A DNA stretch of 64,000 nt from assembly GCA_030622545.1 (NCBI GenBank), contig JAUXGA010000002.1:62001-126000 (forward strand). The letters run 5' to 3'. Shown here in pieces: positions 1-64,000 of this stretch (the stretch's first letter is position 1; each line of letters opens with the position of its first letter). This stretch comes from a bacterium (GTDB lineage Bacteria; Electryoneota; RPQS01; DYHQ01). The notes below the pieces were generated by a model. It saw only the letters and a program-made list of their open reading frames with translations. It made no database searches and was not told the DNA's origin. Made by a program: the position numbers and the translations under genes.

Positions 1-1735
1 CGGACAGGCGCGACTCGAAGCGATTGATCCGGGCACGGTTGACCGCATCGAAGTTCTGCGCGGTGGAGGATCGGCGCTTTATGGCAACGCAGCGGGAGGC
101 GTGGTGAATTTTCGCACGCCGCAGACGCTGCCGGTGCCGGGAATTCGCGCGGGATTTATCGCGTCGGGTTACGGCTATTCGAAGTTGTCATTGACCGCCG
201 GAACGGGACGGTCCCGCAGCGACAGCGCATTTTATGTCAGTTTCGATTTCGAGAATCTCCAAATCGGAGCGGGAGAACCCGGCGGCGAAGGGGGAATGAT
301 GACACTATCGCGAACGGTCGCCGATGGCTGGCGCGAGCATTCATCCTATGAAGGCTATAACGTTCATGGAACGTGGACGGTTCACGCCAGCGCAAAATCG
401 TCGCTGCGAACGCTTTTGTATTTTGTCAATGTCCGAAGCGAACTTCCCGGAACATTGACACGCGCACAATTCAATACGGATCCGTTTCAAGCGGACAGCG
501 ATTATGTAGCGCTTGATGTGCGGCGAATCACGCGCAAAGGGCGGCTTGGTTTGCAGTACAAAAGACGCTTTTCTGATAATCTCTCTGTCGAATTTACGCC
601 CTATGTCGCGCTGAAAAAATTTGATCGCCCACGTGTGCAGGGACCAGACTACCGGCTGATTACCCGCTACATGCTCGGCGGAACATTGCAGGGGCAATGG
701 AACGGTATTATCGCTGGTCGCGCGTCGAAGATTGTCGCTGGAATCGATGAACAGTTTCAGGATGGGCCTATCAGTACCTATGAGAATATTGGCGGCACGC
801 GCGGCGATTCACTCTTGAAAGAAGAACAGAAAGCTCAGTGGGGACAAGGCGCGTTTGCGGAAGGCGAGATGTCTGTCACAGAACGCGTCACGGTTTCGGC
901 GGGCGCACGCTGGGATAAAGTGCGCTATATTGAAGAGACTCTGACAACGGGCGAGCGTTTGACGAATGATGAGCAAGCCGTGACGCCGCGTTTCGGTCTG
1001 CGCTATCGAGCCCACTCAGACGTAATCCTATTTGGTTCGATGTTCGGAGGCTTTGAAACGCCGTCGCGCAAGGAACTCGAAAACAGCACGGGTTTCGATG
1101 TGAAACCGCAGAAAACATGGACGGCGGAACTCGGCATGCGCGGCGCGTGTGTGACCCACGGAGCAGCGGTTCAGTGGGAAGCGACAGCTTATCGAATGGT
1201 CGTGACAGATATGATTGTCCCGGATGTGCTTGCCGGTGAAGAGCTGTTCACGAACGCCGGGGAAGCGGTGCATCAGGGAATGGAGCTTTCAGGTCGATTA
1301 TCGCGACCGCATCTGGGATTCATAGGATTGGCGGCGAGTTTCGGTGAATATCGTTTCACGGATTATGTCACAGCGCTTGGAGATTATTCGGATAAGAAGC
1401 TGCCGGGAGTATCGCCGGATTTAATCCGTGTGGTGGTTCGCTGGACTCCGGATGATTTGTTCTACGCGGAATGTTCCGCGCGCGCAACCGGCGCGGCTTG
1501 GGCGAATACTGAGAATTCGGAAAAGGCGGATGGATGGACGGTGTTTAATGCAGCCATCGGCGGAGAGTTGCCGGTTGATTTTCTGTCAGGTTCGTGGCAT
1601 GTTGCAATAAATAATATAACAGACCAACGCTACATTTCATATATCCAGGTCAACGATTCGGCGCAGAAATATTTCGAGATGGGAATGCCGCGCACGCTTG
1701 TTATGGGTTTTCAAATCGGTACAAAGGGGTTGTAG
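1..1735 (+). CDS. TonB-dependent outer-membrane receptor, 5' partial
   Basis: This is the C-terminal plug end and barrel of a TonB-dependent receptor, which takes up siderophores, vitamins or other ligands across the outer membrane using TonB energy. The frame is open from base 2 and reads DRIEVLRGGGSALYGNAAGG near the edge, the classic end of the plug domain. The gene therefore starts outside the window, and the GTG at 101 is not a real start. The remaining ~540 residues alternate amphipathic strands and close with a strand ending in GFQIGTKGL, as expected for a barrel. The ligand cannot be told from the sequence. The TonB box and signal peptide lie outside the window. Confidence 0.93.
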   Translation, partial: GQARLEAIDPGTVDRIEVLRGGGSALYGNAAGGVVNFRTPQTLPVPGIRAGFIASGYGYSKLSLTAGTGRSRSDSAFYVSFDFENLQIGAGEPGGEGGMMTLSRTVADGWREHSSYEGYNVHGTWTVHASAKSSLRTLLYFVNVRSELPGTLTRAQFNTDPFQADSDYVALDVRRITRKGRLGLQYKRRFSDNLSVEFTPYVALKKFDRPRVQGPDYRLITRYMLGGTLQGQWNGIIAGRASKIVAGIDEQFQDGPISTYENIGGTRGDSLLKEEQKAQWGQGAFAEGEMSVTERVTVSAGARWDKVRYIEETLTTGERLTNDEQAVTPRFGLRYRAHSDVILFGSMFGGFETPSRKELENSTGFDVKPQKTWTAELGMRGACVTHGAAVQWEATAYRMVVTDMIVPDVLAGEELFTNAGEAVHQGMELSGRLSRPHLGFIGLAASFGEYRFTDYVTALGDYSDKKLPGVSPDLIRVVVRWTPDDLFYAECSARATGAAWANTENSEKADGWTVFNAAIGGELPVDFLSGSWHVAINNITDQRYISYIQVNDSAQKYFEMGMPRTLVMGFQIGTKGL

Positions 1736-1745
1736 AACTGCGTTC

Positions 1746-1770
1746 GTACTCTCTCAATTTGTGAGAGTAC
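1746..1770. terminator. Hairpin after the TonB receptor
   Basis: A perfect 8-bp stem (GTACTCTC / GAGAGTAC) with a 9-nt loop starts 11 bases after the receptor stop. Only a weak pyrimidine tail (TCTTCGTCT) follows, so termination is likely but not certain. Confidence 0.45.
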
Positions 1771-1844
1771 TCTTCGTCTACATTTGAGAAGTGGAAAGAT
1801 TCAGGATTAGCTGTCGACTCTCCCTCTAATGATTGAGGGCGGTT

Positions 1845-2258
1845 CTATCTCCAGGTTCTGGCAGGATCCGCGTAGATTTTCGTTCCAACTCTATCGCGAG
1901 CTGTGACCGTTATCAGGTAGGTGTCACCGTTTTGTTGAGAATCGTAGGTGAAGTCGGCAAAATTTGATCCTTTAGGCAGGGTCATATAGCGTGACCCGTT
2001 GGGATCCAAGAGATCTTGAACGAAGGGGGTGACGGCATTTCGATCTACTTTGGAGAAGGAGCCGTTGTCGATGTCGTACATCGCCAGGGCTTTTTTAAAT
2101 GCAAAAACGTCGCCGGTCGCGGCTGCGATTCGAGCCCGGTCCTGCGAGCTAAGGAATCTCACTACAGCAAGATTGGCAATGATAGCAACAATTACAACAA
2201 CTGTCAATAGTTCGAGGATTGTGAATCCTCGTTGGTGATTTTTTCTTAATGTTAGCAT
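1845..2258 (-). CDS. Prepilin-type pseudopilin (type II secretion / type IV pilus-like)
   Basis: About 137 residues. The N-terminus carries a prepilin peptidase site, RGFTILELLTVVVIVAIIA, with the conserved Glu at +5 followed by a hydrophobic helix; this is the class III signal of pseudopilins such as GspG. The rest is a small soluble domain. The ATG at 2258 puts the cleavage site about 10 residues in, as is usual; an upstream frame extension to 2360 has no prepilin logic. It stands alone here, without other pilus or secretion genes, so its machine must be encoded elsewhere. The product is probably exported to the inner membrane and processed by PilD. The specific system is not determinable. 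Confidence 0.85.
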   Translation of the reverse strand: MLTLRKNHQRGFTILELLTVVVIVAIIANLAVVRFLSSQDRARIAAATGDVFAFKKALAMYDIDNGSFSKVDRNAVTPFVQDLLDPNGSRYMTLPKGSNFADFTYDSQQNGDTYLITVTARDRVGTKIYADPARTWR

Positions 2259-2310
2259 AGTGAAAGTACTTTGAGCAATCTGTATGCCACAAAAATAATG
2301 GAGAAACATG

Positions 2311-2664
2311 ATGTCGAATCCAATTACATGGTGGGAAATCGGTGTAAAAGACGCCGGCAAAGCGAAAGAATTTTACGGCAAACTTTTCGATTGGAAAATC
2401 GAAGAAATGGGCGCGATGAAGGGGTATCACACGGTGGATACCGGCGGGGAAGGCATCAATGGCGGGATTTTTCAGCCGCCCGAAAATATTCCGAACTATG
2501 TCGCAATCTATGTAGAAGTGGATAACCTTCAAACCTACCTCGATAAGGCTCAAAGCCTCGGAGCCAAACCGATTGTTCCCCCGACGAAGCTTCCGGGTGA
2601 TTCCGGCTCTTTTGCGATGTTTTTAGACCCGGACAACAACGCCATCGGTCTGTTTTCAAAGTAA
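2311..2664 (+). CDS. VOC-superfamily (glyoxalase/bleomycin-resistance fold) protein
   Basis: A 117-residue single VOC module. The N-terminal WWEIGVKDAGKAKEFYGKLF is typical of the beta-alpha-beta-beta-beta unit, and the C-terminal half has GSFAMFLDPDNNAIGLF, the usual closing motif with the metal-site position before GLF. Members include glyoxalase I, dioxygenases and many uncharacterised small proteins; this one resembles the uncharacterised group. GGAG at 2299 is spaced well for ATG 2311; ATG 2308 is a close alternative. It is monocistronic, divergent from the prepilin gene, and followed by a strong terminator. Confidence 0.88.
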   Translation: MSNPITWWEIGVKDAGKAKEFYGKLFDWKIEEMGAMKGYHTVDTGGEGINGGIFQPPENIPNYVAIYVEVDNLQTYLDKAQSLGAKPIVPPTKLPGDSGSFAMFLDPDNNAIGLFSK

Positions 2665-2727
2665 TTTCACAGTAGCGAATATAAGGAAATCCTCCTGTGT
2701 CTTCCCGCAGGCGAGGGGAGAGTAGAT

Positions 2728-2756
2728 GAGGGCGAGCGAAAGCTTGCCCTCTTTTT
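2728..2756 (+). terminator. Rho-independent terminator
   Basis: The stem GAGGGC...GCCCTC, extended by AGC/GCT around a GAAA tetraloop, is followed by TTTTT. It lies about 60 bases after the VOC gene. The preceding bases (2690-2727) resemble the GC-rich repeat type also found at 58663-58742. Confidence 0.8.
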
Positions 2757-2820
2757 ATGCTTGGGTGCGGCGCGGTGTTTGCAATCCTCATGAGAGTCAT
2801 AAAATGTTGTGAGGAATGTC

Positions 2821-4875
2821 ATGCGTCTAAGCAATTCAATTTTAATAGCTTTGCTGTTTAGCATCGCTCTAATCTCCGTGATGCCTCTTTATGCCGCGGA
2901 CAAAGCCGGGCAAGAAATGCCTGCCGCAGATCTGAAGAACTGGATGCAGAAGGGAGAGAAAATTCAGCGCGCAACGCGCTGGAATCCGGATGAACTCCTT
3001 GAGACCGCTCAGGTACTCGCCAATGCAGGCAATCAAGGCGTCGATTCGGAAAAAGGCGCGGTTGCACTTCTGCTGTCGGGTAAGCTCTATGCCAAAGCGG
3101 GGTTCTATTCGGAATGCGTCACCAGTTGCCTGCAGCTTCTGGACATATATCCCCGCGAGAAGGCAGCATCGGAAGGGTGCGAGCTTGCTGGAACGGTTAT
3201 GGTTGACCAGTTGGGCAAAACGCTCGAGGCCGCCGAGCTTTTTGAAAATCGCGCTTTGGCTTTTCCGCATGAAGCTCAGGCGGAGCGATTCTTTCAGAAG
3301 GCTTTTTCCCTCTATGAAACGGTGGATGCTTGGAATCAGGCTTCGGACTGCGGTCAGCGTTTTCTGGATTATTTTACTGACAAGCCCAGTGCGGCACAAA
3401 TGCGACTCGAGCTCGCGAGCGTCTGGCTGAAACAGGGCAAGAGCGCTATGGTTGAGAATAGTCTGCGAGCTTATACGCGCGACTATAAAGATGATCCGCA
3501 TACGATTATCGCGCGCCAAATCCTGAGCAAAATCTACGCGAGCGAAGGAAATGCCGAGCAGGCTTATCAGCAGGATGAGGAAGCATGGGCTTGTTATGAG
3601 CGGCATCACCGGATGGGGGACAAGATGACGTCCGAAATGCATCGCGCGGCTGCGCAGGCATTATACGATTTACAGAGCTCGCGGCGTGCTGATTTTCGTC
3701 GGGCATGTGAATTTATGCCAAATGCCGTTTCGGATGCTGACCCGAAACCGATGGCTCAGATACTGCTCAATAACTATGATAAAATCATGCAGACAGATGC
3801 CTATTTTGCGCCGAAGGCTCTTGTCGCTCAGGGGAACGTATCGGAAGAACTCGGCAACTTCCTGCTTCAGCAAGGCTATGTGCAGTTTGCCGAGAGCAGA
3901 GGGCGTTCCAGTCAGCCGCCTCACATGGCTGCGATGGAGGAATACCGGCGCGCGATTGCCTATTATGAACGGGCTTATGATTACGGCCTCTTGCAGGGTT
4001 CGCACAGACACAACAAGCACGCGGGTACTCCGGAATTTGCGAGGTTGATGAACGAAGCCTCAACGCGCTCACTGGAATTGCGGCTTGGCAACGGCGACCT
4101 TGTTTTCGGTTGGGCGCTGCAGCTTCAACAGACATTGTCGTCGAGTACGGTCACCACAAAGGAGCTTGAAGCACGTTTCGAGGATTTGAACGAGAAGGTC
4201 TATCCGGTGCTCATGGAGGGGCTGGCGCTCTATGAAGAAGCGTATGATACGGCAATCCGGATGGAGCATCCCACGATGGCCGAACGGGCGCGCGGTGGTC
4301 TCAGCATACCGTTTGCGCCGTTTGCCGATGAGCTTCTTGCAATGAACCGGGAAGCTTGGAATGCGACTCGAACGGCGGCTCAGCAGATTGTCGGCAGTAT
4401 CGAGATGTCCAAACATGCCGCGACGGCAGCCCCACAGTATGCTCAGCTTGAAACGGCTTATGAGTGCGCTGTGGTCTTGTCCGAGGAAACGTCTGTGCGA
4501 GCGCGAGAGATTCTGATGGCTCTGCGGAATGCTCATGCGGTGTTCGCTCCCAATGTGTCATGGGAAGATAAGACGCTTCAATATTATAATGACTACGCGA
4601 CATTTTGCCGGGAGGTAGCGACGAAACTCGACGGCGCGGTCAGCCAGCTCAAAGAGAACCGTCACGCGGAGAAGCTTCAGGGGCAACTGCGCGCGATTTC
4701 GCGGGAGCTCGCCGTGCAGGAATATCAGAATCTTGAAGAAGCCTATGACCTGTGCGAGGAACTGGCGATTACCAGCCCGGCTTCGGAAAAAATTCTGGTG
4801 CGTCTGGTTGCTCTAAACCCCAAAGAATACCGCGAAAAGGCGGATACACGCTTTGGGACGCGGCAAAAACCTTAG
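2821..4875 (+). CDS. Secreted TPR-like helical repeat protein of unknown function
   Basis: A 684-residue protein. ATG 2821 has GAGGA 5 bases upstream and gives a Sec signal peptide (hydrophobic core SILIALLFSIALISVM, cleavage near LYAAD); the GTG at 2809 is less likely. The mature part is nearly all alpha-helical and rich in Ala, Glu and Leu. Its first half has degenerate tetratricopeptide-like pairs (for example EGNAEQAYQQDEEAWACYE), suggesting a periplasmic scaffold. No catalytic motif was seen. Similar secreted TPR proteins often follow gliding, secretion or cell-envelope genes, but no such partner is next to it. Function unassigned. Confidence 0.8.
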   Translation: MRLSNSILIALLFSIALISVMPLYAADKAGQEMPAADLKNWMQKGEKIQRATRWNPDELLETAQVLANAGNQGVDSEKGAVALLLSGKLYAKAGFYSECVTSCLQLLDIYPREKAASEGCELAGTVMVDQLGKTLEAAELFENRALAFPHEAQAERFFQKAFSLYETVDAWNQASDCGQRFLDYFTDKPSAAQMRLELASVWLKQGKSAMVENSLRAYTRDYKDDPHTIIARQILSKIYASEGNAEQAYQQDEEAWACYERHHRMGDKMTSEMHRAAAQALYDLQSSRRADFRRACEFMPNAVSDADPKPMAQILLNNYDKIMQTDAYFAPKALVAQGNVSEELGNFLLQQGYVQFAESRGRSSQPPHMAAMEEYRRAIAYYERAYDYGLLQGSHRHNKHAGTPEFARLMNEASTRSLELRLGNGDLVFGWALQLQQTLSSSTVTTKELEARFEDLNEKVYPVLMEGLALYEEAYDTAIRMEHPTMAERARGGLSIPFAPFADELLAMNREAWNATRTAAQQIVGSIEMSKHAATAAPQYAQLETAYECAVVLSEETSVRAREILMALRNAHAVFAPNVSWEDKTLQYYNDYATFCREVATKLDGAVSQLKENRHAEKLQGQLRAISRELAVQEYQNLEEAYDLCEELAITSPASEKILVRLVALNPKEYREKADTRFGTRQKP

Positions 4876-4968
4876 TTTCGTTGGGGGAGTGTGCTAAAAT
4901 CGTGAATTCTGGAACGAAACACGCAATAAGCAAGTAAAATAATACTTATTGGCGGTGAGAATTGAAAA

Positions 4969-5000
4969 GATCGTTGCCCTCGGGCGACGGTCTTTTTTTT
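4969..5000 (+). terminator. Rho-independent terminator
   Basis: An 11-bp stem (GATCGTTGCCC / GGGCGACGGTC, with two G-T pairs) on a 2-nt turn is followed by eight T. It ends the secreted TPR-like gene. Confidence 0.8.
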
Positions 5001-5020
5001 ATGTAAAATTTTGATTAAAT

Positions 5021-5093
5021 TGTAGGGGCGCACCCACGTACGCACCCGTTTCTGCCGCGACTTCAGTGGGTAGGTCACAGACAAGCTCCTACA
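5021..5093. repeat. MITE-like repeat, family A copy 1
   Basis: A 73-base element with near-perfect terminal inverted repeats: TGTAGGGGC on the left and GCTCCTACA on the right. The left end (TGTAGGGGCGCACCCACGT) closely matches the start of the element at 13760. It fills part of the 345-base gene-free stretch between the TPR-like gene and aspS. No reading frame is contained. Confidence 0.75.
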
Positions 5094-5106
5094 GCGGATA
5101 GATAAA

Positions 5107-5135
5107 TCGCCGCGGCATGCGTCCTCGCGTGCCCG
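5107..5135 (+). repeat. 29-base dispersed repeat, family B copy 1
   Basis: A 29-base sequence starting TCGCCGCGGCATGCG whose exact reverse complement lies at 10766-10794. It is followed at 5149 by CCCCCTACGGGCGGGCTCC, a relative of the family D arm at 10713. The same two families therefore sit side by side at both places. No gene is present in 4876-5220. Confidence 0.85.
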
Positions 5136-5220
5136 TAAGAACAATTTCCCCCTACGGGCGGGCTCCGTCCCGTCTTTCATAACAGAATCTCATTAAATTA
5201 ATACCCAAAGAAAGGTGATT

Positions 5221-6996
5221 ATGCGGAGACGAACGCATACCTGCGGCCAGTTGCGCAGCGCTGACGCCGGCAAACAGGTGATTTTGCAAGGATGGGTAGC
5301 TCGTGCGCGAGACCACGGCGGGCTGCTTTTTTTTGATTTGCGCGACCGCTACGGCAAGACGCAGATTGTTATCCGGCCTGAGGACGATGAAGCTCTCTAC
5401 AAGAAAGCCAGCGGGTTTCACGGCGAGTGGGTGTTGTCCATCGAAGGTGACGTGAAGCCGCGTCCGGATGGCATGGTAAATCGCGAGATGGATACCGGCG
5501 AAATTGAAGTCCATGCGCGCTCGATTGACGTACTCAATCGCTGCCCGGCGCTTCCCTTCAATATAGAGGAAGAGGAAATCCACGCGAGCGAAGAACTGCG
5601 GCTGCGTTATCGTTATCTGGAGCTTCGCCGGCCTGAAATGCAGGAGATTTTCGCACTGAGACACCGGGTTTGCAATGTTGCGCGAGAGCATTTTACCGAA
5701 CGCGATTTCAGTGAGATTGAAACGCCTTTCATGGTCAAGAGTACGCCGGAAGGCGCGCGCGATTATCTGGTGCCCAGCCGCGTGCATCCGGGCAAGTTCT
5801 ACGCGCTGCCGCAGTCGCCGCAGATTTACAAGCAACTGCTGATGATTGCGGGTTTCGACCGCTATTTTCAAATCGTCCGTTGTTTCCGCGATGAAGATCT
5901 GCGCCGCGATCGTCAACCGGAATTCACACAGATCGATGTCGAACTTTCGTTTCCTGACCGCGAAATGATTTTTGAACTTACGGAAGGTCTTTTCACGAAG
6001 ATTTTCAAAGCATCGTGGGATGTGGATTTACCGCAGAACTTTCCGCGCTACACCTACGCGGACGTCGTGGCAACTTACGGCAGCGACAAACCGGATTTGC
6101 GCTTCGGCATGCCGATGGTCGATGTAACGGAGCATCTGCGTGAAACCGATTTACGCTTCGTGAAAGGCGCTATCGAAAAAGGTGGCGTTGCGCTGGGAAT
6201 TTGTGTGAAGGGAGAAGCCGGTCGCTCTCGAAAACAAATCGCCGAGTTCGAAGCGGTAGCTAAAGACGTGGGACTGGGCGGAATTCTTCCTGTTAAAATA
6301 ACTGAAGAAGGCGCGCAGGGCATCCTCACGCAACATCTGCCCGCCGAATCGCTTGAGCGTCTGCTGAAACTCATGGAAGCAGAGGTGGGAGATTTGCTGC
6401 TCTTAGCTTTTGGGCCGCGAGAAGCGACACAAAAAGGTCTCGGAGCGTTGCGACTTCATTTGGGAAGTGAACTAAATCTGATAAACGAGCGGGATGTTTC
6501 GATTTTCTGGGTGACGGAATTCCCGCTTTTCGAAAAGGATCCTGAGACAGGCGACATCACGTCTTCGCATCATCCCTTCACCGGCTTTTTCGATGAAGAC
6601 CGAGCGCTTCTGGACAGCGACCCGTTCGCGGTGCGTTCCCATGCGTATGATTTAGTGGTGAACGGTAGCGAAGTCCTGTCGGGCTCCATTCGTATCAGCG
6701 ACCCTGACGTGCAGGCAAAAGTCCTATCGCTTCTTGGAATCGAGAAAGAGGAAGCGGAACGTCGGTTCGGATTCCTCATGGAAGCGCTGAAGTATGGAGC
6801 GCCACCGATGGGCGGTTTCGCGGTGGGGTTGGACCGCGTCATCATGATATTAACGAACAAATCCATTCGCGACGTCATTGCGTTTCCCAAGACACTGCTG
6901 GCGATGTCACTCATGGACGGCTGCCCATCGGAAGTGGATGAAAAGTTGCTGAAAGATTTGCATGTAAAGACGATTCTCCCAGAGGAGAAGAAGTAG
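5221..6996 (+). CDS. aspS: Aspartate-tRNA ligase
   Basis: A class II aminoacyl-tRNA synthetase of 591 residues, the usual size of bacterial AspRS. It joins aspartate to tRNA-Asp (possibly also tRNA-Asn if the enzyme is non-discriminating, which cannot be judged here). The N-terminal OB-fold reads GWVARARDHGGLLFFDLRDR. Motif 1 ends in TPEGARDYLVPSR, the substrate loop has QSPQIYKQLLM, motif 2 is CFRDEDLRRDRQPEFTQID and motif 3 is GGFAVGLDRVIMIL. The insert between motifs 2 and 3 is the bacterial GAD domain. ATG 5221 follows AGAAAGGTG; an earlier GTG (5215) overlaps that site. It is apparently co-transcribed with the next gene 43 bases on. Confidence 0.98.
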   Translation: MRRRTHTCGQLRSADAGKQVILQGWVARARDHGGLLFFDLRDRYGKTQIVIRPEDDEALYKKASGFHGEWVLSIEGDVKPRPDGMVNREMDTGEIEVHARSIDVLNRCPALPFNIEEEEIHASEELRLRYRYLELRRPEMQEIFALRHRVCNVAREHFTERDFSEIETPFMVKSTPEGARDYLVPSRVHPGKFYALPQSPQIYKQLLMIAGFDRYFQIVRCFRDEDLRRDRQPEFTQIDVELSFPDREMIFELTEGLFTKIFKASWDVDLPQNFPRYTYADVVATYGSDKPDLRFGMPMVDVTEHLRETDLRFVKGAIEKGGVALGICVKGEAGRSRKQIAEFEAVAKDVGLGGILPVKITEEGAQGILTQHLPAESLERLLKLMEAEVGDLLLLAFGPREATQKGLGALRLHLGSELNLINERDVSIFWVTEFPLFEKDPETGDITSSHHPFTGFFDEDRALLDSDPFAVRSHAYDLVVNGSEVLSGSIRISDPDVQAKVLSLLGIEKEEAERRFGFLMEALKYGAPPMGGFAVGLDRVIMILTNKSIRDVIAFPKTLLAMSLMDGCPSEVDEKLLKDLHVKTILPEEKK

Positions 6997-7039
6997 ATGA
7001 AGATGTTTCAAAGTGTGAAAGAAATTATTGTGAGGGACG

Positions 7040-8134
7040 ATGACAACGATTGCGATTCTAGGGGGATATGGCAAAGCAGGCAAAGCGATTGCGCGGCATC
7101 TTGTGCGGGAGACCGATTGCAGAATTCTTATTGTTGGGCGAAACGGACAGCGCGCGAGGGAGTTTGCAGATGAATTGAATGTGAATCAGCCAACGGAACG
7201 CGCGCAGGCTCTTGAAGCGGATTTGCACAGCGAAGAAGCTCTTTACAAAACGTTTCGACAATGCGATATCGCTCTTATCTGCATGCGGACAACGGGTTTT
7301 GTTGAGTCTGTTGTCCGGGCGGCTGTCGGAACAAAGACAGCGCTTTTGGACATCACACTGAATCCGGGTGAAATTCAGGATGTTTGCGACAAATGGGAGC
7401 GCGAAATCCATCAGCAGGGCTGCTGTTTCATCACGGACGCGGGAATTCTTCCCGGAATGCCGGCGGCTCTCGTGGCTTATGCGGCGACGAAACTCACGAA
7501 TATGAAGAAAGCGGCGGTGGGGGAAGTGATGCGCGTCGACGCCTGGAGCGTTGAGTCTATAGCCGGGTTCCTTGAAGATTTACAGAATATTTCCGGAGGC
7601 TCAGCAGTTTATCAGAAAGACGACTGGCAGCGGCCCCGCGGCAGCGGCAAACGGATGATGGATTTCGGGTCGCCCTTCGGAGTTCAGAAGTGCTATCCTT
7701 ACTTGATTACTGAATTGAAAACGCTTCTGGAACGATTTCATTTAGAAGAATTGGGGATGTATTCGGCGGGTTTTGGGCACGGCGTGATTGATACGCTGTT
7801 CATGTTTATTTTTCTTCTGAAGATTGGACGCGATGGAAGAAGAGCAAAAAGTGCGGCGCGAGTTCTGGATTGGGCTTTTCGCAAGTTCGGTAAGCCGCCG
7901 TATGGATTCCGGATGAAGTTGGAGGCTGAAAGCTCGGATGGTGAACGATTGGAACTGATTTTAAGCCATAACGACATGTATGAAGTAACGGCGATTCCCG
8001 TTGTCGCGTGTCTCCTTCAGTGGCTGGACGGTTCTATCATGAAGCCCGGCGTGTGGATGATGGGGCATGTCGTGGAGCCTGTGAGGTTAATGGCTGACAT
8101 CGAGCGCTTGGGGATGTCGGTGGAAATGAAATAA
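7040..8134 (+). CDS. Saccharopine dehydrogenase-like NAD(P)-binding oxidoreductase
   Basis: A 364-residue protein whose N-terminus, MTTIAILGGYGKAGKAIARH, is a Rossmann dinucleotide-binding motif (GGYGKAG), followed by VGRNGQRAREFADELN as in the saccharopine reductase superfamily. The C-terminal part (DAWSVESIAGFLEDL onward) matches the mixed alpha/beta substrate domain of these proteins. Family members include saccharopine and carboxynorspermidine dehydrogenases and trans-acting enoyl reductases. No neighbouring lysine or polyamine gene supports one of these, so the substrate is open. GAGGGACG lies just before ATG 7040. Confidence 0.82.
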   Translation: MTTIAILGGYGKAGKAIARHLVRETDCRILIVGRNGQRAREFADELNVNQPTERAQALEADLHSEEALYKTFRQCDIALICMRTTGFVESVVRAAVGTKTALLDITLNPGEIQDVCDKWEREIHQQGCCFITDAGILPGMPAALVAYAATKLTNMKKAAVGEVMRVDAWSVESIAGFLEDLQNISGGSAVYQKDDWQRPRGSGKRMMDFGSPFGVQKCYPYLITELKTLLERFHLEELGMYSAGFGHGVIDTLFMFIFLLKIGRDGRRAKSAARVLDWAFRKFGKPPYGFRMKLEAESSDGERLELILSHNDMYEVTAIPVVACLLQWLDGSIMKPGVWMMGHVVEPVRLMADIERLGMSVEMK

Positions 8135-8221
8135 GATGTATCTGAAGTGCAAGTTTGATTTTTCACCAAGCTTCGTATTTTCATTGGTTTTAAGAAAAAC
8201 GCCATTTTATAGAGAAACGAC

Positions 8222-8250
8222 TTGCCTTTCTCGTCCGAGTGGCCTATATT
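8222..8250 (+). promoter_or_regulatory. Promoter of parA-parB-rlmB
   Basis: TTGCCT, a 17-base spacer and TATATT. Transcription would begin around 8256-8258, only 3-5 bases before the parA ATG at 8261. The transcript would be nearly leaderless, and the AGGG at 8253 would mostly be lost. Confidence 0.65.
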
Positions 8251-8260
8251 TTAGGGTGTA

Positions 8261-9043
8261 ATGAAGACCATCGCCATTGCAAATCAAAAAGGAGGCGTCG
8301 GAAAAACGACGACCACGATTCAGCTCGGCGCCGGATTGGCGATGGAAGGTAAGTCCGTTCTAATCATTGATATAGACCCACAGGGCAATGCCAGTTCGGG
8401 ACTGGGTTTCTCGCCGCGTGAAGAAGCAATAGGGATTTACGATGTCCTCCTGGAGGGCGTTTCGCTTGGAGGAACGGCGAGGCAGACGATGGTTTCCGGG
8501 CTTGATATCGTGACGTCGGATACGAGGCTTTTAGGCGCTGAAGTGGAACTGGTGCCCGAAGAAAAAAGGGAGACTGTACTTCGCCGGGCGCTTGAAAGCT
8601 CGAATCACAACTACGAATATATCCTCATCGATTGCCCTCCTTCCCTGGGATTATTGACGTTAAATGCCCTGACCGCTTCGCATTCCATTATTATCCCGAT
8701 GCAGTGTGAATACTACGCCCTCGAAGGACTGGCCAGTTTGATGAATACCGTCAAACTTGTGCGCGAGCGCTTGAATCCTGACCTTGAAATCGAGGGCATT
8801 TTGCTGACCATGTACGACGGCAGGCTGAATCTTTCCAAGCAAGTGCGCGACGAAATCAGCGAGGTGTTCGGCAGCCGGGTCTTTCGGACGCTGGTTTCAA
8901 GGAACGTGCGGCTATCGGAAGCGCCCAGTTACGGCAAACCGATTTACCAGTATGACTCGAACTCGCGCGGAGCTCAGAATTATCGAGATTTAACTATAGA
9001 ATTCCTCGCCGCTCAAGCGGGCGGCGTCGAGGAGGCAGCGTGA
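8261..9043 (+). CDS. parA: Chromosome-partitioning ATPase ParA (Soj)
   Basis: A 260-residue Walker-type ATPase that binds DNA non-specifically in its ATP dimer form and moves ParB-parS complexes during segregation. The deviant Walker A box is QKGGVGKTTTTIQL with the signature Lys. Walker A' is LIIDIDPQGNASSGLG and the B box is YILIDCPPSLGLLTLNAL. There is no N-terminal HTH extension, so it is the chromosomal Soj type rather than a P1-type plasmid ParA. It overlaps parB by 4 bases (GTGA). In many bacteria this pair sits near oriC; that is compatible with this window but no origin is visible. Confidence 0.97.
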   Translation: MKTIAIANQKGGVGKTTTTIQLGAGLAMEGKSVLIIDIDPQGNASSGLGFSPREEAIGIYDVLLEGVSLGGTARQTMVSGLDIVTSDTRLLGAEVELVPEEKRETVLRRALESSNHNYEYILIDCPPSLGLLTLNALTASHSIIIPMQCEYYALEGLASLMNTVKLVRERLNPDLEIEGILLTMYDGRLNLSKQVRDEISEVFGSRVFRTLVSRNVRLSEAPSYGKPIYQYDSNSRGAQNYRDLTIEFLAAQAGGVEEAA

Positions 9044-9909
9044 AACAAAAACCCCTTGGCAAGGGATTGCGGGCGTTGATTGCGGAAACCGATACCGTTA
9101 TGGAATCCACGGGATTAACTTCGGACATCGAAATCAGCCGTATCAAACCGAATCCGCAACAGCCGCGACAGAATTTTGATGCGAAGGGTTTGGAAGAACT
9201 CAAGCAGTCTATTGTGACCAGCGGTCTCCTGCAGCCCATCCTCGTGCGGCGGCACGGGCAGAATTATCAGATTGTTGTTGGCGAACGGCGCTGGCGGGCA
9301 TCGCAAGATGCTGGACTGGAACGGATTCCCGCGCGGGTTGTTGAGGTGGATTCGGACGAGGAAATGCTGGAGCTCGCGCTTCTCGAGAACGTTCAGCGGG
9401 AGGATTTGAATCCCATCGAGCTTGCGGAAGCGTTTCGGCATCTGCAGATTTCCTGTCAGTTGACGCAGGAGGAGATTTCAAAAAAAGTCGGGAAAAGCCG
9501 CGCACATGTCGCCAATATCCTCCGGCTTCTGAAACTCCCAGACGAGATTCAAACGAGTCTGCGCAATGGGGAATTGACGATGGGGCACGCGCGCGCGCTG
9601 CTGGCCGCTAAGGATAACAAGGCGCGTATGGCGCTTTACAAAAGACTTCGCGAGGGGGATATCAGCGTTCGCACGACGGAAGAATTGGTGCGTCCGGCGC
9701 GTTCCGGCAAGCGCTCAAAAAGCAGCGGTGACGAATCCATCGATTCGAATCGTCGAGGCTACTACAGACGGATCGAAGAGAGATTTCGCCAGCACCTTTC
9801 GACCCGGACGAAAATACGCCCTCGCAAACAAGGGGGCACGATTGAATTGGATTTCTATTCGGATTCTGATCTTGAAAGATTGGTCGAACTGATTGAAGGG
9901 GAAGTTTAA
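9040..9909 (+). CDS. parB: Chromosome-partitioning protein ParB (Spo0J), CTPase
   Basis: A 289-residue ParB. The N-terminal ParB/Srx domain has IKPNPQQPRQNFD and the CTP-binding box GERRWRASQDAGLERIPARV. The central HTH (TQEEISKKVGKSRAHVANIL) binds parS, and a short basic linker leads to a C-terminal dimerisation segment. The GTG start overlaps the parA stop, so translation is coupled. I found no clear 16-base parS palindrome in the window. The last 17 bases overlap the start of rlmB. Confidence 0.96.
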   Translation: MKQKPLGKGLRALIAETDTVMESTGLTSDIEISRIKPNPQQPRQNFDAKGLEELKQSIVTSGLLQPILVRRHGQNYQIVVGERRWRASQDAGLERIPARVVEVDSDEEMLELALLENVQREDLNPIELAEAFRHLQISCQLTQEEISKKVGKSRAHVANILRLLKLPDEIQTSLRNGELTMGHARALLAAKDNKARMALYKRLREGDISVRTTEELVRPARSGKRSKSSGDESIDSNRRGYYRRIEERFRQHLSTRTKIRPRKQGGTIELDFYSDSDLERLVELIEGEV

Positions 9910-10702
9910 CCGAAAAAATGCGCCCCGAAAGCCCGGCCAGGAGGCTGGGCTTTTGCGCATATACGGTCGTCGGCCGGTTTTGGCGGCTTTGCGGGCAGGT
10001 GTTGTCCGGCAATTGCAGCTTGCCGATAAGGTGCGGGGAGAAAGCATCCGCGAAGTGCGCCGACTCGCCGATGCGCAGGGACTTCATATCGAACCGCTCG
10101 ATGTACTCCGCCTGTCCAAAGATACCACTGATGTGCATCAGGGAGTGATAGCGAACGTCATAGCTCCCACCCCTCGCCGCGATTTGGAAATCCTCGTCGA
10201 TGAGGTTCTGCAAAGCGGTGAGCTCGCCTCTTTTCTTCTGCTGGATGGGATTGAAGACCCACAAAATTTCGGAGCGATACTGCGAACGTCCGCCTGTACG
10301 GGAGTGCACGCGGTAATTGTCGCGGCGCGTCGTCGAGCGCCTCTCAGCGCGGCTGTCGTCAAGGCGTCAGCAGGCGCTGTTTTTTCGGTCCCGATTGTCG
10401 AGGTATCGAACCTGCATCAGGCGGTGCGGTATCTGAAAACTCAGGGAGTCTGGCTCGTGGCGGCGGCGGGTGAAGCCGAGATGAGCTATACGGATTTCGA
10501 CTGGCGACGCCACACGGCATTGCTGATGGGCGCGGAAGGGCGGGGAGTATCGCATCTGCTGCGTCAGGTTGCCGATGAGCAAGTGCGCATTCCTCTTCAT
10601 GGGGATGTTGAATCGCTCAACGTATCCGTCGCGACAGGCGTCCTGCTTTTCGAAAGCCTGCGGCAGAGAAAGATTGACGGACAGGCAGGAGCCAGCCGCT
10701 AG
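9893..10702 (+). CDS. rlmB: TrmH/SpoU-family rRNA 2'-O-methyltransferase (RlmB-like)
   Basis: A 269-residue SPOUT-class enzyme that methylates ribose 2'-O in rRNA (G2251 of 23S rRNA for true RlmB) using SAM. The N-terminal substrate domain begins with IYGRRPVLAALRAG, typical of RlmB. The three SPOUT motifs are LLDGIEDPQNFGAILRTS, LLMGAEGRGVS and IPLHGDVESLNVSVATGVLL. TTG at 9893 lies inside the end of parB and sets the usual length. The stop codon and the last five codons fall inside the left arm of a dispersed hairpin repeat (10682-10697), so the repeat encodes the tail QAGASR. RlmB versus a close paralogue cannot be separated with full certainty. Confidence 0.93.
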   Translation: MKGKFNRKNAPRKPGQEAGLLRIYGRRPVLAALRAGVVRQLQLADKVRGESIREVRRLADAQGLHIEPLDVLRLSKDTTDVHQGVIANVIAPTPRRDLEILVDEVLQSGELASFLLLDGIEDPQNFGAILRTSACTGVHAVIVAARRRAPLSAAVVKASAGAVFSVPIVEVSNLHQAVRYLKTQGVWLVAAAGEAEMSYTDFDWRRHTALLMGAEGRGVSHLLRQVADEQVRIPLHGDVESLNVSVATGVLLFESLRQRKIDGQAGASR

Positions 10703-10737
10703 GTTTTTTCGTCCCCCTACGGGCTGGCTCCTGCCTG
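10682..10737. repeat. Hairpin repeat, family D copy 1
   Basis: Two perfect 16-base inverted arms, CAGGCAGGAGCCAGCC (10682-10697) and its complement (10722-10737), enclose 24 bases including TTTTTT and CCCCCTACG. The left arm is the coding end of rlmB. A related element lies at 53864-53934. It may double as a terminator. Confidence 0.85.
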
Positions 10738-10765
10738 CCTGACATTGAACAAACGTTGATATAAC

Positions 10766-10794
10766 CGGGCACGCGAGGACGCATGCCGCGGCGA
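10766..10794 (-). repeat. 29-base dispersed repeat, family B copy 2 (inverted)
   Basis: The exact reverse complement of 5107-5135 over 29 bases. It stands 28 bases from the family D hairpin. It is not coding: a 63-codon frame across it spans the promoter at 10873 and has no ribosome site. Confidence 0.85.
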
Positions 10795-10872
10795 AGAAGC
10801 GAACTGCCGTTCGGCGCTACCAAATACCCGGCCGGGACTGGATTTTCCTCCCGCTCACGGGGGATAAAAGAG

Positions 10873-10901
10873 TTGACATGTGTTATTGATTTTTGTATAT
10901 T
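10873..10901 (+). promoter_or_regulatory. Promoter of the M23 peptidase-bactofilin genes
   Basis: TTGACA, 17 bases, TATATT: a near-consensus housekeeping promoter. The expected start site near 10908 rules out coding starts at 10893 and supports the TTG at 10944. Confidence 0.8.
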
Positions 10902-10943
10902 GAAACTCTTATATTCACATCCATTCGACGACAGGGAACACCG

Positions 10944-11795
10944 TTGGCACAACGCCGCAAATGGACGCTGTTAGTCGTCCCGGAAGGGGACAGCACGGTC
11001 AGGCAATTCCGGATTACGAAATTCTGGGTACATCTTGCCGTAGGATTCGTGATCGCACTGGCGCTCTACGCGGCTGTCCAGACCTATTTGTTCTGGGTGG
11101 TGGCCTCGGAAGCCCGACAGGTAGGGCCCCTCCGCGCGCAAATCGTTGAACTGAAAGGCTCCCAAGCGAGACTTCAGGAATTGGGGGAGCAATTGACGGA
11201 ACTGAAATCGTTTGAGTCGCAGCTTCGCCGGACACTGCTTGCCAACCATTCGGATTCCCTTGCGAAACCCGCCTTCGAGCCGAGCATGACGGGTCAAATC
11301 GGACCGGCTTTTTATCCCGCGGGGGATGATGCTTGGGCTGAGGGACGCCACATGCCGACGCTGATGCGGGGATTGCAGGAACATGTTTTCACACCGTCAG
11401 ACTTGCCGACCTATCCCCCTCTTCGCGGCTATGTGACCCGCAGTTTCCAAAGGCACGACGCTCGAACCGGTCATAAACACTTGGGAGTTGATTTCGCCGC
11501 GCGTGTCGGAACTCCCGTCGTAGCCGCCGCATCGGGGCTGGTGGTTTTCGCGGATTGGACGTACCTTTACGGCCACCTTGTGGTCATCATGCATCCGTCC
11601 GGCTACGTCAGCCTATACGGACACAATGACCGTTTGCTGGTTTCCCCAAGGCAATATATTGAGCAAGGCCAGCCGATTGCTCTGATGGGTAATTCCGGTC
11701 GCTCATCAGCACCGCATCTGCATTTTGAAGTCTGGCGAGGCAATGAACCGATTGATCCGTTGACTCTCCTTGCCGGAGAAAGAATCACACATTAA
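10944..11795 (+). CDS. M23-family peptidoglycan endopeptidase, membrane anchored
   Basis: About 283 residues from TTG 10944 (AGGGA upstream). A short basic N-terminus precedes one membrane helix (HLAVGFVIALALYAAVQTYL), then a coiled-coil stretch (LRAQIVELKGSQARLQELGE) and a LytM/M23 domain. Zinc ligands are visible as HLGVDFAA (H and D) and HLHFEVW (HxH), plus YGH before them, so the enzyme should be active. It probably cuts peptide cross-links in the periplasm. It sits directly upstream of a bactofilin gene, a pairing seen in many bacteria where the bactofilin scaffold localises or restrains the peptidase to set cell shape. Confidence 0.92.
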   Translation: MAQRRKWTLLVVPEGDSTVRQFRITKFWVHLAVGFVIALALYAAVQTYLFWVVASEARQVGPLRAQIVELKGSQARLQELGEQLTELKSFESQLRRTLLANHSDSLAKPAFEPSMTGQIGPAFYPAGDDAWAEGRHMPTLMRGLQEHVFTPSDLPTYPPLRGYVTRSFQRHDARTGHKHLGVDFAARVGTPVVAAASGLVVFADWTYLYGHLVVIMHPSGYVSLYGHNDRLLVSPRQYIEQGQPIALMGNSGRSSAPHLHFEVWRGNEPIDPLTLLAGERITH

Positions 11796-11816
11796 AATCT
11801 GGAGGATATTTTTCGC

Positions 11817-12254
11817 ATGGGAAAGCGCAATAGTGAGCATGAATTCAAGCGTCCGTCGAACGGCGAGATTACCACTCTCGTGGGTAATGATGCAGAGCTG
11901 CGAGGTTCCATAACGACGAAAGGGAGTATCCGCATTGATGGAACGGTCATCGGAGAAATTTCCTCTCCGGATACCGTCACTGTGGGTGGAACCGGAAGCG
12001 TCGAGGGGAACATCTCCGCCGAGAACATCGTTATCGGGGGGCATATCAAAGGAACGCTGACTGCGCGCAGTCGAGTGACCCTCGAAAGCACCGCTCGCCT
12101 CGAAGGCGATCTGATTACCGCTCGGCTGGTGATTATCGAAGGCGCGATTTTCTGCGGCAAGAGCAGTATGGGCGAAAGCCAGAAAGTGCAGAAGCCCACC
12201 TCGTCGTTCGTGAATAAGGTTCTGGAACCGGAAGCGGCGTCGAAAAAATCCTGA
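11817..12254 (+). CDS. Bactofilin (polymer-forming cytoskeletal protein)
   Basis: A 145-residue bactofilin. After a ~20-residue flexible tail, the core (about residues 20-120) is a right-handed beta-helix with repeated G-containing rungs such as GSIRIDGTVIGEISS, VTVGGTGSVEGNISA and IVIGGHIKGTLTA. Bactofilins polymerise without nucleotide into membrane-associated filaments and recruit cell-wall enzymes. GGAGGA lies about 10 bases before ATG 11817. The gene follows the M23 peptidase by 21 bases, so both are probably expressed together, and it leads straight into the ATP synthase genes with only an 8-base gap. Confidence 0.95.
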   Translation: MGKRNSEHEFKRPSNGEITTLVGNDAELRGSITTKGSIRIDGTVIGEISSPDTVTVGGTGSVEGNISAENIVIGGHIKGTLTARSRVTLESTARLEGDLITARLVIIEGAIFCGKSSMGESQKVQKPTSSFVNKVLEPEAASKKS

Positions 12255-12262
12255 GTTCTCTG

Positions 12263-12508
12263 GTGAGACCGGATAAGCAGAAGCGCCGTCAGGAGCAGTG
12301 GACGACGCTCGTCAACATCGGGCTGACGTTCACAGTCGCGGTTCTGCTCGGGTTTTTTGCAGGGCGATGGCTGGACGGAAAGCTGCACACACAGCCGCTC
12401 TTCATGCTCGTCGGTGTTTTCTGGGGAGTGGGAGGAAGTTTCTGGTATCTGGTGCGCAAGGTCAGGGAACTTGAGAAGCGCGAGAAGGAAAGTAACTCAT
12501 CACCATGA
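12263..12508 (+). CDS. atpZ: AtpZ-like small ATP synthase accessory membrane protein
   Basis: An 81-residue protein with two membrane helices (NIGLTFTVAVLLGFFAGRWL and LFMLVGVFWGVGGSFWYLV) and basic ends, the pattern of the AtpZ/ATPase_gene1 family. Family proteins are thought to help with assembly, c-ring or ion supply for F1Fo ATPase. It opens the ATP synthase cluster; the GTG start is 8 bases after the bactofilin stop. Its end overlaps the next gene by 4 bases (ATGA). Confidence 0.85.
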   Translation: MRPDKQKRRQEQWTTLVNIGLTFTVAVLLGFFAGRWLDGKLHTQPLFMLVGVFWGVGGSFWYLVRKVRELEKREKESNSSP

Positions 12509-12828
12509 TGTTGGCTGTCCCCAGTGGTATTCTCTTTGCAGTCTTAATATCCTTGCCCGCTTGGCTGCTTTTTGCGCGGGCGATTTCCGAGGGACCGATA
12601 CCGCTGCTCAAAGCCTGGGGGATTGGATTCGGTATTAAAATGCTGTTGGGAGTCGGTGGCATTTGGGGACTTGCGCGCCTTTCGACGATTCCGCTTAAGC
12701 CTTTTATATGGGCATTCCTTATTAGCTACATGGTTGTTCTCGTGGTAGAAATCGGATGGACGGTGCGGCAGATTCATCGCATCTATCCCGATAAAAAAAA
12801 TCCATCAGAAGATATTTCAGCTACATGA
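12505..12828 (+). CDS. AtpI-like small membrane protein
   Basis: A 107-residue protein with about three to four membrane helices (VPSGILFAVLISLPAWLLFA, KMLLGVGGIWGLARL, FIWAFLISYMVVLVVEIGW) and a polar tail. Position between atpZ and atpB, size and topology match ATP synthase subunit I, a non-structural assembly helper. Sequence identity to AtpI is not obvious to me, so the call rests on context. It overlaps both neighbours by 4 bases, which implies tight translational coupling. Confidence 0.65.
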   Translation: MMLAVPSGILFAVLISLPAWLLFARAISEGPIPLLKAWGIGFGIKMLLGVGGIWGLARLSTIPLKPFIWAFLISYMVVLVVEIGWTVRQIHRIYPDKKNPSEDISAT

Positions 12829-13730
12829 ACTTTATTCACGGTTTTACGAAAACGTTTTTCAAATTTCCGAATCTAACTCTTATCGCGCTACTGTGTCTGT
12901 TTGTCTCAACGTACCCGGTTCAGGGTTCAGAAGAGACCAAGCATGAGGCGGAAGGAGCGAGCGCGGCGGTTGTTCATACCCTCGAACATCACCTGTTAGA
13001 CGCTCCCGATTACGAGATTTTTGGCCTTCACATTCCCCTGCCAACGCTGCACGTCGCGGGCTTAACGCTGCAAGTAACCAAACATATGCTCATGATGGTC
13101 ATTGCGGCTATCTTGCTGATTCTGCTGATTACAACCGCTTTCCGCAAGCGACAAGTTGTCCCTCACGGTCTCGCCAATTTCTTCGAGGTCATCGTCGTTT
13201 TCCTTCGGGATGAGGTGGTTCGTCCCAATATGGGAGAAGAAGGCGACAGATTCCTGCCCTATTTCCTGACGCTTTTCTTTTTCATTCTATTCGGAAATCT
13301 GATGGGGCTTGTTCCATGGGGAGCCAGTCCGACGGGGAATATTAATGTCACTGCAGGACTGGCGCTGCTGACGCTGCTGCTGATGATTGTGATGGGAATC
13401 GTCGAAAATGGACCTATCGGTTATTTGAAAACATTCATACCGCCGGGTGTGCCAGTATTCGTAATGCCGATTATTATTCCGATTGAAATTATCGGCTTGT
13501 TCATCAAACCGTTCGCGCTGACGATGCGACTCTTCGCTAACATGCTCGGCGGTCATGCGGTCGTCGCGGCGTTTTTGGGACTGATTGTGACACCAATCAT
13601 TGCCCCGCTCTCTATCGCGGGTGCAGTAGCGATTTCGATGCTTGAAATTTTCGTGGGGTTTTTGCAGGCGTATATTTTTGTGATGCTATCCGCCGTCTTT
13701 ATCGGCATGAGCATGCACCCATCACATTAA
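12825..13730 (+). CDS. atpB: ATP synthase Fo subunit a
   Basis: A 301-residue subunit a, the membrane stator half-channel that passes ions to the c-ring. The key arginine lies in TMRLFANMLGGHAVVAAFLG, and an upstream helix has FFILFGNLMGLVPWGASPTGN. The first ~65 residues form a hydrophobic N-terminus and a polar extension (EETKHEAEGASAAV) before the core. This is longer than E. coli AtpB and common in Bacteroidetes-type enzymes; the first helix may be a signal peptide. It overlaps the AtpI-like gene by 4 bases. A repeat-filled gap of 232 bases separates it from atpE. Confidence 0.97.
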   Translation: MNFIHGFTKTFFKFPNLTLIALLCLFVSTYPVQGSEETKHEAEGASAAVVHTLEHHLLDAPDYEIFGLHIPLPTLHVAGLTLQVTKHMLMMVIAAILLILLITTAFRKRQVVPHGLANFFEVIVVFLRDEVVRPNMGEEGDRFLPYFLTLFFFILFGNLMGLVPWGASPTGNINVTAGLALLTLLLMIVMGIVENGPIGYLKTFIPPGVPVFVMPIIIPIEIIGLFIKPFALTMRLFANMLGGHAVVAAFLGLIVTPIIAPLSIAGAVAISMLEIFVGFLQAYIFVMLSAVFIGMSMHPSH

Positions 13731-13759
13731 GAAAATTTCGCCGCGGTATATTTAAATTT

Positions 13760-13861
13760 TGTAGGGGCGTACCCACGTGTGCGCCCGTGCGTAATTCCGA
13801 ATATGTGCACCCGTTTGTGCCGCCTGATGGTTACGGGCAGACACGCGGGTCAGCCCCTACA
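13760..13861. repeat. MITE-like repeat, family A copy 2
   Basis: A 102-base element between atpB and atpE with perfect 9-base terminal inverted repeats (TGTAGGGGC / GCCCCTACA). The interior contains further short arms (TGTGCGCCCGT, GGGCAGACACGCGGG). A family C core follows 12 bases later. The element interrupts an otherwise tightly packed operon. Confidence 0.8.
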
Positions 13862-13872
13862 ATGCATTATTT

Positions 13873-13894
13873 ATCGCGCGTAACCCGGCCGGAA
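13873..13894 (+). repeat. Family C repeat core
   Basis: The 22-base core ATCGCGCGTAACCCGGCC plus GGAA is identical to copies at 23351 and 32164 and similar to those at 17581 and 51275. It is non-coding. Confidence 0.8.
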
Positions 13895-13962
13895 TTGCAA
13901 AGTTCATTTCATTAGTTCATATTTTTCTTTCCTAAAAAGCACATTGGCAAAAGGAGTTCTTT

Positions 13963-14190
13963 ATGGAAGGAATGGCCATAGGCATTATGGGCGCCGGTAT
14001 TGGAGCCGGACTCGTCACTATTGGCGCTGCTCTGGGAATCGGTCGCATCGGCGGCAGCGCGATGGAAGGCATCGCTCGCCAACCGGAAGCTGCCGGTAAG
14101 ATTCAGACGGCGATGCTGATTTCAGCGGCGCTCATTGAAGGTGTAGCGTTTTTTAATGCGGTCATATGTCTGCTGATTTCTCTGAAGTAA
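13963..14190 (+). CDS. atpE: ATP synthase Fo subunit c
   Basis: A 75-residue two-helix proteolipid forming the rotor ring. Helix 1 carries the glycine motif (GAGIGAGLVTIGAALGIG), the polar loop is RQPEA, and helix 2 has the ion-carrying Glu in ISAALIEGVAFFNAVI. Residues around this Glu lack an obvious Na+-type Ser/Thr next to it, so proton use is more likely; this is inference. AAAAGGAG precedes the start with good spacing. It is separated from atpB by repeats, so it may need its own promoter or read-through. Confidence 0.97.
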   Translation: MEGMAIGIMGAGIGAGLVTIGAALGIGRIGGSAMEGIARQPEAAGKIQTAMLISAALIEGVAFFNAVICLLISLK

Positions 14191-14224
14191 TCGGCACGCC
14201 TGCCAACGATTCGAGGATAAGCAC

Positions 14225-14719
14225 ATGGGATTGCAAAACATTATCAGCCTAAATCCCGGAGCGATTCTCTGGACGATTATCACGTTTCTGGTGCTGCTGT
14301 GGATTCTCTCGAAATTCGCGTGGAAGCCGATTTTGAAAGGGCTTGCCGACCGAGAGAATTCCATCAAAGACGATTTGGAAACAGCACGCCACGAACGGGA
14401 AGAATCCAGCGTCCTTCTTGATGAGCACAAGCAGAAGATTGCGGGCGCGAAAAAGGAAGCGTCGAAAATCATTCAGGAAGCTCAGGAAGCCGGTGCGCGC
14501 ATGAATGACGAGAGTCTCCAGAAGACGCGGGACGAGACGCAGCAGATGATTGAGCGCGCGAAATCCGAAATCGGCCGCGAAGAAGAAGCTGCTCGAAAAC
14601 GGCTGCGGGAAGAAGTGGCGGATTTAACCGCTCAGGCTTCATCGAAGCTCTTGGGACGCGTCATCACCCGCGAGGATCACGAGCGCTTGATTCAAGAGAG
14701 CCTCGGGGGAGACTCCTGA
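14225..14719 (+). CDS. atpF: ATP synthase Fo subunit b
   Basis: A 164-residue peripheral-stalk subunit. It has one N-terminal membrane helix (GAILWTIITFLVLLWILSKF) followed by WKPILKGLADRENSI, the standard entry into a long charged coiled coil (about residues 35-145) rich in Glu, Lys and Arg. It dimerises and holds F1 against rotation. It overlaps atpH by one base. Confidence 0.96.
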   Translation: MGLQNIISLNPGAILWTIITFLVLLWILSKFAWKPILKGLADRENSIKDDLETARHEREESSVLLDEHKQKIAGAKKEASKIIQEAQEAGARMNDESLQKTRDETQQMIERAKSEIGREEEAARKRLREEVADLTAQASSKLLGRVITREDHERLIQESLGGDS

Positions 14720-15258
14720 TGCACTCGGGGCCATTGGTCGGACGCTATGCGCGCGCGCTTTTTGAAGTGGCCGCTGAGCGCGGTGAGCTGGAACAGGTTC
14801 GCGCGGATGTGAAGCTGCTTGCTGACGTGCTTGCTACTGTGTCTGCGTTCATCGACGTTCTGTCTGCTCCGGCGATGGGAATGGCGCGGAAGCGAGAGCT
14901 TATCAAGAGCGCGTTCAGCGATGGGTTAAGCGAACTATCGCTGCGTTTTCTTGAGCTCCTGCTTACGAAGAGACGCATCGGAATTCTCCCGGAAGTCATC
15001 CGCGCGTTCGACATGCTCTGGCAAGAGCAGCAACATGAGGTGTCGGTGACGGTCACGACCGCAGCAGAGGCGGATGCTCGCATGAAAGAGAATATCTCGC
15101 GCTACCTGAAAGTGCGGACGGAGAAAAGTCCTGTGGTGACATGGGAAGTGGATTCCGCGCTTATCGGTGGCATGCGGGTTCGATGGCCTGACAAAATCGA
15201 AGACAGTTCCCTCCGGCGAAAACTTTTCGAAATGCGTCAGACGCTCGCGGCAATGTAG
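14719..15258 (+). CDS. atpH: ATP synthase F1 subunit delta
   Basis: A 179-residue OSCP/delta subunit linking the b stalk to the top of F1. The helical N-terminal domain begins with GRYARALFEVAAERGELEQV, typical for the family. The C-terminal end shows the common VTWEVDSALIGGMRVRWPDK signature (usually LIGGxxVR). Start codon and atpF stop overlap. An 85-base gap to atpA follows. Confidence 0.96.
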   Translation: MHSGPLVGRYARALFEVAAERGELEQVRADVKLLADVLATVSAFIDVLSAPAMGMARKRELIKSAFSDGLSELSLRFLELLLTKRRIGILPEVIRAFDMLWQEQQHEVSVTVTTAAEADARMKENISRYLKVRTEKSPVVTWEVDSALIGGMRVRWPDKIEDSSLRRKLFEMRQTLAAM

Positions 15259-15343
15259 CGCTTCGCCACAGGGAATAATGCATCATACTGTCCTGAAGGC
15301 TCAAAGATATTCGGATGGTATATCCTGATAATTCGGAGACGAA

Positions 15344-16858
15344 ATGAATATACGACCTGAAGAAATCACCAGTATTCTAAAAGAACAGATTGCCGGTTTC
15401 CGCGCCGAAACAGCGGTCGATGAAATCGGTCGAGTGATTTATGTCGGCGACGGGATTGCCCGTGTTTACGGTCTCGAAAAAGTGATGGCCGGTGAGCTCG
15501 TCGAGTTTCCCAATGAGGTGTACGGCATAGCGTTGAACCTCGAAGAGGACAATGTCGGCATCGCGCTCTTTGGTTCGGATGCTCTCATCAAAGAAGGCGA
15601 TGAAGTCAAACGCACAGGACGCATCGTCGAAGTGCCGGTGGGAGACGAGCTGCTGGGGCGCGTGATTAATCCTCTTGGATTTCCCATGGATGGGAAAGGG
15701 CCGATTAACGCTAAGCATTTCAATCCCGTAGAACGCAAAGCCACGGGCGTCATCACACGCCAGCCTGTGAAGGAACCTCTTCAGACCGGATTGAAAGCGG
15801 TCGATTCGATGATTCCAATCGGGCGAGGTCAGCGCGAGCTTATTATCGGCGACCGTCAGACCGGCAAGACCGCCATCGCCGTTGACGCGATTATCAATCA
15901 GAAAGACTCAGGTGTTGTCTGCATCTATGTCGCCATCGGTCAGAAAGGATCGACCATCGCGCAGGTTGTCAAGACGCTTGAAGCTGCGGGAGCGATGAAG
16001 CACACGATTATCGTTTCTTCGACAGCGGATGAACCAGCGCCGATTCAGTTTCTGGCGCCGTATTCCGGAGCGGCCATCGGTGAATATTTCCGCGACAACG
16101 GGCGGCACGCGCTGTGTGTTTATGATGATTTAACAAAACACGCTTGGGCGTACCGGCAGTTGTCATTGCTGCTGCGAAGGCCGCCGGGACGTGAAGCATA
16201 TCCGGGAGATATTTTCTATTTACATTCACGGCTTCTGGAGCGCGCGGCGAAACTCGCCGACAATCTTGGCGGCGGAAGTCTGACCGCGCTGCCGATTATC
16301 GAAACACAGGCGGGCGATGTCTCCGCGTATATTCCCACGAATGTGATTTCTATTACCGACGGTCAGATATTTTTGGAAACCGAACTTTTTTATTCGGGAA
16401 TTCGTCCGGCCATCAACGTCGGAATTTCCGTTTCTCGTGTCGGAGGAAATGCGCAGAGCAAAGCGATGCGGCAGGTGGGAGGCACGCTTCGATTGGATTT
16501 AGCGCAGTATCGAGAACTCGCGGCGTTCGCTAAATTCGGTTCGGAACTTGATAAAGCGACGCAGGCGCAGCTTACTCGCGGCGAGCGACTCGTGGAGGTT
16601 CTCAAGCAGGGACAATATGCCCCGTGGTCGATGGAGAATCAGGTGGCGATGCTGTGGGCGGCGACGCACGGCTATTTAGATGATGTTCCGCTCAGTCAAG
16701 TCAAGCGCTGTGAAGACGAAATGATGCGCTTTTTCGCATCGAATGGAGCGGCGGTGCTCAAAGCCATCACCGAGAAAAAGAAATTGGATGATGAACTTGA
16801 AGCACAGCTCAAAAAACTTGCTGAAGATTTCAAAGAGACGTTTTCAATCGAGGCGTAG
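15344..16858 (+). CDS. atpA: ATP synthase F1 subunit alpha
   Basis: A 504-residue non-catalytic nucleotide-binding subunit. The P-loop is [15 protein letters not shown], and the alpha/beta signature appears in its alpha form as [17 protein letters not shown]. The conserved arginine finger lies in the [10 protein letters not shown] segment. Length and domain order (beta-barrel, nucleotide-binding, C-terminal helical) are normal. CGGAGACG precedes ATG 15344. It is followed not by atpG but by an unrelated gene 30 bases on. Confidence 0.98.
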
Positions 16859-16888
16859 TTTTAACTATTACCAACATAGGATACAGAT

Positions 16889-17569
16889 ATGATTTTTGAA
16901 GATTGGGCAGCGGAAGAGCTGCAAAGCGATAAGTGGGAGATTCTTGAAACGCCCATACCAGATGCGGACACGTATCGATTTGAAGAACCGGCGGCGGAAG
17001 TGGAAGTTGACGAAGGCGCGGCGACGCTGCGCGTTAATCCGTTCACTCGCCAGGCCGACACATCGCCTTTGGATGACTTTAAGCATTTCGTGACCAGCAA
17101 GGAACCGATTGACGTGCCGGAAAGCGGTGTGCTGACCGTCGAAACGGAATTTACTGTGCGCGGTATTAATAACGATGCCATGATTCTGCGCGATTCGATG
17201 GCGGGTTTCTTCCTGCGTGATGCTGAGAGCGGTTTTGTTTTTGGTGCGGTGAGCAACGGCACGCTTGCCGGAGCCGTTGTAACAAGTCTTGCGCCTGAAG
17301 ATGAAACTCCTTTGGCGGCAGTTGTGGAAGCGTGGAAAAGGCTCTTGGGTGAGGAACGACATAAGTATGCGCTTCAATACGAGAAGAATATCGATAAAAT
17401 CAGTGTCTGGGTGGATGGGACGCTTGTCTATGCCGTGCGCGGTGTTCCGGTTAAGATTGACCGGATGCATCTCGGATTCGGCTTGCTGACATTAGGACGA
17501 GCGGGACAGCCGCTGCACGAACAGGGAATGGAACTGCAGTTAGGCGCGATAAAAATTCTTGGAACCTGA
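16889..17569 (+). CDS. Lectin/LamG-fold-like protein inserted between atpA and atpG
   Basis: A 226-residue cytosolic-looking protein with no signal peptide or membrane helix. It is beta-rich, with a central TVETEFTVRGINNDAMILRD, an Arg/Lys helix (VEAWKRLLGEERHKYALQYE) and then SVWVDGTLVYAVRGVPVKID, the strand pattern of concanavalin A-like jelly-roll domains. It may belong to the DUF6081-type group, though I cannot confirm that without a search. Nothing links it by motif to the ATPase. Its placement inside the operon, in the same direction and with a short gap, suggests co-expression. A family C repeat separates it from atpG. Confidence 0.7.
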   Translation: MIFEDWAAEELQSDKWEILETPIPDADTYRFEEPAAEVEVDEGAATLRVNPFTRQADTSPLDDFKHFVTSKEPIDVPESGVLTVETEFTVRGINNDAMILRDSMAGFFLRDAESGFVFGAVSNGTLAGAVVTSLAPEDETPLAAVVEAWKRLLGEERHKYALQYEKNIDKISVWVDGTLVYAVRGVPVKIDRMHLGFGLLTLGRAGQPLHEQGMELQLGAIKILGT

Positions 17570-17580
17570 GAATGAAATTA

Positions 17581-17602
17581 TTGCGCGTAAACCTGGCCGG
17601 AA
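17581..17602 (+). repeat. Family C repeat core (degenerate)
   Basis: TTGCGCGTAAACCTGGCCGG plus AA differs from the standard core at 13873 by only a few bases. It lies 12 bases after the stop of the lectin-fold-like gene and upstream of atpG. Confidence 0.7.
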
Positions 17603-17682
17603 TTGAATCTGGTAGTGCCGCACGGCAGTGCGCTTAGGCAGCTAACACCGCGAGAAGAATTGTTCAATCGTGAAAATAATCC

Positions 17683-18540
17683 ATGCCGTCTCTTAAGCAA
17701 ATAAAACGTCGCATCGGTTCCGTCACTTCAACGCAGCAGATTACGCGCGCGATGAAGTTGGTGGCGGCGGCGAGACTGCGCCGCGCGCAGGAGAATATCA
17801 TCAAGGCGAGGCCGTATTCTCTGAAGTTGCGGCAGGTGATACGCGAATTGGCGGCGCGCACGGATCGCAGTATTCATCCGCTTTTAGATGAGCGTCCGGC
17901 GAAGAATGTGGCGATTGTCGTTGTCACGGGAGATCGCGGACTCTGCGGCAGTTTCAATACGAATATTATCCGAGAAGCGCAGAAGGTGATGGAAGAAGAG
18001 AGCGAGGCAAAAGTTTCGCTCATTACTGTCGGCAGAAAAGGAACGGAATATTTTGCTCGCCGCAATTTCGATATAGCAGAATCCCTCTCCAATTTTTTCA
18101 ACGAACTTCACTTTTCCCATGCCGCCAAACTCGGTCAGATAATCGTTCAAGGCTATGAACGGCACGGGCTTGATCGGGTGTATCTGGTGTACAACGAATT
18201 TAAATCGGCGATTCAGCAGTTCGTTATTCGAGAACAGCTTCTGCCGATTATACCGGATGAATTCGAAGCGGGTGAAAGCCATACGGATTTCATTTTTGAG
18301 CCATCCGAATTAAAGATTTTGGATGCGATTTTGCCGCAGTATGTAAACGTTCAGCTTTGGCGGGTGCTCTTGGAATCCTACGCGGCGGTAATGGGAGCGC
18401 GGATGACGGCGATGGAGAATGCAACGGAAAGCGCCGCTGAATTGATTGACATGCTGACACTGCACTACAACAAAGCTCGTCAGGCGGCGATTACGACGGA
18501 ACTGCTCGAAGTCGTTTCCGGCGCGGAGAGTTTAAAATAA
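17683..18540 (+). CDS. atpG: ATP synthase F1 subunit gamma
   Basis: A 285-residue central rotor shaft. The N-terminal helix has IKRRIGSVTSTQQITRAMKL, a middle Rossmann-like part has VVTGDRGLCGSFNTNI, and the C-terminal helix has MTAMENATESAAELID, all family hallmarks. Length is normal. No good Shine-Dalgarno is visible before ATG 17683. The gene is flanked by foreign genes on both sides rather than by atpA and atpD. Confidence 0.97.
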   Translation: MPSLKQIKRRIGSVTSTQQITRAMKLVAAARLRRAQENIIKARPYSLKLRQVIRELAARTDRSIHPLLDERPAKNVAIVVVTGDRGLCGSFNTNIIREAQKVMEEESEAKVSLITVGRKGTEYFARRNFDIAESLSNFFNELHFSHAAKLGQIIVQGYERHGLDRVYLVYNEFKSAIQQFVIREQLLPIIPDEFEAGESHTDFIFEPSELKILDAILPQYVNVQLWRVLLESYAAVMGARMTAMENATESAAELIDMLTLHYNKARQAAITTELLEVVSGAESLK

Positions 18541-18631
18541 TCTTCAATTTCACTGTGAAACTTGAGCCCGCAAAGATAGCAACTTTATTGGATAGATATT
18601 GGATGAACGAAAGAGTGTAAAGGATTAACAA

Positions 18632-19215
18632 ATGACGTTACAGAATATGAATCAATCGCTCCGGGTCTCCATTTTTGTTGACGGCGCGAATATGTTTTAT
18701 ACCCAGAAAAAGGGATTGGGATGGTTTTTTGACCCAGGGAAGCTTTTGAAGACTTTGAAGGCGGAAGACGAACTCGCTGATGCGTTCTGGTATATGGGAG
18801 TGAAGCCCAGTCCGGAATCGCGTGACGAAAATTTTCTGCGCTACTTGGCGTATGCGGGCTACACGGTTCGCACGAAACAACTCAAGACCATTTTTGATCC
18901 GGAAAGTGGAGAGACGATACAGAAAGCGAATCTCGATATCGAAATCGTCATGGATATGTTCAACACTGTGGATAATTATCAAAAAGCGATTCTTTTATCC
19001 GGTGACGGCGATTTTGAACGAGCACTCGAATCGCTTCGCTCCCGGGGTAAACGCATCTGCGTGGTTTCCACACAGAACTGGATTGCCAGCGAGCTGCGCA
19101 TGGCGGTAGGGTCTCATTATATTGATTTGCAGGATATCCGCTCGCAAATCGAACGCACGGAACGGCCTCGTGAAATGGAAAACGAGATTCACAATGACAC
19201 GATTCATGATGAAGC

Positions 19216-19219
<4 letters not shown>
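18632..19219 (+). CDS. NYN-domain (LabA/DUF88) putative ribonuclease
   Basis: A 195-residue PIN-like NYN protein. Conserved acidic positions are visible in VSIFVDGANMFY (first Asp), KANLDIEIVMDMF (middle Asp/Glu) and ILLSGDGDFERALESL (last Asp pair), so the metal-dependent RNase site is intact. Relatives include LabA and the YacP and Mut7 groups, generally acting on RNA. The target is unknown. A weak promoter-like pair (TTGAGC at 18562, TTTATT at 18584) lies upstream, so this gene, its partner, atpD and atpC could have separate expression. Its stop overlaps the next gene by 4 bases. Confidence 0.85.
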
Positions 19220-21457
<2,238 letters not shown>

Positions 21458-21465
21458 TAAAATCC

Positions 21466-21864
21466 ATGCCTAAAACCTATAAGTTAGAAGTCATCAGCCC
21501 CGAGGGGAAGGTCTACGAGTCCGATGTGATTCATCTGATGGCTCCGGGGTTGGAAGGCGATTTCGGGATTTTGGCGGATCACGCGCCGATTATGGCGGCG
21601 CTGCGAGCGGGGAAGCTGCACGTGGACCAGACGGGGTCGTCATTTGATTTCGCGGTTTCCGGCGGCTATCTGGAGGGGCATGATAATTGTGTGGTGTTGC
21701 TGGCGGAAACGTGCGAACCAAAAGACGATATTGACGTGGAACGAGCGAAACTCGCCCGCGACCGAGCGTTGAAGCGGCTTAAGGATGCGCCAAAAGGCAC
21801 TGATTTCGATAAGGCACGAGCGGCATTGATGCGGGCTTTGAATCGCATTCGCGTCGCTGATTAG
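21466..21864 (+). CDS. atpC: ATP synthase F1 subunit epsilon
   Basis: A 132-residue subunit. The N-terminal beta-sandwich begins YKLEVISPEGKVYESDVIHL and includes GDFGILADHAPIMAALRAGK. The C-terminal helical hairpin (IDVERAKLARDRALKRLKDA) is present, so inhibitory control of hydrolysis is possible. ATG 21466 is chosen because it starts this fold; a longer frame back to 21409 overlaps atpD. It is the last gene of the ATPase cluster. No clear terminator follows. Confidence 0.95.
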   Translation: MPKTYKLEVISPEGKVYESDVIHLMAPGLEGDFGILADHAPIMAALRAGKLHVDQTGSSFDFAVSGGYLEGHDNCVVLLAETCEPKDDIDVERAKLARDRALKRLKDAPKGTDFDKARAALMRALNRIRVAD

Positions 21865-21968
21865 AAATATTATGCAGACAGGAACAAAAATTGCGTAAAA
21901 ATAGTTAAAGAGTTAGGCATCCTTTATGGCTATTAATAACAAGTACTAATCCAAGGAGGAAAGAAGAA

Positions 21969-22346
21969 ATGCCGGGAGGAAACAGAATGGGTCCCTTTGG
22001 CGCAGGGCCAAGAACAGGTCGAGGCGCAGGTTTTTGCGCCGGATATGATGCGCCGGGCTATGCGAATCCAGCTTTTGGCCGAGGATATGGAATGGGCGGC
22101 GGGAGAGGACGAGGCGGCGGCCACGGCTGGCGTCATTGGTTTTATGCAACAGGTCAACCCGGTTGGATGCGAGCAGGCGGAGGAGATCCGGGATATTACG
22201 CGGGTAGTGAGACTCCTTCTGCTCCGTTATCGCATGAACGAGAGCTTGAAGAGCTGAAAGCGCAGACGGCTTATTTCAAAGAAAACATCCAAGCTATCGA
22301 GAACCGAATTGCGGAACTCGAAACCTCGCGGAAAGAAGAGGGATAG
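21969..22346 (+). CDS. DUF5320-like Gly/Arg-rich small protein
   Basis: 125 residues. The N-terminus MPGGNRMGPFGAGPRTGRGA is the hallmark of DUF5320-type proteins. A low-complexity run of Gly, Arg and His (about residues 38-55) follows, then a C-terminal coiled coil (ERELEELKAQTAYFKENIQA). AAGGAGGAAAGAAGAA before ATG gives a very strong ribosome site. Such proteins often sit next to NifX/MinD-type ATPase genes in anaerobes, as here. Biochemical function unknown. A competing frame at 21997 lacks a ribosome site. Confidence 0.85.
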   Translation: MPGGNRMGPFGAGPRTGRGAGFCAGYDAPGYANPAFGRGYGMGGGRGRGGGHGWRHWFYATGQPGWMRAGGGDPGYYAGSETPSAPLSHERELEELKAQTAYFKENIQAIENRIAELETSRKEEG

Positions 22347-22412
22347 TCAGCTTCGGTGTATTTTTTGTTTTGGAGTGCACGGTTGCACCTGAAAATCGCT
22401 TAGAAATTATCA

Positions 22413-22487
22413 GGCCGGGGAACCGTCCGAAAGATGAATTGCTTTGCAGGTGATTCATGTTAAGGAGCGGTCCGGCTTTTCCTTTTT
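22413..22487 (+). promoter_or_regulatory. Structured RNA element or attenuator-like terminator
   Basis: GCCGG, bulge, ACCG and TCC (22413-22428) pair with GGA, CGGT and CCGGC (22465-22476), closed by an inner TGAAT/ATTCA arm and followed by TTTTCCTTTTT. It lies between the DUF5320-like gene and the MBL gene. It could be a terminator, or a leader that controls the downstream genes; no known riboswitch was recognised. Confidence 0.5.
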
Positions 22488-22523
22488 CTGCCTATCATAA
22501 GCTATAGAGACAATCCGACATAT

Positions 22524-23267
22524 ATGAATTCGAAAACATCTACAGTCAAGACACCGTTACGCGCTACAATCGTTTTTGACAATAATCCTTCCGCACCGAA
22601 TCTCGGAACTTCAATGGGGTTTGCGTGCATTATTACAGGATTCGAGAAGACGATTCTCTTTGATACCGGCAGCGATGGTCATTTGCTGCTTGCTAATATG
22701 CAGGCGCTTGGATACCAGCCTGAAGACATTGACGTCGTCTTTCTTTCACACGACCATTGGGATCATACGGATGGGTTGGAAGCTGTTCTTCAGCGCAATC
22801 CGAAAATCACAGTTTTCCTTCCGGCTGATTTTCCTTCTGATTTCAAGAACAGAATTCGCCTTGCGGGAGCCTCAGTTGAGGAAGTTACGCAGGCGCAGCA
22901 GATTTGTCCGGGGGTCTGGTCAACAGGCGTACTGGGTGATGGTATCCATGAGCATTCTCTCGTATGTTCGAGTCCGCAGGGTGCGGTTGTCATTACCGGC
23001 TGTGCGCATCCGGGTGTTGTGAAGATTATTGAAGTTGCCAAAAACATACATCCTGATATATATTTGGTCATGGGCGGCTTTCATTTAGGAGGCGCTTCGC
23101 TTGATGAGTTGCGCTTAACGGGTGAGCATTTCCGTCGTTTGGATGTGCGCCATGTTGCTCCATGCCATTGTTCGAGCCATGCGGCGCGCTCGCTGTTCAA
23201 GGAAATCTACGGCGCGGACGCCATGCTAATAGGTGTAGGATCCGAAATAACGATTCCTGAAGTTTGA
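22524..23267 (+). CDS. Metallo-beta-lactamase-fold hydrolase
   Basis: A 247-residue MBL-fold protein. The metal motif is VVFLSHDHWDHTDGLEA (HxHxDH), preceded by FEKTILFDTGSDGHLL, with further ligands likely in ITGCAHPGVVKI, VMGGFHLGG and APCHCSSHAA. This layout matches the COG1237 group, which includes an archaeal dihydropterin-ribofuranosyl-aminobenzene phosphate synthase and many uncharacterised bacterial members found beside NifX and MinD-like genes. The substrate is unknown. No good ribosome site is seen before ATG 22524. Confidence 0.85.
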   Translation: MNSKTSTVKTPLRATIVFDNNPSAPNLGTSMGFACIITGFEKTILFDTGSDGHLLLANMQALGYQPEDIDVVFLSHDHWDHTDGLEAVLQRNPKITVFLPADFPSDFKNRIRLAGASVEEVTQAQQICPGVWSTGVLGDGIHEHSLVCSSPQGAVVITGCAHPGVVKIIEVAKNIHPDIYLVMGGFHLGGASLDELRLTGEHFRRLDVRHVAPCHCSSHAARSLFKEIYGADAMLIGVGSEITIPEV

Positions 23268-23302
23268 AAATCCTCAGCTCATCCGGAAGTAATCTAATAT
23301 CT

Positions 23303-23372
23303 CGCCGAGCCGGGTTCAGCGCAGATGCCCGTGTACCAAACGACACAACTATCGCGCGTAACCCGGCCGGAA
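23303..23372 (+). repeat. Family C repeat, full-length copy 1
   Basis: A 70-base element: left arm CGCCGAGCCGGGTTCAGCGC and right core ATCGCGCGTAACCCGGCCGG are imperfect inverted arms (shared GCCGGGTT-GCGC in opposite senses). The copy at 32117 is nearly the same along its whole length. Confidence 0.8.
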
Positions 23373-23422
23373 TCTGAGAACAGTAATACCAATCTCAAAA
23401 TATTCAGCTAAGAGGTTTATCT

Positions 23423-23803
23423 ATGACGGATGAATCGAAAAAAGTTTCATCAGGAGATGCCGGTTCAGATTCGCGGATAGCGATTCCGGTTGACGACAGA
23501 AAGCTTTGCGCTCACTTCGGTCATTGCACGGTCTTTGCTTTCTTTGATGTGAAAAACAATGCTGTCGTTCGCAAGGAACTTATTCCAGCTCCACCGCACC
23601 AGCCGGGTTTGCTGCCGGCGTGGCTGCATGAACGGCAGGCAACTGTCATCATCGTCGGAGGGATGGGCACACGAGCGAAAGATTTGCTGGCGCAAAATGG
23701 AATTCAGGTGATTGACGGAGTTTCTCCCGATGATCCTGAAACCGTGGTGGCATCCTATCTGGCCGGTACGTTGGCGACTGGTGAAAGTTTTTGTGATCAT
23801 TAA
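23423..23803 (+). CDS. NifX/orange-protein-like (dinitrogenase cofactor) domain protein
   Basis: A 126-residue member of the NifX/NafY/Orp family, whose proteins carry Fe-Mo or Mo-Cu sulfide clusters. After a ~18-residue polar tail the domain starts RIAIPVDDRKLCAHFGHCTV (the FG and His positions are typical), then VIIVGGMGTRAKDLLAQNGI. It ends in TGESFCDH, with a terminal Cys and His that could bind metal. AGAGG precedes ATG 23423. A broken relative of its C-terminus lies at 28282-28389. Confidence 0.88.
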   Translation: MTDESKKVSSGDAGSDSRIAIPVDDRKLCAHFGHCTVFAFFDVKNNAVVRKELIPAPPHQPGLLPAWLHERQATVIIVGGMGTRAKDLLAQNGIQVIDGVSPDDPETVVASYLAGTLATGESFCDH

Positions 23804-23814
23804 TTTACGTTGGT

Positions 23815-24717
23815 ATGTCTGAAGAAACGACACTGACGCCGCGAGAAACCACCATCGCTTCTGCACGGAAAACTGTCACCTTCGCTGTCGGTGTAACGAT
23901 TGTTTTAGCGGCGATGAAAGCTGTCATCGGAGTGGTTTCCGGTTCTACGGGATTACTCGCCGACGCCCTGCACTCAATCGTGGATGTGATTGCACTCAGC
24001 GCATCGTGGTTCGGATTATGGCTCGCGGGAAAAGAACCGACCCAGCGATTTCCGTATGGATTTTATCGCGCGGAAACTCTGGCGGCGCTCGTGGCTTCCG
24101 GAGTGATTTTGCTTCTGGGCGTGTCCATTCTGCTTCAGGGGATTCACAAATTAAAAGCGCCTGTCGAGCTGCATCACTCGTGGCTTGCCTTGGGAGTAGC
24201 GCTTGTGTCTGCAGTCGTGGCGTTTTGGGTTTCGATGCGTTTGAAGCGAGTCGCGCGGCAAACTAATTCGCAGAGTCTTGACGCGACTGGCGACGAAGCA
24301 CGAATGGACTGCTTCACATCGCTGTTGGTTTTCGTGGGTGTTTTGGCGGCGAGTGTTGGCTTTCTTCGCGCTGACGCGATTGTGGCGATTCTGTTCTCGG
24401 GGCTTGTGCTCTGGATTGGAGGGAGGAATAGCTGGATAGCTCTTTTAAGCCTCATGGATGCTTCCGTGGATAAGCAGCTTGAAGAGGACGTAGCGGACAT
24501 TCTAATGCAAATTTCGGGAATTAAAAATACTCATAAGCTTCGCGCTCGCAGAGCGGGGCCGTTTTATTTTGTTGAAGGTCATATTCATGTACCGTCATCC
24601 ATGGATGTCGCCCGCAGCCACGCCCTCGCACACGAAGCAGAGCGAGTCGTCCGCCAAAAACGCCCCGAAGTCGAAGGCGTGATTTTACATGTGGAACCAT
24701 ATCAAGAGTCTGAGTAA
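23815..24717 (+). CDS. Cation diffusion facilitator (CDF) family metal exporter
   Basis: A 300-residue six-helix CDF transporter. Helix 2 has SGSTGLLADALHSIVDVIAL, where the D-x-x-x-D-type metal site falls (LLADALHSIVD), and helix 5 has DATGDEARMDCFTSLLVF. The C-terminal cytosolic domain (after residue ~215) contains the HIHVPSSMDV region of the family. The substrate could be Zn, Mn, Fe or Co; the site does not tell. It starts 11 bases after the NifX gene, so the two are likely co-expressed. Confidence 0.92.
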   Translation: MSEETTLTPRETTIASARKTVTFAVGVTIVLAAMKAVIGVVSGSTGLLADALHSIVDVIALSASWFGLWLAGKEPTQRFPYGFYRAETLAALVASGVILLLGVSILLQGIHKLKAPVELHHSWLALGVALVSAVVAFWVSMRLKRVARQTNSQSLDATGDEARMDCFTSLLVFVGVLAASVGFLRADAIVAILFSGLVLWIGGRNSWIALLSLMDASVDKQLEEDVADILMQISGIKNTHKLRARRAGPFYFVEGHIHVPSSMDVARSHALAHEAERVVRQKRPEVEGVILHVEPYQESE

Positions 24718-24762
24718 CCCGTTTATGTTGTTTTTTCAGGCGAATTTGAACAAGCGCAAATC

Positions 24763-25785
24763 ATGCTGATTGAAGTTTTTCAAGAAGCGGTGATGATTAC
24801 GAGTTTCGTTTTTTTGATGATGCTCGTGATTGAATACGTGAATGTTCTGACGGCAGGAAAGTGGCGCCACTCTCTGGCGAAGCGTAGGCTCGGGCAGTAT
24901 CTGGTGGGAGCGCTGTTAGGAGCATTGCCGGGATGTTTAGGCGCTTTCACGGTGGTGTCGCTCTATGCGCACGGTATCGTTACGGTCGGAGCGCTGGTGA
25001 CGACGATGATTGCGACGAGCGGGGACGGAGCGTTCGTGATGTTCGCGCTGTTTCCGGGGAAAGCGCTCCTGTTGACGGTGATTCTAATCGTTGTCGGAAT
25101 TGTTGCCGGGTGGATTGTGGACAGGCTCCTGCGTAAGAGAACCACTCGCCGGGCACTTGGATGTGATGGATTCGAATTGCATGAGGAGGTTGGCGGCGAA
25201 GTTATCTGGGTGGGGAATATCATCGGTCAATGGAAACGCTGCTCTCTGGCGCGCGGCGCTTTGGCCGCAGGATTACTGCTGTTTCTCTTCGCGCTTCTGA
25301 CGGGTCATGTTGGTCCCGATGAGTGGAATTGGGTGCGCATGACGCTCCTTTTTGTGGGAGTGGTGGGATTGTTTATCGTGACGACGGTTTCCGACCATTT
25401 TCTGGAGAAGCATCTCTGGGAACATGTCGTGCAGCGGCACTTGCCCAAGATCTTCTTGTGGACATTTGGAGCGCTGATTGTTCTGGAATTGCTCATCTAT
25501 TATGCGAATGTTGAATCGTGGATTCAGCAGGGACGGATAGCGATTTTACTGGCGGCATGTTTGGTCGGACTTATTCCGCAGTCGGGACCTCATTTGATTT
25601 TCGTAACGATGTTCGCTCAAGGAGTGATTCCTTTCAGCGTCCTTCTGGCCAGTTCCGTTGTGCAGGACGGGCACGGAATGCTACCGCTGCTGGCGCATTC
25701 GCGTCGAGGCTTTATCGTGGTGAAGGCGATTAATTTCATCGTCGGATTTATCGTGGGATTGGTTGGATATTTCGGAGGATGGTAG
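24763..25785 (+). CDS. Putative 10-TM heavy-metal/manganese exporter (ArsP_2-like)
   Basis: A 340-residue protein with about ten membrane helices in two similar halves. Half one has LVGALLGALPGCLGAFTVVS and MIATSGDGAFVMFALFPGKA; half two has LLAACLVGLIPQSGPHLIF and SSVVQDGHGMLPLLAHSRR. The paired P-G-C and S-G-D / Q-D-G-H motifs fit the putative manganese or heavy-metal exporter group. Together with the CDF gene directly upstream it implies metal efflux linked to the Fe-S/Mo genes around it. Actual substrate not shown. Confidence 0.82.
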   Translation: MLIEVFQEAVMITSFVFLMMLVIEYVNVLTAGKWRHSLAKRRLGQYLVGALLGALPGCLGAFTVVSLYAHGIVTVGALVTTMIATSGDGAFVMFALFPGKALLLTVILIVVGIVAGWIVDRLLRKRTTRRALGCDGFELHEEVGGEVIWVGNIIGQWKRCSLARGALAAGLLLFLFALLTGHVGPDEWNWVRMTLLFVGVVGLFIVTTVSDHFLEKHLWEHVVQRHLPKIFLWTFGALIVLELLIYYANVESWIQQGRIAILLAACLVGLIPQSGPHLIFVTMFAQGVIPFSVLLASSVVQDGHGMLPLLAHSRRGFIVVKAINFIVGFIVGLVGYFGGW

Positions 25786-25831
25786 ATATTCAGATCGAGT
25801 TGAGAACCATAAGAAAAGCAGGAAGTTCCCT

Positions 25832-25945
25832 ATGAAATATCTGGTTGCCGCAACAGCGGCTGATTTGAATGCAAACGTTCACATAACTCAGAGGAGATGC
25901 AATGAAAGTAGCCATTACCGCCAAAGGAAACGATCTCAAGAGTGA
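25832..25945 (+). pseudogene. N-terminal remnant of a NifX-like gene
   Basis: A 37-codon frame with a good ribosome site (AGGAAG). Its first 17 residues, MKYLVAATAADLNANVH, match the start of the intact gene at 28420 (MKFLVAATAPDLSAKIH). After that the sequence changes to unrelated residues (ITQRRCNESSHY) and runs into the next NifX gene, ending at 25945. It looks like a paralogue lost by deletion down to its first ~50 bases. A short peptide may still be translated. Confidence 0.75.
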
Positions 25946-26261
25946 AGTAGAGCCCCGTTTCGGACGCTGCCAGTGGTTTTTATTGGTGGACATCGATACG
26001 AATGAAGTCGAGGTCATTGATAATACCGAGAACGTGAATCGTGCAGGCGGAGCGGGGATTGGAGCGACCGAGCTCATTGCAAGCAAGGGAGCGGAAGCTC
26101 TCATAACGGGACATTGCGGCCCCAATGCGTTCACGACTTTGAACGCGGCTGGCATAAAGGTGTTTCTTGGAGGTCAAGGTCGTGTGGAAGAGATGCTCGA
26201 GAAACTTAAAAAGGGCGAGCTTCAGGCAGTAGAAGCTCCAGACGTGAAAGGTCATTGGTGA
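25902..26261 (+). CDS. NifX/orange-protein-like domain protein
   Basis: A 119-residue single-domain member of the dinitrogenase iron-molybdenum cofactor family. It begins MKVAITAKGNDLKSEVEPRF with the usual PRFGRC motif, then GHCGPNAFTTLNAAGIKVF, and ends with a short charged tail. Conserved Cys and His positions suggest cluster binding. Such proteins occur as stand-alone units next to MinD-type ATPases in archaea and anaerobic bacteria. GAGGAGATGC precedes the ATG. Its start overlaps the end of the remnant frame. Confidence 0.9.
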   Translation: MKVAITAKGNDLKSEVEPRFGRCQWFLLVDIDTNEVEVIDNTENVNRAGGAGIGATELIASKGAEALITGHCGPNAFTTLNAAGIKVFLGGQGRVEEMLEKLKKGELQAVEAPDVKGHW

Positions 26262-26297
26262 GTTCGTCAGAACTTTAAACTCTGAAGGAGAAAGAAA

Positions 26298-26495
26298 ATG
26301 CAAAGAGGCGGTGGATCGCAAGGGGGTCGTGGTGCAGGTGGCCGTGGTCTCGGACGAAAAGGCGGTGGTTCCGGAGCAGGACCTGCGGGCGAATGTGTAT
26401 GCCCAAAATGCGGTGCGACAGTGCCACACCAACAGGGAGTCCCGTGCTTGGAAGTTCAGTGCCCCAAGTGCGGATCCCGCATGACTCGCAAGTGA
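26298..26495 (+). CDS. Gly-rich zinc-ribbon peptide
   Basis: A 65-residue protein. The first half is nearly all Gly, Arg, Lys and Ser (for example [20 protein letters not shown]). The second half is a zinc ribbon with two CPKCG knuckles ([14 protein letters not shown] and [10 protein letters not shown]) separated by about 20 residues. GAAGGAGAAAGAAA gives a strong ribosome site. Small ribbons of this type occur in NifX/MinD clusters. It may bind zinc or an Fe-S cluster and act as a partner of the following ATPase, with which its stop codon overlaps an alternative GTG start. Confidence 0.82.
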
Positions 26496-26515
26496 GTTCT
26501 GAATCGCGCATTGTC

Positions 26516-27391
26516 ATGACGATTGCTGTCGCCAGTGGAAAGGGCGGTACAGGTAAAACTACCATTGCGACAAATCTCGCTGCTGTGTTCGCGTCGCGTG
26601 GATGCACAACAGCTTATGTCGATTGCGACGTGGAAGCACCCAACGGTCACATCTTTTTAAAACCGAAGATTGCTCAGAGTTGGACTTCCGGTGTCCCGAC
26701 ACCTAAAATTGATGCAGAGAAATGCGATGGTTGCGGTGAGTGCGGAAAGATTTGTCAGTTCAGTGCCATCGTTGTGATTAAGGGAAAGGTTTTAACTTTT
26801 CCTGATCTATGTCATGGCTGTGGGGGATGCAGTCTTGTCTGTCCGATGCATGCAATTGAAGAAGTTGAGCACGAAATTGGGACAGTGGAAGTAGGCCTAT
26901 CGGGAGAGATAAAATATATCGCCGGTCGCTTGCGCATCGGTGAGGCAATGTCTCCTCCTCTCATCCGGGCGGTTAAGTTGGAGATACCGTCGGATAGCAT
27001 TGTGCTGATCGATTCGCCTCCCGGAACATCGTGTCCGATGATTGAAGCTGTGCGCGGTGCCGATTATGTTGTGCTGGTTACCGAACCCACGCCCTTTGGG
27101 CTGAACGATTTGAAGCTGGCGGTTGAAACGGTTAGAGAATTGTCACGACCCTTTGGGGTTGTCATTAACCAATGTGATATTGGAGATAGTCAAGTTGAAG
27201 CTTACTGCCGGAAAGAGGAAATACCGATTCTGGAACAAATTCCACATGACCGAAGTGTAGCGGAAGATTACTCGAGGGGCCATCTTCTGGTAGAAAGCTC
27301 AAAGGACATGAGAGCATATTTCAACAGGTTAGCGGATAAAGTTTTAGCTGCGAATAGGGAATCATCAACAAGTAAGTCGGCCTCGTTGTGA
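26516..27391 (+). CDS. MinD/Mrp-type ATPase with ferredoxin insert (first copy)
   Basis: A 291-residue deviant-Walker P-loop ATPase. The N-terminus MTIAVASGKGGTGKTTIATN holds the signature Lys box and is followed by YVDCDVEAPNGHIFL. Two 4Fe-4S motifs (CDGCGECGKICQ and CHGCGGCSLVCP) are inserted around residues 65-110. The C-terminal part has VLIDSPPGTSCPMIEAV and LVTEPTPFGLND. This is the paired Nbp35/Mrp-like ATPase found with orange-protein genes, expected to handle Fe-S or mixed-metal cluster transfer. ATG 26516 starts the conserved domain; GTG 26492, overlapping the previous stop, is an alternative. Confidence 0.93.
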   Translation: MTIAVASGKGGTGKTTIATNLAAVFASRGCTTAYVDCDVEAPNGHIFLKPKIAQSWTSGVPTPKIDAEKCDGCGECGKICQFSAIVVIKGKVLTFPDLCHGCGGCSLVCPMHAIEEVEHEIGTVEVGLSGEIKYIAGRLRIGEAMSPPLIRAVKLEIPSDSIVLIDSPPGTSCPMIEAVRGADYVVLVTEPTPFGLNDLKLAVETVRELSRPFGVVINQCDIGDSQVEAYCRKEEIPILEQIPHDRSVAEDYSRGHLLVESSKDMRAYFNRLADKVLAANRESSTSKSASL

Positions 27392-28278
27392 AGGAGCTCG
27401 TTGTCATCAGCGGCAAAGGGGGAACGGGCAAGACGAGCCTTGTTGCCTCATTTGCTGCGTTGGCTAAGCGGGCTGTCTTGGCTGATTGCGATGTGGATGC
27501 TGCCGACCTCTATCTTATTCTGAAGCCACACATTCAGCAGCGCGAAGCGTTCTATGGCGGTAAGGTTGCGGTCATCCAGCCGGATCAATGCACGGGATGC
27601 GGGCTCTGTATGGAGAAGTGTAGGTTTGGTGCGATTACGGAGCATGAGTCGCCATCTGATGAAAACCAGTTAGTCTATTCGGTTGATCCGATCGCTTGTG
27701 AGGGATGTGGAGTATGTTACTACATCTGTCCCGAGGACGCTATTAGCTTGGTCGAAACAAAAGCCGGAGAATGGTTTATATCGGAGACGCGTTATGGTCC
27801 TATGGTGTACGCGAAGCTGGGGATTGCTGCCGAGAATTCCGGTAAACTGGTAACGGTTGTGAGAACCAACGCTCGGCGCATTGCCAATGAGCAAGAATTG
27901 GATTTCATCATCGTTGATGGTTCTCCGGGTACAGGTTGTCCGGTTATTTCATCCATTACCGGTGCCGATTTAGTGTTGGTTGTAACGGAACCGACCATGT
28001 CCGGCCATCATGATTTGACGCGCGTTGTGGATTTAACCACTCACTTTAAAATTCCCACGCTGGTGTGTGTGAACAAATGGGACATCAATCCTTCTGTTTG
28101 TCTTGCTATTCAGGACTGGTCGGAACAGCACGGAGTTGAAGTGGCAGGAAGAATTCGGTATGACAATACGGTTACCAAGGCTCAGATTGCAGGGAAAAGC
28201 ATCGTTGAATTTGGGAATGGGAGGATTTCTTCGGAAATAAAGACGCTCTGGAGAAGGATTGAGGAAAAGCTGCGATGA
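27388..28278 (+). CDS. MinD/Mrp-type ATPase with ferredoxin insert (second copy)
   Basis: A 296-residue paralogue of the gene before it, overlapping it by 4 bases (GTGA), so the pair is probably made in equal amounts and may form a heterodimer. The Walker box is VVISGKGGTGKTSLVASF, followed by VLADCDVDAADLYLIL. Ferredoxin motifs are CTGCGLCMEKCR and CEGCGVCYYICPED, then IIVDGSPGTGCPVISSI and VVTEPTMSGHHD. All catalytic and cluster residues look intact. Such tandem ATPases are orp3/orp4-like in Desulfovibrio. Confidence 0.93.
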   Translation: MKELVVISGKGGTGKTSLVASFAALAKRAVLADCDVDAADLYLILKPHIQQREAFYGGKVAVIQPDQCTGCGLCMEKCRFGAITEHESPSDENQLVYSVDPIACEGCGVCYYICPEDAISLVETKAGEWFISETRYGPMVYAKLGIAAENSGKLVTVVRTNARRIANEQELDFIIVDGSPGTGCPVISSITGADLVLVVTEPTMSGHHDLTRVVDLTTHFKIPTLVCVNKWDINPSVCLAIQDWSEQHGVEVAGRIRYDNTVTKAQIAGKSIVEFGNGRISSEIKTLWRRIEEKLR

Positions 28279-28281
28279 AGC

Positions 28282-28389
28282 GGTGACTTTTTACTGCATT
28301 CCATTGCTCCGGAAGATATTCCAGATCGAATCGTGCAATCCTATCTTGAAGGAGCGTTGGCAACAAGTGAAAGCACATGTGACCATTAG
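28282..28389 (+). pseudogene. C-terminal remnant of a NifX-like gene
   Basis: An open frame with no start codon or ribosome site ends in TAG at 28387 and reads IAPEDIPDRIVQSYLEGALA then TSESTCDH. This matches the end of the intact gene at 23423 (SPDDPETVVASYLAGTLATG then ESFCDH), including the terminal Cys-Asp-His. Upstream it fades out just after the stop of the second ATPase. It is the tail of a lost paralogue that once lay between the ATPases and the NifX gene at 28420. Confidence 0.8.
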
Positions 28390-28419
28390 TCACAAACAGA
28401 ACCACAAACGGGAGTCCCC

Positions 28420-28782
28420 ATGAAATTCTTAGTGGCAGCTACAGCCCCAGATCTGAGTGCAAAGATCCATAAGCGATTCGGTAGTGCGGACTATTATATC
28501 GTCATTGATCCTGAAACACTGAAATACAATGCCATACACGGTACGGGCAAAGATGAGCCGACTCATGGCATCCGTCGATTCGTTGGTTTGGACATCGGAA
28601 CTGTTATTGTAGGCAACATCGGTCCCGGAGTTTTCAGCGACATCGCTGAAATGGGTTGGTCAGTATATTCCTGCCATGGTATGACGGTGCGGGAAGCGAT
28701 TGAGAAGGTTCAATCCGGTCAGATTTCTCCTCTGAAGGCGCCGACGATGAAGCGCAGCGTTCGTAGAGGAAGAAACCGTTAG
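28420..28782 (+). CDS. NifX/orange-protein-like domain protein
   Basis: A 120-residue member of the same family as those at 23423 and 25902. It starts MKFLVAATAPDLSAKIHKRF with the K-R-F-G motif, then a short GKDEPTHGIRRF segment in place of the usual loop, VGNIGPGVFSDIAEMGW, and a basic Arg-rich tail. GGGAG precedes the ATG. It is the last gene of the cluster and is followed by a strong terminator. It may be a carrier for the cluster assembled by the two ATPases; that role is inferred from context. Confidence 0.88.
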   Translation: MKFLVAATAPDLSAKIHKRFGSADYYIVIDPETLKYNAIHGTGKDEPTHGIRRFVGLDIGTVIVGNIGPGVFSDIAEMGWSVYSCHGMTVREAIEKVQSGQISPLKAPTMKRSVRRGRNR

Positions 28783-28828
28783 AAAGGCCATTCCAGATAG
28801 AGGAATATCGCAAGTGAAATAGATAAAT

Positions 28829-28860
28829 GTCCGAGAGAGTTTCCTCCCGGACGTTTTTTT
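28829..28860 (+). terminator. Rho-independent terminator of the metal/Fe-S cluster
   Basis: The stem GTCCG-GAG / CTC-CGGAC with a TTTC loop is followed by seven T. It ends the plus-strand unit facing the minus-strand GH20-like gene. Confidence 0.8.
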
Positions 28861-28883
28861 GTGTGATTCCACTATCTGAAAAT

Positions 28884-31649
28884 CTATCGTGTTGTGATAT
28901 AATTTTCTGCGGGTTTGGTGGATTTCACGGCGACGACGCGGTAGAAAAATTGATCCGGCAGCATACTAAGCGGAAGCATTTCCACATACACAGTGAACGG
29001 CGCTGAAATCGTCGTGAGAAATGTCGATGGCGATGGAGTGAATTCCGCGTTCGTAGCTCCGTGTACTTCATAAGCGGTCGCGCCTACAACCGGTTTCCAG
29101 CGGACGACGATGCGTCCTTTCGTAAATGAAATCGTGGCGACAGGAGCTTCCAGCTCCTCGCTTGTTTCTTCGCCGGGGTATTCTGGGAATTTCGCTTCGA
29201 ATGTGCTGAAGGGAGCATCCGCCGGAGCCGTATGCGTCCGGCCTCGTGAATCACCGGCTTCGATGTAGTATTCGAGGCCGGAAGTTCCGGGAGCGGTCAG
29301 ATTAATATTGGCGGAGTAAAGGTCTGCTCCATCGGGTGAAAGCGAGGACGCTTGCCAAGAGCCTCCCGGCAGCAAGCGATAATGGACCGTCATTGACGTT
29401 AAATTGATTTCCAGTGAGGGCGGTTCGTCATCCGGATAGATTTCGGCTGAAATATGCGCCACAGATGCCGAATCGGAAAATGCAATCGGTTTATGAAGAA
29501 TATGAGGACCGAGATTCCATGCCATGCTGGCGAGATGAGGTATGGAATCATACGGACTCCATTCCCAGTCGTAGAAGCTGGTTCCCTGACAACCCGCATA
29601 GCTTCGAGCGGCCTCTGCGCGTTTCAAGCCTGTAAGCAGATTGTCCGCGCCATTGTGAGCTACAATAGATGGATATCCATGTTGAGAAAAATAATTCAGA
29701 GAGCTGTCTAAGTTCTCGTCTCCTGGAAGCGCAAGCAGTGTCATCGTCGTTGGAAGTTCAAAAAGAGAACCCAGCATGCTTCCATTGACAGCTCGAATAT
29801 ACTCTACGCCCTGATTGAATGGATTGAACATATCACCATAGATCTGAACGGGAGCGCCGGGCCGCCTCGCCTGGATGATGTTGTACATTTGACGTGTATA
29901 AGAGCCGACAATCTGTGCGGGAGTTTCATTGCGAGACAAGCAGGCGGAATCCCAATTGACAAGTGAAATCTCATTGAGGTGAATTTTGAATCCATCCGGG
30001 TTGAATAGGCTATCGCATAAAGCTACACACTGCTGGTAGTAGGCCAGAGGTTCAAGCAGGGAAAAGCAGGGAGATTCTCTCCAACCCTCATATCGAAAAG
30101 CACAATGCCAGTCTATTGTAATTTGATCTCCATTGGAAAGTCGACCACCGGGAACACGGCGGATAGTCGGATAATGAGTGTAGCAGTCCCCATAGTCTTT
30201 TGAAGATTTTTCTTCGATAATGAAGTCTGTTCCTTCGGTTAAAGGAATATGTCCCGGTTCTTCATAGGCATGAAGCGGCGTATCGTCGCGTTGCAACAAC
30301 CAGATTGGATTTCTCTCTTCAATGACGAGTTCGTCGATCCAAAGTGTACCGCTTTGGGCTTGGAACGCACCAAGGTATATCTGAAGTGTATCAAGCGAGA
30401 GACTGTGAACATCAACAGTTGCTTTCTTCCAACTGCTGGTCGCTGAAGGCTTGGTCCACCACCATGCAATCATCTGTGGAGTGTGAGGCCGGAAGAATAA
30501 GATCCAAATCCTTCCTGAGAAATTCGACGTCTTATACCAGAAGCTTACTTTGTAGAGGCGATAAGGTTCGACAGGTACGTACTGAAGAACCTTAGGGTCA
30601 TCCCATTCATCTCCGGGGGAAGGAGAGATTTTCATTGAAGCTGCTCCATGATGTCTCTGGTAGGTATCCCTCGATATGGTCGGATAGGTTACGTGGGAAT
30701 TTATCCAACCATTAAACTCGCCATTATAGAAGACATCAAAATCAGAATTGATAATCGGAACAGTCGGATCTGTGAAAGCTCGAGCTGTGTCACCGGCTAT
30801 TGAAAAAGGCTGTCCGATAACGGGAGCCGCTTCGGACCAGCATTTGTTTTCCACGATAACACCCGTACGATCTGCCGACATAACAAGCTTCATATCTAAT
30901 GCACGCACACAATCACGAGCAGCAATGGCGCGCATTCGAAATTCACTATATTGAATGTTTCCATCCATTATGAATTTATTGTTCCATTCTACCTCGTTCA
31001 TTCTATTTTCGTAGGCTTGGTGGAGACGTGTAAAGAATTCATCAACATCAGTCGCTGGATAAAGAGTTGAATTGAATGTAATAATTCGACGTGGCAAGTC
31101 AGGCCAATCCCGGATGTACACCCGGTCGATAAATGCCATCCCGTTAAAAGTCGACACCAGTTTTGTCAGGGACAGCATCCCATAGCGAAGGCCGTTGGAA
31201 TCCCGGCCAAGCAGCAGGATGCGATCTTGTTCTACATAGAGGTGATAGCCTTCCGGGGGAGGGTTGCTGGACATCGAAGGGATATCGACGGAATCGAGAG
31301 CGGCTTCGAGAGCGGGGAGAGAACCGGATGCTGCCATCCAGAGAGCCGGTAGTTCTCCACTATAATTCGACCAAGAAACGGTAATGGGAGGCAGGAGCAA
31401 ACTTTGTTCAATCAGGCGCGCGGCTTCAATGATGGCCTTCTGTTCCGAGGTATTCGGAGCGTCCGCCACGACCAGATAAAGGGAACCTTGAATTTGAAGG
31501 GGTTCATCGGCAAGAATACCCATTTGCTGAGGAGTGGGGTGGATGTCATGCAAACCCGCTTGGAGCGGAAACGCACAATTCAGGACAGCAAAAAGGGTCA
31601 CCATCATACGAGCCGTATATCGATACATCGTCGCGCCTAACTTTATCAT
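28884..31649 (-). CDS. Secreted GH20-like glycoside hydrolase with inserted CBM and C-terminal FnIII
   Basis: About 921 residues from ATG 31649 (AAGGTG upstream). A signal peptide core is MMVTLFAVLNCAFPLQAG. It is followed by a GH20-type N-terminal alpha/beta domain (GYHLYVEQDRILLLGRDSNG) and the start of a TIM barrel (IRDWPDLPRRIITFNSTLYP). A beta-sandwich like a carbohydrate-binding module is inserted (about residues 300-445), then the barrel resumes with FKIHLNEISLVNWD. A second small beta domain and an FnIII-like end (SFTKGRIVVRWKPVVGATAY) close it. The family's catalytic Asp-Glu pair appears as Asn-Glu in HLNEIS, so activity is uncertain. Its likely substrate would be a beta-linked N-acetylhexosamine glycan. 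Confidence 0.72.
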   Translation of the reverse strand: MIKLGATMYRYTARMMVTLFAVLNCAFPLQAGLHDIHPTPQQMGILADEPLQIQGSLYLVVADAPNTSEQKAIIEAARLIEQSLLLPPITVSWSNYSGELPALWMAASGSLPALEAALDSVDIPSMSSNPPPEGYHLYVEQDRILLLGRDSNGLRYGMLSLTKLVSTFNGMAFIDRVYIRDWPDLPRRIITFNSTLYPATDVDEFFTRLHQAYENRMNEVEWNNKFIMDGNIQYSEFRMRAIAARDCVRALDMKLVMSADRTGVIVENKCWSEAAPVIGQPFSIAGDTARAFTDPTVPIINSDFDVFYNGEFNGWINSHVTYPTISRDTYQRHHGAASMKISPSPGDEWDDPKVLQYVPVEPYRLYKVSFWYKTSNFSGRIWILFFRPHTPQMIAWWWTKPSATSSWKKATVDVHSLSLDTLQIYLGAFQAQSGTLWIDELVIEERNPIWLLQRDDTPLHAYEEPGHIPLTEGTDFIIEEKSSKDYGDCYTHYPTIRRVPGGRLSNGDQITIDWHCAFRYEGWRESPCFSLLEPLAYYQQCVALCDSLFNPDGFKIHLNEISLVNWDSACLSRNETPAQIVGSYTRQMYNIIQARRPGAPVQIYGDMFNPFNQGVEYIRAVNGSMLGSLFELPTTMTLLALPGDENLDSSLNYFSQHGYPSIVAHNGADNLLTGLKRAEAARSYAGCQGTSFYDWEWSPYDSIPHLASMAWNLGPHILHKPIAFSDSASVAHISAEIYPDDEPPSLEINLTSMTVHYRLLPGGSWQASSLSPDGADLYSANINLTAPGTSGLEYYIEAGDSRGRTHTAPADAPFSTFEAKFPEYPGEETSEELEAPVATISFTKGRIVVRWKPVVGATAYEVHGATNAEFTPSPSTFLTTISAPFTVYVEMLPLSMLPDQFFYRVVAVKSTKPAENYITTR

Positions 31650-32209
31650 CGCCGCACCTTGGATTGGTGCGTCCAAATATCATCATAAAAACACTAAGGG
31701 GACAGGAGAACTGTCGCCTCAATTATCATTCACTGGACTGACTTAAGACAAAGCTTGTGCCAATCCTATCATCGAAATTATCGGGGAGAGGTTTCACGAT
31801 AGCGACACAACTTCCTGCTCTTGTTTCTCACGGAAATGGCATTTTACGCCTCCAAACAGCTTCTTAAACACTAATGAGAACGTAAGAAAGAAGACTTGAA
31901 CGCTATAGATACACGCAGAGAACTAAGCGCCTGAATGACTCCTCGCTTGCATCTTGCATGACAATATGCAATTTTTTGCGGAGTTTGTTAACAGCGACAG
32001 TGTCGTTTCCAAGCAACCCATACGTCTGAATTTTATAGCGCCGTATGTCAAACCCTGTTATCGATGGCGCTATCCTGCTCCCGCCGAGCCGGATTTTTTA
32101 GTCGTTTCCCGCGCCCCGCCGAGCCGAGTTCAGCGTAGGTTCCTGTATACCAAACGATAAACTATCGCGCGTAACCCGGCCGGAACTGCATACAAAATAG
32201 CCATATCAC
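31650..32209. other. Gene-free region with repeats
   Basis: A 560-base spacer between the GH20-like gene and ftsZ. It contains an inverted pair TAGCGCC (32036) / GGCGCTA (32066), a partial family C arm at 32082, a full family C element at 32117-32185, and no credible gene. Short frames here lack ribosome sites. No T-rich terminator for ftsZ is visible. Confidence 0.7.
32117..32185 (+). repeat. Family C repeat, full-length copy 2
   Basis: A 69-base element nearly identical to 23303-23372; it starts CGCCGAGCCGAGTTCAGCG and ends in the invariant core. It lies 24 bases beyond the ftsZ stop. Confidence 0.8.
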
Positions 32210-33379
32210 CTACTGCCGCAGAAAAGCAGGAATTTCCAAATTATCCAGTGGCAGTGATTCATCCCCGACGACGACCGGTTGAAGTTCTCCATTAACGGTT
32301 TGAGTCAAACGGCGAATCGTTGGATTTTTCTGGAATCTCTTTGAAACATTCTGGAAGCTCGGCAAGGAGTCTGTTCGTTCCGTTCTTTGTTCTTCCGGCA
32401 TATACATCGATTGTCTGTCGAAGCCTGTGGCAATCACGGTGACGGAAATGTCTTCCCGGGCTTCCTGATCAATCACAGCTCCAAAGCGAACATCGGCATT
32501 TTCTCCCGCGGCATCGCGAATCGCTTGCGTCGCTCCCGCGATGTCATGGAGAGTCATATCCTGTCCGCCGGTGATGTTCACGAGGATGCCCCGTGCGCCG
32601 TTAATAGAAACATCTTCAAGGAGTGGGGAGGAGATGGCTTCCTGTGCCGCTTTAAGAGCCCGGTCTTCGCCCTGCGCTCTTCCTTCGCCCATCAAAGCGT
32701 CTCCTCGCTCGTTCATCACGGCTCGCACGTCAGCGAAATCCAAATTCACGATGCCCGGAACATTCACGAGATCCGAGATACCGCGCGTTGCTTTCAGAAG
32801 GACATCATCGACGATATGAAACGCGTCAATCAGCGACGTTGTGGGTTCTACAAGAGAAATCAAGCGTTCGTTGGGAATGATAATCATCGCATCCACATGT
32901 TCTTTGAGTTCTTCGAGCCCCGCTTCTGCCTGCTGCATGCGCTTTCTCCCTTCAAAAGAGAAGGGTTTGGTCACGATGGCCAGCGTCAACGCTCCGATTT
33001 CACGTGCCGCCGCTGCAATCACAGGTGCCGCTCCGGTTCCCGTGCCGCCGCCCATGCCCGCCGTGACGAAAACCATGTCAATGCCATCGAGAGACTGGCA
33101 AATCGTATCGCGATCTTCTTCAGCGGCTTTGCGGCCGATTTCGGGATTGGAGCCCGCGCCGCGTCCCCGTGTCAATGAACGCCCGATTTGAATGCGGCGA
33201 GGCGCTTTGCTCAGCTCCAGTGCCTGAATATCCGTGTTGACTGAGATAAACTCGACGCCCCGTAATCCAGCTTGAATCATCCAATTCAACGCGTTGCCTC
33301 CCGCACCGCCGACACCGACAACCTTCATGCGCGCCATATTGTCGGCTTCTTCTGCGTAAGAAAAACGATTCTCTTTCAT
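32210..33379 (-). CDS. ftsZ: Cell-division GTPase FtsZ
   Basis: A 389-residue bacterial tubulin. The GTP-binding signature [10 protein letters not shown] is present within [20 protein letters not shown], and the T7 catalytic loop reads [11 protein letters not shown]. The N-terminus has [19 protein letters not shown] variable linker follows the core, and the end, [10 protein letters not shown], is the conserved peptide that binds FtsA and other division proteins. AAGGAGACC precedes the ATG. It is the last gene of the division cluster. Confidence 0.98.
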
Positions 33380-33419
33380 TTTCGGTCTCCTTCTTAGGAA
33401 TTATTTAGAAGTTGCTTTA

Positions 33420-34658
33420 TTACGAAACCAATTGCTTAGCGAAATGTCCTACTTTTTTCAGCCACGAACCGTTCCCGTTCCCCGAGATACCCTGCGATTG
33501 TTCTTGTGCGTAACGAACCAGACCGACACCGGTAGCGAATTGCGGCTCGAAAGGTTCTTCACGGCCAATCATGTCCGGACTGCCGATGCGCACAGGCATA
33601 TCAAAAACAGTCTCGGCGAGTTCTTCAATGCCCGGCATCTGCGCTCCGCCGCCGGTTAAAACCACGCCTCCGGTGACGAGTTCGAGACAGCGCGCTTCCC
33701 GAATTTCTTCGCGCGCCATGGTCAGGATTTCTTCCAGACGCGGTCGAATAATCGAGACAAGAATCGAGCGCGATATTTTTTTCGGAGGACGTCCGCCGAC
33801 GCCGGGAATCTGAATCAGTTCATCCTGACGAATCGCCTGCTCGGTGGCGGCGCCGTGTTCGCGCTTTATTCTCTCGGCGGATTCGAGAGGGGTTCGCAGA
33901 CCATGAGCGATATCACGAGTGACATAATCACCGCCGTAAGCAACGACCGCCGTATGGCGAATGGTGCCGTCGAAAAAGATCGCAACGTCGGATGTCCCTC
34001 CGCCAAGGTCAATGAGCACCACGCCAAGTTCTCTTTCATCGGGAGTCAGCACGGCATAAGCGGACGCCAGAGGTTGCAGAACAATTTCCCGAACGGTTAC
34101 GCCGGCGCGCCGGGCGCACTTGTAGATATTCTGCATCGAAGAAACCGCCGCCGTCACCAGATGCACATCGGCTTCAAGACGAACACCAGCCATGCCGACG
34201 GGCTTTTTGATGCCGCGTTCTTTGTCCACGATGAATTCCTGCGGGAACGTGTGAATCATGCGGCGATCCATGGGAAGCGCGATAGCGCTGGCCGCTTCGA
34301 CAACGCGTTTGACATCGATGTCGGTAACTTCGCCGATAGGCTCGCTGCGCTGTCGTGTCACCGGAATGACTCCCCGTGAATTGATGCCGCGGATATGTTC
34401 ACCGGCAATTCCCGCCCAAACGGAACTCACCTGCACGCGAGCTTCCCGTTCGGCTTCTTGAAGTGCGCGCTCGATATCAGCGGTGGTCTCTTCAAGATTA
34501 ACGACAATTCCCCGGCGCAAACCGTGAGACGGACAATGTCCCAAACCCCGAAGCTGGAGGTCTCCCTCATCGTTCGTTTCAGCGATGATGGCGGCGACTT
34601 TCGTTGTGCCGATATCAAGTCCACAGACGATGTTTGAAAAGGACATAGGTTTTTTCAT
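33420..34658 (-). CDS. ftsA: Cell-division actin-like protein FtsA
   Basis: A 412-residue actin-fold ATPase that ties FtsZ to the membrane. The phosphate-1 loop is CGLDIGTTKVAAIIAE, the phosphate-2 loop VLIDLGGGTSDVAIF, and the adenosine motif GGVVLTGGGAQMPGI. The 1C domain lies near residues 80-160. The C-terminus (SWLKKVGHFAKQLVS) is an amphipathic membrane helix as expected. ATG 34646 is an alternative start. Confidence 0.97.
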   Translation of the reverse strand: MKKPMSFSNIVCGLDIGTTKVAAIIAETNDEGDLQLRGLGHCPSHGLRRGIVVNLEETTADIERALQEAEREARVQVSSVWAGIAGEHIRGINSRGVIPVTRQRSEPIGEVTDIDVKRVVEAASAIALPMDRRMIHTFPQEFIVDKERGIKKPVGMAGVRLEADVHLVTAAVSSMQNIYKCARRAGVTVREIVLQPLASAYAVLTPDERELGVVLIDLGGGTSDVAIFFDGTIRHTAVVAYGGDYVTRDIAHGLRTPLESAERIKREHGAATEQAIRQDELIQIPGVGGRPPKKISRSILVSIIRPRLEEILTMAREEIREARCLELVTGGVVLTGGGAQMPGIEELAETVFDMPVRIGSPDMIGREEPFEPQFATGVGLVRYAQEQSQGISGNGNGSWLKKVGHFAKQLVS

Positions 34659-34675
34659 CCTTGCTCCGTCATTGT

Positions 34676-35491
34676 TTATGAAGCGTTGCGATAGCTGACG
34701 ATGATGCGCCCGGTGAATCGAAGATCAATCGTCTCGACGTCCGTCAGCCGCTGCCGCGCTTCGAGTCCTGCAAGAAGTTTTTCCAGAGATTTCCAGCCGA
34801 TTTCTCCCGTGCCATCTCCCAGCCGCACCTCAACATTTCCCTTCTGAAACACCGCCCACATTTCTCCCCGATTCCAGTAGAGTTCTGAAAGGTTAGGGCA
34901 GAGGCGCGGAGCGCAATTTTTGAGCGATGCGAGCTCTGAGAGCAGGGCGCAGCCGCGAGTGTCGCGCAGGCTGTCCCCCGGCAGAAAAGATGTTCTTGTT
35001 TGCAGTCGCAAGAGCGGCAGGTTCCAGCTTTGTGCGCGAGTGTCCAGTGGGAGGAGAATCGAATCCGATGTCACTGACCAGACGCTTTGTGCGCTCACGA
35101 GTGCGGCAGGTTCCCGCTCTTCAATCTGCAGTTCAATTGTGTCAGGCAAACGGCGGATAGCGGTTGCTGTCCGAATCCACGGATGTGCTCGAAGAAGTTC
35201 TCCAACTTTCCTGAGAGAAACCTGAAAGAGCGGGGTCCCCTCGATAATACCCGCAGTGTTGATGATAACGCTTTCATTGAGCCGGTGCGCTCCACTCACG
35301 CGAATCGTCCGCGTTCGGTAATTGTCAAAACCGCTGAGCAGATAGTCGGTGCTCCACCGGAGAGCCGGCCAGCCCCAGAAAGCAGACGACGCGACAACGA
35401 GCAGAAACGTGACGAAGAATGTCCTGCGTCTGCGCTTCTGGCGGCGATAGATTTCACCCCTCGATTTCGAACGGGTCTTCTTTGAAGCCAA
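34676..35491 (-). CDS. ftsQ: Division protein FtsQ/DivIB (POTRA)
   Basis: A 271-residue bitopic protein. A basic cytosolic tail (SKKTRSKSRGEIYRRQKRRR) precedes one membrane helix (FFVTFLLVVASSAFWGW), then a POTRA domain (RTIRVSGAHRLNESVIINTA to IELQIEEREPAALV) and the FtsQ C-terminal beta domain. It recruits FtsL and FtsB in the periplasm. The TTG start at 35491 has GAGGT upstream and overlaps the end of murB by 38 bases. Confidence 0.93.
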   Translation of the reverse strand: MASKKTRSKSRGEIYRRQKRRRRTFFVTFLLVVASSAFWGWPALRWSTDYLLSGFDNYRTRTIRVSGAHRLNESVIINTAGIIEGTPLFQVSLRKVGELLRAHPWIRTATAIRRLPDTIELQIEEREPAALVSAQSVWSVTSDSILLPLDTRAQSWNLPLLRLQTRTSFLPGDSLRDTRGCALLSELASLKNCAPRLCPNLSELYWNRGEMWAVFQKGNVEVRLGDGTGEIGWKSLEKLLAGLEARQRLTDVETIDLRFTGRIIVSYRNAS

Positions 35492-36395
35492 CGGGTTTTA
35501 CCTCAGGTTCCAAAAGCACATCGAATTTTTCAAAAACGAGTGTGCGTACTTTGCGAATCAGCGCGGCCATGTCCCCCGCCGTGGCATGACCGGCATTGAT
35601 GAAAAAATTAGCGTGTTTTTCTGAAACGGTCGCGTCCCCGATGCGCAGCCCTTTCGCTTGCACAGCCTCAATCAATCTACCGCTGAAATCTCCCTTCGGG
35701 CGTTTGAAAATCGAACCCGCGGACGGAACGTCCAAAGGTTGTTTCGCGCGGCGTAGCTTCCATGTTTCCCGCATCGCTGCCCAAATAGGAGCTGCGGGCA
35801 TCGAATCCAACCGGTAAAAACTGCGCAGGATGATTCCTTCTCGAAGCTCGGGAGCTTTTCGGTAGCCGAAGTTTATCTCACGACGCCTGAGAACCGTGAT
35901 TCTGCCGTTAGGTTTCAGCAGTTCGAGACGCGCAAGTTTATCTGATATCGTGCTTCGAAAAGCGCCCGCGTTCATATACAAACCGCCGCCTACGGAGCCC
36001 GGAATTCCCGATAGTTGTTCCAATCCGGAAAGGCCGTGGTTTGCGGCGAAGACTGTCAGATCTAAAAGCCGTGCGGACGGGCCTGCGACAATTTCGCCGT
36101 TTTCAAATTCGATCTTCGAGAAATCTCCGCGAGGATGAATCACGATTCCCTGAGCGCCATCGTCCGAGACTAAAATATTCGAGCCGAACCCGAGAAAGAA
36201 AGCATCGAGATTTTCACTCTGGAGGATTTTACAAAGCTCACTCAGTTCCAACAGCGTGCGAGGCTCGGCGAAAAGTTTTGCCGGGCCGCCGATGCGCCAG
36301 GTTGTCCGGGGTCCCAGCGGTTCGTTTTCGCGAACATAATCGCCGCAATGTTTTCGTACGAGTTCAAATGCGTGTTCATTCGTTTTCTTCGGCAC
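35454..36395 (-). CDS. murB: UDP-N-acetylenolpyruvoylglucosamine reductase MurB
   Basis: A 313-residue FAD enzyme that reduces UDP-GlcNAc-enolpyruvate to UDP-MurNAc. FAD-domain motifs include RTTWRIGGPAKLFAEPRT and LSGIPGSVGGGLYMNAGAF. The C-terminal part has PSAGSIFKRPKGDFSGRLI, with the catalytic Ser of type II MurB, and HANFFINAGHATAGDM. GTG 36395, preceded by GGAG, is chosen. It overlaps the murC end by 20 bases; a frame back to 36485 is only read-through. Confidence 0.95.
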   Translation of the reverse strand: MPKKTNEHAFELVRKHCGDYVRENEPLGPRTTWRIGGPAKLFAEPRTLLELSELCKILQSENLDAFFLGFGSNILVSDDGAQGIVIHPRGDFSKIEFENGEIVAGPSARLLDLTVFAANHGLSGLEQLSGIPGSVGGGLYMNAGAFRSTISDKLARLELLKPNGRITVLRRREINFGYRKAPELREGIILRSFYRLDSMPAAPIWAAMRETWKLRRAKQPLDVPSAGSIFKRPKGDFSGRLIEAVQAKGLRIGDATVSEKHANFFINAGHATAGDMAALIRKVRTLVFEKFDVLLEPEVKPVGFKEDPFEIEG

Positions 36396-37755
36396 AGATT
36401 TTCTCCGCGACTTTCCAAATATCTCCCGCTCCCATGACAATGAGCAAATCTCCTTCCCGAAGTGTTTTTTCGAGTGCATCATCAATCGCGCTCTTGTCAG
36501 GACAGAAGGTCACATCTTTGCATCCGGCGCTGCGCGTGCTTTCTGCCACCAACCGTCCGGTGATGCCGGGAAGCGGCCGTTCGCGCGCCGGGTATATATC
36601 TGCAATAAGAACGACGTCGGCTTGTGCGAGTGTTTTTCCGAATTCTTCGGCGAAGTCTCGCGTGCGCGTGTAAAGATGCGGTTGGAATAGAACGACCAGA
36701 CGACGATTCCAACCGCGCCGCGCGGTTTCCAAAGTCACGCTGATTTCCGTCGGATGGTGCGCGAAGTCACTGACGACGAGCACTCCACCGGGTTCACCGC
36801 GGATTTCAAAACGACGCCGGACTCCCGTAAAACTACTCAGAGCTTTCGCGGCGGCGTCAAGCGGAATATCCAATTCAGCGGCGATTGTGAGAGCGGCCAG
36901 TGAATTGGCGAGGTTGTGCGGTCCGGGTGTGGGCAGTTTTACCTCAGCCACATCTTCGCCGTGCTGCCGGAGCACGTAGCGGCATTTATTTTCGATGTAC
37001 TCCACGTCCGTTGCCGTGTAATCTGTTTCCCCATCAATCGAATAGGTGATGATGGGGCGTTTGATGCGAGAGACGATAGGAAGAATGCCTGGGTCATCTC
37101 CGCGGATAATCGCGGCGCCGTAGAAGGGAAGACGATTGGCAAATTCCACGAAGGCATCCTGTATCTCTTCCAATCCGAGATACGTGTCAAGGTGTTCGAT
37201 TTCAATCGTAGTGATAACTGCCAGTGTCGGTGACAACTTCAAAAACGAGCGGTCGAATTCATCGGCTTCCGCCACAAGAACGCCGCCTTCGCCGCGGCGC
37301 GCTCCAGAACCGAGAGTGCGGATGATGCCGCCGACGATGAGCGTCGGATCAAGTCCGGCTTCCTGCAAAATGGTTCCGACCATCGACGTCGTGGTTGTTT
37401 TTCCATGCGTTCCGGCAACCGCGATTCCGAATTTCATCCGCATAAGTTCAGCGAGCATTTCCGCGCGGCTGATAATTGGAATGCGGCTGTCTCGCGCGGC
37501 GCGCATCTCAACATTTTCCGGGCGCACGGCGGATGAATAGACCACGACATGAGCGCCGATGATGTTTTTCTCGTGGTGGCCGATTTCAATATCCGCGCCG
37601 CAAGCCGTCAAATGCGCCGTCACTTCAGTCGCGTTCAAATCAGAGCCGGTCACGCGGAAGCCCAGATTCAGGAGAACCTCAGCGATACCGCTCATTCCGG
37701 AACCCCCAATCCCAATCATGTGAACGTGATGAACACGACGAAAAGGCAGTTTCAT
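36376..37755 (-). CDS. murC: UDP-N-acetylmuramate-L-alanine ligase MurC
   Basis: A 459-residue Mur ligase adding L-Ala to UDP-MurNAc. The N-terminal UDP-binding motif is HMIGIGGSGMSGIAEVLL and the ATP loop is AVAGTHGKTTTTSMVG. The central domain has EADEFDRSFLKLSP, and the C-terminal domain has VLFQPHLYTRTRDFAEEF. All domains and catalytic positions are present. It is 1 base from the murG stop. Confidence 0.97.
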   Translation of the reverse strand: MKLPFRRVHHVHMIGIGGSGMSGIAEVLLNLGFRVTGSDLNATEVTAHLTACGADIEIGHHEKNIIGAHVVVYSSAVRPENVEMRAARDSRIPIISRAEMLAELMRMKFGIAVAGTHGKTTTTSMVGTILQEAGLDPTLIVGGIIRTLGSGARRGEGGVLVAEADEFDRSFLKLSPTLAVITTIEIEHLDTYLGLEEIQDAFVEFANRLPFYGAAIIRGDDPGILPIVSRIKRPIITYSIDGETDYTATDVEYIENKCRYVLRQHGEDVAEVKLPTPGPHNLANSLAALTIAAELDIPLDAAAKALSSFTGVRRRFEIRGEPGGVLVVSDFAHHPTEISVTLETARRGWNRRLVVLFQPHLYTRTRDFAEEFGKTLAQADVVLIADIYPARERPLPGITGRLVAESTRSAGCKDVTFCPDKSAIDDALEKTLREGDLLIVMGAGDIWKVAEKICAEENE

Positions 37756-37756
37756 C

Positions 37757-38887
37757 CTATGAAGTTCCTGTCAGCTCGAAAATAATTTTAGCAATGTCCG
37801 TTGCCGCATGAGGTTTGGCGAATGTTTGCATGGCGGCTGTCATTTTTTCCAAACGCGCTTTATCGGTCAGCAAGTCCGAAACAACTTGCGCAGTTTTATC
37901 TCCTGTGAGGTCGGTATCAACGATGCGCACCGCAGCGCCCGATGTTTCATAGGCGCGCGCGTTCCAATCCTGATGCTGGTGCGCCGCGAAAGGGAAGGGG
38001 ATCAGAATTGCCGGGAGTCCCACGAGAGCAAGCTCGGCAAGTGTCATAGCTCCCGCACGGCAAAGAGCAAGTGTTGCGGCGCTGTAGGCCATCGGCATTT
38101 CATGAATGAAATCGAGAATGACCAATCGATGTTCTTGAACGGCGTTGTCGCAAAGCGCGCCGTCTGCGTTATTCGGCAGACCTGTTCGCCCCACCTGCCA
38201 GATAATATTCGCATGATTCAGAATCTCAGGCAACGCTTCCGTCACGACGCGGTTAATTGAACGAGCTCCGAGGCTCCCACCGAGCACGAGTAATACCGGT
38301 TTATCCGGATCGAATTTCCAGAACTCCCGCGCGGATTTCTGGTCGATATTCGTAAGCGATGCGCGCAGGGGATTGCCGGTGACAATGGCGCGATTCGGGT
38401 GCGGCAATCGCGTGATAGTCTCCGGGAAGTGAACGCAAATCTTTTTCGCGCGCTTCGACAGCAGTTTCGTCGTCACTCCCGGAAAAGCATTCTGTTCCTG
38501 AAGCAGTGTCGGAATTCCAAAGAGCTGAGCGCACATGACAATCGGCCCCGCGGCAAATCCGCCCGTCCCCACAACGATGTGAGGGCGATGCGCAATAAGC
38601 AGGAAAAGACTTTGCGCGAGACTCACCAAAAGCTGAAACGGAATCAGCAGCTTGTGTAGCAAACTCTTCCCGGTGAATCCTGATATCCACAAAAATTTCA
38701 CCGGGAGTTTCAAGCGAGGCAGCAGCCGCGCTTCAAGTCCCTGACGTGTTCCGATAAAAAGGATTTGGTGTTTTTCGGAAGCGTTTTTCAGCGCTTCCTG
38801 TATCGCAATTGCCGGGAACAGATGCCCGCCCGTTCCTCCTCCGGCGATAAATACGCGCAGCGAATCGTTTTTTTTATCGTTACTCAC
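37757..38887 (-). CDS. murG: Lipid II synthase glycosyltransferase MurG
   Basis: A 376-residue GT-B enzyme transferring GlcNAc from UDP-GlcNAc to lipid I at the inner membrane face. The N-terminal loop is IAGGGTGGHLFPAIAIQEAL, the second glycine motif is VLGGSLGARSINRVV, and the UDP-binding C-terminal part has CRAGAMTLAELALVGLPAIL. The start overlaps ftsW by 4 bases. Length is normal. Confidence 0.97.
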   Translation of the reverse strand: MSNDKKNDSLRVFIAGGGTGGHLFPAIAIQEALKNASEKHQILFIGTRQGLEARLLPRLKLPVKFLWISGFTGKSLLHKLLIPFQLLVSLAQSLFLLIAHRPHIVVGTGGFAAGPIVMCAQLFGIPTLLQEQNAFPGVTTKLLSKRAKKICVHFPETITRLPHPNRAIVTGNPLRASLTNIDQKSAREFWKFDPDKPVLLVLGGSLGARSINRVVTEALPEILNHANIIWQVGRTGLPNNADGALCDNAVQEHRLVILDFIHEMPMAYSAATLALCRAGAMTLAELALVGLPAILIPFPFAAHQHQDWNARAYETSGAAVRIVDTDLTGDKTAQVVSDLLTDKARLEKMTAAMQTFAKPHAATDIAKIIFELTGTS

Positions 38888-40056
38888 AGGTACGGCAGCC
38901 TTGAAGATTGTGCCTGTGCAGAGGCGCCTTGTCTTGAAATATTCAGTAGCACTCCCACCGCCGCCAGCGACATCACAAGCGACGAACCCCCATAGCTGAT
39001 AAGCGGCAGCGGTTGTCCCGTAGGGGGGAGGAGTCCGACACTAACGCCGACATGAATAAAAAATCCGCAGGTCAACGTGAATAGCGCGCCGAATGCCAGA
39101 TAGTATCCAAACGAGTCCGGAGCGTTTCGAGCGATTCTTACGCCCCGCCATAGGAAGAAAGAAAAGATAATCAGCAATCCTAAACACCCTGCGAATCCGA
39201 GTTCTTCCCCCAGGATGCAGAAGATGAAATCTTTATAAGGAATCGGCAATCGAAATGATGCCCATGTGGACTCTCCGAGTCCCTGTCCCCACCATCCGCC
39301 TTTTCCCAAACCAATGACGGATTGACGCACTTGAAAACTCGCGAGCATCGGATCCATGAGCCCTGTAGAAAAACCCGTCAAACGTCGGTGCGTGTAGGGA
39401 ACGAACCACGCGACGGTAGCCAAAACAGGAGTCGAGATGAGTGCAATCAATCCTAATCGTTTGAGAGGCAAGCCGCCTAAATAGAGCATCACAAGCGAAC
39501 TAATGAGAATAAGCCCGGACATCGAAACGCTGTATTCAAACAGAACCAATCCCACCACAATGGCAATCATGAGAAGCGTGCCGCCGAAGAGAATTTTTTC
39601 GGAACCCGGTAAAGGATCCGCGCGCCAGTGCGAAAGACGGAGAGCTAAATAAAGTACGAGTGCGAATTTTGCGACTTCCGCCGGTTGAAAACTGATAGGG
39701 CCAACAAAGAGCCACCGATGGGAATGCGTTCCGTCTCGCATCGGTGTGAAGTAAACCAGAATCAGCAGAGCTATACTGAAAAAGAGAAAGGGCAGCGCGA
39801 GTTTTTGCAGGCGATGGTAGTCCAGAAATGCGAAACACATCATCAGGAAAATCCCAATGCCGACTCGAGCAGAATGATTCAGAAAAATCGAAAGCGTATG
39901 ACCGCTGCGACTATACGAAATCGCCGCCGAAGATGACATAACCAGCACTGCGCCGAGCAGGAGCAGAATTCCTACCGAGAGCAGAAAGACGCGATCGAAG
40001 CCGGTTCCGCTGTTGTAATTTTCGCGAAAGTATTTGTAGGCGAACGGGATATTCAT
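38884..40056 (-). CDS. ftsW: SEDS-family peptidoglycan polymerase FtsW
   Basis: A 390-residue polytopic SEDS glycosyltransferase with about ten membrane helices, polymerising lipid II at the septum with FtsI. Typical segments are LLLGAVLVMSSSAAISYS at the start, FKDFIFCILGEELGFAG-like text (KDFIFCILGEELGFAGCLGL), and PTGQPLPLISYGGSSLVMSL at the end. A position in the dcw cluster downstream of murD supports FtsW over RodA. It overlaps both neighbours by 4 bases. Confidence 0.95.
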   Translation of the reverse strand: MNIPFAYKYFRENYNSGTGFDRVFLLSVGILLLLGAVLVMSSSAAISYSRSGHTLSIFLNHSARVGIGIFLMMCFAFLDYHRLQKLALPFLFFSIALLILVYFTPMRDGTHSHRWLFVGPISFQPAEVAKFALVLYLALRLSHWRADPLPGSEKILFGGTLLMIAIVVGLVLFEYSVSMSGLILISSLVMLYLGGLPLKRLGLIALISTPVLATVAWFVPYTHRRLTGFSTGLMDPMLASFQVRQSVIGLGKGGWWGQGLGESTWASFRLPIPYKDFIFCILGEELGFAGCLGLLIIFSFFLWRGVRIARNAPDSFGYYLAFGALFTLTCGFFIHVGVSVGLLPPTGQPLPLISYGGSSLVMSLAAVGVLLNISRQGASAQAQSSRLPYL

Positions 40057-41405
40057 CCGAGGTCCTTTACGAGAGTCTTAAATGCCTTGCCCCGCTCCTC
40101 GTAGTTTTTAAATTGATCGAATGACGCGCAGGCGGGGGAGAGAAGAACGATATCGCCTGCACGCGCCAGCGAGTGTGCTGCTTCCACCGCTCGTTCCAAG
40201 GTTTGAGCCTGCACTACGCGCGCAAGGTCGCCTAAGTCATTCTCAAGTTGTTCGGCGGTCTCTCCAATCGTGATGAGAGTTTTTACATGACGACGCAAGG
40301 GCGCTCGAAGCGCTTGAAAATCTCCACCTTTGGAACGGCCTCCGGCGATGAGAAGAATCGGTCGCTCAAAGCTTTCAAGAGCGGTGATGGTGGCGCTGAC
40401 ATTCGTTGCTTTAGAATCGTTGAAGTATTTGGCGCGCTCCACTTCGCGAACGAATTCGAGACGGTGTTCAACGGGCGAGAGTTTGCGAAGCGCTTCCCCG
40501 GCGATTTCGGGAGAAACTCCCATACCGCAGCAGATACCGACAGCGGCCATGGCATTCGCCAGATTATGCCGACCCGGAAGCGGCAGCTCAGACGCGGTCA
40601 TCACCTTTCGCCATCCAGTTCCATTTCGGAAAACAATATTACCGTTTTGAATTGTCACACCATTGTCCAGATTAAAACCGAATGGAATCACTTCCGCGCG
40701 GGCGTAATGAGTCAGATTGCGCACATAAGGATCATCGACATTCGCAACGAATAGGTCATTGCCATCTTGATTTGCAATGATGCGCGCTTTCGCTTCTAAA
40801 TAGGCATCCATGCTTCCGTGACGATCCAGATGATCAGGTGTGAGATTCAGAAACGCGGCTGCCGACGGTTTCACCGTAGGAGAAAACTCAAGCTGAAAAC
40901 TCGAAACCTCCACGACAACAATTGCTTCTTCAGGCAAATCCAGCGCGAGTTCGGAGAGTGCGTTTCCGATGTTCCCCGCGACTTCCGTTTGGCGTCCGCT
41001 TTCCCGGAAGATAGCATTCGTCATCAGAACGGTTGTTGTTTTTCCATTGGAGCCTGTGATGCCGACCCACGGACATTGCAGCGCGCGCGCCGCAAGTTCG
41101 AGTTCACTCCAAACAGGAATGGCCCGCTGTGCGAAAGAATGCAGGAGCGGGTGATGCGCAGGAACACCGGGACTAACAACCGCAAGGTTCCAGTCCTCTT
41201 GGCCTGCACGTAAGTGTCCACTCGTTTCAGTGGCAATGTCGTGAGCGTTCAGAATCGAGATGGGCTGCATGAGTTGCTCCTTTGGTTTCGTGTCACTGAC
41301 GAGGACAGTTCCGCCGAGCCGATGAATAAGTTTAGCCGCTCCAACGCCGCTACGGGCCATTCCGAGAATGACGACTCGCTGACCGGAAAAAGATAGCATG
41401 GTCAA
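40053..41405 (-). CDS. murD: UDP-N-acetylmuramoylalanine-D-glutamate ligase MurD
   Basis: A 450-residue Mur ligase adding D-Glu. The N-terminal domain reads VVILGMARSGVGAAKLIHRL, the ATP loop is WVGITGSNGKTTTVLMTNAI, and the central segment is NLTPDHLDRHGSMDAYLEAK. The C-terminal part has FNDSKATNVSATITALES. Length and domains are normal. It overlaps mraY by 4 bases. Confidence 0.97.
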   Translation of the reverse strand: MTMLSFSGQRVVILGMARSGVGAAKLIHRLGGTVLVSDTKPKEQLMQPISILNAHDIATETSGHLRAGQEDWNLAVVSPGVPAHHPLLHSFAQRAIPVWSELELAARALQCPWVGITGSNGKTTTVLMTNAIFRESGRQTEVAGNIGNALSELALDLPEEAIVVVEVSSFQLEFSPTVKPSAAAFLNLTPDHLDRHGSMDAYLEAKARIIANQDGNDLFVANVDDPYVRNLTHYARAEVIPFGFNLDNGVTIQNGNIVFRNGTGWRKVMTASELPLPGRHNLANAMAAVGICCGMGVSPEIAGEALRKLSPVEHRLEFVREVERAKYFNDSKATNVSATITALESFERPILLIAGGRSKGGDFQALRAPLRRHVKTLITIGETAEQLENDLGDLARVVQAQTLERAVEAAHSLARAGDIVLLSPACASFDQFKNYEERGKAFKTLVKDLG

Positions 41406-42520
41406 CGAACCTTGAACATGGTAAGACTAACAAGGACAAGCAGGACTTGTATAATCCAAAACCGCACGACCACTTTCGATTCCGGCCAGCCGATTTCTTC
41501 AAAATGGTGATGCAAAGGGGCCATACGGAAAACGCGCCGGCCTGTCCCGAATTTCATTCGCGTATATTGAAAGTAATATCTCTGCAAAATAACGGAGAGC
41601 GCTTCGGCAACGAAAATGCCGCCGATAATAATCAGGAAGAATTCCTTCTTGACAAGAATCGCCATCGCGCCGAGAGCTCCGCCCAATGCCAAAGCGCCGG
41701 TGTCCCCCATGAAAATCTGTGCCGGATGAGCGTTGTACCATAAGAACCCCAGAGCCGCACCGAAAAGCGCCGCGCAGAAAATGGTCAGTTCTCCGGCGCC
41801 TTCGAGGTAGATGATATTCAAGTAGTCACTGAATTTCACGTGCCCGGTGATATAACTCATCAGCGCAAAAGCCGCCAGAGCGATGGCGCAGACTCCGATA
41901 GCTAATCCATCCAGACCATCTGACAAATTCACGCCGTTGGAAGTTCCGGTCACCACCAGCGTGACGACAAGAAGATAGAAGATGCCGAAATTGAACATGA
42001 CATCTTTTAGGAAGGGTGTCGTCGTCGCCGTGACATTTGCTGTGAAATTGTCACCGAAGAGTTCCGGAAATGTCAGGATAAAAATTCCGATAATGAGACT
42101 CAGTGAGATTTGTCCCAACAGTTTGTAGCGTGCAACGAGGCCTTTTTTCTTCTTGCGCACGGTTTTCAGATAATCGTCCAAGAAACCAATCAGGCCCATC
42201 CAGAGAAAAGCTAACAGAGCCAGCAGCACATAAAAATTCGTCAGATTGACAAAGAGCAGTGTCGGTATTGTACCGGCGATGAGAATAATAATTCCCCCCA
42301 TCGTCGGAGTCCCGCGTTTCGACAGATGAGTCTTCGGCCCGTCGGCGCGAATTTCTTCACCGATTTGATGGCGTTTCAATAATCGGATGAGAAATGGTCC
42401 GACAATGAGCGAAATCAATAGAGCCGTTACAGCCGCTCCCGCCGCACGAAATGTGATGTAGCGGAAGAGATTGAGCGCCGAAAAATACTCACGAAGTGGA
42501 AACAGCAGATGATAGAGCAT
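41402..42520 (-). CDS. mraY: Phospho-N-acetylmuramoyl-pentapeptide transferase MraY
   Basis: A 372-residue ten-helix enzyme making lipid I from undecaprenyl phosphate. Family motifs are KRGTPTMGGIIILIAGT (N-terminal), GFLDDYLKTVRKKKKGL with the acidic Asp pair, NGVNLSDGLDGLAIGVCAIA, and PLHHHFEEIGWPESKVVVRF at the end. All are typical, so the enzyme should be active. It lies 8 bases after the murF stop. Confidence 0.97.
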   Translation of the reverse strand: MLYHLLFPLREYFSALNLFRYITFRAAGAAVTALLISLIVGPFLIRLLKRHQIGEEIRADGPKTHLSKRGTPTMGGIIILIAGTIPTLLFVNLTNFYVLLALLAFLWMGLIGFLDDYLKTVRKKKKGLVARYKLLGQISLSLIIGIFILTFPELFGDNFTANVTATTTPFLKDVMFNFGIFYLLVVTLVVTGTSNGVNLSDGLDGLAIGVCAIALAAFALMSYITGHVKFSDYLNIIYLEGAGELTIFCAALFGAALGFLWYNAHPAQIFMGDTGALALGGALGAMAILVKKEFFLIIIGGIFVAEALSVILQRYYFQYTRMKFGTGRRVFRMAPLHHHFEEIGWPESKVVVRFWIIQVLLVLVSLTMFKVR

Positions 42521-42528
42521 ACTTTCCT

Positions 42529-43902
42529 CTATGCGACGACGGCATTCATGATTTCATCGAGCGCCATTGAGCGCGAGGCCTTAAACAGTACCGTATCGCC
42601 TCGAATCAGATCGCGCCGCAGTCTGTCCACGAGCGCTTCGGGTTTTTCCGTATGCCACGTGTCCGCACCGGCATTGCTGGCTTCTTCGGCCAACCAATTC
42701 GAGTAGGGTCCCAGGCAGTAGAGTTTGTTGACCTTCATTTTCGCAATCTCCCGTCCGAGCCGGCGATGTTCCTTTTCCGCATGGGACCCTAATTCTCCCA
42801 TATCACCCAAGACAGCGATGCGGCGACCGCTGGACAAGTCGCACAAAAGTTCCAGCGCGGCGCGCATGCTGTCGGGATTGGCATTGTAAGTGTCATCGAT
42901 AAGTGTCATGTTTTGAAGTCTCCTGATTTGAGTGCGTCCGGCAATACCCTGCCAGGATGAGACAGTTTCTGCTGCGCGAGCAGGGGGGATGCCGAACGTC
43001 ACAGCGATTGTCAACGCAGCCAGAGCCGAGCGTGTCCAAAGCCGACCGGGAACGCGAAGTTGAACGTGCGTCTCACCGAAGCGAAACGCGGCTTGTGCGT
43101 TTTCCGTAAGATGGAGTTCCTGTCCTTCGAAATACTCATCTTCCCAGTGAGAAGGGCGGGGTTGAAATCCAAATCCCACACGTTTATCAAGCCCTTCCGA
43201 AAGTTGAACACACCGGGAATCATCGATAGAAACAAAAGCGCGCCCCGCTTTGCGCAGGAAATCAAAAAGCTCACCTTTGGCGCGAGCAACTTGTTCGATA
43301 CTGACGAATCCTTCGAGATGAGCGCGTCCGATAGATGTAATGAGTCCGTCAGTCGGCTGAGCGATGTCGCACAACAGTTTGATTTCTCCCAAGTGATTGG
43401 CGCCCATTTCGATAACGGCGATGTCATGATGTTCTCGAAGAGAGAGAAGTGTTAACGGAACTCCGATATGATTGTTCTGATTCCCGGTGGTAGCGCCCAC
43501 GGAGAATTGCGTCTCCAGTGCGCAACGTGCAAGTTCTTTCGTCGAGGTTTTCCCATTGGAACCGGTGATGGCAATGACAGGAATTTTCAGTTCGCTTCGC
43601 CATGCTTTTGCGAGCGCTTGCAGGGCGCGGAGCCGGTCTGGGACGAGCCAGGCCGCGGGGATTTCTTTCGCTGCGTTTTCTTTCCACCAGCTTTCGCTGA
43701 CAACCACTGCACTCGCGCCGCGACGAAAAGCATCCGCAATAAATTCCTGTCCATCTTTCCTTCCTTTCAATGTCCAAAATATCTCGCCCTTCTTGAGCGT
43801 CCGCGTGTCGATAGAAATCGGGGGCAAGGGTTGCTTTCCGGAGATACTCGCCAGCGTTCCTCCGACATGGCGGCGAGCGAAATCAAAAGTCAAAGCGCTC
43901 AC
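42529..43902 (-). CDS. murF: UDP-MurNAc-tripeptide-D-alanyl-D-alanine ligase MurF
   Basis: A 457-residue Mur ligase adding D-Ala-D-Ala. Motifs include ISIDTRTLKKGEIFWTLKG, the ATP loop VIAITGSNGKTSTKELARCA, VIEMGANHLGEIKLL, and DTYNANPDSMRAALELLCDL. The start overlaps murE by 4 bases. Complete, normal length. Confidence 0.97.
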   Translation of the reverse strand: MSALTFDFARRHVGGTLASISGKQPLPPISIDTRTLKKGEIFWTLKGRKDGQEFIADAFRRGASAVVVSESWWKENAAKEIPAAWLVPDRLRALQALAKAWRSELKIPVIAITGSNGKTSTKELARCALETQFSVGATTGNQNNHIGVPLTLLSLREHHDIAVIEMGANHLGEIKLLCDIAQPTDGLITSIGRAHLEGFVSIEQVARAKGELFDFLRKAGRAFVSIDDSRCVQLSEGLDKRVGFGFQPRPSHWEDEYFEGQELHLTENAQAAFRFGETHVQLRVPGRLWTRSALAALTIAVTFGIPPARAAETVSSWQGIAGRTQIRRLQNMTLIDDTYNANPDSMRAALELLCDLSSGRRIAVLGDMGELGSHAEKEHRRLGREIAKMKVNKLYCLGPYSNWLAEEASNAGADTWHTEKPEALVDRLRRDLIRGDTVLFKASRSMALDEIMNAVVA

Positions 43903-45368
43903 GTCTCGAAATCCATATCTCGAAGCAATCGGCGCACAACGTCGCGGTCATCGAAGAGATGTTTCACCCCGCAAATCTCTTGTGTCGCTTCCGCGCCTCT
44001 GCCCGCGATAAGAACCATATCGTTTTTCCCTGCACTCTGAAGAATGTCGCGAATCGAATCCAGCCGATTTGCATTGCGGTGATAGGAAATACCTGATTCC
44101 AATCCTGCTTCGATATCGTCGATAATAGCATCAGGCTCTTCGGAGCGTGGATTGTCATTGGTCAAGAATATCTCATCGGCTTTTTGTGAAACGACGCGCG
44201 CCATTTCTTTTCGCTTTCCCTTGTCACGGTCGCCGCCCGCTCCAAAAAGAACGAGCAGTCGGCGAGGTTTCAGTGCTTGCAACGCTTCAAGAATATTTTC
44301 AAGCGCCGCCGGAGTGTGTGCAAAATCGACCACGACGGTAAAGGGCTGCGTCCCGTGAATGATTTCCATCCGACCGGGAACGTTTTGTATTTTGTCCAGT
44401 CCCTTTTGTATCTTTTCTTGCCCAAGACCCAAGACATATCCGCAAGCCGCTGCGATGAGAACATTAGCTGCGTTAAATCCGCCGATAAGAGACGAATGCA
44501 GGTGCCAGTTGCCGTCGGGTGTTGTCACATCGAGCGTGATGCCTTTGGGTGAAAGCTGAACATTTGTCGCGCGAATATCCGCTTCTTGAGTAAGCGAACA
44601 GCGCAGAACTTTCGCGCGAGTGCGCGCGCAAAGTTCGCGACCGAAATCATCATCAATATTGATAACAGCGGCAGCGTTTGAAGACAGATTCTCAAAGAGC
44701 GTGGCTTTCGCCCGGCGGTAGTTGTCGAAACTCCCGTGAAAATCAAGATGGTCACGGCTGATGTTCGAGAAAGCTGCTACTGAAAAATCTAATCCTTTGA
44801 CGCGCTTGAGAGTCAGCGCGTGCGACGTTACTTCCATGACGCAGTGTGACGCGTTCGCATTAACCATCTCCGAGAACAGCTCCGCTAAATCCGGAGCTTC
44901 CGGTGTTGTTCGCGTTGCGCGCTTAGTTTCGCGTCCGACTTCGTATGTCAAAGTACCAATCAGTCCGGTGGAATGCCCCGCGGCTTCAAGCATGGCGCGC
45001 AGAAGATAAGTAATCGTGGTCTTGCCGTTCGTTCCGGTGACTCCGCAAAGGTGCAGATTTCTTTCGGGATGACCAGTCGCGCACCAAGCGAGGTAAGAGA
45101 GTGCTTCGCGTGCGTCTTTAACAATGAGCTGTGTGATATGCTGAAATTGTTCCAAACGATGTTCGACAGCGACGGCAACCGCTCCGCGTGAAATCGCTTC
45201 GGGAACGTAGTCGGTTCCGTCATGTTGAAATCCGGGAATAGCGACAAAGAGCGAACCGTGAGTAACCCGGCGTGAGTCATACGTGACGTTCGTAATTTCT
45301 AAATCGCGGTTCCCCGATAATTCATAGGAAGGCAGTTCATGTAAAAGCTCTGCAAGCGCATGTGCCAC
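43899..45368 (-). CDS. murE: UDP-MurNAc-tripeptide synthetase MurE (meso-DAP type)
   Basis: A 489-residue Mur ligase adding the third stem-peptide residue. It has the N-terminal GSLFVAIPGFQHDGTDYVPE, the ATP loop CGVTGTNGKTTITYLLRAM, TTPEAPDLAELFSEM, and the specificity motif DNPR in FLTNDNPRSEEPDAIIDDIE. DNPR marks meso-diaminopimelate enzymes (lysine enzymes differ), so the wall is probably A1gamma type. It overlaps murF by 4 bases. Confidence 0.97.
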   Translation of the reverse strand: MAHALAELLHELPSYELSGNRDLEITNVTYDSRRVTHGSLFVAIPGFQHDGTDYVPEAISRGAVAVAVEHRLEQFQHITQLIVKDAREALSYLAWCATGHPERNLHLCGVTGTNGKTTITYLLRAMLEAAGHSTGLIGTLTYEVGRETKRATRTTPEAPDLAELFSEMVNANASHCVMEVTSHALTLKRVKGLDFSVAAFSNISRDHLDFHGSFDNYRRAKATLFENLSSNAAAVINIDDDFGRELCARTRAKVLRCSLTQEADIRATNVQLSPKGITLDVTTPDGNWHLHSSLIGGFNAANVLIAAACGYVLGLGQEKIQKGLDKIQNVPGRMEIIHGTQPFTVVVDFAHTPAALENILEALQALKPRRLLVLFGAGGDRDKGKRKEMARVVSQKADEIFLTNDNPRSEEPDAIIDDIEAGLESGISYHRNANRLDSIRDILQSAGKNDMVLIAGRGAEATQEICGVKHLFDDRDVVRRLLRDMDFET

Positions 45369-45385
45369 AAAATTCTCGAACGATA

Positions 45386-47416
45386 TTAATTCTTTTGTTC
45401 TTCAAATCCCTGCAGAATGCAAGTCGTTCCGACAGGGACAATACTCCCCGGAGCCGGGCTCTGACTGACAACCTCCCGGAGACCTGAGATGCGAACGTCC
45501 AAATTACGGCTCGTTATTTCATAGATAGCATGTCGGAAGGGCAGCCCTTGAACGGATGGAACCTGAATGTAGCCGGTTTCCATGCCTTCCGTGAGAGCAG
45601 CAGGGACGATGGTTTCTTGCGCGTATGGTTGGTTGTAATTTTGAACCGATTCGATTCTTTCTTCCGGCGGTGTGTCTGTGATTATCTCTGTCAAATCATT
45701 TGGAGAAGATGTTTCCGGGTATTGAGGAAACGCCGGAGCCGGAGGTCGGCATTCTAAAATGCGCGCCATCGCATTGCGAAAGACCGGAGCGGCAACCTGA
45801 CTTGCGTAATGCTGCTCTTGAGGGTCGTCAACGAGTACGAGCATCAAATAGCACGGTGACTCGGCTGGAATAAAACCCACGAAAGAAGAAACGAAACGAT
45901 CATCATAATACTGATTGGTCTCGTGATTGATTTTTTGTCCGGTGCCTGTTTTCCCCGCGATACGCCACGGAGAAATCGCAGCGGCTTTCCCGGTGCCGTC
46001 TTCAACAACGCCGACGAGCAACTCAGTGAGGGAGCGTGCAGTGCCGTGCGAAAGAGCCTGACGGACAATGCTGGGTGAGAATTCTTCTATGTCACCGGCA
46101 GAATGAAAGATGCGTTTGACGATGCGAGGTTCCATCTGGTAGCCGCCGTTGGCAATCGCTCCATACGCCATGACAATTTGCAGCGGCGTTGCACTGAGTC
46201 CATGCCCGAAAGCGATGTTCGCCAGAGTCGGCCCTGTCCATTTATGAGGTGGAGGAAGATAACCGGCTTGCTCTCCGGGGAACATAATGTCTGTTGGATT
46301 GCCAAAACCAAATCGGCGCGCTGTCTTGTAAAGGTCGTTCTTGCCGAGCCGCTCAGCGATTTTAACAGCTCCAATATTGGAAGAATGCGCAAGGACATCC
46401 GCAAAGGTTAGCATTCCCTGCGGGTGAGCATCATGTATGACAGCGCCGCGAACTCGATAGTGTCCGTTCTCACAGAAAATTGAGTCAGCTAATTTATACA
46501 GATTCTTGGTTAATGCGCCTGCGAAAGGAAGGATTTTCAGCGTGCTTCCGTGCTCCATGACATCGGTAATCGGCCAGCATTTGCGAGCTCCCGCTGCCGC
46601 TTGCCCCGGTTTGTTGGGATTGAAACCGGGATACGTTGCCAGTGCGAGAATCTCACCCGTCTGCGGATTCGTCAGGATGATGCAGGCGCGTTTGCATTCC
46701 TGTGTCTGCATCGCGGTTTCGAGTTCTTCTTCGACAATCGTCTGCAGCGGAATATCAATCGTCAGTTGAATATCCGCTCCTTGATTTGATGTCTCAGGGC
46801 TGTCCGAGAGGTGCATGCAGGGTTGACCGCTGTTATCGAGCAGCATGAGTTCCCGGGCAATATCACCACGCAGCCGCTTGTCGAATTGAAGTTCCATTCC
46901 TTCCTGACCGACTTGATCAATATCAGCAAACCCGATGAGCGACGCGGCGAAGCGATTGTTTGGATACGAGCGTCGCGGTTCTTCCACAAGCTCCAGACAG
47001 GGAAAATCCAATGCCTTAATCGCATCCGCCGTTCGCCAGTCCACGCGACGAGCCAGATAAGTGAACCTGACGTTTTGATTCAAACGCGCTTTCAGATTTT
47101 TCTGATGATGACACAGGAGCGGTTCAAGTTCCTGATACAATGCCGCCTTCGTCGAACATGCCTTTTGACGATAGCCGACAGCATAGGTCAGAGGAAGAGA
47201 CATCGCCAATGGACGCCCTTCGCAGTCGAAGATGTTTCCTCGCGCCGGAAGTCGTTTTATCCAGGCTCGTTCTCTTTCCAGCGCGCGTTCTTTCCAAAGC
47301 GTATGATGGATGAGCTGAATACTGACCAGCCGCGCAAAAATGACGGTTATCCCGAAAAGAATCAGGAAGAGTACGATGCGCTCTCGATGGTTTGATGGTT
47401 CGTTGCTATTCATCAC
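45386..47416 (-). CDS. ftsI: Septal class B penicillin-binding protein FtsI with PASTA domain
   Basis: A 676-residue transpeptidase. One N-terminal membrane helix (IVLFLILFGITVIFARLVSI) precedes the dimerisation domain (RGNIFDCEGRPLAMSLPL). Active-site motifs are SxxK in VMEHGSTLKILPFAGA, SxN in LAHSSNIGAVKIAERLGK, and KTG in AGKTGTGQKINHETNQYY. The C-terminal ~60 residues form one PASTA domain (VPSVQGLPFRHAIYEITSRN), as in Spo-type and many FCB enzymes. The GTG at 47416 overlaps ftsL; ATG 47413 is equivalent. Confidence 0.96.
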   Translation of the reverse strand: MMNSNEPSNHRERIVLFLILFGITVIFARLVSIQLIHHTLWKERALERERAWIKRLPARGNIFDCEGRPLAMSLPLTYAVGYRQKACSTKAALYQELEPLLCHHQKNLKARLNQNVRFTYLARRVDWRTADAIKALDFPCLELVEEPRRSYPNNRFAASLIGFADIDQVGQEGMELQFDKRLRGDIARELMLLDNSGQPCMHLSDSPETSNQGADIQLTIDIPLQTIVEEELETAMQTQECKRACIILTNPQTGEILALATYPGFNPNKPGQAAAGARKCWPITDVMEHGSTLKILPFAGALTKNLYKLADSIFCENGHYRVRGAVIHDAHPQGMLTFADVLAHSSNIGAVKIAERLGKNDLYKTARRFGFGNPTDIMFPGEQAGYLPPPHKWTGPTLANIAFGHGLSATPLQIVMAYGAIANGGYQMEPRIVKRIFHSAGDIEEFSPSIVRQALSHGTARSLTELLVGVVEDGTGKAAAISPWRIAGKTGTGQKINHETNQYYDDRFVSSFVGFIPAESPCYLMLVLVDDPQEQHYASQVAAPVFRNAMARILECRPPAPAFPQYPETSSPNDLTEIITDTPPEERIESVQNYNQPYAQETIVPAALTEGMETGYIQVPSVQGLPFRHAIYEITSRNLDVRISGLREVVSQSPAPGSIVPVGTTCILQGFEEQKN

Positions 47417-47813
47417 GGACTCGAAGAATATCCCAGCGCCATTGAGCGGAGGGTGTGAGTTCCTTCCGGGGAATTATGATTTTCCCATGAGGTTGGGCGG
47501 TGATTTGCCAGTCATTCTCTCGCTTCGCCCAAGCGGAGATTTGAGGATACGAAGCGAGGGCTCTAATCTCTCCGGAAAGCTGTCGTTGCTCTTTCATCAG
47601 CGCCGTCAGGGTTTTTCGGCTCTGAGCAAGATTCAGATTCGTACGCTTAAATTCGACATTCTTCCATGTGATACCCAAAACGATGGCGCTCAGAATTAGA
47701 AGCGCCACCAGAAAGCGCACGGCTCCAATGCGAATACGCGCAACTCGCGGGCGCCGCCGGGTACGAAGGAAGGCGGATTTCGTGAAAAGCGGCCTGACAA
47801 CCTGTGTGGACAT
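47406..47813 (-). CDS. ftsL: FtsL-like division protein
   Basis: A 135-residue bitopic protein: a basic N-terminal tail (RTRRRPRVARIRIGA), one membrane helix (VRFLVALLILSAIVLGITW), then a short leucine-rich coiled coil (RTNLNLAQSRKTLTALMKEQ), followed by YPQISAWAKREN, and a tail of ~35 residues. Sequence is poorly conserved in this family, so the call rests on topology and its place between rsmH and ftsI, which it overlaps by 11 bases. The C-terminal tail is longer than in E. coli FtsL. Confidence 0.82.
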   Translation of the reverse strand: MSTQVVRPLFTKSAFLRTRRRPRVARIRIGAVRFLVALLILSAIVLGITWKNVEFKRTNLNLAQSRKTLTALMKEQRQLSGEIRALASYPQISAWAKRENDWQITAQPHGKIIIPRKELTPSAQWRWDILRVRDE

Positions 47814-47858
47814 CCTTTACTTTCCGGGAAATATTTTGTATAATTCTATAAGAAGCGA

Positions 47859-48773
47859 TTATCGTTTTTGTATCGCACGAAGGCGGGCGCTTCGCGCGCG
47901 GGGATTCTTGGCGATTTCCTCGAGCGTCGGGCGAACAACCCGCTTCGTGAGAGATATCGCCTGCGCCTGACCGCCGCAGGTGCAAATCGGCTGTTCCGGC
48001 GGACAGGTGCATGTTCTGCTCTTTGATGCAAAGAACGTTTTAACTCGTCGATCTTCCAAAGAATGATAGGAGAGAGCTACCAGTCGCCCTCCGGCGGCAA
48101 GGCTCGTCCAAGCATTCTCAAGACCGAGCACAATCTCTTCGAGTTCATCATTCACAGCGATTCGCAGCGCCTGAAAGACTCTGGCGAGCGCTTTCACACC
48201 GGCAGCGGGAACAGATTTTGAAATAACATTCGCAAGCTGAGCTGTCGTTTCAATCGGAGCTTGCTGCCGAGCCTTAATTATCGCTTTGGTGATACGCGTT
48301 GCCTGCGGTTCTTCACCGTAGGTTCGCAGTATTCGCCGTAGCTCTTGCAGACTTAAAGAACGGATTAAATCAGCAGCGCTTTGGCCGGATGTTGGATTCA
48401 TTCGTAAATCGAGCGGCCCGTCTTGCTGAAACGAAAATCCGCGGGCCGGATTCTCTATCTGGTAGGAAGAAACACCGAAGTCGAATAAAACGCCTTGAAC
48501 ACCCGTAGGTGCGATAGGCGAGAGTTCGCGCTGAATCTTTGAGAATTGGGTTTGAATCAGCCGAATGCTGTCGCCGAATTTCTCCCGGCAATATTCAATC
48601 GCATCCGGATCTCGATCAAGGCCGATGAGGTGGCCTGTCGTGAGGTGCTTGAGGATTTCCTGTGCATGTCCTCCGCCGCCAAGGGTCGCGTCAATGTAAA
48701 TCCCCGCGGGGTCGTGCACAAGTAGTTCGACAGTCTGGCGTAATAAAACCGGCTGGTGTGAAAAGGAGGTCAC
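47859..48773 (-). CDS. rsmH: 16S rRNA (cytosine1402-N4)-methyltransferase RsmH
   Basis: A ~304-residue SAM-dependent enzyme. The N-terminus from GTG 48773 reads TSFSHQPVLLRQTVELLVHD, then the SAM motif YIDATLGGGGHAQEIL, GVLFDFGVSSYQIENPARGF and a C-terminal KRVVRPTLEEIAKNPRARSA. The C-terminal CxC cluster (TCTCPPEQPICTCGG) is an extra zinc-like feature. GTG 48773 overlaps the STAS stop (GTGA); an earlier frame to 48821 is possible but less likely. Confidence 0.94.
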   Translation of the reverse strand: MTSFSHQPVLLRQTVELLVHDPAGIYIDATLGGGGHAQEILKHLTTGHLIGLDRDPDAIEYCREKFGDSIRLIQTQFSKIQRELSPIAPTGVQGVLFDFGVSSYQIENPARGFSFQQDGPLDLRMNPTSGQSAADLIRSLSLQELRRILRTYGEEPQATRITKAIIKARQQAPIETTAQLANVISKSVPAAGVKALARVFQALRIAVNDELEEIVLGLENAWTSLAAGGRLVALSYHSLEDRRVKTFFASKSRTCTCPPEQPICTCGGQAQAISLTKRVVRPTLEEIAKNPRARSARLRAIQKR

Positions 48774-49171
48774 GCGAACCGGGCGGCCAGAGCTTTCTGC
48801 TGGCGACGCTGTTTTCGACACGGGTCGTGATGTTCCAGCGAGTTCAAAGCCTTTTCGACCGTAGAAGTGAGGCCGAAAAAGCGGCGAAGGTGTTTGTGAC
48901 CTAATAGTTGAAGAATGTTGCCTGCGGCGTTGACAATGCGAAGTTCTCCGCCAAGCATTCGCAGATTGACGACGATTCCCGTGAGAACCGATACAGCTTG
49001 AACGTCGATGGAGTGGACACCTGCGAGGTCGAGGAGGATTCGTGAAGCGCCGTTCTCACTCAAGTGGGAGAAGAGGGTTTCAATCTCGCGGGCGGCGGCC
49101 AAGGTCAGGTCACCGCGCAGATGAATCGTCGCAATACCACAAGACTCATTTATTTCCGCGGAAATCGGCAT
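48770..49171 (-). CDS. STAS-domain protein lacking the phosphoserine site
   Basis: A 133-residue STAS domain (SpoIIAA/RsbV-like fold): INESCGIATIHLRGDLTLAA, RILLDLAGVHSIDVQAVSVL, LRMLGGELRIVNAAGNILQL. Where SpoIIAA-type antagonists have D-S-S-G with the phosphorylated Ser, this one has D-V-Q-A, so the usual kinase switch is absent. A basic tail follows. It lies between mraZ and rsmH, where no gene is usually found, 2 bases after the mraZ stop and overlapping rsmH by 4. It may be a constitutively active binder or a partner of another membrane or cytoskeletal protein; unknown. Confidence 0.85.
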   Translation of the reverse strand: MPISAEINESCGIATIHLRGDLTLAAAREIETLFSHLSENGASRILLDLAGVHSIDVQAVSVLTGIVVNLRMLGGELRIVNAAGNILQLLGHKHLRRFFGLTSTVEKALNSLEHHDPCRKQRRQQKALAARFA

Positions 49172-49173
49172 GA

Positions 49174-49668
49174 CTATAATTCCTTAAGTCTTTTTCTCAT
49201 TTCGCGGTGCTTTTTCCAAGCTTCTTCAGGAGGAATGCTCTTTTTCTCTTGGAAGATGTCAAAGGATTCTTTATCCCAGATTACGAAGTGGTCCCGGCAT
49301 CCGAAGAAAACGATATCCCGACGGTCCTTAGAACGTTTAAAGATGGCTTCAGGGAGGGTGACACGGCCTTGAGAGTCAACTTGTTTTCGGAATGAATTCC
49401 CATGAATGGCGAAGTTCATAGGCAGACTGTCATCTTCAGCAAACGAGGCTCCGAAAGGATCTGCCGACGCCCAGTACCGGCTGAATACTTTGCGAGGGAA
49501 AGCATTAAGACTTCCATCGCCGCCTGGATTGAAGATCAGTTCGCTCTCCCCATTTTCTTCGAGAGATCGGCGGAAATCGGCCGGTATATTCACGCGGCCA
49601 TTACCATCGGCAACCCCGAAATGGGTTCCGAGAAAAAGGAAATCATCATGTGAATCTGCCTGAGACAT
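49174..49668 (-). CDS. mraZ: Transcriptional regulator MraZ
   Basis: A 164-residue protein with two AbrB-like MraZ repeats: LGTHFGVADGNGRVNIPADF near the start and NSFRKQVDSQGRVTLPEAIF in the second half. Family proteins form ring oligomers, bind direct repeats in their own promoter and often repress the division cluster. It is the first gene of the cluster. No strong ribosome site lies directly before ATG 49668; the strong AGGAGG upstream instead fits the two-codon frame at 49681-49689. In-frame stop TAA at 49683-49681 blocks a longer mraZ. Confidence 0.94.
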   Translation of the reverse strand: MSQADSHDDFLFLGTHFGVADGNGRVNIPADFRRSLEENGESELIFNPGGDGSLNAFPRKVFSRYWASADPFGASFAEDDSLPMNFAIHGNSFRKQVDSQGRVTLPEAIFKRSKDRRDIVFFGCRDHFVIWDKESFDIFQEKKSIPPEEAWKKHREMRKRLKEL

Positions 49669-49680
49669 GCCAATATAACC

Positions 49681-49689
49681 TTATTGCAT
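49681..49689 (-). promoter_or_regulatory. Two-codon upstream open reading frame (ATG CAA TAA)
   Basis: On the minus strand AGGAGG (49702-49697) is spaced 7 bases from ATG 49689, which is followed by CAA and TAA in the same frame as mraZ, 12 bases before the mraZ ATG. The best ribosome site of the cluster therefore serves a two-codon frame. This could couple or limit mraZ translation. If instead the transcript starts at the promoter at 49704-49732, the leader is very short. Confidence 0.5.
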
Positions 49690-49703
49690 CCAATTTCCTC
49701 CTA

Positions 49704-49732
49704 AATGTAACAATATGAGTCAATGGAGTCAA
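49704..49732 (-). promoter_or_regulatory. Promoter of the division/cell-wall cluster
   Basis: TTGACT (49732-49727), 17-base spacer, TACATT (49709-49704). A second TTGACTC occurs 9 bases further along, making a direct repeat over the -35 region that might be an operator (MraZ is known to bind direct repeats). Confidence 0.65.
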
Positions 49733-49740
49733 GAGTTTTT

Positions 49741-49770
49741 TTGAAAAAATGAAAAACGTAAATTTATAAT
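49741..49770 (+). promoter_or_regulatory. Promoter of the TldE/TldD genes
   Basis: TTGAAA, 18-base spacer, TATAAT, divergent from the division promoter. The leader would be about 105 bases and contains a hairpin GAGAGG-AAAG-CCTCTC at 49846-49861, 20 bases before the start codon. Confidence 0.6.
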
Positions 49771-49881
49771 AATCAGTTAGTAGAAATATTTTCCTAGTGT
49801 TATTAGGATGATAGACCAGTTTTTCGTCATTTATTCATCATTTCCGAGAGGAAAGCCTCTCTATTTTCCTGTGAGTAAGAC

Positions 49882-51228
49882 ATGACAGACCCACAAATCG
49901 AACTCGAGGCTTTGGCGCGCAAAGCTCTCGACTATGCAGACGGTTCAGAAGCTGAAATTTTGGTGAGTGCATCCGAAAACGCCCTCACGCGCTTCGCGGA
50001 GAATGCGGTTTCGCAGAACGTATCTCGCCGTGAATTGGGCATTACGATAAGAATCGTTCAAGGAAAACGTTCAGCCCGCGTCACAACCAACCGCATGGAT
50101 GCAAAAAGTCTTACGGAAGCGTTTGAGCACGCCAAGAGCCTGCTTCCGTTCCAGAAAGAGTCCCCGGATATCCTGCCCCTGCCTGAGCCTCAGGTCATTC
50201 AACCCAATCCGGCTTTCGAGGGATCCACAGCGCAAGTCCACCCGGAAGTGCGTGCTCAGGCCGTTCTTCAGGGAATCGAGGCCTGCAAAAAGGTATCGCT
50301 CAGGGCTGCCGGAGTCTGTTCCACAGGTTGGAGTGCCGTCGCCGTAGCCAACACGAACGGACTGCTCTGTTCCCATAAGGACACAAGCTCAACGTTCGGT
50401 ATCTCCGCGCAATCCGAGGATTCATCGGGCTGGGCGGAAGCCTCTTCCCGTGATTTTGGAAAAATCGATATCGCCGGGCTTATAGCGGTAGCCATCGAAA
50501 AAGCGCAATCAAGCCGCAATGCAAGGAGCTTTGAGCCCGGACATTATACGGTTGTCTTGGAACCCGCGGCGGTCACTGATTTTCTGGAATTCATGGGATG
50601 GTTTGGATTCGGAGGGTTGGGTTTCATAGAGGGACGGACATTTATGGCGGGGAAACTTGGCCAGAAGCTGTTAGGAGAGAATATTTCGATTGTCGATAAC
50701 GCTTACGATTTATCACAGCGCGGCTTGCCGTTCGATTTTGAAGGTTTCCCCCGGCAGAAAGTTACGCTGATTGAAAACGGAGTCGCCAAAGCCGTGGTGC
50801 ACGACCGTTTGTCGGCGCAAAAAGCCAACGCTGAAACGACCGGTCATGCGCTGCCTCAGCCGAATGCGGAAGGCGCGATGCCGTTTAATCTCATGCTCGC
50901 GCCCGGAGATTCGTCTGTGGAAGAAATGATTGCTTCGACAAAGCGCGGCATTCTGGTGACGAGGTTTCATTACACGAATGTCATTGAGCCGATGGAGCTG
51001 GTACTGACAGGATTAACCCGTGACGGCACCTTCCTGATTGAAAACGGGAAAATAGTAGCTCCTCTGAAAAACCTGAGATTCACGCAATCTATCTTGGAAG
51101 CGATGAAAGCTGTCGAAGCAATTTCACGCGAACGCAAAACGATGCTTTCCGAATGGGGGATGGGCGCTTACACGGTACCGGCTCTAAAGATTTCGCGTTT
51201 CAATTTCTCGAGTGAAACCGGCTTCTAA
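49882..51228 (+). CDS. TldE/PmbA-family metalloprotease subunit
   Basis: A 448-residue member of the TldD/PmbA family without the HExxxH motif, the inactive-like partner (TldE/PmbA). It has the N-terminal SASENALTRFAENAVSQNVS, a mid-region EPAAVTDFLEFMGWFGFGGL and the end VTRFHYTNVIEPMELVLTGL. TldD-TldE form a dimer that degrades unfolded peptides and matures microcins. It lies 148 bases upstream of the TldD gene; the pair was likely one operon, now separated by a repeat. Confidence 0.9.
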   Translation: MTDPQIELEALARKALDYADGSEAEILVSASENALTRFAENAVSQNVSRRELGITIRIVQGKRSARVTTNRMDAKSLTEAFEHAKSLLPFQKESPDILPLPEPQVIQPNPAFEGSTAQVHPEVRAQAVLQGIEACKKVSLRAAGVCSTGWSAVAVANTNGLLCSHKDTSSTFGISAQSEDSSGWAEASSRDFGKIDIAGLIAVAIEKAQSSRNARSFEPGHYTVVLEPAAVTDFLEFMGWFGFGGLGFIEGRTFMAGKLGQKLLGENISIVDNAYDLSQRGLPFDFEGFPRQKVTLIENGVAKAVVHDRLSAQKANAETTGHALPQPNAEGAMPFNLMLAPGDSSVEEMIASTKRGILVTRFHYTNVIEPMELVLTGLTRDGTFLIENGKIVAPLKNLRFTQSILEAMKAVEAISRERKTMLSEWGMGAYTVPALKISRFNFSSETGF

Positions 51229-51243
51229 CCGTTGGAGTTGTAG

Positions 51244-51263
51244 GGACAAGGCCTGCCTTGTCC
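51244..51263. repeat. Short hairpin repeat related to family A
   Basis: GGACAAGGC / GCCTTGTCC form a perfect 9-bp stem with a 2-nt loop, right after the TldE stop, preceded by TTGTAGG, like the family A ends. A degenerate family C segment (TCGCGCGTAACCC) starts at 51275, followed by CGCCGAGCCGGG at 51299. The arrangement repeats that at 13760-13894. Confidence 0.6.
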
Positions 51264-51375
51264 GTTCGTTGCTGTCGCGCGTAACCCTGATAATTCCTCG
51301 CCGAGCCGGGTCGCTCAGGCCCCGGCCGCAACTATGAATCATGCAACTTTTCAAAAAAATTAAGTTCGAAAAAAA

Positions 51376-52827
51376 ATGAAAACACATCCTTTCGCGAGTG
51401 CCGCTCTCGCCGAAGCCCGCAAGCAGGGCGCTTCTTATGCGGATATTCGGCTTATCACTCAGGAGCAGGAAGATACCCTTATCCGCAATGGAAATATCAC
51501 CCATCTCGATACATCTATCAGTGATGGTTTCGGAGTCAGGGTCATCTGCGAGGGCGCATGGGGTTTCGCAGCGTCTCCCCTGATGGAAGAATCGGAAATC
51601 AAACGCGTGACGGCTCTGGCGGTGGAAATCGCTCGCGCCAGCAGCCGCGCAAAAGAACATGATGTCGTTCTGGCGCCGGAACCTCCGGCTCAGGAAACGT
51701 GGCTGACTCCGGTTGTCGAAGACCCATTTGCGGTTTCCATGAAGGAAAAGCTCGAGCTCCTGTTTGCCATCGACGATGTGCTCCGGGAATCACCGAAAAT
51801 AAAAGTTGCTGAGACCGGCATGCAGTTCCAGCGCGAGCATCGGCTCTTGGTGACGAGCGAAGGAACGATTGCTAATCAGACCCTGCTTCGTTCCGGAGCA
51901 GGCTACTCGGCAACGGCTGTCGAGGGCAACGAAGTTCAGGTGCGCAGTTACCCGAATTCTTTTCGCGGGCAATACATGGCGCTTGGCTATGAGCTCGTGC
52001 GAGGTTTGAAACTGATGGACGAAGCGGAGCGAGTCCGCGAAGAAGCCATTGCGCTCCTGTCAGCGAAGTCCTGTCCTCGAAAGAAGACGACACTGGTGCT
52101 TGACAGCTCTCAGCTCGCTTTGCAGATTCACGAATCCGTCGCGCATCCCACGGAGCTCGACCGCGTGCTGGGGATGGAAGCCAACTTCGCCGGGACGAGT
52201 TTTGCCACTTTGGAAAAAGAAGGCAATTTCCGCTACGGCTCGGACATCGTGAATCTCTATTGCGACTCGACCATTCCCGGCGGGCTGGCGACGTTCGGAT
52301 TCGATGATGACGGTGTCCGCGCGCAGCGTTGGTACATCGTTCAAAACGGCATCTTCGTCGGCTATCAGAGTTCGCGTGAGATTGCCGGCGCTTTGAAACG
52401 GGCGCGTTCGACAGGCAACAGCCGCGCCGAAGACTGGTCGCATATTCCGATTATCCGGAACGGAAATCTTTCGCTCGAACCCGGCGATGCGGATTTCGAT
52501 GCGATGATTTCCGAAATTGATGACGGCATTTACATGGAAACGAATAAATCGTGGTCCATCGATCAGAAACGTTTGAATTTTCAATTTACATGCGAACTTG
52601 GCAAAGAGATACGCGGAGGAAAACTGCAGGGGCTGGTGAAGAATCCGACGTATCAGAGCATCACTCCGAAATTCTGGGGCGCGTGCGATGCGATTGCCGG
52701 GCCTCGTTGGTGGACGCTCTGGGGAGTCGTTAATTGCGGAAAGGGACAGCCGGGACAAGTCGCCGCGATGTCGCATGGAGCATCGCCCGCGCGGTTCCGC
52801 AATATTCAAATCGGAGTGTCCGAGTAA
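51376..52827 (+). CDS. tldD: TldD-family zinc metalloprotease
   Basis: A 483-residue TldD protein. The zinc motif is visible in LQIHESVAHPTELDRVLGME (HExxxH). It is preceded by SYPNSFRGQYMALGYELVRG and followed by YGSDIVNLYCDSTIPGGLAT. N-terminal ADIRLITQEQEDTLIRNG is typical of the family. All catalytic positions are present. It follows TldE and forms the active subunit of the pair. Confidence 0.93.
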   Translation: MKTHPFASAALAEARKQGASYADIRLITQEQEDTLIRNGNITHLDTSISDGFGVRVICEGAWGFAASPLMEESEIKRVTALAVEIARASSRAKEHDVVLAPEPPAQETWLTPVVEDPFAVSMKEKLELLFAIDDVLRESPKIKVAETGMQFQREHRLLVTSEGTIANQTLLRSGAGYSATAVEGNEVQVRSYPNSFRGQYMALGYELVRGLKLMDEAERVREEAIALLSAKSCPRKKTTLVLDSSQLALQIHESVAHPTELDRVLGMEANFAGTSFATLEKEGNFRYGSDIVNLYCDSTIPGGLATFGFDDDGVRAQRWYIVQNGIFVGYQSSREIAGALKRARSTGNSRAEDWSHIPIIRNGNLSLEPGDADFDAMISEIDDGIYMETNKSWSIDQKRLNFQFTCELGKEIRGGKLQGLVKNPTYQSITPKFWGACDAIAGPRWWTLWGVVNCGKGQPGQVAAMSHGASPARFRNIQIGVSE

Positions 52828-52848
52828 AGGTAACGAAGGTTTTGCATC

Positions 52849-53844
52849 TTGAGTAGAAGAATTATTCTAACGCTCTTCATTGCTATCATCGGAGCGATTT
52901 GTTTCCAAGGATGCTCCGGCAGTGATAATGGCGACGGCTCCGGAGAGTTTTGGCGGCGCTACCATGTGCTTGATTTCGGCCGGCGACCCGTTCCCTCTCC
53001 CGACGGCACGCGAGTATGTTTTGCCACGGAAGGAACCGGAGAGCATACGGCAGGAATCTATCTTCTTGAAGGAGACAGCGTTGTCCAATTAACGATGGGC
53101 ACTCCGCCTCATGCGTGGGATTATAGCTGGTCGTTGGATGGAGCGCGCATTGCTTTTTCCGCACCCGGACAAATCGGCGGCGAATCAGCGGGCATCTGGC
53201 TCATTGATGTCGAAACGCGCGAGCTCGAACAGATTTGGGATCGCGGCTCCGCGCCGAGTTGGGATCCAACAGATTCGCTGAGATTCTATTGCGCGGGGCC
53301 GGAAGACGGTACGAATAACGAAGGTATTTTTCTTATCGTGCTTGAACCCGCGCTTCGCATTCGGGTACAGTCACGCGGAACGTCGCCTGCTATGTCTCCG
53401 AATCGCCAACTATTGGGATGTCAGCTACCGGGGGAAGGCTCACAGGGGCGTGCGCTGCATGTTGCGACGCTGGACAGTCTATCCGGAATGCCGGTCGCTT
53501 CTCACACCGGAGCGTACTCGTGGGTTTGGGATTCGCAGCAGATTATCTATGAGTTTATTGAGGGAGGAGCGCTGGATATCTACGCGGTGCCGGTCAATCC
53601 TCCCGGACAATCGCAATTGCTCATCACGGGAGCGTCTTTTCCCAAAGCTTTCCCTTCGGAGAATAAAATCGTTTTTTCAAAAGTATCAGGAGCGTCAGCA
53701 GGCGGAATCTGGACGATGAGCACGCATGGGGGAGATGCACTGCCTCTGACGACAACGGGTTCAAGACCTGTCCCCACATCGGACGGAGATGCTATCTATT
53801 TCGATGACGAAGATGGAATTTATATCCTGCGCAGAGCTTCGTAA
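52849..53844 (+). CDS. TolB-like beta-propeller lipoprotein
   Basis: A 331-residue protein. The signal peptide ends in a lipobox with Cys 22 (IGAICFQGCSGSD). It is followed by repeated WD40-like/TolB blades with PSPDGTRVCFATEGTGEH, YSWSLDGARIAFSAPGQIGG, DSQQIIYEFIEGGALDIYAV and PTSDGDAIYFDDEDGIYILR (about six). It is probably a periplasmic membrane-anchored binding protein. The TTG start at 52849 follows the TldD stop by 21 bases. Whether it functions with TldD/TldE is unknown. Confidence 0.82.
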   Translation: MSRRIILTLFIAIIGAICFQGCSGSDNGDGSGEFWRRYHVLDFGRRPVPSPDGTRVCFATEGTGEHTAGIYLLEGDSVVQLTMGTPPHAWDYSWSLDGARIAFSAPGQIGGESAGIWLIDVETRELEQIWDRGSAPSWDPTDSLRFYCAGPEDGTNNEGIFLIVLEPALRIRVQSRGTSPAMSPNRQLLGCQLPGEGSQGRALHVATLDSLSGMPVASHTGAYSWVWDSQQIIYEFIEGGALDIYAVPVNPPGQSQLLITGASFPKAFPSENKIVFSKVSGASAGGIWTMSTHGGDALPLTTTGSRPVPTSDGDAIYFDDEDGIYILRRAS

Positions 53845-53863
53845 TTATACCGTTCAAGTGTCG

Positions 53864-53934
53864 GGCAGGCAGAGCCAGCCCGTAGGCGCGTAGAACAGAA
53901 AGTTGAATAATCCTAAAGGCTGGCTCTGCCTGCC
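53864..53934. repeat. Hairpin repeat, family D copy 2
   Basis: Two perfect 17-base inverted arms GGCAGGCAGAGCCAGCC (53864-53880) and their complement (53918-53934) enclose 37 bases. The left arm continues into CGTAGGCGCG, like the family D arm at 10713-10737 in reverse. It lies just after the lipoprotein gene. Confidence 0.85.
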
Positions 53935-53951
53935 TTTCCTTAAAAAAAAAA

Positions 53952-53987
53952 GAAAAAGGCCACGCAGTAAATCGCGTGACCTTTTTT
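53952..53987. terminator. Bidirectional terminator between convergent genes
   Basis: A stem AAAAGGCCACGC / GCGTGACCTTTT with one mismatch and an 8-nt loop is flanked by A-rich and T-rich runs on both sides. It fits the end of the plus-strand lipoprotein and the minus-strand mlaF. Confidence 0.8.
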
Positions 53988-54005
53988 ATTGCATAATTTG
54001 TATAA

Positions 54006-54767
54006 TCAACTTGTCAGTGTTGAGGTAGTCGTAATCGGACCTTCGGCGCGACCTTCGATGAATTGGCGGACGATGCCATTATCTGTTTCTCTGGTTTCGG
54101 CAGGCGTGCCTGAAAAAATTATTTCGCCGTCGTGAAGCATCACGATGCGATCAGATACTTTATAGACGCTGACCATATCGTGTGTAACAACGACGGTGGT
54201 GACATCCAGTTGTTCATTGAGCCGGATGATGAGATCATTAATCGCGTCGGCTGAAATCGGATCCAGCCCTGTGGTCGGTTCGTCATAGAGGACGTAGTCA
54301 GGTTTCATCGCAATCGCCCGCGCTAAGCCGACCCGTTTCTTCATCCCGCCGGATAATTCGGCGGGTTTCAAATTTTCGATGCCGGAAAGATTGACCATCG
54401 CAAGGCATTCCTTTACGCGCTTATCGATTTCGCCGCCGCTCATCGAGGAGTGTTCGCGCAGTCCAAGAGAAATGTTTTCCGCAACCATCATCGAATCGAA
54501 GAGAGCCGCACTTTGAAAAACGATTCCAAATTTCTGTCGGATTTTGTAGAGTTGTGCCTGCGAAAGGTTCCAGATGTTTTCTCCTTCGATGATAACATCC
54601 CCTGAGTCTGGCTGTAATAGGCCGATGAAATGTTTCAGCAAGACGGATTTCCCGCAGCCCGATTGCCCGATAATCGCCAGAGACTCGCCCTTGTCAATCG
54701 TGAGATTCGTCCCGCGCAGAACGGATTTATCGCCGAAAGATTTGTATAGATTTTGAACTTCAATCAT
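54006..54767 (-). CDS. mlaF: ABC transporter ATPase, MlaF-like
   Basis: A 253-residue ABC ATPase with Walker A in LAIIGQSGCGKSVLLKHFIG, the signature AELSGGMKKRVGLARAI, Walker B YVLYDEPTTGLDPISADAIN and H-loop VVVTHDMVSVYKVSD. The sequence type fits MlaF/Ttg2A, the ATPase of the phospholipid-retrograde (Mla) system. It lies 13 bases downstream of MlaE on the same strand. No MCE (MlaD) gene follows, because the next gene is convergent. Confidence 0.92.
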   Translation of the reverse strand: MIEVQNLYKSFGDKSVLRGTNLTIDKGESLAIIGQSGCGKSVLLKHFIGLLQPDSGDVIIEGENIWNLSQAQLYKIRQKFGIVFQSAALFDSMMVAENISLGLREHSSMSGGEIDKRVKECLAMVNLSGIENLKPAELSGGMKKRVGLARAIAMKPDYVLYDEPTTGLDPISADAINDLIIRLNEQLDVTTVVVTHDMVSVYKVSDRIVMLHDGEIIFSGTPAETRETDNGIVRQFIEGRAEGPITTTSTLTS

Positions 54768-54780
54768 GGCTTGTTAATCA

Positions 54781-55578
54781 TTAGAATAAGAACATCGCCA
54801 GAATATAATCGCTCATCAGAATCAGTATGCACGACCAGACGAAAGCGCGAATCGTCGCCAGTCCGACTCCTTCGGCGCCTCCTCGCGTGGAGAAGCCGAC
54901 ATGACAGCCCATCAGGGCGGTGACGGCTCCAAAAACGAACGCTTTAGCGAGCCCCGCTATCACATCATAGACATCGAAGAACACGGGGATTTGATTCCAG
55001 AACATCGCTGAGGTCATCCCAAGCAGAACGGTCGCGACGAACGATGCGCCCATCATGGCGATGAAATCCGCCAGCGTGACAAGAACCGGCAGCATCAGCA
55101 GATTGGCGTAGAAGCGCGGCACTGCCAGATAGCGGATTGGGCTGATTCCCAGTGATTCCAGCGCATCTATCTGCTCGGTGACTTTCATGGTTCCCAACTC
55201 GGCGGCGATAGAAGCGGAAACACGCCCTGCGATAATAAGCCCTGTCAGCACGGGGCCGAGCTCGATGACAATTGCTTTTAGAGTTGAAGAGCCTAAATAT
55301 TGCAAAGGAACGTAGCCCTTGAGCTGATAATTTCCCTGCCAGGCTGTTACAGCTCCTACAAAAGTCCCCACTAACAGAACGAGCGGCAGGCTGTTGAATC
55401 CCAGGCGGAGAGCCTGTTCGAAAAAGAGCTTTCTGTCTTTCCAAAGGCCCTTGATGCCGACGAGGATACGAAAGAGAAGCATCGTCGCCGCTCCGGCTTC
55501 GGCAAAAAAGTCGAGCGCGGTGCGCCCGACTTTCGCAAGGGTTTGTGAAATTGTTGGTGGAGCAACAGGCAAATTCAT
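54781..55578 (-). CDS. mlaE: MlaE-family ABC permease
   Basis: A 265-residue MlaE/Ttg2B permease with five to six membrane helices: FNSLPLVLLVGTFVGAVTAW, ELGPVLTGLIIAGRVSASIA, the family motif ELGTMKVTEQIDALESLGIS, and YAVPRFYANLLMLPVLVTL-type text (AVPRFYANLLMLPVLVTLAD). It exports or imports outer-membrane phospholipids with MlaF. Start of mlaE and end of the large outer-membrane gene are 24 bases apart, on the same strand. Confidence 0.93.
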   Translation of the reverse strand: MNLPVAPPTISQTLAKVGRTALDFFAEAGAATMLLFRILVGIKGLWKDRKLFFEQALRLGFNSLPLVLLVGTFVGAVTAWQGNYQLKGYVPLQYLGSSTLKAIVIELGPVLTGLIIAGRVSASIAAELGTMKVTEQIDALESLGISPIRYLAVPRFYANLLMLPVLVTLADFIAMMGASFVATVLLGMTSAMFWNQIPVFFDVYDVIAGLAKAFVFGAVTALMGCHVGFSTRGGAEGVGLATIRAFVWSCILILMSDYILAMFLF

Positions 55579-55602
55579 TGAAGGAATTCAGATTAGCCTT
55601 GA

Positions 55603-58600
55603 TTAAAATTCCGCGCCGAGAGAAAAGTAATAGCTGGGTTTCTCTGTATCAAGAAAATCCGTTCGCCATGCAACATCCCATTGCAGCAGGAAAAAACCGA
55701 GTCGCAGACGAGGACCGAAACCATAACCGACCTGCAAATCGCGCAGGCGGTGTCCGCCAGGCGTTTCTTCAGTAATTCGCAGGTTGTCGTCTTCCCAAAC
55801 AGCGCCGATGTCGGTAAAGATAGCGCCGCGGATACTTCGGAAATAGAGCGGAAGCGGCCAGCCGAACTGCAACTGCCGTATCATCGGGAAACGAAATTCC
55901 TGATTCGTCAGGAAGAAACGTGTTCCGCGCCGCTCAAAATATTTCCCTCCGCGGAAGGGGATAACAAACGATGCAAAATAGAAATCATCAATGTCTTCAA
56001 TCGGCAAGTCACCTTCATAGCGACGATTTATCCAGTTCCAGACACCACCCATGTAAAAATACTGAGGTTTCTCACCGCCGGAAAATCCTCCGGTAATTCT
56101 CGCCGCCCAACTGTAGTCGCGCCCGAGTCGCGTGTAGCGACGAAAATCCCCTTTCACAACATAGAAGCTGGATTCCCACGAGCTTTGCGATGACGAACTT
56201 GAGAGCGGGGGACTGTAGGCATAGGATATGCGATAGCGAGTACCATTGATAGGACCCGTCAAACCCCATTGAACTGTATCATGGACATAGCCAAGTCGGG
56301 GAAGGATGGTTCGTCGTTTGGAACTGTACAGGTACCTGTCAATATCAAAATTATATCGGTCGCGTTCAATGAAATGCGCAAAAACATCCATATCCACTCG
56401 GGAATACTTTGAAAAGGGATACGCCAGATAAATCCCGGTTTGAATTGTGCGATCCCGCACGCGACCGGCATCAAGGTAGTACACATTTCGGTAAAACCCG
56501 ACACCGTAGTTTATGCGCTGCGGCAGGTAGTAGTATTGTATGTGAAAATTAGTGTTGTCCAAATTGTTGAAATCATAATAGAGATCTGTATTGAGCATGA
56601 TAAGGTGATTGCCGAGAACATCCGAAAAGAGAAATTGACTGGTTCCCTGCACACCAAAGAAACTGGAATACGCGGCGGTGGCATAGACAAAATCGGGAGT
56701 CAGCTTCACGCGATAATTTTTTGCGGCAAATCCACCTCCGGGTAAACGGCTCGTGGTCGTATCCGGTTCGTCAATCTTTTCGTGCTCCAAACCTCCATGA
56801 GTTGCGAATACATAATCGGCATACGGCCGCCGGGCATGGCGTATCTCGGGCTGCGAAGAGCCGGCATTCTCTGCGGTCTCTTCGAAATCAACCGTGCCCT
56901 TCTGTCGAAACGGCGTTGGAGTCAGTTCCATCGCGGGTCTCTCCAGCGCGTTCTTCAGCATGAAAATATCATAGCCGCCATTGTTTAAGGATGTGAACAC
57001 GAGGCGACGAGTGTTGGCGGAATAGCTCGGCTGGAGGCAGCCTGTCAGGCAGTTTGTAAAAGCCTCATTCTCACCGGTCTCCAGATTCAGACGATAGAGA
57101 TTAAAAACGCCGCTCGCATCCCCGGAGTAAACGATGGTGACGCCATCCGACGCGAAAACCGGCGAGCGTTCCTGCGTTTCCGTAAATGTAAGTCGCTGAG
57201 CATCATCGTCGCCGAGATGGATTAAGTAGATGTCTTGTTGACGATAATTCATCTGATACATCTTTATCGTCTCTCGATAGTCGCGCACGCTGAGGGAATC
57301 GCGCCGGTCCGATGTGAAGAGAATCGCTTTGGAATCGGGAGCCCAAGACGGATCATCATCGGAGAAAATATCGTCCGTTACTCGATGCATCTCTCCATCT
57401 TCAAGATTGACGATATAGATATCCGAGTGACCTTCGGCAACTCCGACAAAAGCAATTTTTTCACCGTCGGGAGACCAAGCGGGCTTGAAAATCGCATCCA
57501 GATCCCAGCGAAAGCGACGGCGAACTTTGCGTTTCTTTACATCCAGCAAATAAAGCGCATCCGACTGGCCTGCTTTCGATGCGAATGTAATCATCCGACC
57601 ATCCGGCGACCATGAAATCCGCGCATCAAGCCACTTGAGTTCCTCAAAGTCCCCACTGCGCTCGCCGCGCAGAAGCCTTCGGAGCTTCTTCGTGTTCAAA
57701 TCAAGGAGATAGAGATTGAAATAGTCCGTGCGGTCCGAAAGAAACGCAATCTGTTCGCCATCCGGAGAAATGGCCGGACCGTTATTGACGAAGTTGCGCC
57801 ACTCCATATGATCAGTCAAACGCTCGGCGAATTCCTCGGACATTTTCATGTCCGCGATATGGGGCCAGTAAGCGCGTCGGAGCCATGTTTTCCACCGCTT
57901 GCTGAACTCGTCCATGTCGAGACCGATGGAGCTCTTGATAACCTTCGACAGGTCGCGGATGGAGCGCAGTTTATTCAGAATCTCGCCGACTTTTTGGGAC
58001 CCATACTTCTGGTCAATATAATACAAAACTGACTGCCCGCCTTTGTAGGCAAGATAGCCGCCTAAGTAAGGCATGTCAGGCAGGTAGCCGCTGATGGTGG
58101 CATCCCGCATAAACATATCGGACTCGGTGTCCCAGCCTTCCCGCGATTCGTATTCCGCCAGTCCTTCAATGAACCATAGTGGGAGCTGCATCATTGCCGC
58201 GCCAATGAGGATAGATTGAAAACCGGAGCCGTGGAGCATCCGCAGCATCACCGCATGAGTGAGCTCATGATGTATCACATGCCGGTAAGCTTCGAAACTT
58301 CCCTGATAGGGAATCACGACGCGGTTTTTCAGAAATTCAGTAAAACCGCCGAGCCCTTCTTCGGGAAGCGATGTCGTGACATTCGTCTGCTCGAAGTTAT
58401 TGTGCGAAACATAAGTAACGATGGTGATGCGGCTTTCCAATTTGTAATTAAAACTCCGCTGAAGTTTTTCCAGCGCGTCTTCCGCGGTTTCCGCCGTGAA
58501 CTCCGCAATCGCTTCTCCACCATCGGTAAAGTAAATATCGAAATGTTCCGACTGGATATAGCGCCACTGAAAGTCCTCGTACTGCACTTTATTCTTGCCG

Positions 58601-58662
58601 AATTGAGCGAAAGCGCTCGTGGCTGACAGCAGTAGGAGAACTCCGATGACGAAATAAAGCAT
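55603..58662 (-). CDS. Outer-membrane protein: zinc peptidase, TolB-like propeller and surface-antigen barrel
   Basis: About 1019 residues from ATG 58662 (GGAAGGGGGG upstream). A signal peptide (MLYFVIGVLLLLSATSAFA) is followed by a Peptidase_MA-like zincin domain with HHELTHAVML (HExxH, residues 132-136) and WFIEGLAEYES carrying the third ligand. A six- or seven-bladed TolB-like propeller spans about residues 290-600 (SPDGEQIAFLSDRTDYFNLY, SPDGEKIAFVGVAEGHSDIY). The C-terminal half is an Omp85/surface-antigen type barrel ending in Phe (YYFSLGAEF). The zinc site is intact. Biological role unknown; perhaps a periplasm-facing protease anchored by its own barrel. Confidence 0.85.
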   Translation of the reverse strand: MLYFVIGVLLLLSATSAFAQFGKNKVQYEDFQWRYIQSEHFDIYFTDGGEAIAEFTAETAEDALEKLQRSFNYKLESRITIVTYVSHNNFEQTNVTTSLPEEGLGGFTEFLKNRVVIPYQGSFEAYRHVIHHELTHAVMLRMLHGSGFQSILIGAAMMQLPLWFIEGLAEYESREGWDTESDMFMRDATISGYLPDMPYLGGYLAYKGGQSVLYYIDQKYGSQKVGEILNKLRSIRDLSKVIKSSIGLDMDEFSKRWKTWLRRAYWPHIADMKMSEEFAERLTDHMEWRNFVNNGPAISPDGEQIAFLSDRTDYFNLYLLDLNTKKLRRLLRGERSGDFEELKWLDARISWSPDGRMITFASKAGQSDALYLLDVKKRKVRRRFRWDLDAIFKPAWSPDGEKIAFVGVAEGHSDIYIVNLEDGEMHRVTDDIFSDDDPSWAPDSKAILFTSDRRDSLSVRDYRETIKMYQMNYRQQDIYLIHLGDDDAQRLTFTETQERSPVFASDGVTIVYSGDASGVFNLYRLNLETGENEAFTNCLTGCLQPSYSANTRRLVFTSLNNGGYDIFMLKNALERPAMELTPTPFRQKGTVDFEETAENAGSSQPEIRHARRPYADYVFATHGGLEHEKIDEPDTTTSRLPGGGFAAKNYRVKLTPDFVYATAAYSSFFGVQGTSQFLFSDVLGNHLIMLNTDLYYDFNNLDNTNFHIQYYYLPQRINYGVGFYRNVYYLDAGRVRDRTIQTGIYLAYPFSKYSRVDMDVFAHFIERDRYNFDIDRYLYSSKRRTILPRLGYVHDTVQWGLTGPINGTRYRISYAYSPPLSSSSSQSSWESSFYVVKGDFRRYTRLGRDYSWAARITGGFSGGEKPQYFYMGGVWNWINRRYEGDLPIEDIDDFYFASFVIPFRGGKYFERRGTRFFLTNQEFRFPMIRQLQFGWPLPLYFRSIRGAIFTDIGAVWEDDNLRITEETPGGHRLRDLQVGYGFGPRLRLGFFLLQWDVAWRTDFLDTEKPSYYFSLGAEF

Positions 58663-58742
58663 ACCCCCCTTCCGTCCCCCCGTAAACGGAGGGAGACTCG
58701 ACTCACCCCCTGCTTGCGGGGGGGGTAGGGGGGGTCTCTTGG
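58663..58742. repeat. GC-rich palindromic repeat in the leader of the outer-membrane gene
   Basis: Contains CCGTCCCCCCGTAAACGGAG and CCCCCTGCTTGCGGGGGG, two small hairpins in C/G-rich DNA. Read through, it would give PPLPPPQAGGESS-like text, a common artefact of this repeat type. It ends just before the start codon and supplies the purine-rich ribosome site. Bases 2690-2727 resemble it. Confidence 0.6.
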
Positions 58743-58785
58743 AACAGCAGTCTTTGATATGTCTCTTGGAAAATCTCATCATGGC

Positions 58786-60054
58786 TTAAGTATAAGCGTG
58801 CAATCCACCGAAAAAGTAATTCCCAAAGAAAGAAAGAAGAATCATGCCAAAACCGGCCAAAGAAAGAATAGCAGATTTTGTGCCTGTCCAGCCGCGCTGC
58901 AGCCGGGCATGCAGGAAGCCGGAATAGAAAAGCCAGACAATCAATGCGCCAACTTCCTTCGGATCCCATGACCAGAAAGAACCCCAGGCCTGTTCCGCCC
59001 AGATAGCCCCGGCGAAGAGGGCCCCTACTGTATAGAGCGGATAACCCAGCTTCACAGTTCCCGCCGAAATGTCATCCATAAGCCCCCGATCCAGTTTGAG
59101 CGACGCTAATCTTTTACCGCTCCGGAAAAAGCTATTCAACAGGAAGAAGCAAGGTAGCGCTAATATCCACGAAAGGCCAAAAAATTCAAAAATCCTAAAC
59201 GGGCTTCCTTGTGTTATTCCGAATATGTGTGATTTTGTAAGAATTCCCGCAAGAAGCGCACCTAAGAGAAAGCTTAGGAATGCTACGGCGGCAAGGTAAC
59301 CGCCTCCAGAGGCTTTTTCTGTGCGATTTATCCGTCGGTAAATCAGCGTCCAACCTATCGCCCCTAAGGGAGCCCCAATTCCAAAGGCGGTCAGCGCCGA
59401 ACCGATACCATTGATAGGATTCCCGCCGAGGTTAAATGTCGCGGCGCTTGCAGGGAGAGCCTGAAAGAGGGCAAGAATAAGTGCTAAACCTACGGGGAAA
59501 CCGATTCCCATCGTGAAAGCGATAGGCTTCATTTTTCCGGAAAAAGGCCCCTTTTTCGAGCTTACCATTTCAGGATCCCGTATCAGATAGAGGAAGGAGG
59601 TAACTGCGCCGACGGCAAAAGAGCCCGAAGCAATAGCCGCAAGTGTCACATGAATCGTGAGCCAATAACTCTGCAACGCCGGCATAAGCTGCATATTGAT
59701 TTCTTTCGGCAGCATAGATGCCGTGACCATCAGCATGAAGATAATCGGCGAAATCAAAGCAGCTATTTTCAGTCGGCGGTATTTCCACAGGACAATTCCC
59801 ATCATCATCGCTGCCATCCAACTCATAATCGCCAGATATTCATACATGTTCGACATGGGGTAGTGCCGGGAAATCGCCCACCGGATAAAGAACCCGACAG
59901 TCTGAGGGAGAAATCCCAATCCCGCCGCCGCCGCTCCAAACCATCCGATACGGTCTTTACCCGTTGCCAGAAAAACTGAAAACAGAGCAAAGGAAGTTAA
60001 ATAGCACCAGAATGCCCACCAGAACAGCCAAATATCAGGAGAAACCATCGTCAC
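58786..60054 (-). CDS. Cytochrome c biogenesis protein CcsA/CcsB-type (ResC-like)
   Basis: A 422-residue heme-handling membrane protein with about 10-11 helices. The WWD-type motif is WAEQAWGSFWSWDPKEVGAL, and histidines are seen in RHYPMSNMYEYLAIM and in SYWLTIHVTLAAIASGSFAV. Both mark the system II cytochrome c assembly component CcsA/ResC (or a fused form). It is the only cytochrome-assembly gene in the window, so the rest of the system is elsewhere. It ends 4 bases before a short gene-free stretch. Confidence 0.9.
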   Translation of the reverse strand: MTMVSPDIWLFWWAFWCYLTSFALFSVFLATGKDRIGWFGAAAAGLGFLPQTVGFFIRWAISRHYPMSNMYEYLAIMSWMAAMMMGIVLWKYRRLKIAALISPIIFMLMVTASMLPKEINMQLMPALQSYWLTIHVTLAAIASGSFAVGAVTSFLYLIRDPEMVSSKKGPFSGKMKPIAFTMGIGFPVGLALILALFQALPASAATFNLGGNPINGIGSALTAFGIGAPLGAIGWTLIYRRINRTEKASGGGYLAAVAFLSFLLGALLAGILTKSHIFGITQGSPFRIFEFFGLSWILALPCFFLLNSFFRSGKRLASLKLDRGLMDDISAGTVKLGYPLYTVGALFAGAIWAEQAWGSFWSWDPKEVGALIVWLFYSGFLHARLQRGWTGTKSAILSLAGFGMILLSFFGNYFFGGLHAYT

Positions 60055-60120
60055 ATCTTTTGTTTAATTAGGGTATTATCTTTTAGATTAAATCGCTGTT
60101 TCAGAGAGAATGTTCCCACT

Positions 60121-60155
60121 AAGAAAAACCAAGCCCCGTGAAAATTTACGGGGCT
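60121..60155 (-). terminator. Rho-independent terminator of the response-regulator gene
   Basis: On the minus strand a perfect 8-bp stem (AGCCCCGT / ACGGGGCT) with an 8-nt loop is followed by TTGGTTTTTC. It lies 43 bases after the stop of the response regulator. Confidence 0.8.
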
Positions 60156-60197
60156 GGTAGAATTAGCTTATATGAGACAATTCGCGTGCAATCCGAA

Positions 60198-60794
60198 TTA
60201 TTCCTCAGATTCTCCGAGGACTTCACGTACCATATCAAGGAGTTCTTCGCCCTTAATCGGCTTCGTCAGATAATTATAAGCGCCTTCCTTAATCACCTGC
60301 ACAGTGTCCTCGATTTTCGGATAACCCGTCAGAATAACAACGGTTGACTGAGGGTCTGCGGCGCGGATTTCCCGGAACACGTCAATGCCGCTTGCGCCTT
60401 TCAGTTTAACATCAAGAAACGTCAGTCCCGGCAGCTTCTCCGTGTGGAGCTTCACGGCTTCCGGACCGGTCGCCGCCGTAATCACCTCATAGCCGGCGGT
60501 CTCCAATAGCTGAGACATCACAGAGAGGATGCTCGGATCGTCATCGACGACGAGGATCATATTGCTTCGGTTACCGACATCCTGCAGCTTCTGCTTCTCG
60601 ATGTTGCGTTTTATTTCCTCGATATTCTGCTGGTCATAGAGTCTCCATCCTCTCCAGTCGCGGCGCGGACGAGTGATAGAGCCTTCGCGCTCCCATTTGA
60701 AGAGAGTCGATTTGGAGACTTGCAGATTATCGCAAACTTCCTTAGAGGAATAATATTTTTGTTCCAGCATTTTCTGCCCCGTTTGGGTAGTCAT
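60198..60794 (-). CDS. Response regulator with N-terminal MerR-like HTH and C-terminal receiver
   Basis: A 198-residue protein. Residues ~10-70 form a MerR-type winged helix (YYSSKEVCDNLQVSKSTLFK, RGWRLYDQQNIEEIKR). The receiver domain follows, with acidic pocket VVDDDPSILSVM, phospho-Asp in LTFLDVKLKGASGID, Thr in VVILTGYPKIEDTV and Lys in YNYLTKPIKGEELLD. All key residues are intact. The order DNA-binding domain first, receiver last, is the reverse of most response regulators. No kinase is next to it. Confidence 0.9.
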   Translation of the reverse strand: MTTQTGQKMLEQKYYSSKEVCDNLQVSKSTLFKWEREGSITRPRRDWRGWRLYDQQNIEEIKRNIEKQKLQDVGNRSNMILVVDDDPSILSVMSQLLETAGYEVITAATGPEAVKLHTEKLPGLTFLDVKLKGASGIDVFREIRAADPQSTVVILTGYPKIEDTVQVIKEGAYNYLTKPIKGEELLDMVREVLGESEE

Positions 60795-60818
60795 GATATA
60801 GCTTTCTTTAGCAGAAGC

Positions 60819-60847
60819 AATATATTACATTTCCACACGAAAGTCAA
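60819..60847 (-). promoter_or_regulatory. Promoter of the response-regulator gene
   Basis: TTGACT (60847-60842), 17-base spacer, TATATT (60824-60819). It lies just after the tatA stop at 60870, so the regulator can be transcribed without tatA. Confidence 0.75.
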
Positions 60848-60869
60848 GGGAAATACGTGAAAAATATTG

Positions 60870-61049
60870 CTAAGGCGCTTTCTCTTGCTTGGATGAATCC
60901 TTGTCCTCGGAGTCTCCGTCCTTGACCCCTTCTTTGAATTCCTTGATACCGCGTCCCATTCCCCGCATCATCTCAGGAATTTTACGCCCGCCAAAGAGGA
61001 GCAAGACGACCAGGACAATTAGTAGAATCTCAACCCAACCGAATCTCAC
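60870..61049 (-). CDS. tatA: Sec-independent translocase protein TatA
   Basis: A 59-residue protein. [20 protein letters not shown] is the membrane helix, then [19 protein letters not shown] is the hinge and amphipathic helix, and a charged tail ([16 protein letters not shown]) follows. This is the complete TatA pattern (L-F-G-x-x-K-I-P). The GTG start has GAGGAGG at good spacing. TatA makes the pore of the twin-arginine pathway that exports folded proteins. No tatB or tatC gene is in the window. Confidence 0.92.
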
Positions 61050-61084
61050 GGTATGCCTCCTCGCCTTGTAGCATAAGATATAGC

Positions 61085-61113
61085 AATATAAAGAATTCCA
61101 TCCAATATGTCAA
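61085..61113 (-). promoter_or_regulatory. Promoter of tatA
   Basis: TTGACA (61113-61108), 17-base spacer, TATATT (61090-61085), a near-consensus promoter. The predicted start is about 30 bases before the tatA GTG. Confidence 0.8.
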
Positions 61114-61143
61114 GGAAAAATTCCACAGAAACATGGCCGCAAC

Positions 61144-64000
61144 TTAGGGTTCCGTCGATGAGACGACTCGGTAAAATTTCTTCTCCTCATCCAAGACGGC
61201 ATTCGTGTCCACAAAAGTGGTGTCGGATGAGGAACCTTCGAGGGTCGAAAACGTATCGAAGGGGTTGTTTGAACTGTAGATACGATAATAGGGAGCGCCG
61301 GTGGACGACCAGTGAAGCTCCGCATCATCACCCGCTCGTATAATGACGACTTCCGGCGGATTCTGGATATAGCCGACCGCGCGGATGAGGCGATTTCCGA
61401 CTTTGCAGTTGTCACAGTCGTCATTTTCATTGTACCAGCGTCCCTCGCATTCATCATACAGGTAGCTTTGGCCTGAATTGGGACCGGTCGTATCTCGCGC
61501 GAACGCTTCATATTTCAGGGTATCGGGATTTCCTAAAGCAATAAAGAAGTCGTCATTGAAAATCAAAGGTTCGCCCAAATCATCGCGGATAATTGCACTC
61601 GCCCAGAGAGGCGACCCGGACGGCAATCCTCCCACGACATTTTCCACCGCGCCGGTTGTATCGGTTAGCAGCAGGTCTCCGGGCATCCCGAATCCATTAA
61701 CATCGTACACTTCAACAATCACGCGTGTGTGAACCGAGTCGGGCTTAAGCCGGGACACGCTGAAGGACGCGCCGCAGAGTACGAATGGAACCTGAGTCGG
61801 CGTGAATTTAACAGCCCACCGGAATTCCTCCCCGCCAGCCCAATTGAAACGATCCGCCGCGCCATTGTCGTAACTGATGGTGGTTTCACAAACATTGGCG
61901 ATTTGAAAATCGTAGATGTCCGTCGCGGTTGTTTCCAAATCTATATCCGTTGCTCGGATGAAGTAATCGTAGCTGCCGGCGATAAGAGGTTTGAGCACCA
62001 CGTAGAATTCGTTCAGCTTCCCTGTAGGATTCATAGCGGTCGAAACATAAACAGCACTGGTGTCCGGCTTGTAAAAAAGCATTACCGAAACACCTGAAAA
62101 CTCATCGAAGGCGCTCGCAACGAACAACATGCTGTCAGCGTTTCCATCAGCGACGGGATCATGGAGTAGCAGGGGAGGTTCGTTTTGGCCGATGATGATA
62201 AAATTCATATGAGACTCATCGAGGACACTGGGTCTCTCAACACTTCGAACGCGCATACGCGCTGCAGCCGTTCCGGGTCCCGTAGCCGGCCAAATTTGCC
62301 AACAGGTTTCCCATGCGGCTGTAGAAAGGTATTCCCAATCAGGCCCTGGCCAGTTTCGATTTAAATAAAACCGAACGCTGTCTGACGGAGGCAAACCTTC
62401 ACCTGTCCAGTAGATGTCTTCATTATCGCCTTCAGTCCAGATTTCCTGTCCAACAGGAACCCATAGTGTTAGATGGGGGTCGGAGATGGAAAAGTCGCCG
62501 TCTGAAGAATCACGGATAGACGGATCATGAGTGCTGACGATCCGAATCCGCGCATTGGATGTCGCTGGAGCACTGACCTCCCACGATTCGACCCCATCAT
62601 TGGGCGTATCGGTAAAGAGAGATTCCCATTCACCGGATGGATAATCACGATTCAGGGAGATGTCTACGTTGCCGCCCGCGCCGGAGTTCCAGAGAATATC
62701 ATAAGCTAATCCCCAGAACCAGTTTTCACCGCCATTCGGAGAGGTAATCGTGATATAGGGATCTGTGATTGTGAAATCTGCATCTGACGAGTCCCGTGCG
62801 GCACCATGAGAATCACCCACAATCCGAATCCGGCAGTTTTCAGATGTCGGATCCGTCACAAGCCACGGCTCTTCACCGTCATTGGAGGTGCCTGAAAAGA
62901 GCATCTCCCAACCTCCGGTTGGATAATCGCGGTTGATGCTGATGGTAACGCCGCCATCCAGAGCGTCACTGTCCCAGTAAATCGTATCGGTCGCGCCGAC
63001 ATACCACGTTTCTCCTCCATTCGGATCGATGACAGTAATCGAAGGAGCAGGGTGCAGGAAGTCCATAAGAACCGGCAGATGATCCGAAGCTCGATAAAGC
63101 GCATCTGCTATCGTCTGTCCTTCTGGGATTACGGGTGGGTCGTTGATGTTTTCATTTGGACAGTGAAGGCCATCATTTCCATACGCCCAATAGGTCGAAG
63201 TCAGACATTCGAACTCACCGGCAGCAAGGAAAGCTTCCGATGAAAGGATTTGGTCGAAACGATCATCCAGTCCGCCTGTAGCTCCTATATCATTTGGATC
63301 TGGAGCGTCCATTCGTGTGGACTGCGTATGCATGGTAGCAAAACTACAGTTATTGTTCCAACCACCGGGAGTGCTGATCGGGTCGAAACTACGTCCCGAG
63401 TTGTCCGTCTCTGACCCAATGAGTTTTTGATAGCCGAGGTCATCGCTGGAATAGCAATTGAAATCGCCCACAACAAGGAAGTCGGATCCGTCAGGAAGCG
63501 CGTTGAGATAATTTCGAAGAACGGTGGCTTCTACGAGGCGTTTGTCCTCATCTTCAGAAGTGTTTCCCGCTTTAAGGTGCAGGGAATAGACCCGGAACTC
63601 CCCGGTGGCATCCGTACCTTTGGGTTTCAACACATACTCGCTGATATCACGGCGCGGCGTCGAAAGTTGCTGCGTGGAGACATACGTCACAGTACTTGCT
63701 CTGTAGAAACAGGCATTATCGGTATAAGTCCCGTCCGTCCAAGGGACCAACAACCATTCGCCGGGTTCGACATAGTTCAGAATATCGTTTAAGAACTGGT
63801 TGACTTCAGATGAACTTTTCTGTTCCTGAGTCACGACAATATCCACATCCAGCGCTCCGAAAATCGTTCGAAAAGCCGGAATGCGCACGCCGCAGGTGCT
63901 GCCGCAGAAATTCAATACATTATAAGTCGTAATATGCAATGTATCAGTGTTTTGAGCTCTAACAGCCGAGGATAATGCAAATACCAGCAGTATCGCAACT
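61144..64000 (-). CDS. Secreted endonuclease/exonuclease/phosphatase-family protein with NGGE repeats, 5' partial
   Basis: Over 945 residues; the frame is open to the window edge and the visible start (ILLVFALSSAVRAQ) is the end of a signal peptide, so the first few codons are missing. The EEP domain (first ~300 mature residues) shows ITTYNVLNFC, DIVVTQEQ, YSLHLKAGNT, VVGDFNCYSS and SDHLPVLMDF, with all catalytic positions. Three ~95-residue repeats follow, each starting like ITVIDPNGGETWYVG, then further beta domains and an FnIII-like end. It could be a nuclease or phosphodiesterase acting outside the cell. The TTG at 63939 is not the start. Confidence 0.85.
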   Translation of the reverse strand, partial: VAILLVFALSSAVRAQNTDTLHITTYNVLNFCGSTCGVRIPAFRTIFGALDVDIVVTQEQKSSSEVNQFLNDILNYVEPGEWLLVPWTDGTYTDNACFYRASTVTYVSTQQLSTPRRDISEYVLKPKGTDATGEFRVYSLHLKAGNTSEDEDKRLVEATVLRNYLNALPDGSDFLVVGDFNCYSSDDLGYQKLIGSETDNSGRSFDPISTPGGWNNNCSFATMHTQSTRMDAPDPNDIGATGGLDDRFDQILSSEAFLAAGEFECLTSTYWAYGNDGLHCPNENINDPPVIPEGQTIADALYRASDHLPVLMDFLHPAPSITVIDPNGGETWYVGATDTIYWDSDALDGGVTISINRDYPTGGWEMLFSGTSNDGEEPWLVTDPTSENCRIRIVGDSHGAARDSSDADFTITDPYITITSPNGGENWFWGLAYDILWNSGAGGNVDISLNRDYPSGEWESLFTDTPNDGVESWEVSAPATSNARIRIVSTHDPSIRDSSDGDFSISDPHLTLWVPVGQEIWTEGDNEDIYWTGEGLPPSDSVRFYLNRNWPGPDWEYLSTAAWETCWQIWPATGPGTAAARMRVRSVERPSVLDESHMNFIIIGQNEPPLLLHDPVADGNADSMLFVASAFDEFSGVSVMLFYKPDTSAVYVSTAMNPTGKLNEFYVVLKPLIAGSYDYFIRATDIDLETTATDIYDFQIANVCETTISYDNGAADRFNWAGGEEFRWAVKFTPTQVPFVLCGASFSVSRLKPDSVHTRVIVEVYDVNGFGMPGDLLLTDTTGAVENVVGGLPSGSPLWASAIIRDDLGEPLIFNDDFFIALGNPDTLKYEAFARDTTGPNSGQSYLYDECEGRWYNENDDCDNCKVGNRLIRAVGYIQNPPEVVIIRAGDDAELHWSSTGAPYYRIYSSNNPFDTFSTLEGSSSDTTFVDTNAVLDEEKKFYRVVSSTEP

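Follow-up and report, generated by a model that had tools for sequence, protein, structure and literature searches.

BepA and related M48 proteases are periplasmic HExxH enzymes that act on the assembly of barrel proteins. Several families are also described in which an outer-membrane barrel of the Omp85 type is itself joined to further domains. Among the subfamilies distinguished by Heinz & Lithgow (2014; PMC4104836), the WD40-Omp85 proteins combine a propeller with the barrel and were compared to a fusion of BamA and BamB; a 'Metallo' subfamily carries PF00149, a domain different from Peptidase_MA_2, and in the accessible sections of that paper proteolytic quality control is suggested only for the PF00149-carrying group. 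In PlpD, where a lipase is fused to an Omp85 barrel, the enzyme domain is exclusively periplasmic, and the accessible part of that study makes a case for further roles of Omp85 barrels (PMC11116518). The gene described here lies on the minus strand of a bacterial contig, within a stretch of 64,000 nucleotides that was analysed as a whole and is called the window. It encodes a putative peptidase, a TolB-like propeller and an Omp85 barrel in a single chain.

The reading frame extends over 55603-58782 (minus strand; 1059 aa), and residues are numbered below from its first codon unless model residues are named. The most likely coding sequence runs from Met41 of this frame to the stop (55603-58662, minus strand), as indicated by the ORF call, Pfam, comparison with orthologues and the signal-like sequence that follows Met41. 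The in-frame 5' extension (58663-58782, minus strand), which is probably untranslated, contains a dispersed GC-rich short repeat; nine further partial copies of this element occur in the same genome (E 8.5e-8 to 0.006), and its core occurs once within the window. Because the repeat lies within the first 40 codons and a signal-like sequence, MLYFVIGVLLLLSATSAFA, opens at Met41, the true start is probably position 58662, as the initial annotation had chosen, although the open frame is longer. A probable signal peptide, recognised by eye as a hydrophobic stretch ending in AFA, occupies residues 41-59 (58606-58662, minus strand).

From the N- to the C-terminus, Pfam recognises Peptidase_MA_2 (residues 99-302; 40.3 bits against a cut-off of 32.4, E 3.8e-10), PD40 repeats in five stretches (110.1 bits, E 3.5e-32) and Omp85 (PF01103; residues 758-1059; 26.8 bits against a cut-off of 24). 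This architecture is not a product of chance, since the PD40 match is so strong and the protein is kept at full length, with 39-76% identity, across many lineages. The peptidase domain (57877-58488, minus strand) contains the HExxH motif HELTH at residues 172-176 (model residues 113-117; 58255-58269, minus strand) and, within a WxxEGxAEY sequence, Glu206 (model residue 147; 58165-58167, minus strand), which sits 30 residues past the second His of the motif. Both His residues and the Glu of HExxH, together with the downstream Glu, are invariant in two alignments. The first of these gives 80/80 sequences (79 relatives from 80 collected loci, the fragment L131 having been dropped), a count that is biased for HExxH by one of the two collecting seeds, which contains HHEL, and free of bias for the downstream Glu; the second gives 23/23 (23 of 25 orthologues, two having been dropped) and was seeded without HExxH, so that it is free of that bias altogether.

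Fold comparison was made for two AlphaFold models, the mature protein and the peptidase domain alone, with 50 rows of matches listed. For the peptidase domain (pLDDT 85.5), the strongest of the listed matches to solved structures come from the M9 collagenases (8jt1_A: Z 17.8 over 225 aligned residues, rmsd 3.1); the M30 peptidase 7bb8_A follows with Z 15.9 (231 residues, rmsd 4.1), and M1 aminopeptidases/LTA4H reach Z values of about 13-14. All of these we take to be HExxH+Glu enzymes. The Foldseek E-values for this domain are modest, the best being 1.5e-4. Motif and predicted fold (M9, M30 and M1, Z 13-18) both place the domain among the gluzincins of the peptidase MA clan, and they agree in pointing to Glu206 as the presumed third zinc ligand.

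The mature protein, modelled with 79 relatives, reached a mean pLDDT of 87.4 and a pTM of 0.86. The model consists of an alpha/beta domain up to about model residue 250, a propeller up to about model residue 551, a flexible linker at model residues 572-612 (pLDDT under 50) and 16 barrel strands at model residues 636-997, the number 16 being a hand count of DSSP strands. In the frame, the TolB-like propeller corresponds to residues 316-616 (56935-57837, minus strand), as delimited by the PD40 matches and the model, and it resembles TolB 2w8b_B with Z 27.6, rmsd 2.2 and 246 residues aligned. The barrel, delimited by Pfam and the model, corresponds to residues 695-1059 (55606-56700, minus strand) and ends in Phe; its closest fold among the matches listed is BamA of F. 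johnsoniae (9n2d_A, Z 25.4, rmsd 3.8, 312 aligned). Within it, conservation marks the sequence PFRG at residues 942-945 (55948-55959, minus strand), with P and R invariant and G at 90% or more, as a candidate counterpart of the Omp85 loop-6 RG motif; it is our assumption that this corresponds to the RG motif of BamA. The initial annotation had read all three parts as complete from the letters of the sequence, naming HELTH and the downstream Glu, the repeated propeller blades and an Omp85-like end with terminal Phe, and had called for structure prediction; Pfam, the invariant residues and the models bear out each of these parts, the barrel included.

In a barrel whose strand number is even, both ends emerge on the periplasmic side. 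With 16 modelled strands, the N-terminal domains are therefore expected in the periplasm, where those of other Omp85 proteins also lie. The periplasmic enzyme domain of PlpD offers a precedent for such a placement of the peptidase (PMC11116518, accessible part). It also weakens the thought that the barrel might export its own peptidase to the cell surface in a manner like that of type Vd systems: the fusion of an enzyme with an Omp85 barrel invites this comparison, but PlpD, the model for the idea, keeps its enzyme inside, and here a propeller intervenes between peptidase and barrel, so that a surface protease is extremely improbable. The reading that we prefer, with moderate confidence and from sequence and predicted structure, is that the fusion protein is a periplasmic zinc metalloprotease, anchored in the outer membrane, that matures or clears outer-membrane and surface proteins. 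The 16-strand barrel would serve as the outer-membrane anchor of the protein; the TolB/BamB-like propeller would lie below the barrel, where BamA has its POTRA domains, and would recruit partners or clients; and the gluzincin domain would cut clients near the membrane, either for their maturation or for the removal of stalled outer-membrane and surface proteins. Envelope quality control, the role suggested in the initial annotation and put forward in the literature for another protease-like Omp85 group (PMC4104836), is still a reasonable guess.

The fusion protein was also considered as the BamA or the TolB of the cell, and both identities were rejected. The OM_YaeT model of NCBIfam gives 12.5 of the 297.15 bits needed, and no POTRA family matched at Pfam E-values up to 0.1, a search in which BamA of the same genome gives five stretches; the TolB equivalog model of NCBIfam matches partially, with 154.1 of the 343.15 bits needed. 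Besides this separate BamA, the genome encodes one POTRA-Omp85 protein near TamB and further proteins of that kind, as well as a PlpD-like protein in which patatin and Omp85 are joined (G000:C4, L164 4528-7170). For this reason the fusion protein is not the BamA of the cell; it adds to the other Omp85 proteins of the genome and replaces none of them. Members of its family could nevertheless be assembly or insertion factors in the usual Omp85 sense, that is, a BamA-BamB-like fusion whose peptidase domain is secondary or only binds. That the barrel is closest to BamA among the matches listed, and that WD40-Omp85 proteins have been likened to a BamA-BamB fusion (PMC4104836, accessible sections), speaks for this alternative, which is still rather unlikely: the catalytic residues are invariant over deep divergence, and in the PlpD work Omp85 barrels are argued to be capable of other functions (PMC11116518, accessible part).

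On the same strand, the fusion gene is followed directly by genes for an MlaE permease (54781-55578, minus strand; TIGR00056, 218.9 bits, cut-off 212.2) and an MlaF-like ATPase (54006-54767, minus strand; best NCBIfam match MlaF PRK11831, 215.1 bits, below the cut-off of 441), with 24 bases between its stop and MlaE and 13 between MlaE and MlaF. Its upstream neighbour encodes a CcsB cytochrome c biogenesis protein (58786-60054, minus strand; TIGR03144, 210.4 bits, cut-off 187.6). Beyond these genes, the window contains at 60198-60794 a MerR-type DNA-binding domain fused to a response-regulator receiver, which is also found near the gene in related genomes at 72-86% identity, and at 52849-53844, on the opposite strand, a protein of 331 aa with weak similarity to TolB-like propellers (31.2 bits) and without a Pfam match; the two genes upstream of the latter are presumably TldE/TldD.

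Across 94 loci, MlaE lies directly downstream of the fusion gene in 20 (19 of the 83 with 1 kb of flanking sequence). CcsB lies upstream in 15 of 83 loci with 1.5 kb of flank, a GWxTD protein downstream in 20/83 (for example L097 9074-10405) and RNase R upstream in 10/83. The minimum numbers of state changes, on a tree made with FastTree only, are six for MlaE, four for CcsB and two for GWxTD. Distant clades share the arrangement CcsB-target-MlaE, which may be an old gene order that was often lost, a history to which the tree fits as well as it does to repeated gain. No constant neighbour that would name a client was found among the 94 loci. The candidate view of an MlaE-MlaF neighbourhood as a hallmark of the family was therefore rejected, given that MlaE adjoins in so few loci. 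A more specific proposal, in which barrel and propeller form the outer-membrane end of Mla-type lipid transport, draws on MlaE and MlaF directly downstream, on the recurrence of the target-MlaE order in distant clades and on the content of the genome, which has one MlaE and one MlaD found, the latter on another contig; set against the 20/94 loci, and against lipid transport giving no expectation of a peptidase, it is very improbable. Because the MlaE neighbourhood is inconstant and MlaD lies on another contig, the tie of the fusion protein to lipid transport is weak. The initial annotation had pictured a protease tethered in the outer membrane by its own barrel beside a lipid transporter. The gene order and the joining of a gluzincin-like peptidase to an Omp85 barrel hold good, and a special or constant link with mlaE-mlaF is not supported, other lineages carrying CcsB, a GWxTD protein or RNase R next to the gene.

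The distribution of the family, another point that the initial annotation had proposed to follow up, is wide. Of the 39 host-phylum genomes, 37 hold a protein of the same class as the window protein (the window class, or class 1); 38 of the 39 give a match, but that of G031 belongs to class 3, described below, and the two misses are genomes of 56% and 80% completeness. A wide scan, in which at least 566 relatives passed and 80 were kept, gave relatives, among the matches listed, in KSB1, LCP-89, Calditrichota, Ignavibacteria, Kryptonia, Neomarinimicrobiota and Delongbacteria. In a sample of 198 genomes from the phylum of an Ignavibacteriales record, which we take to be Bacteroidota, the window class is present in 102 at E-values up to 1e-100.

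The least expected result, and the most useful new lead, is the link of a distant paralogue to the type IX secretion system (T9SS). This paralogue, class 3, has the same architecture, is encoded on another contig of the genome and is 21-25% identical to the window protein (blastp). Its neighbours there (L039 7641-17999, G000 contig C11) are a C25 peptidase, PorV, a DUF5683 protein and a cargo-like FG-GAP protein whose tail is of the T9SS sorting type. The class 3 loci examined, L065-L076 and L174-L188 among them, represent 13 of 26 matches in the host phylum and 15 of 17 in other lineages, G050 and G047 being omitted for incomplete frames. In the host phylum the FG-GAP/CTD gene is adjacent in 13/13 loci, with a C25 homologue called in 12 and PorV in 11; in other lineages it is adjacent in 15/15, with PorV called in 14 and HExxH...W..EG kept in all 15. 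Overall, and over several phyla, the FG-GAP/CTD gene is adjacent in 28/28 loci and a PorV homologue is called in 25/28, a count lowered by the longest-ORF calling, which hides genes under opposite-strand ORFs (PorV is uncalled in L069 and L076), and by L185, which begins inside the cluster. The cluster typically has the order PorV, FG-GAP/CTD, paralogue, DUF5683, often with a C25 (PorU-like) gene. Elsewhere in the same genome (G000:C3, L077 5844-7822), a stand-alone Peptidase_MA_2 protein of 328 aa lies beside a PorV-like protein (25.3 bits, cut-off 27). A further class, class 2, shares 34-41% identity with the first part of the window protein, and a T9SS-type cluster was absent at the five class 2 loci examined.

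These findings raise the possibility that the whole HExxH-propeller-Omp85 family assembles, matures or clears parts of the T9SS (the giant barrel SprA, for example) or its cargo, with class 3 as a dedicated and the window protein as a general form. In addition to the class 3 clusters, the occurrence of SprA, the T9SS channel, agrees with such a role. SprA is present in the genome itself and in 35/39 genomes of the host phylum, and in 154/198 of the Bacteroidota sample; in that sample the window class is accompanied by SprA in 102/102 genomes and occurs in 0/44 SprA-negative ones, but since presence follows clades these 102 genomes stand for few independent events and the Fisher value for the co-occurrence overstates the evidence. 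A relaxed search of 77 genomes, including 20 of the 44 SprA-negative ones, found a relative in 31/52 SprA-positive genomes that lack the window class, in 1/20 SprA-negative genomes and in 5/5 positive controls. Against this, 21/52 SprA-positive genomes yielded no relative, four genomes of the host phylum without a SprA match still hold the window class, and a location of the window class in a T9SS cluster was itself considered and is not supported, 105 class 1 loci (some genomes counted twice) giving scattered weak matches alone. A T9SS-linked function for the entire family is thus possible but doubtful. It would be speculative, too, to see in the three classes an unrecognised T9SS accessory across FCB phyla, one paralogue being fixed in the PorV cluster and that of the window acting as a general maturase or clearance protease for outer-membrane proteins, needed by cells that build giant barrels of the SprA kind.

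If the preferred reading of a barrel-anchored metalloprotease is true, such a protein would bring proteolysis to the very site at which barrels and surface proteins are put together, without reliance on soluble proteases. Roughly every second genome of the Bacteroidota sample holds the family, which is probably open to tests in genetically tractable laboratory strains, and the link between the paralogue and the PorV cluster gives a direct T9SS hypothesis for phyla in which this system has been little studied.

Compared with known systems, the fusion protein shares with TolB (PDB 2w8b) the fold of the propeller, and its score lies far under the TolB equivalog cut-off. With Peptidase_MA_2 proteins (PF13485) it has in common that domain, above the cut-off, and HExxH with the downstream Glu; it differs in that most of its length lies outside the domain. 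BepA is a soluble, separate protein with TPRs, belongs to another peptidase family and is not fused to a barrel. No paper describing the order peptidase-propeller-barrel was found in a literature search that left bioRxiv and most of the subscription literature outside its scope, and within the same scope the term WD40-Omp85 was found in PMC4104836 alone; in the accessible text of a paper on the BAM complex of F. johnsoniae (PMC12611786), 'peptidase' and 'propeller' are absent at word starts. PlpD, a patatin-Omp85 protein, likewise joins an enzyme domain to an Omp85 barrel, but, as far as the accessible part of the report goes, it has a lipase and POTRA where the fusion protein has a peptidase and a propeller (PMC11116518). 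The WD40-Omp85 subfamily has in common with the fusion protein the Omp85 barrel, the N-terminal propeller most like TolB and the lack of POTRA, and the accessible sections of its description leave unmentioned the peptidase that here precedes the propeller (PMC4104836). By architecture, with a TolB-like propeller N-terminal to the barrel and no POTRA, and as distinct from a comparison of sequence clusters, the fusion protein fits this subfamily, of which its arrangement of domains is a variant.
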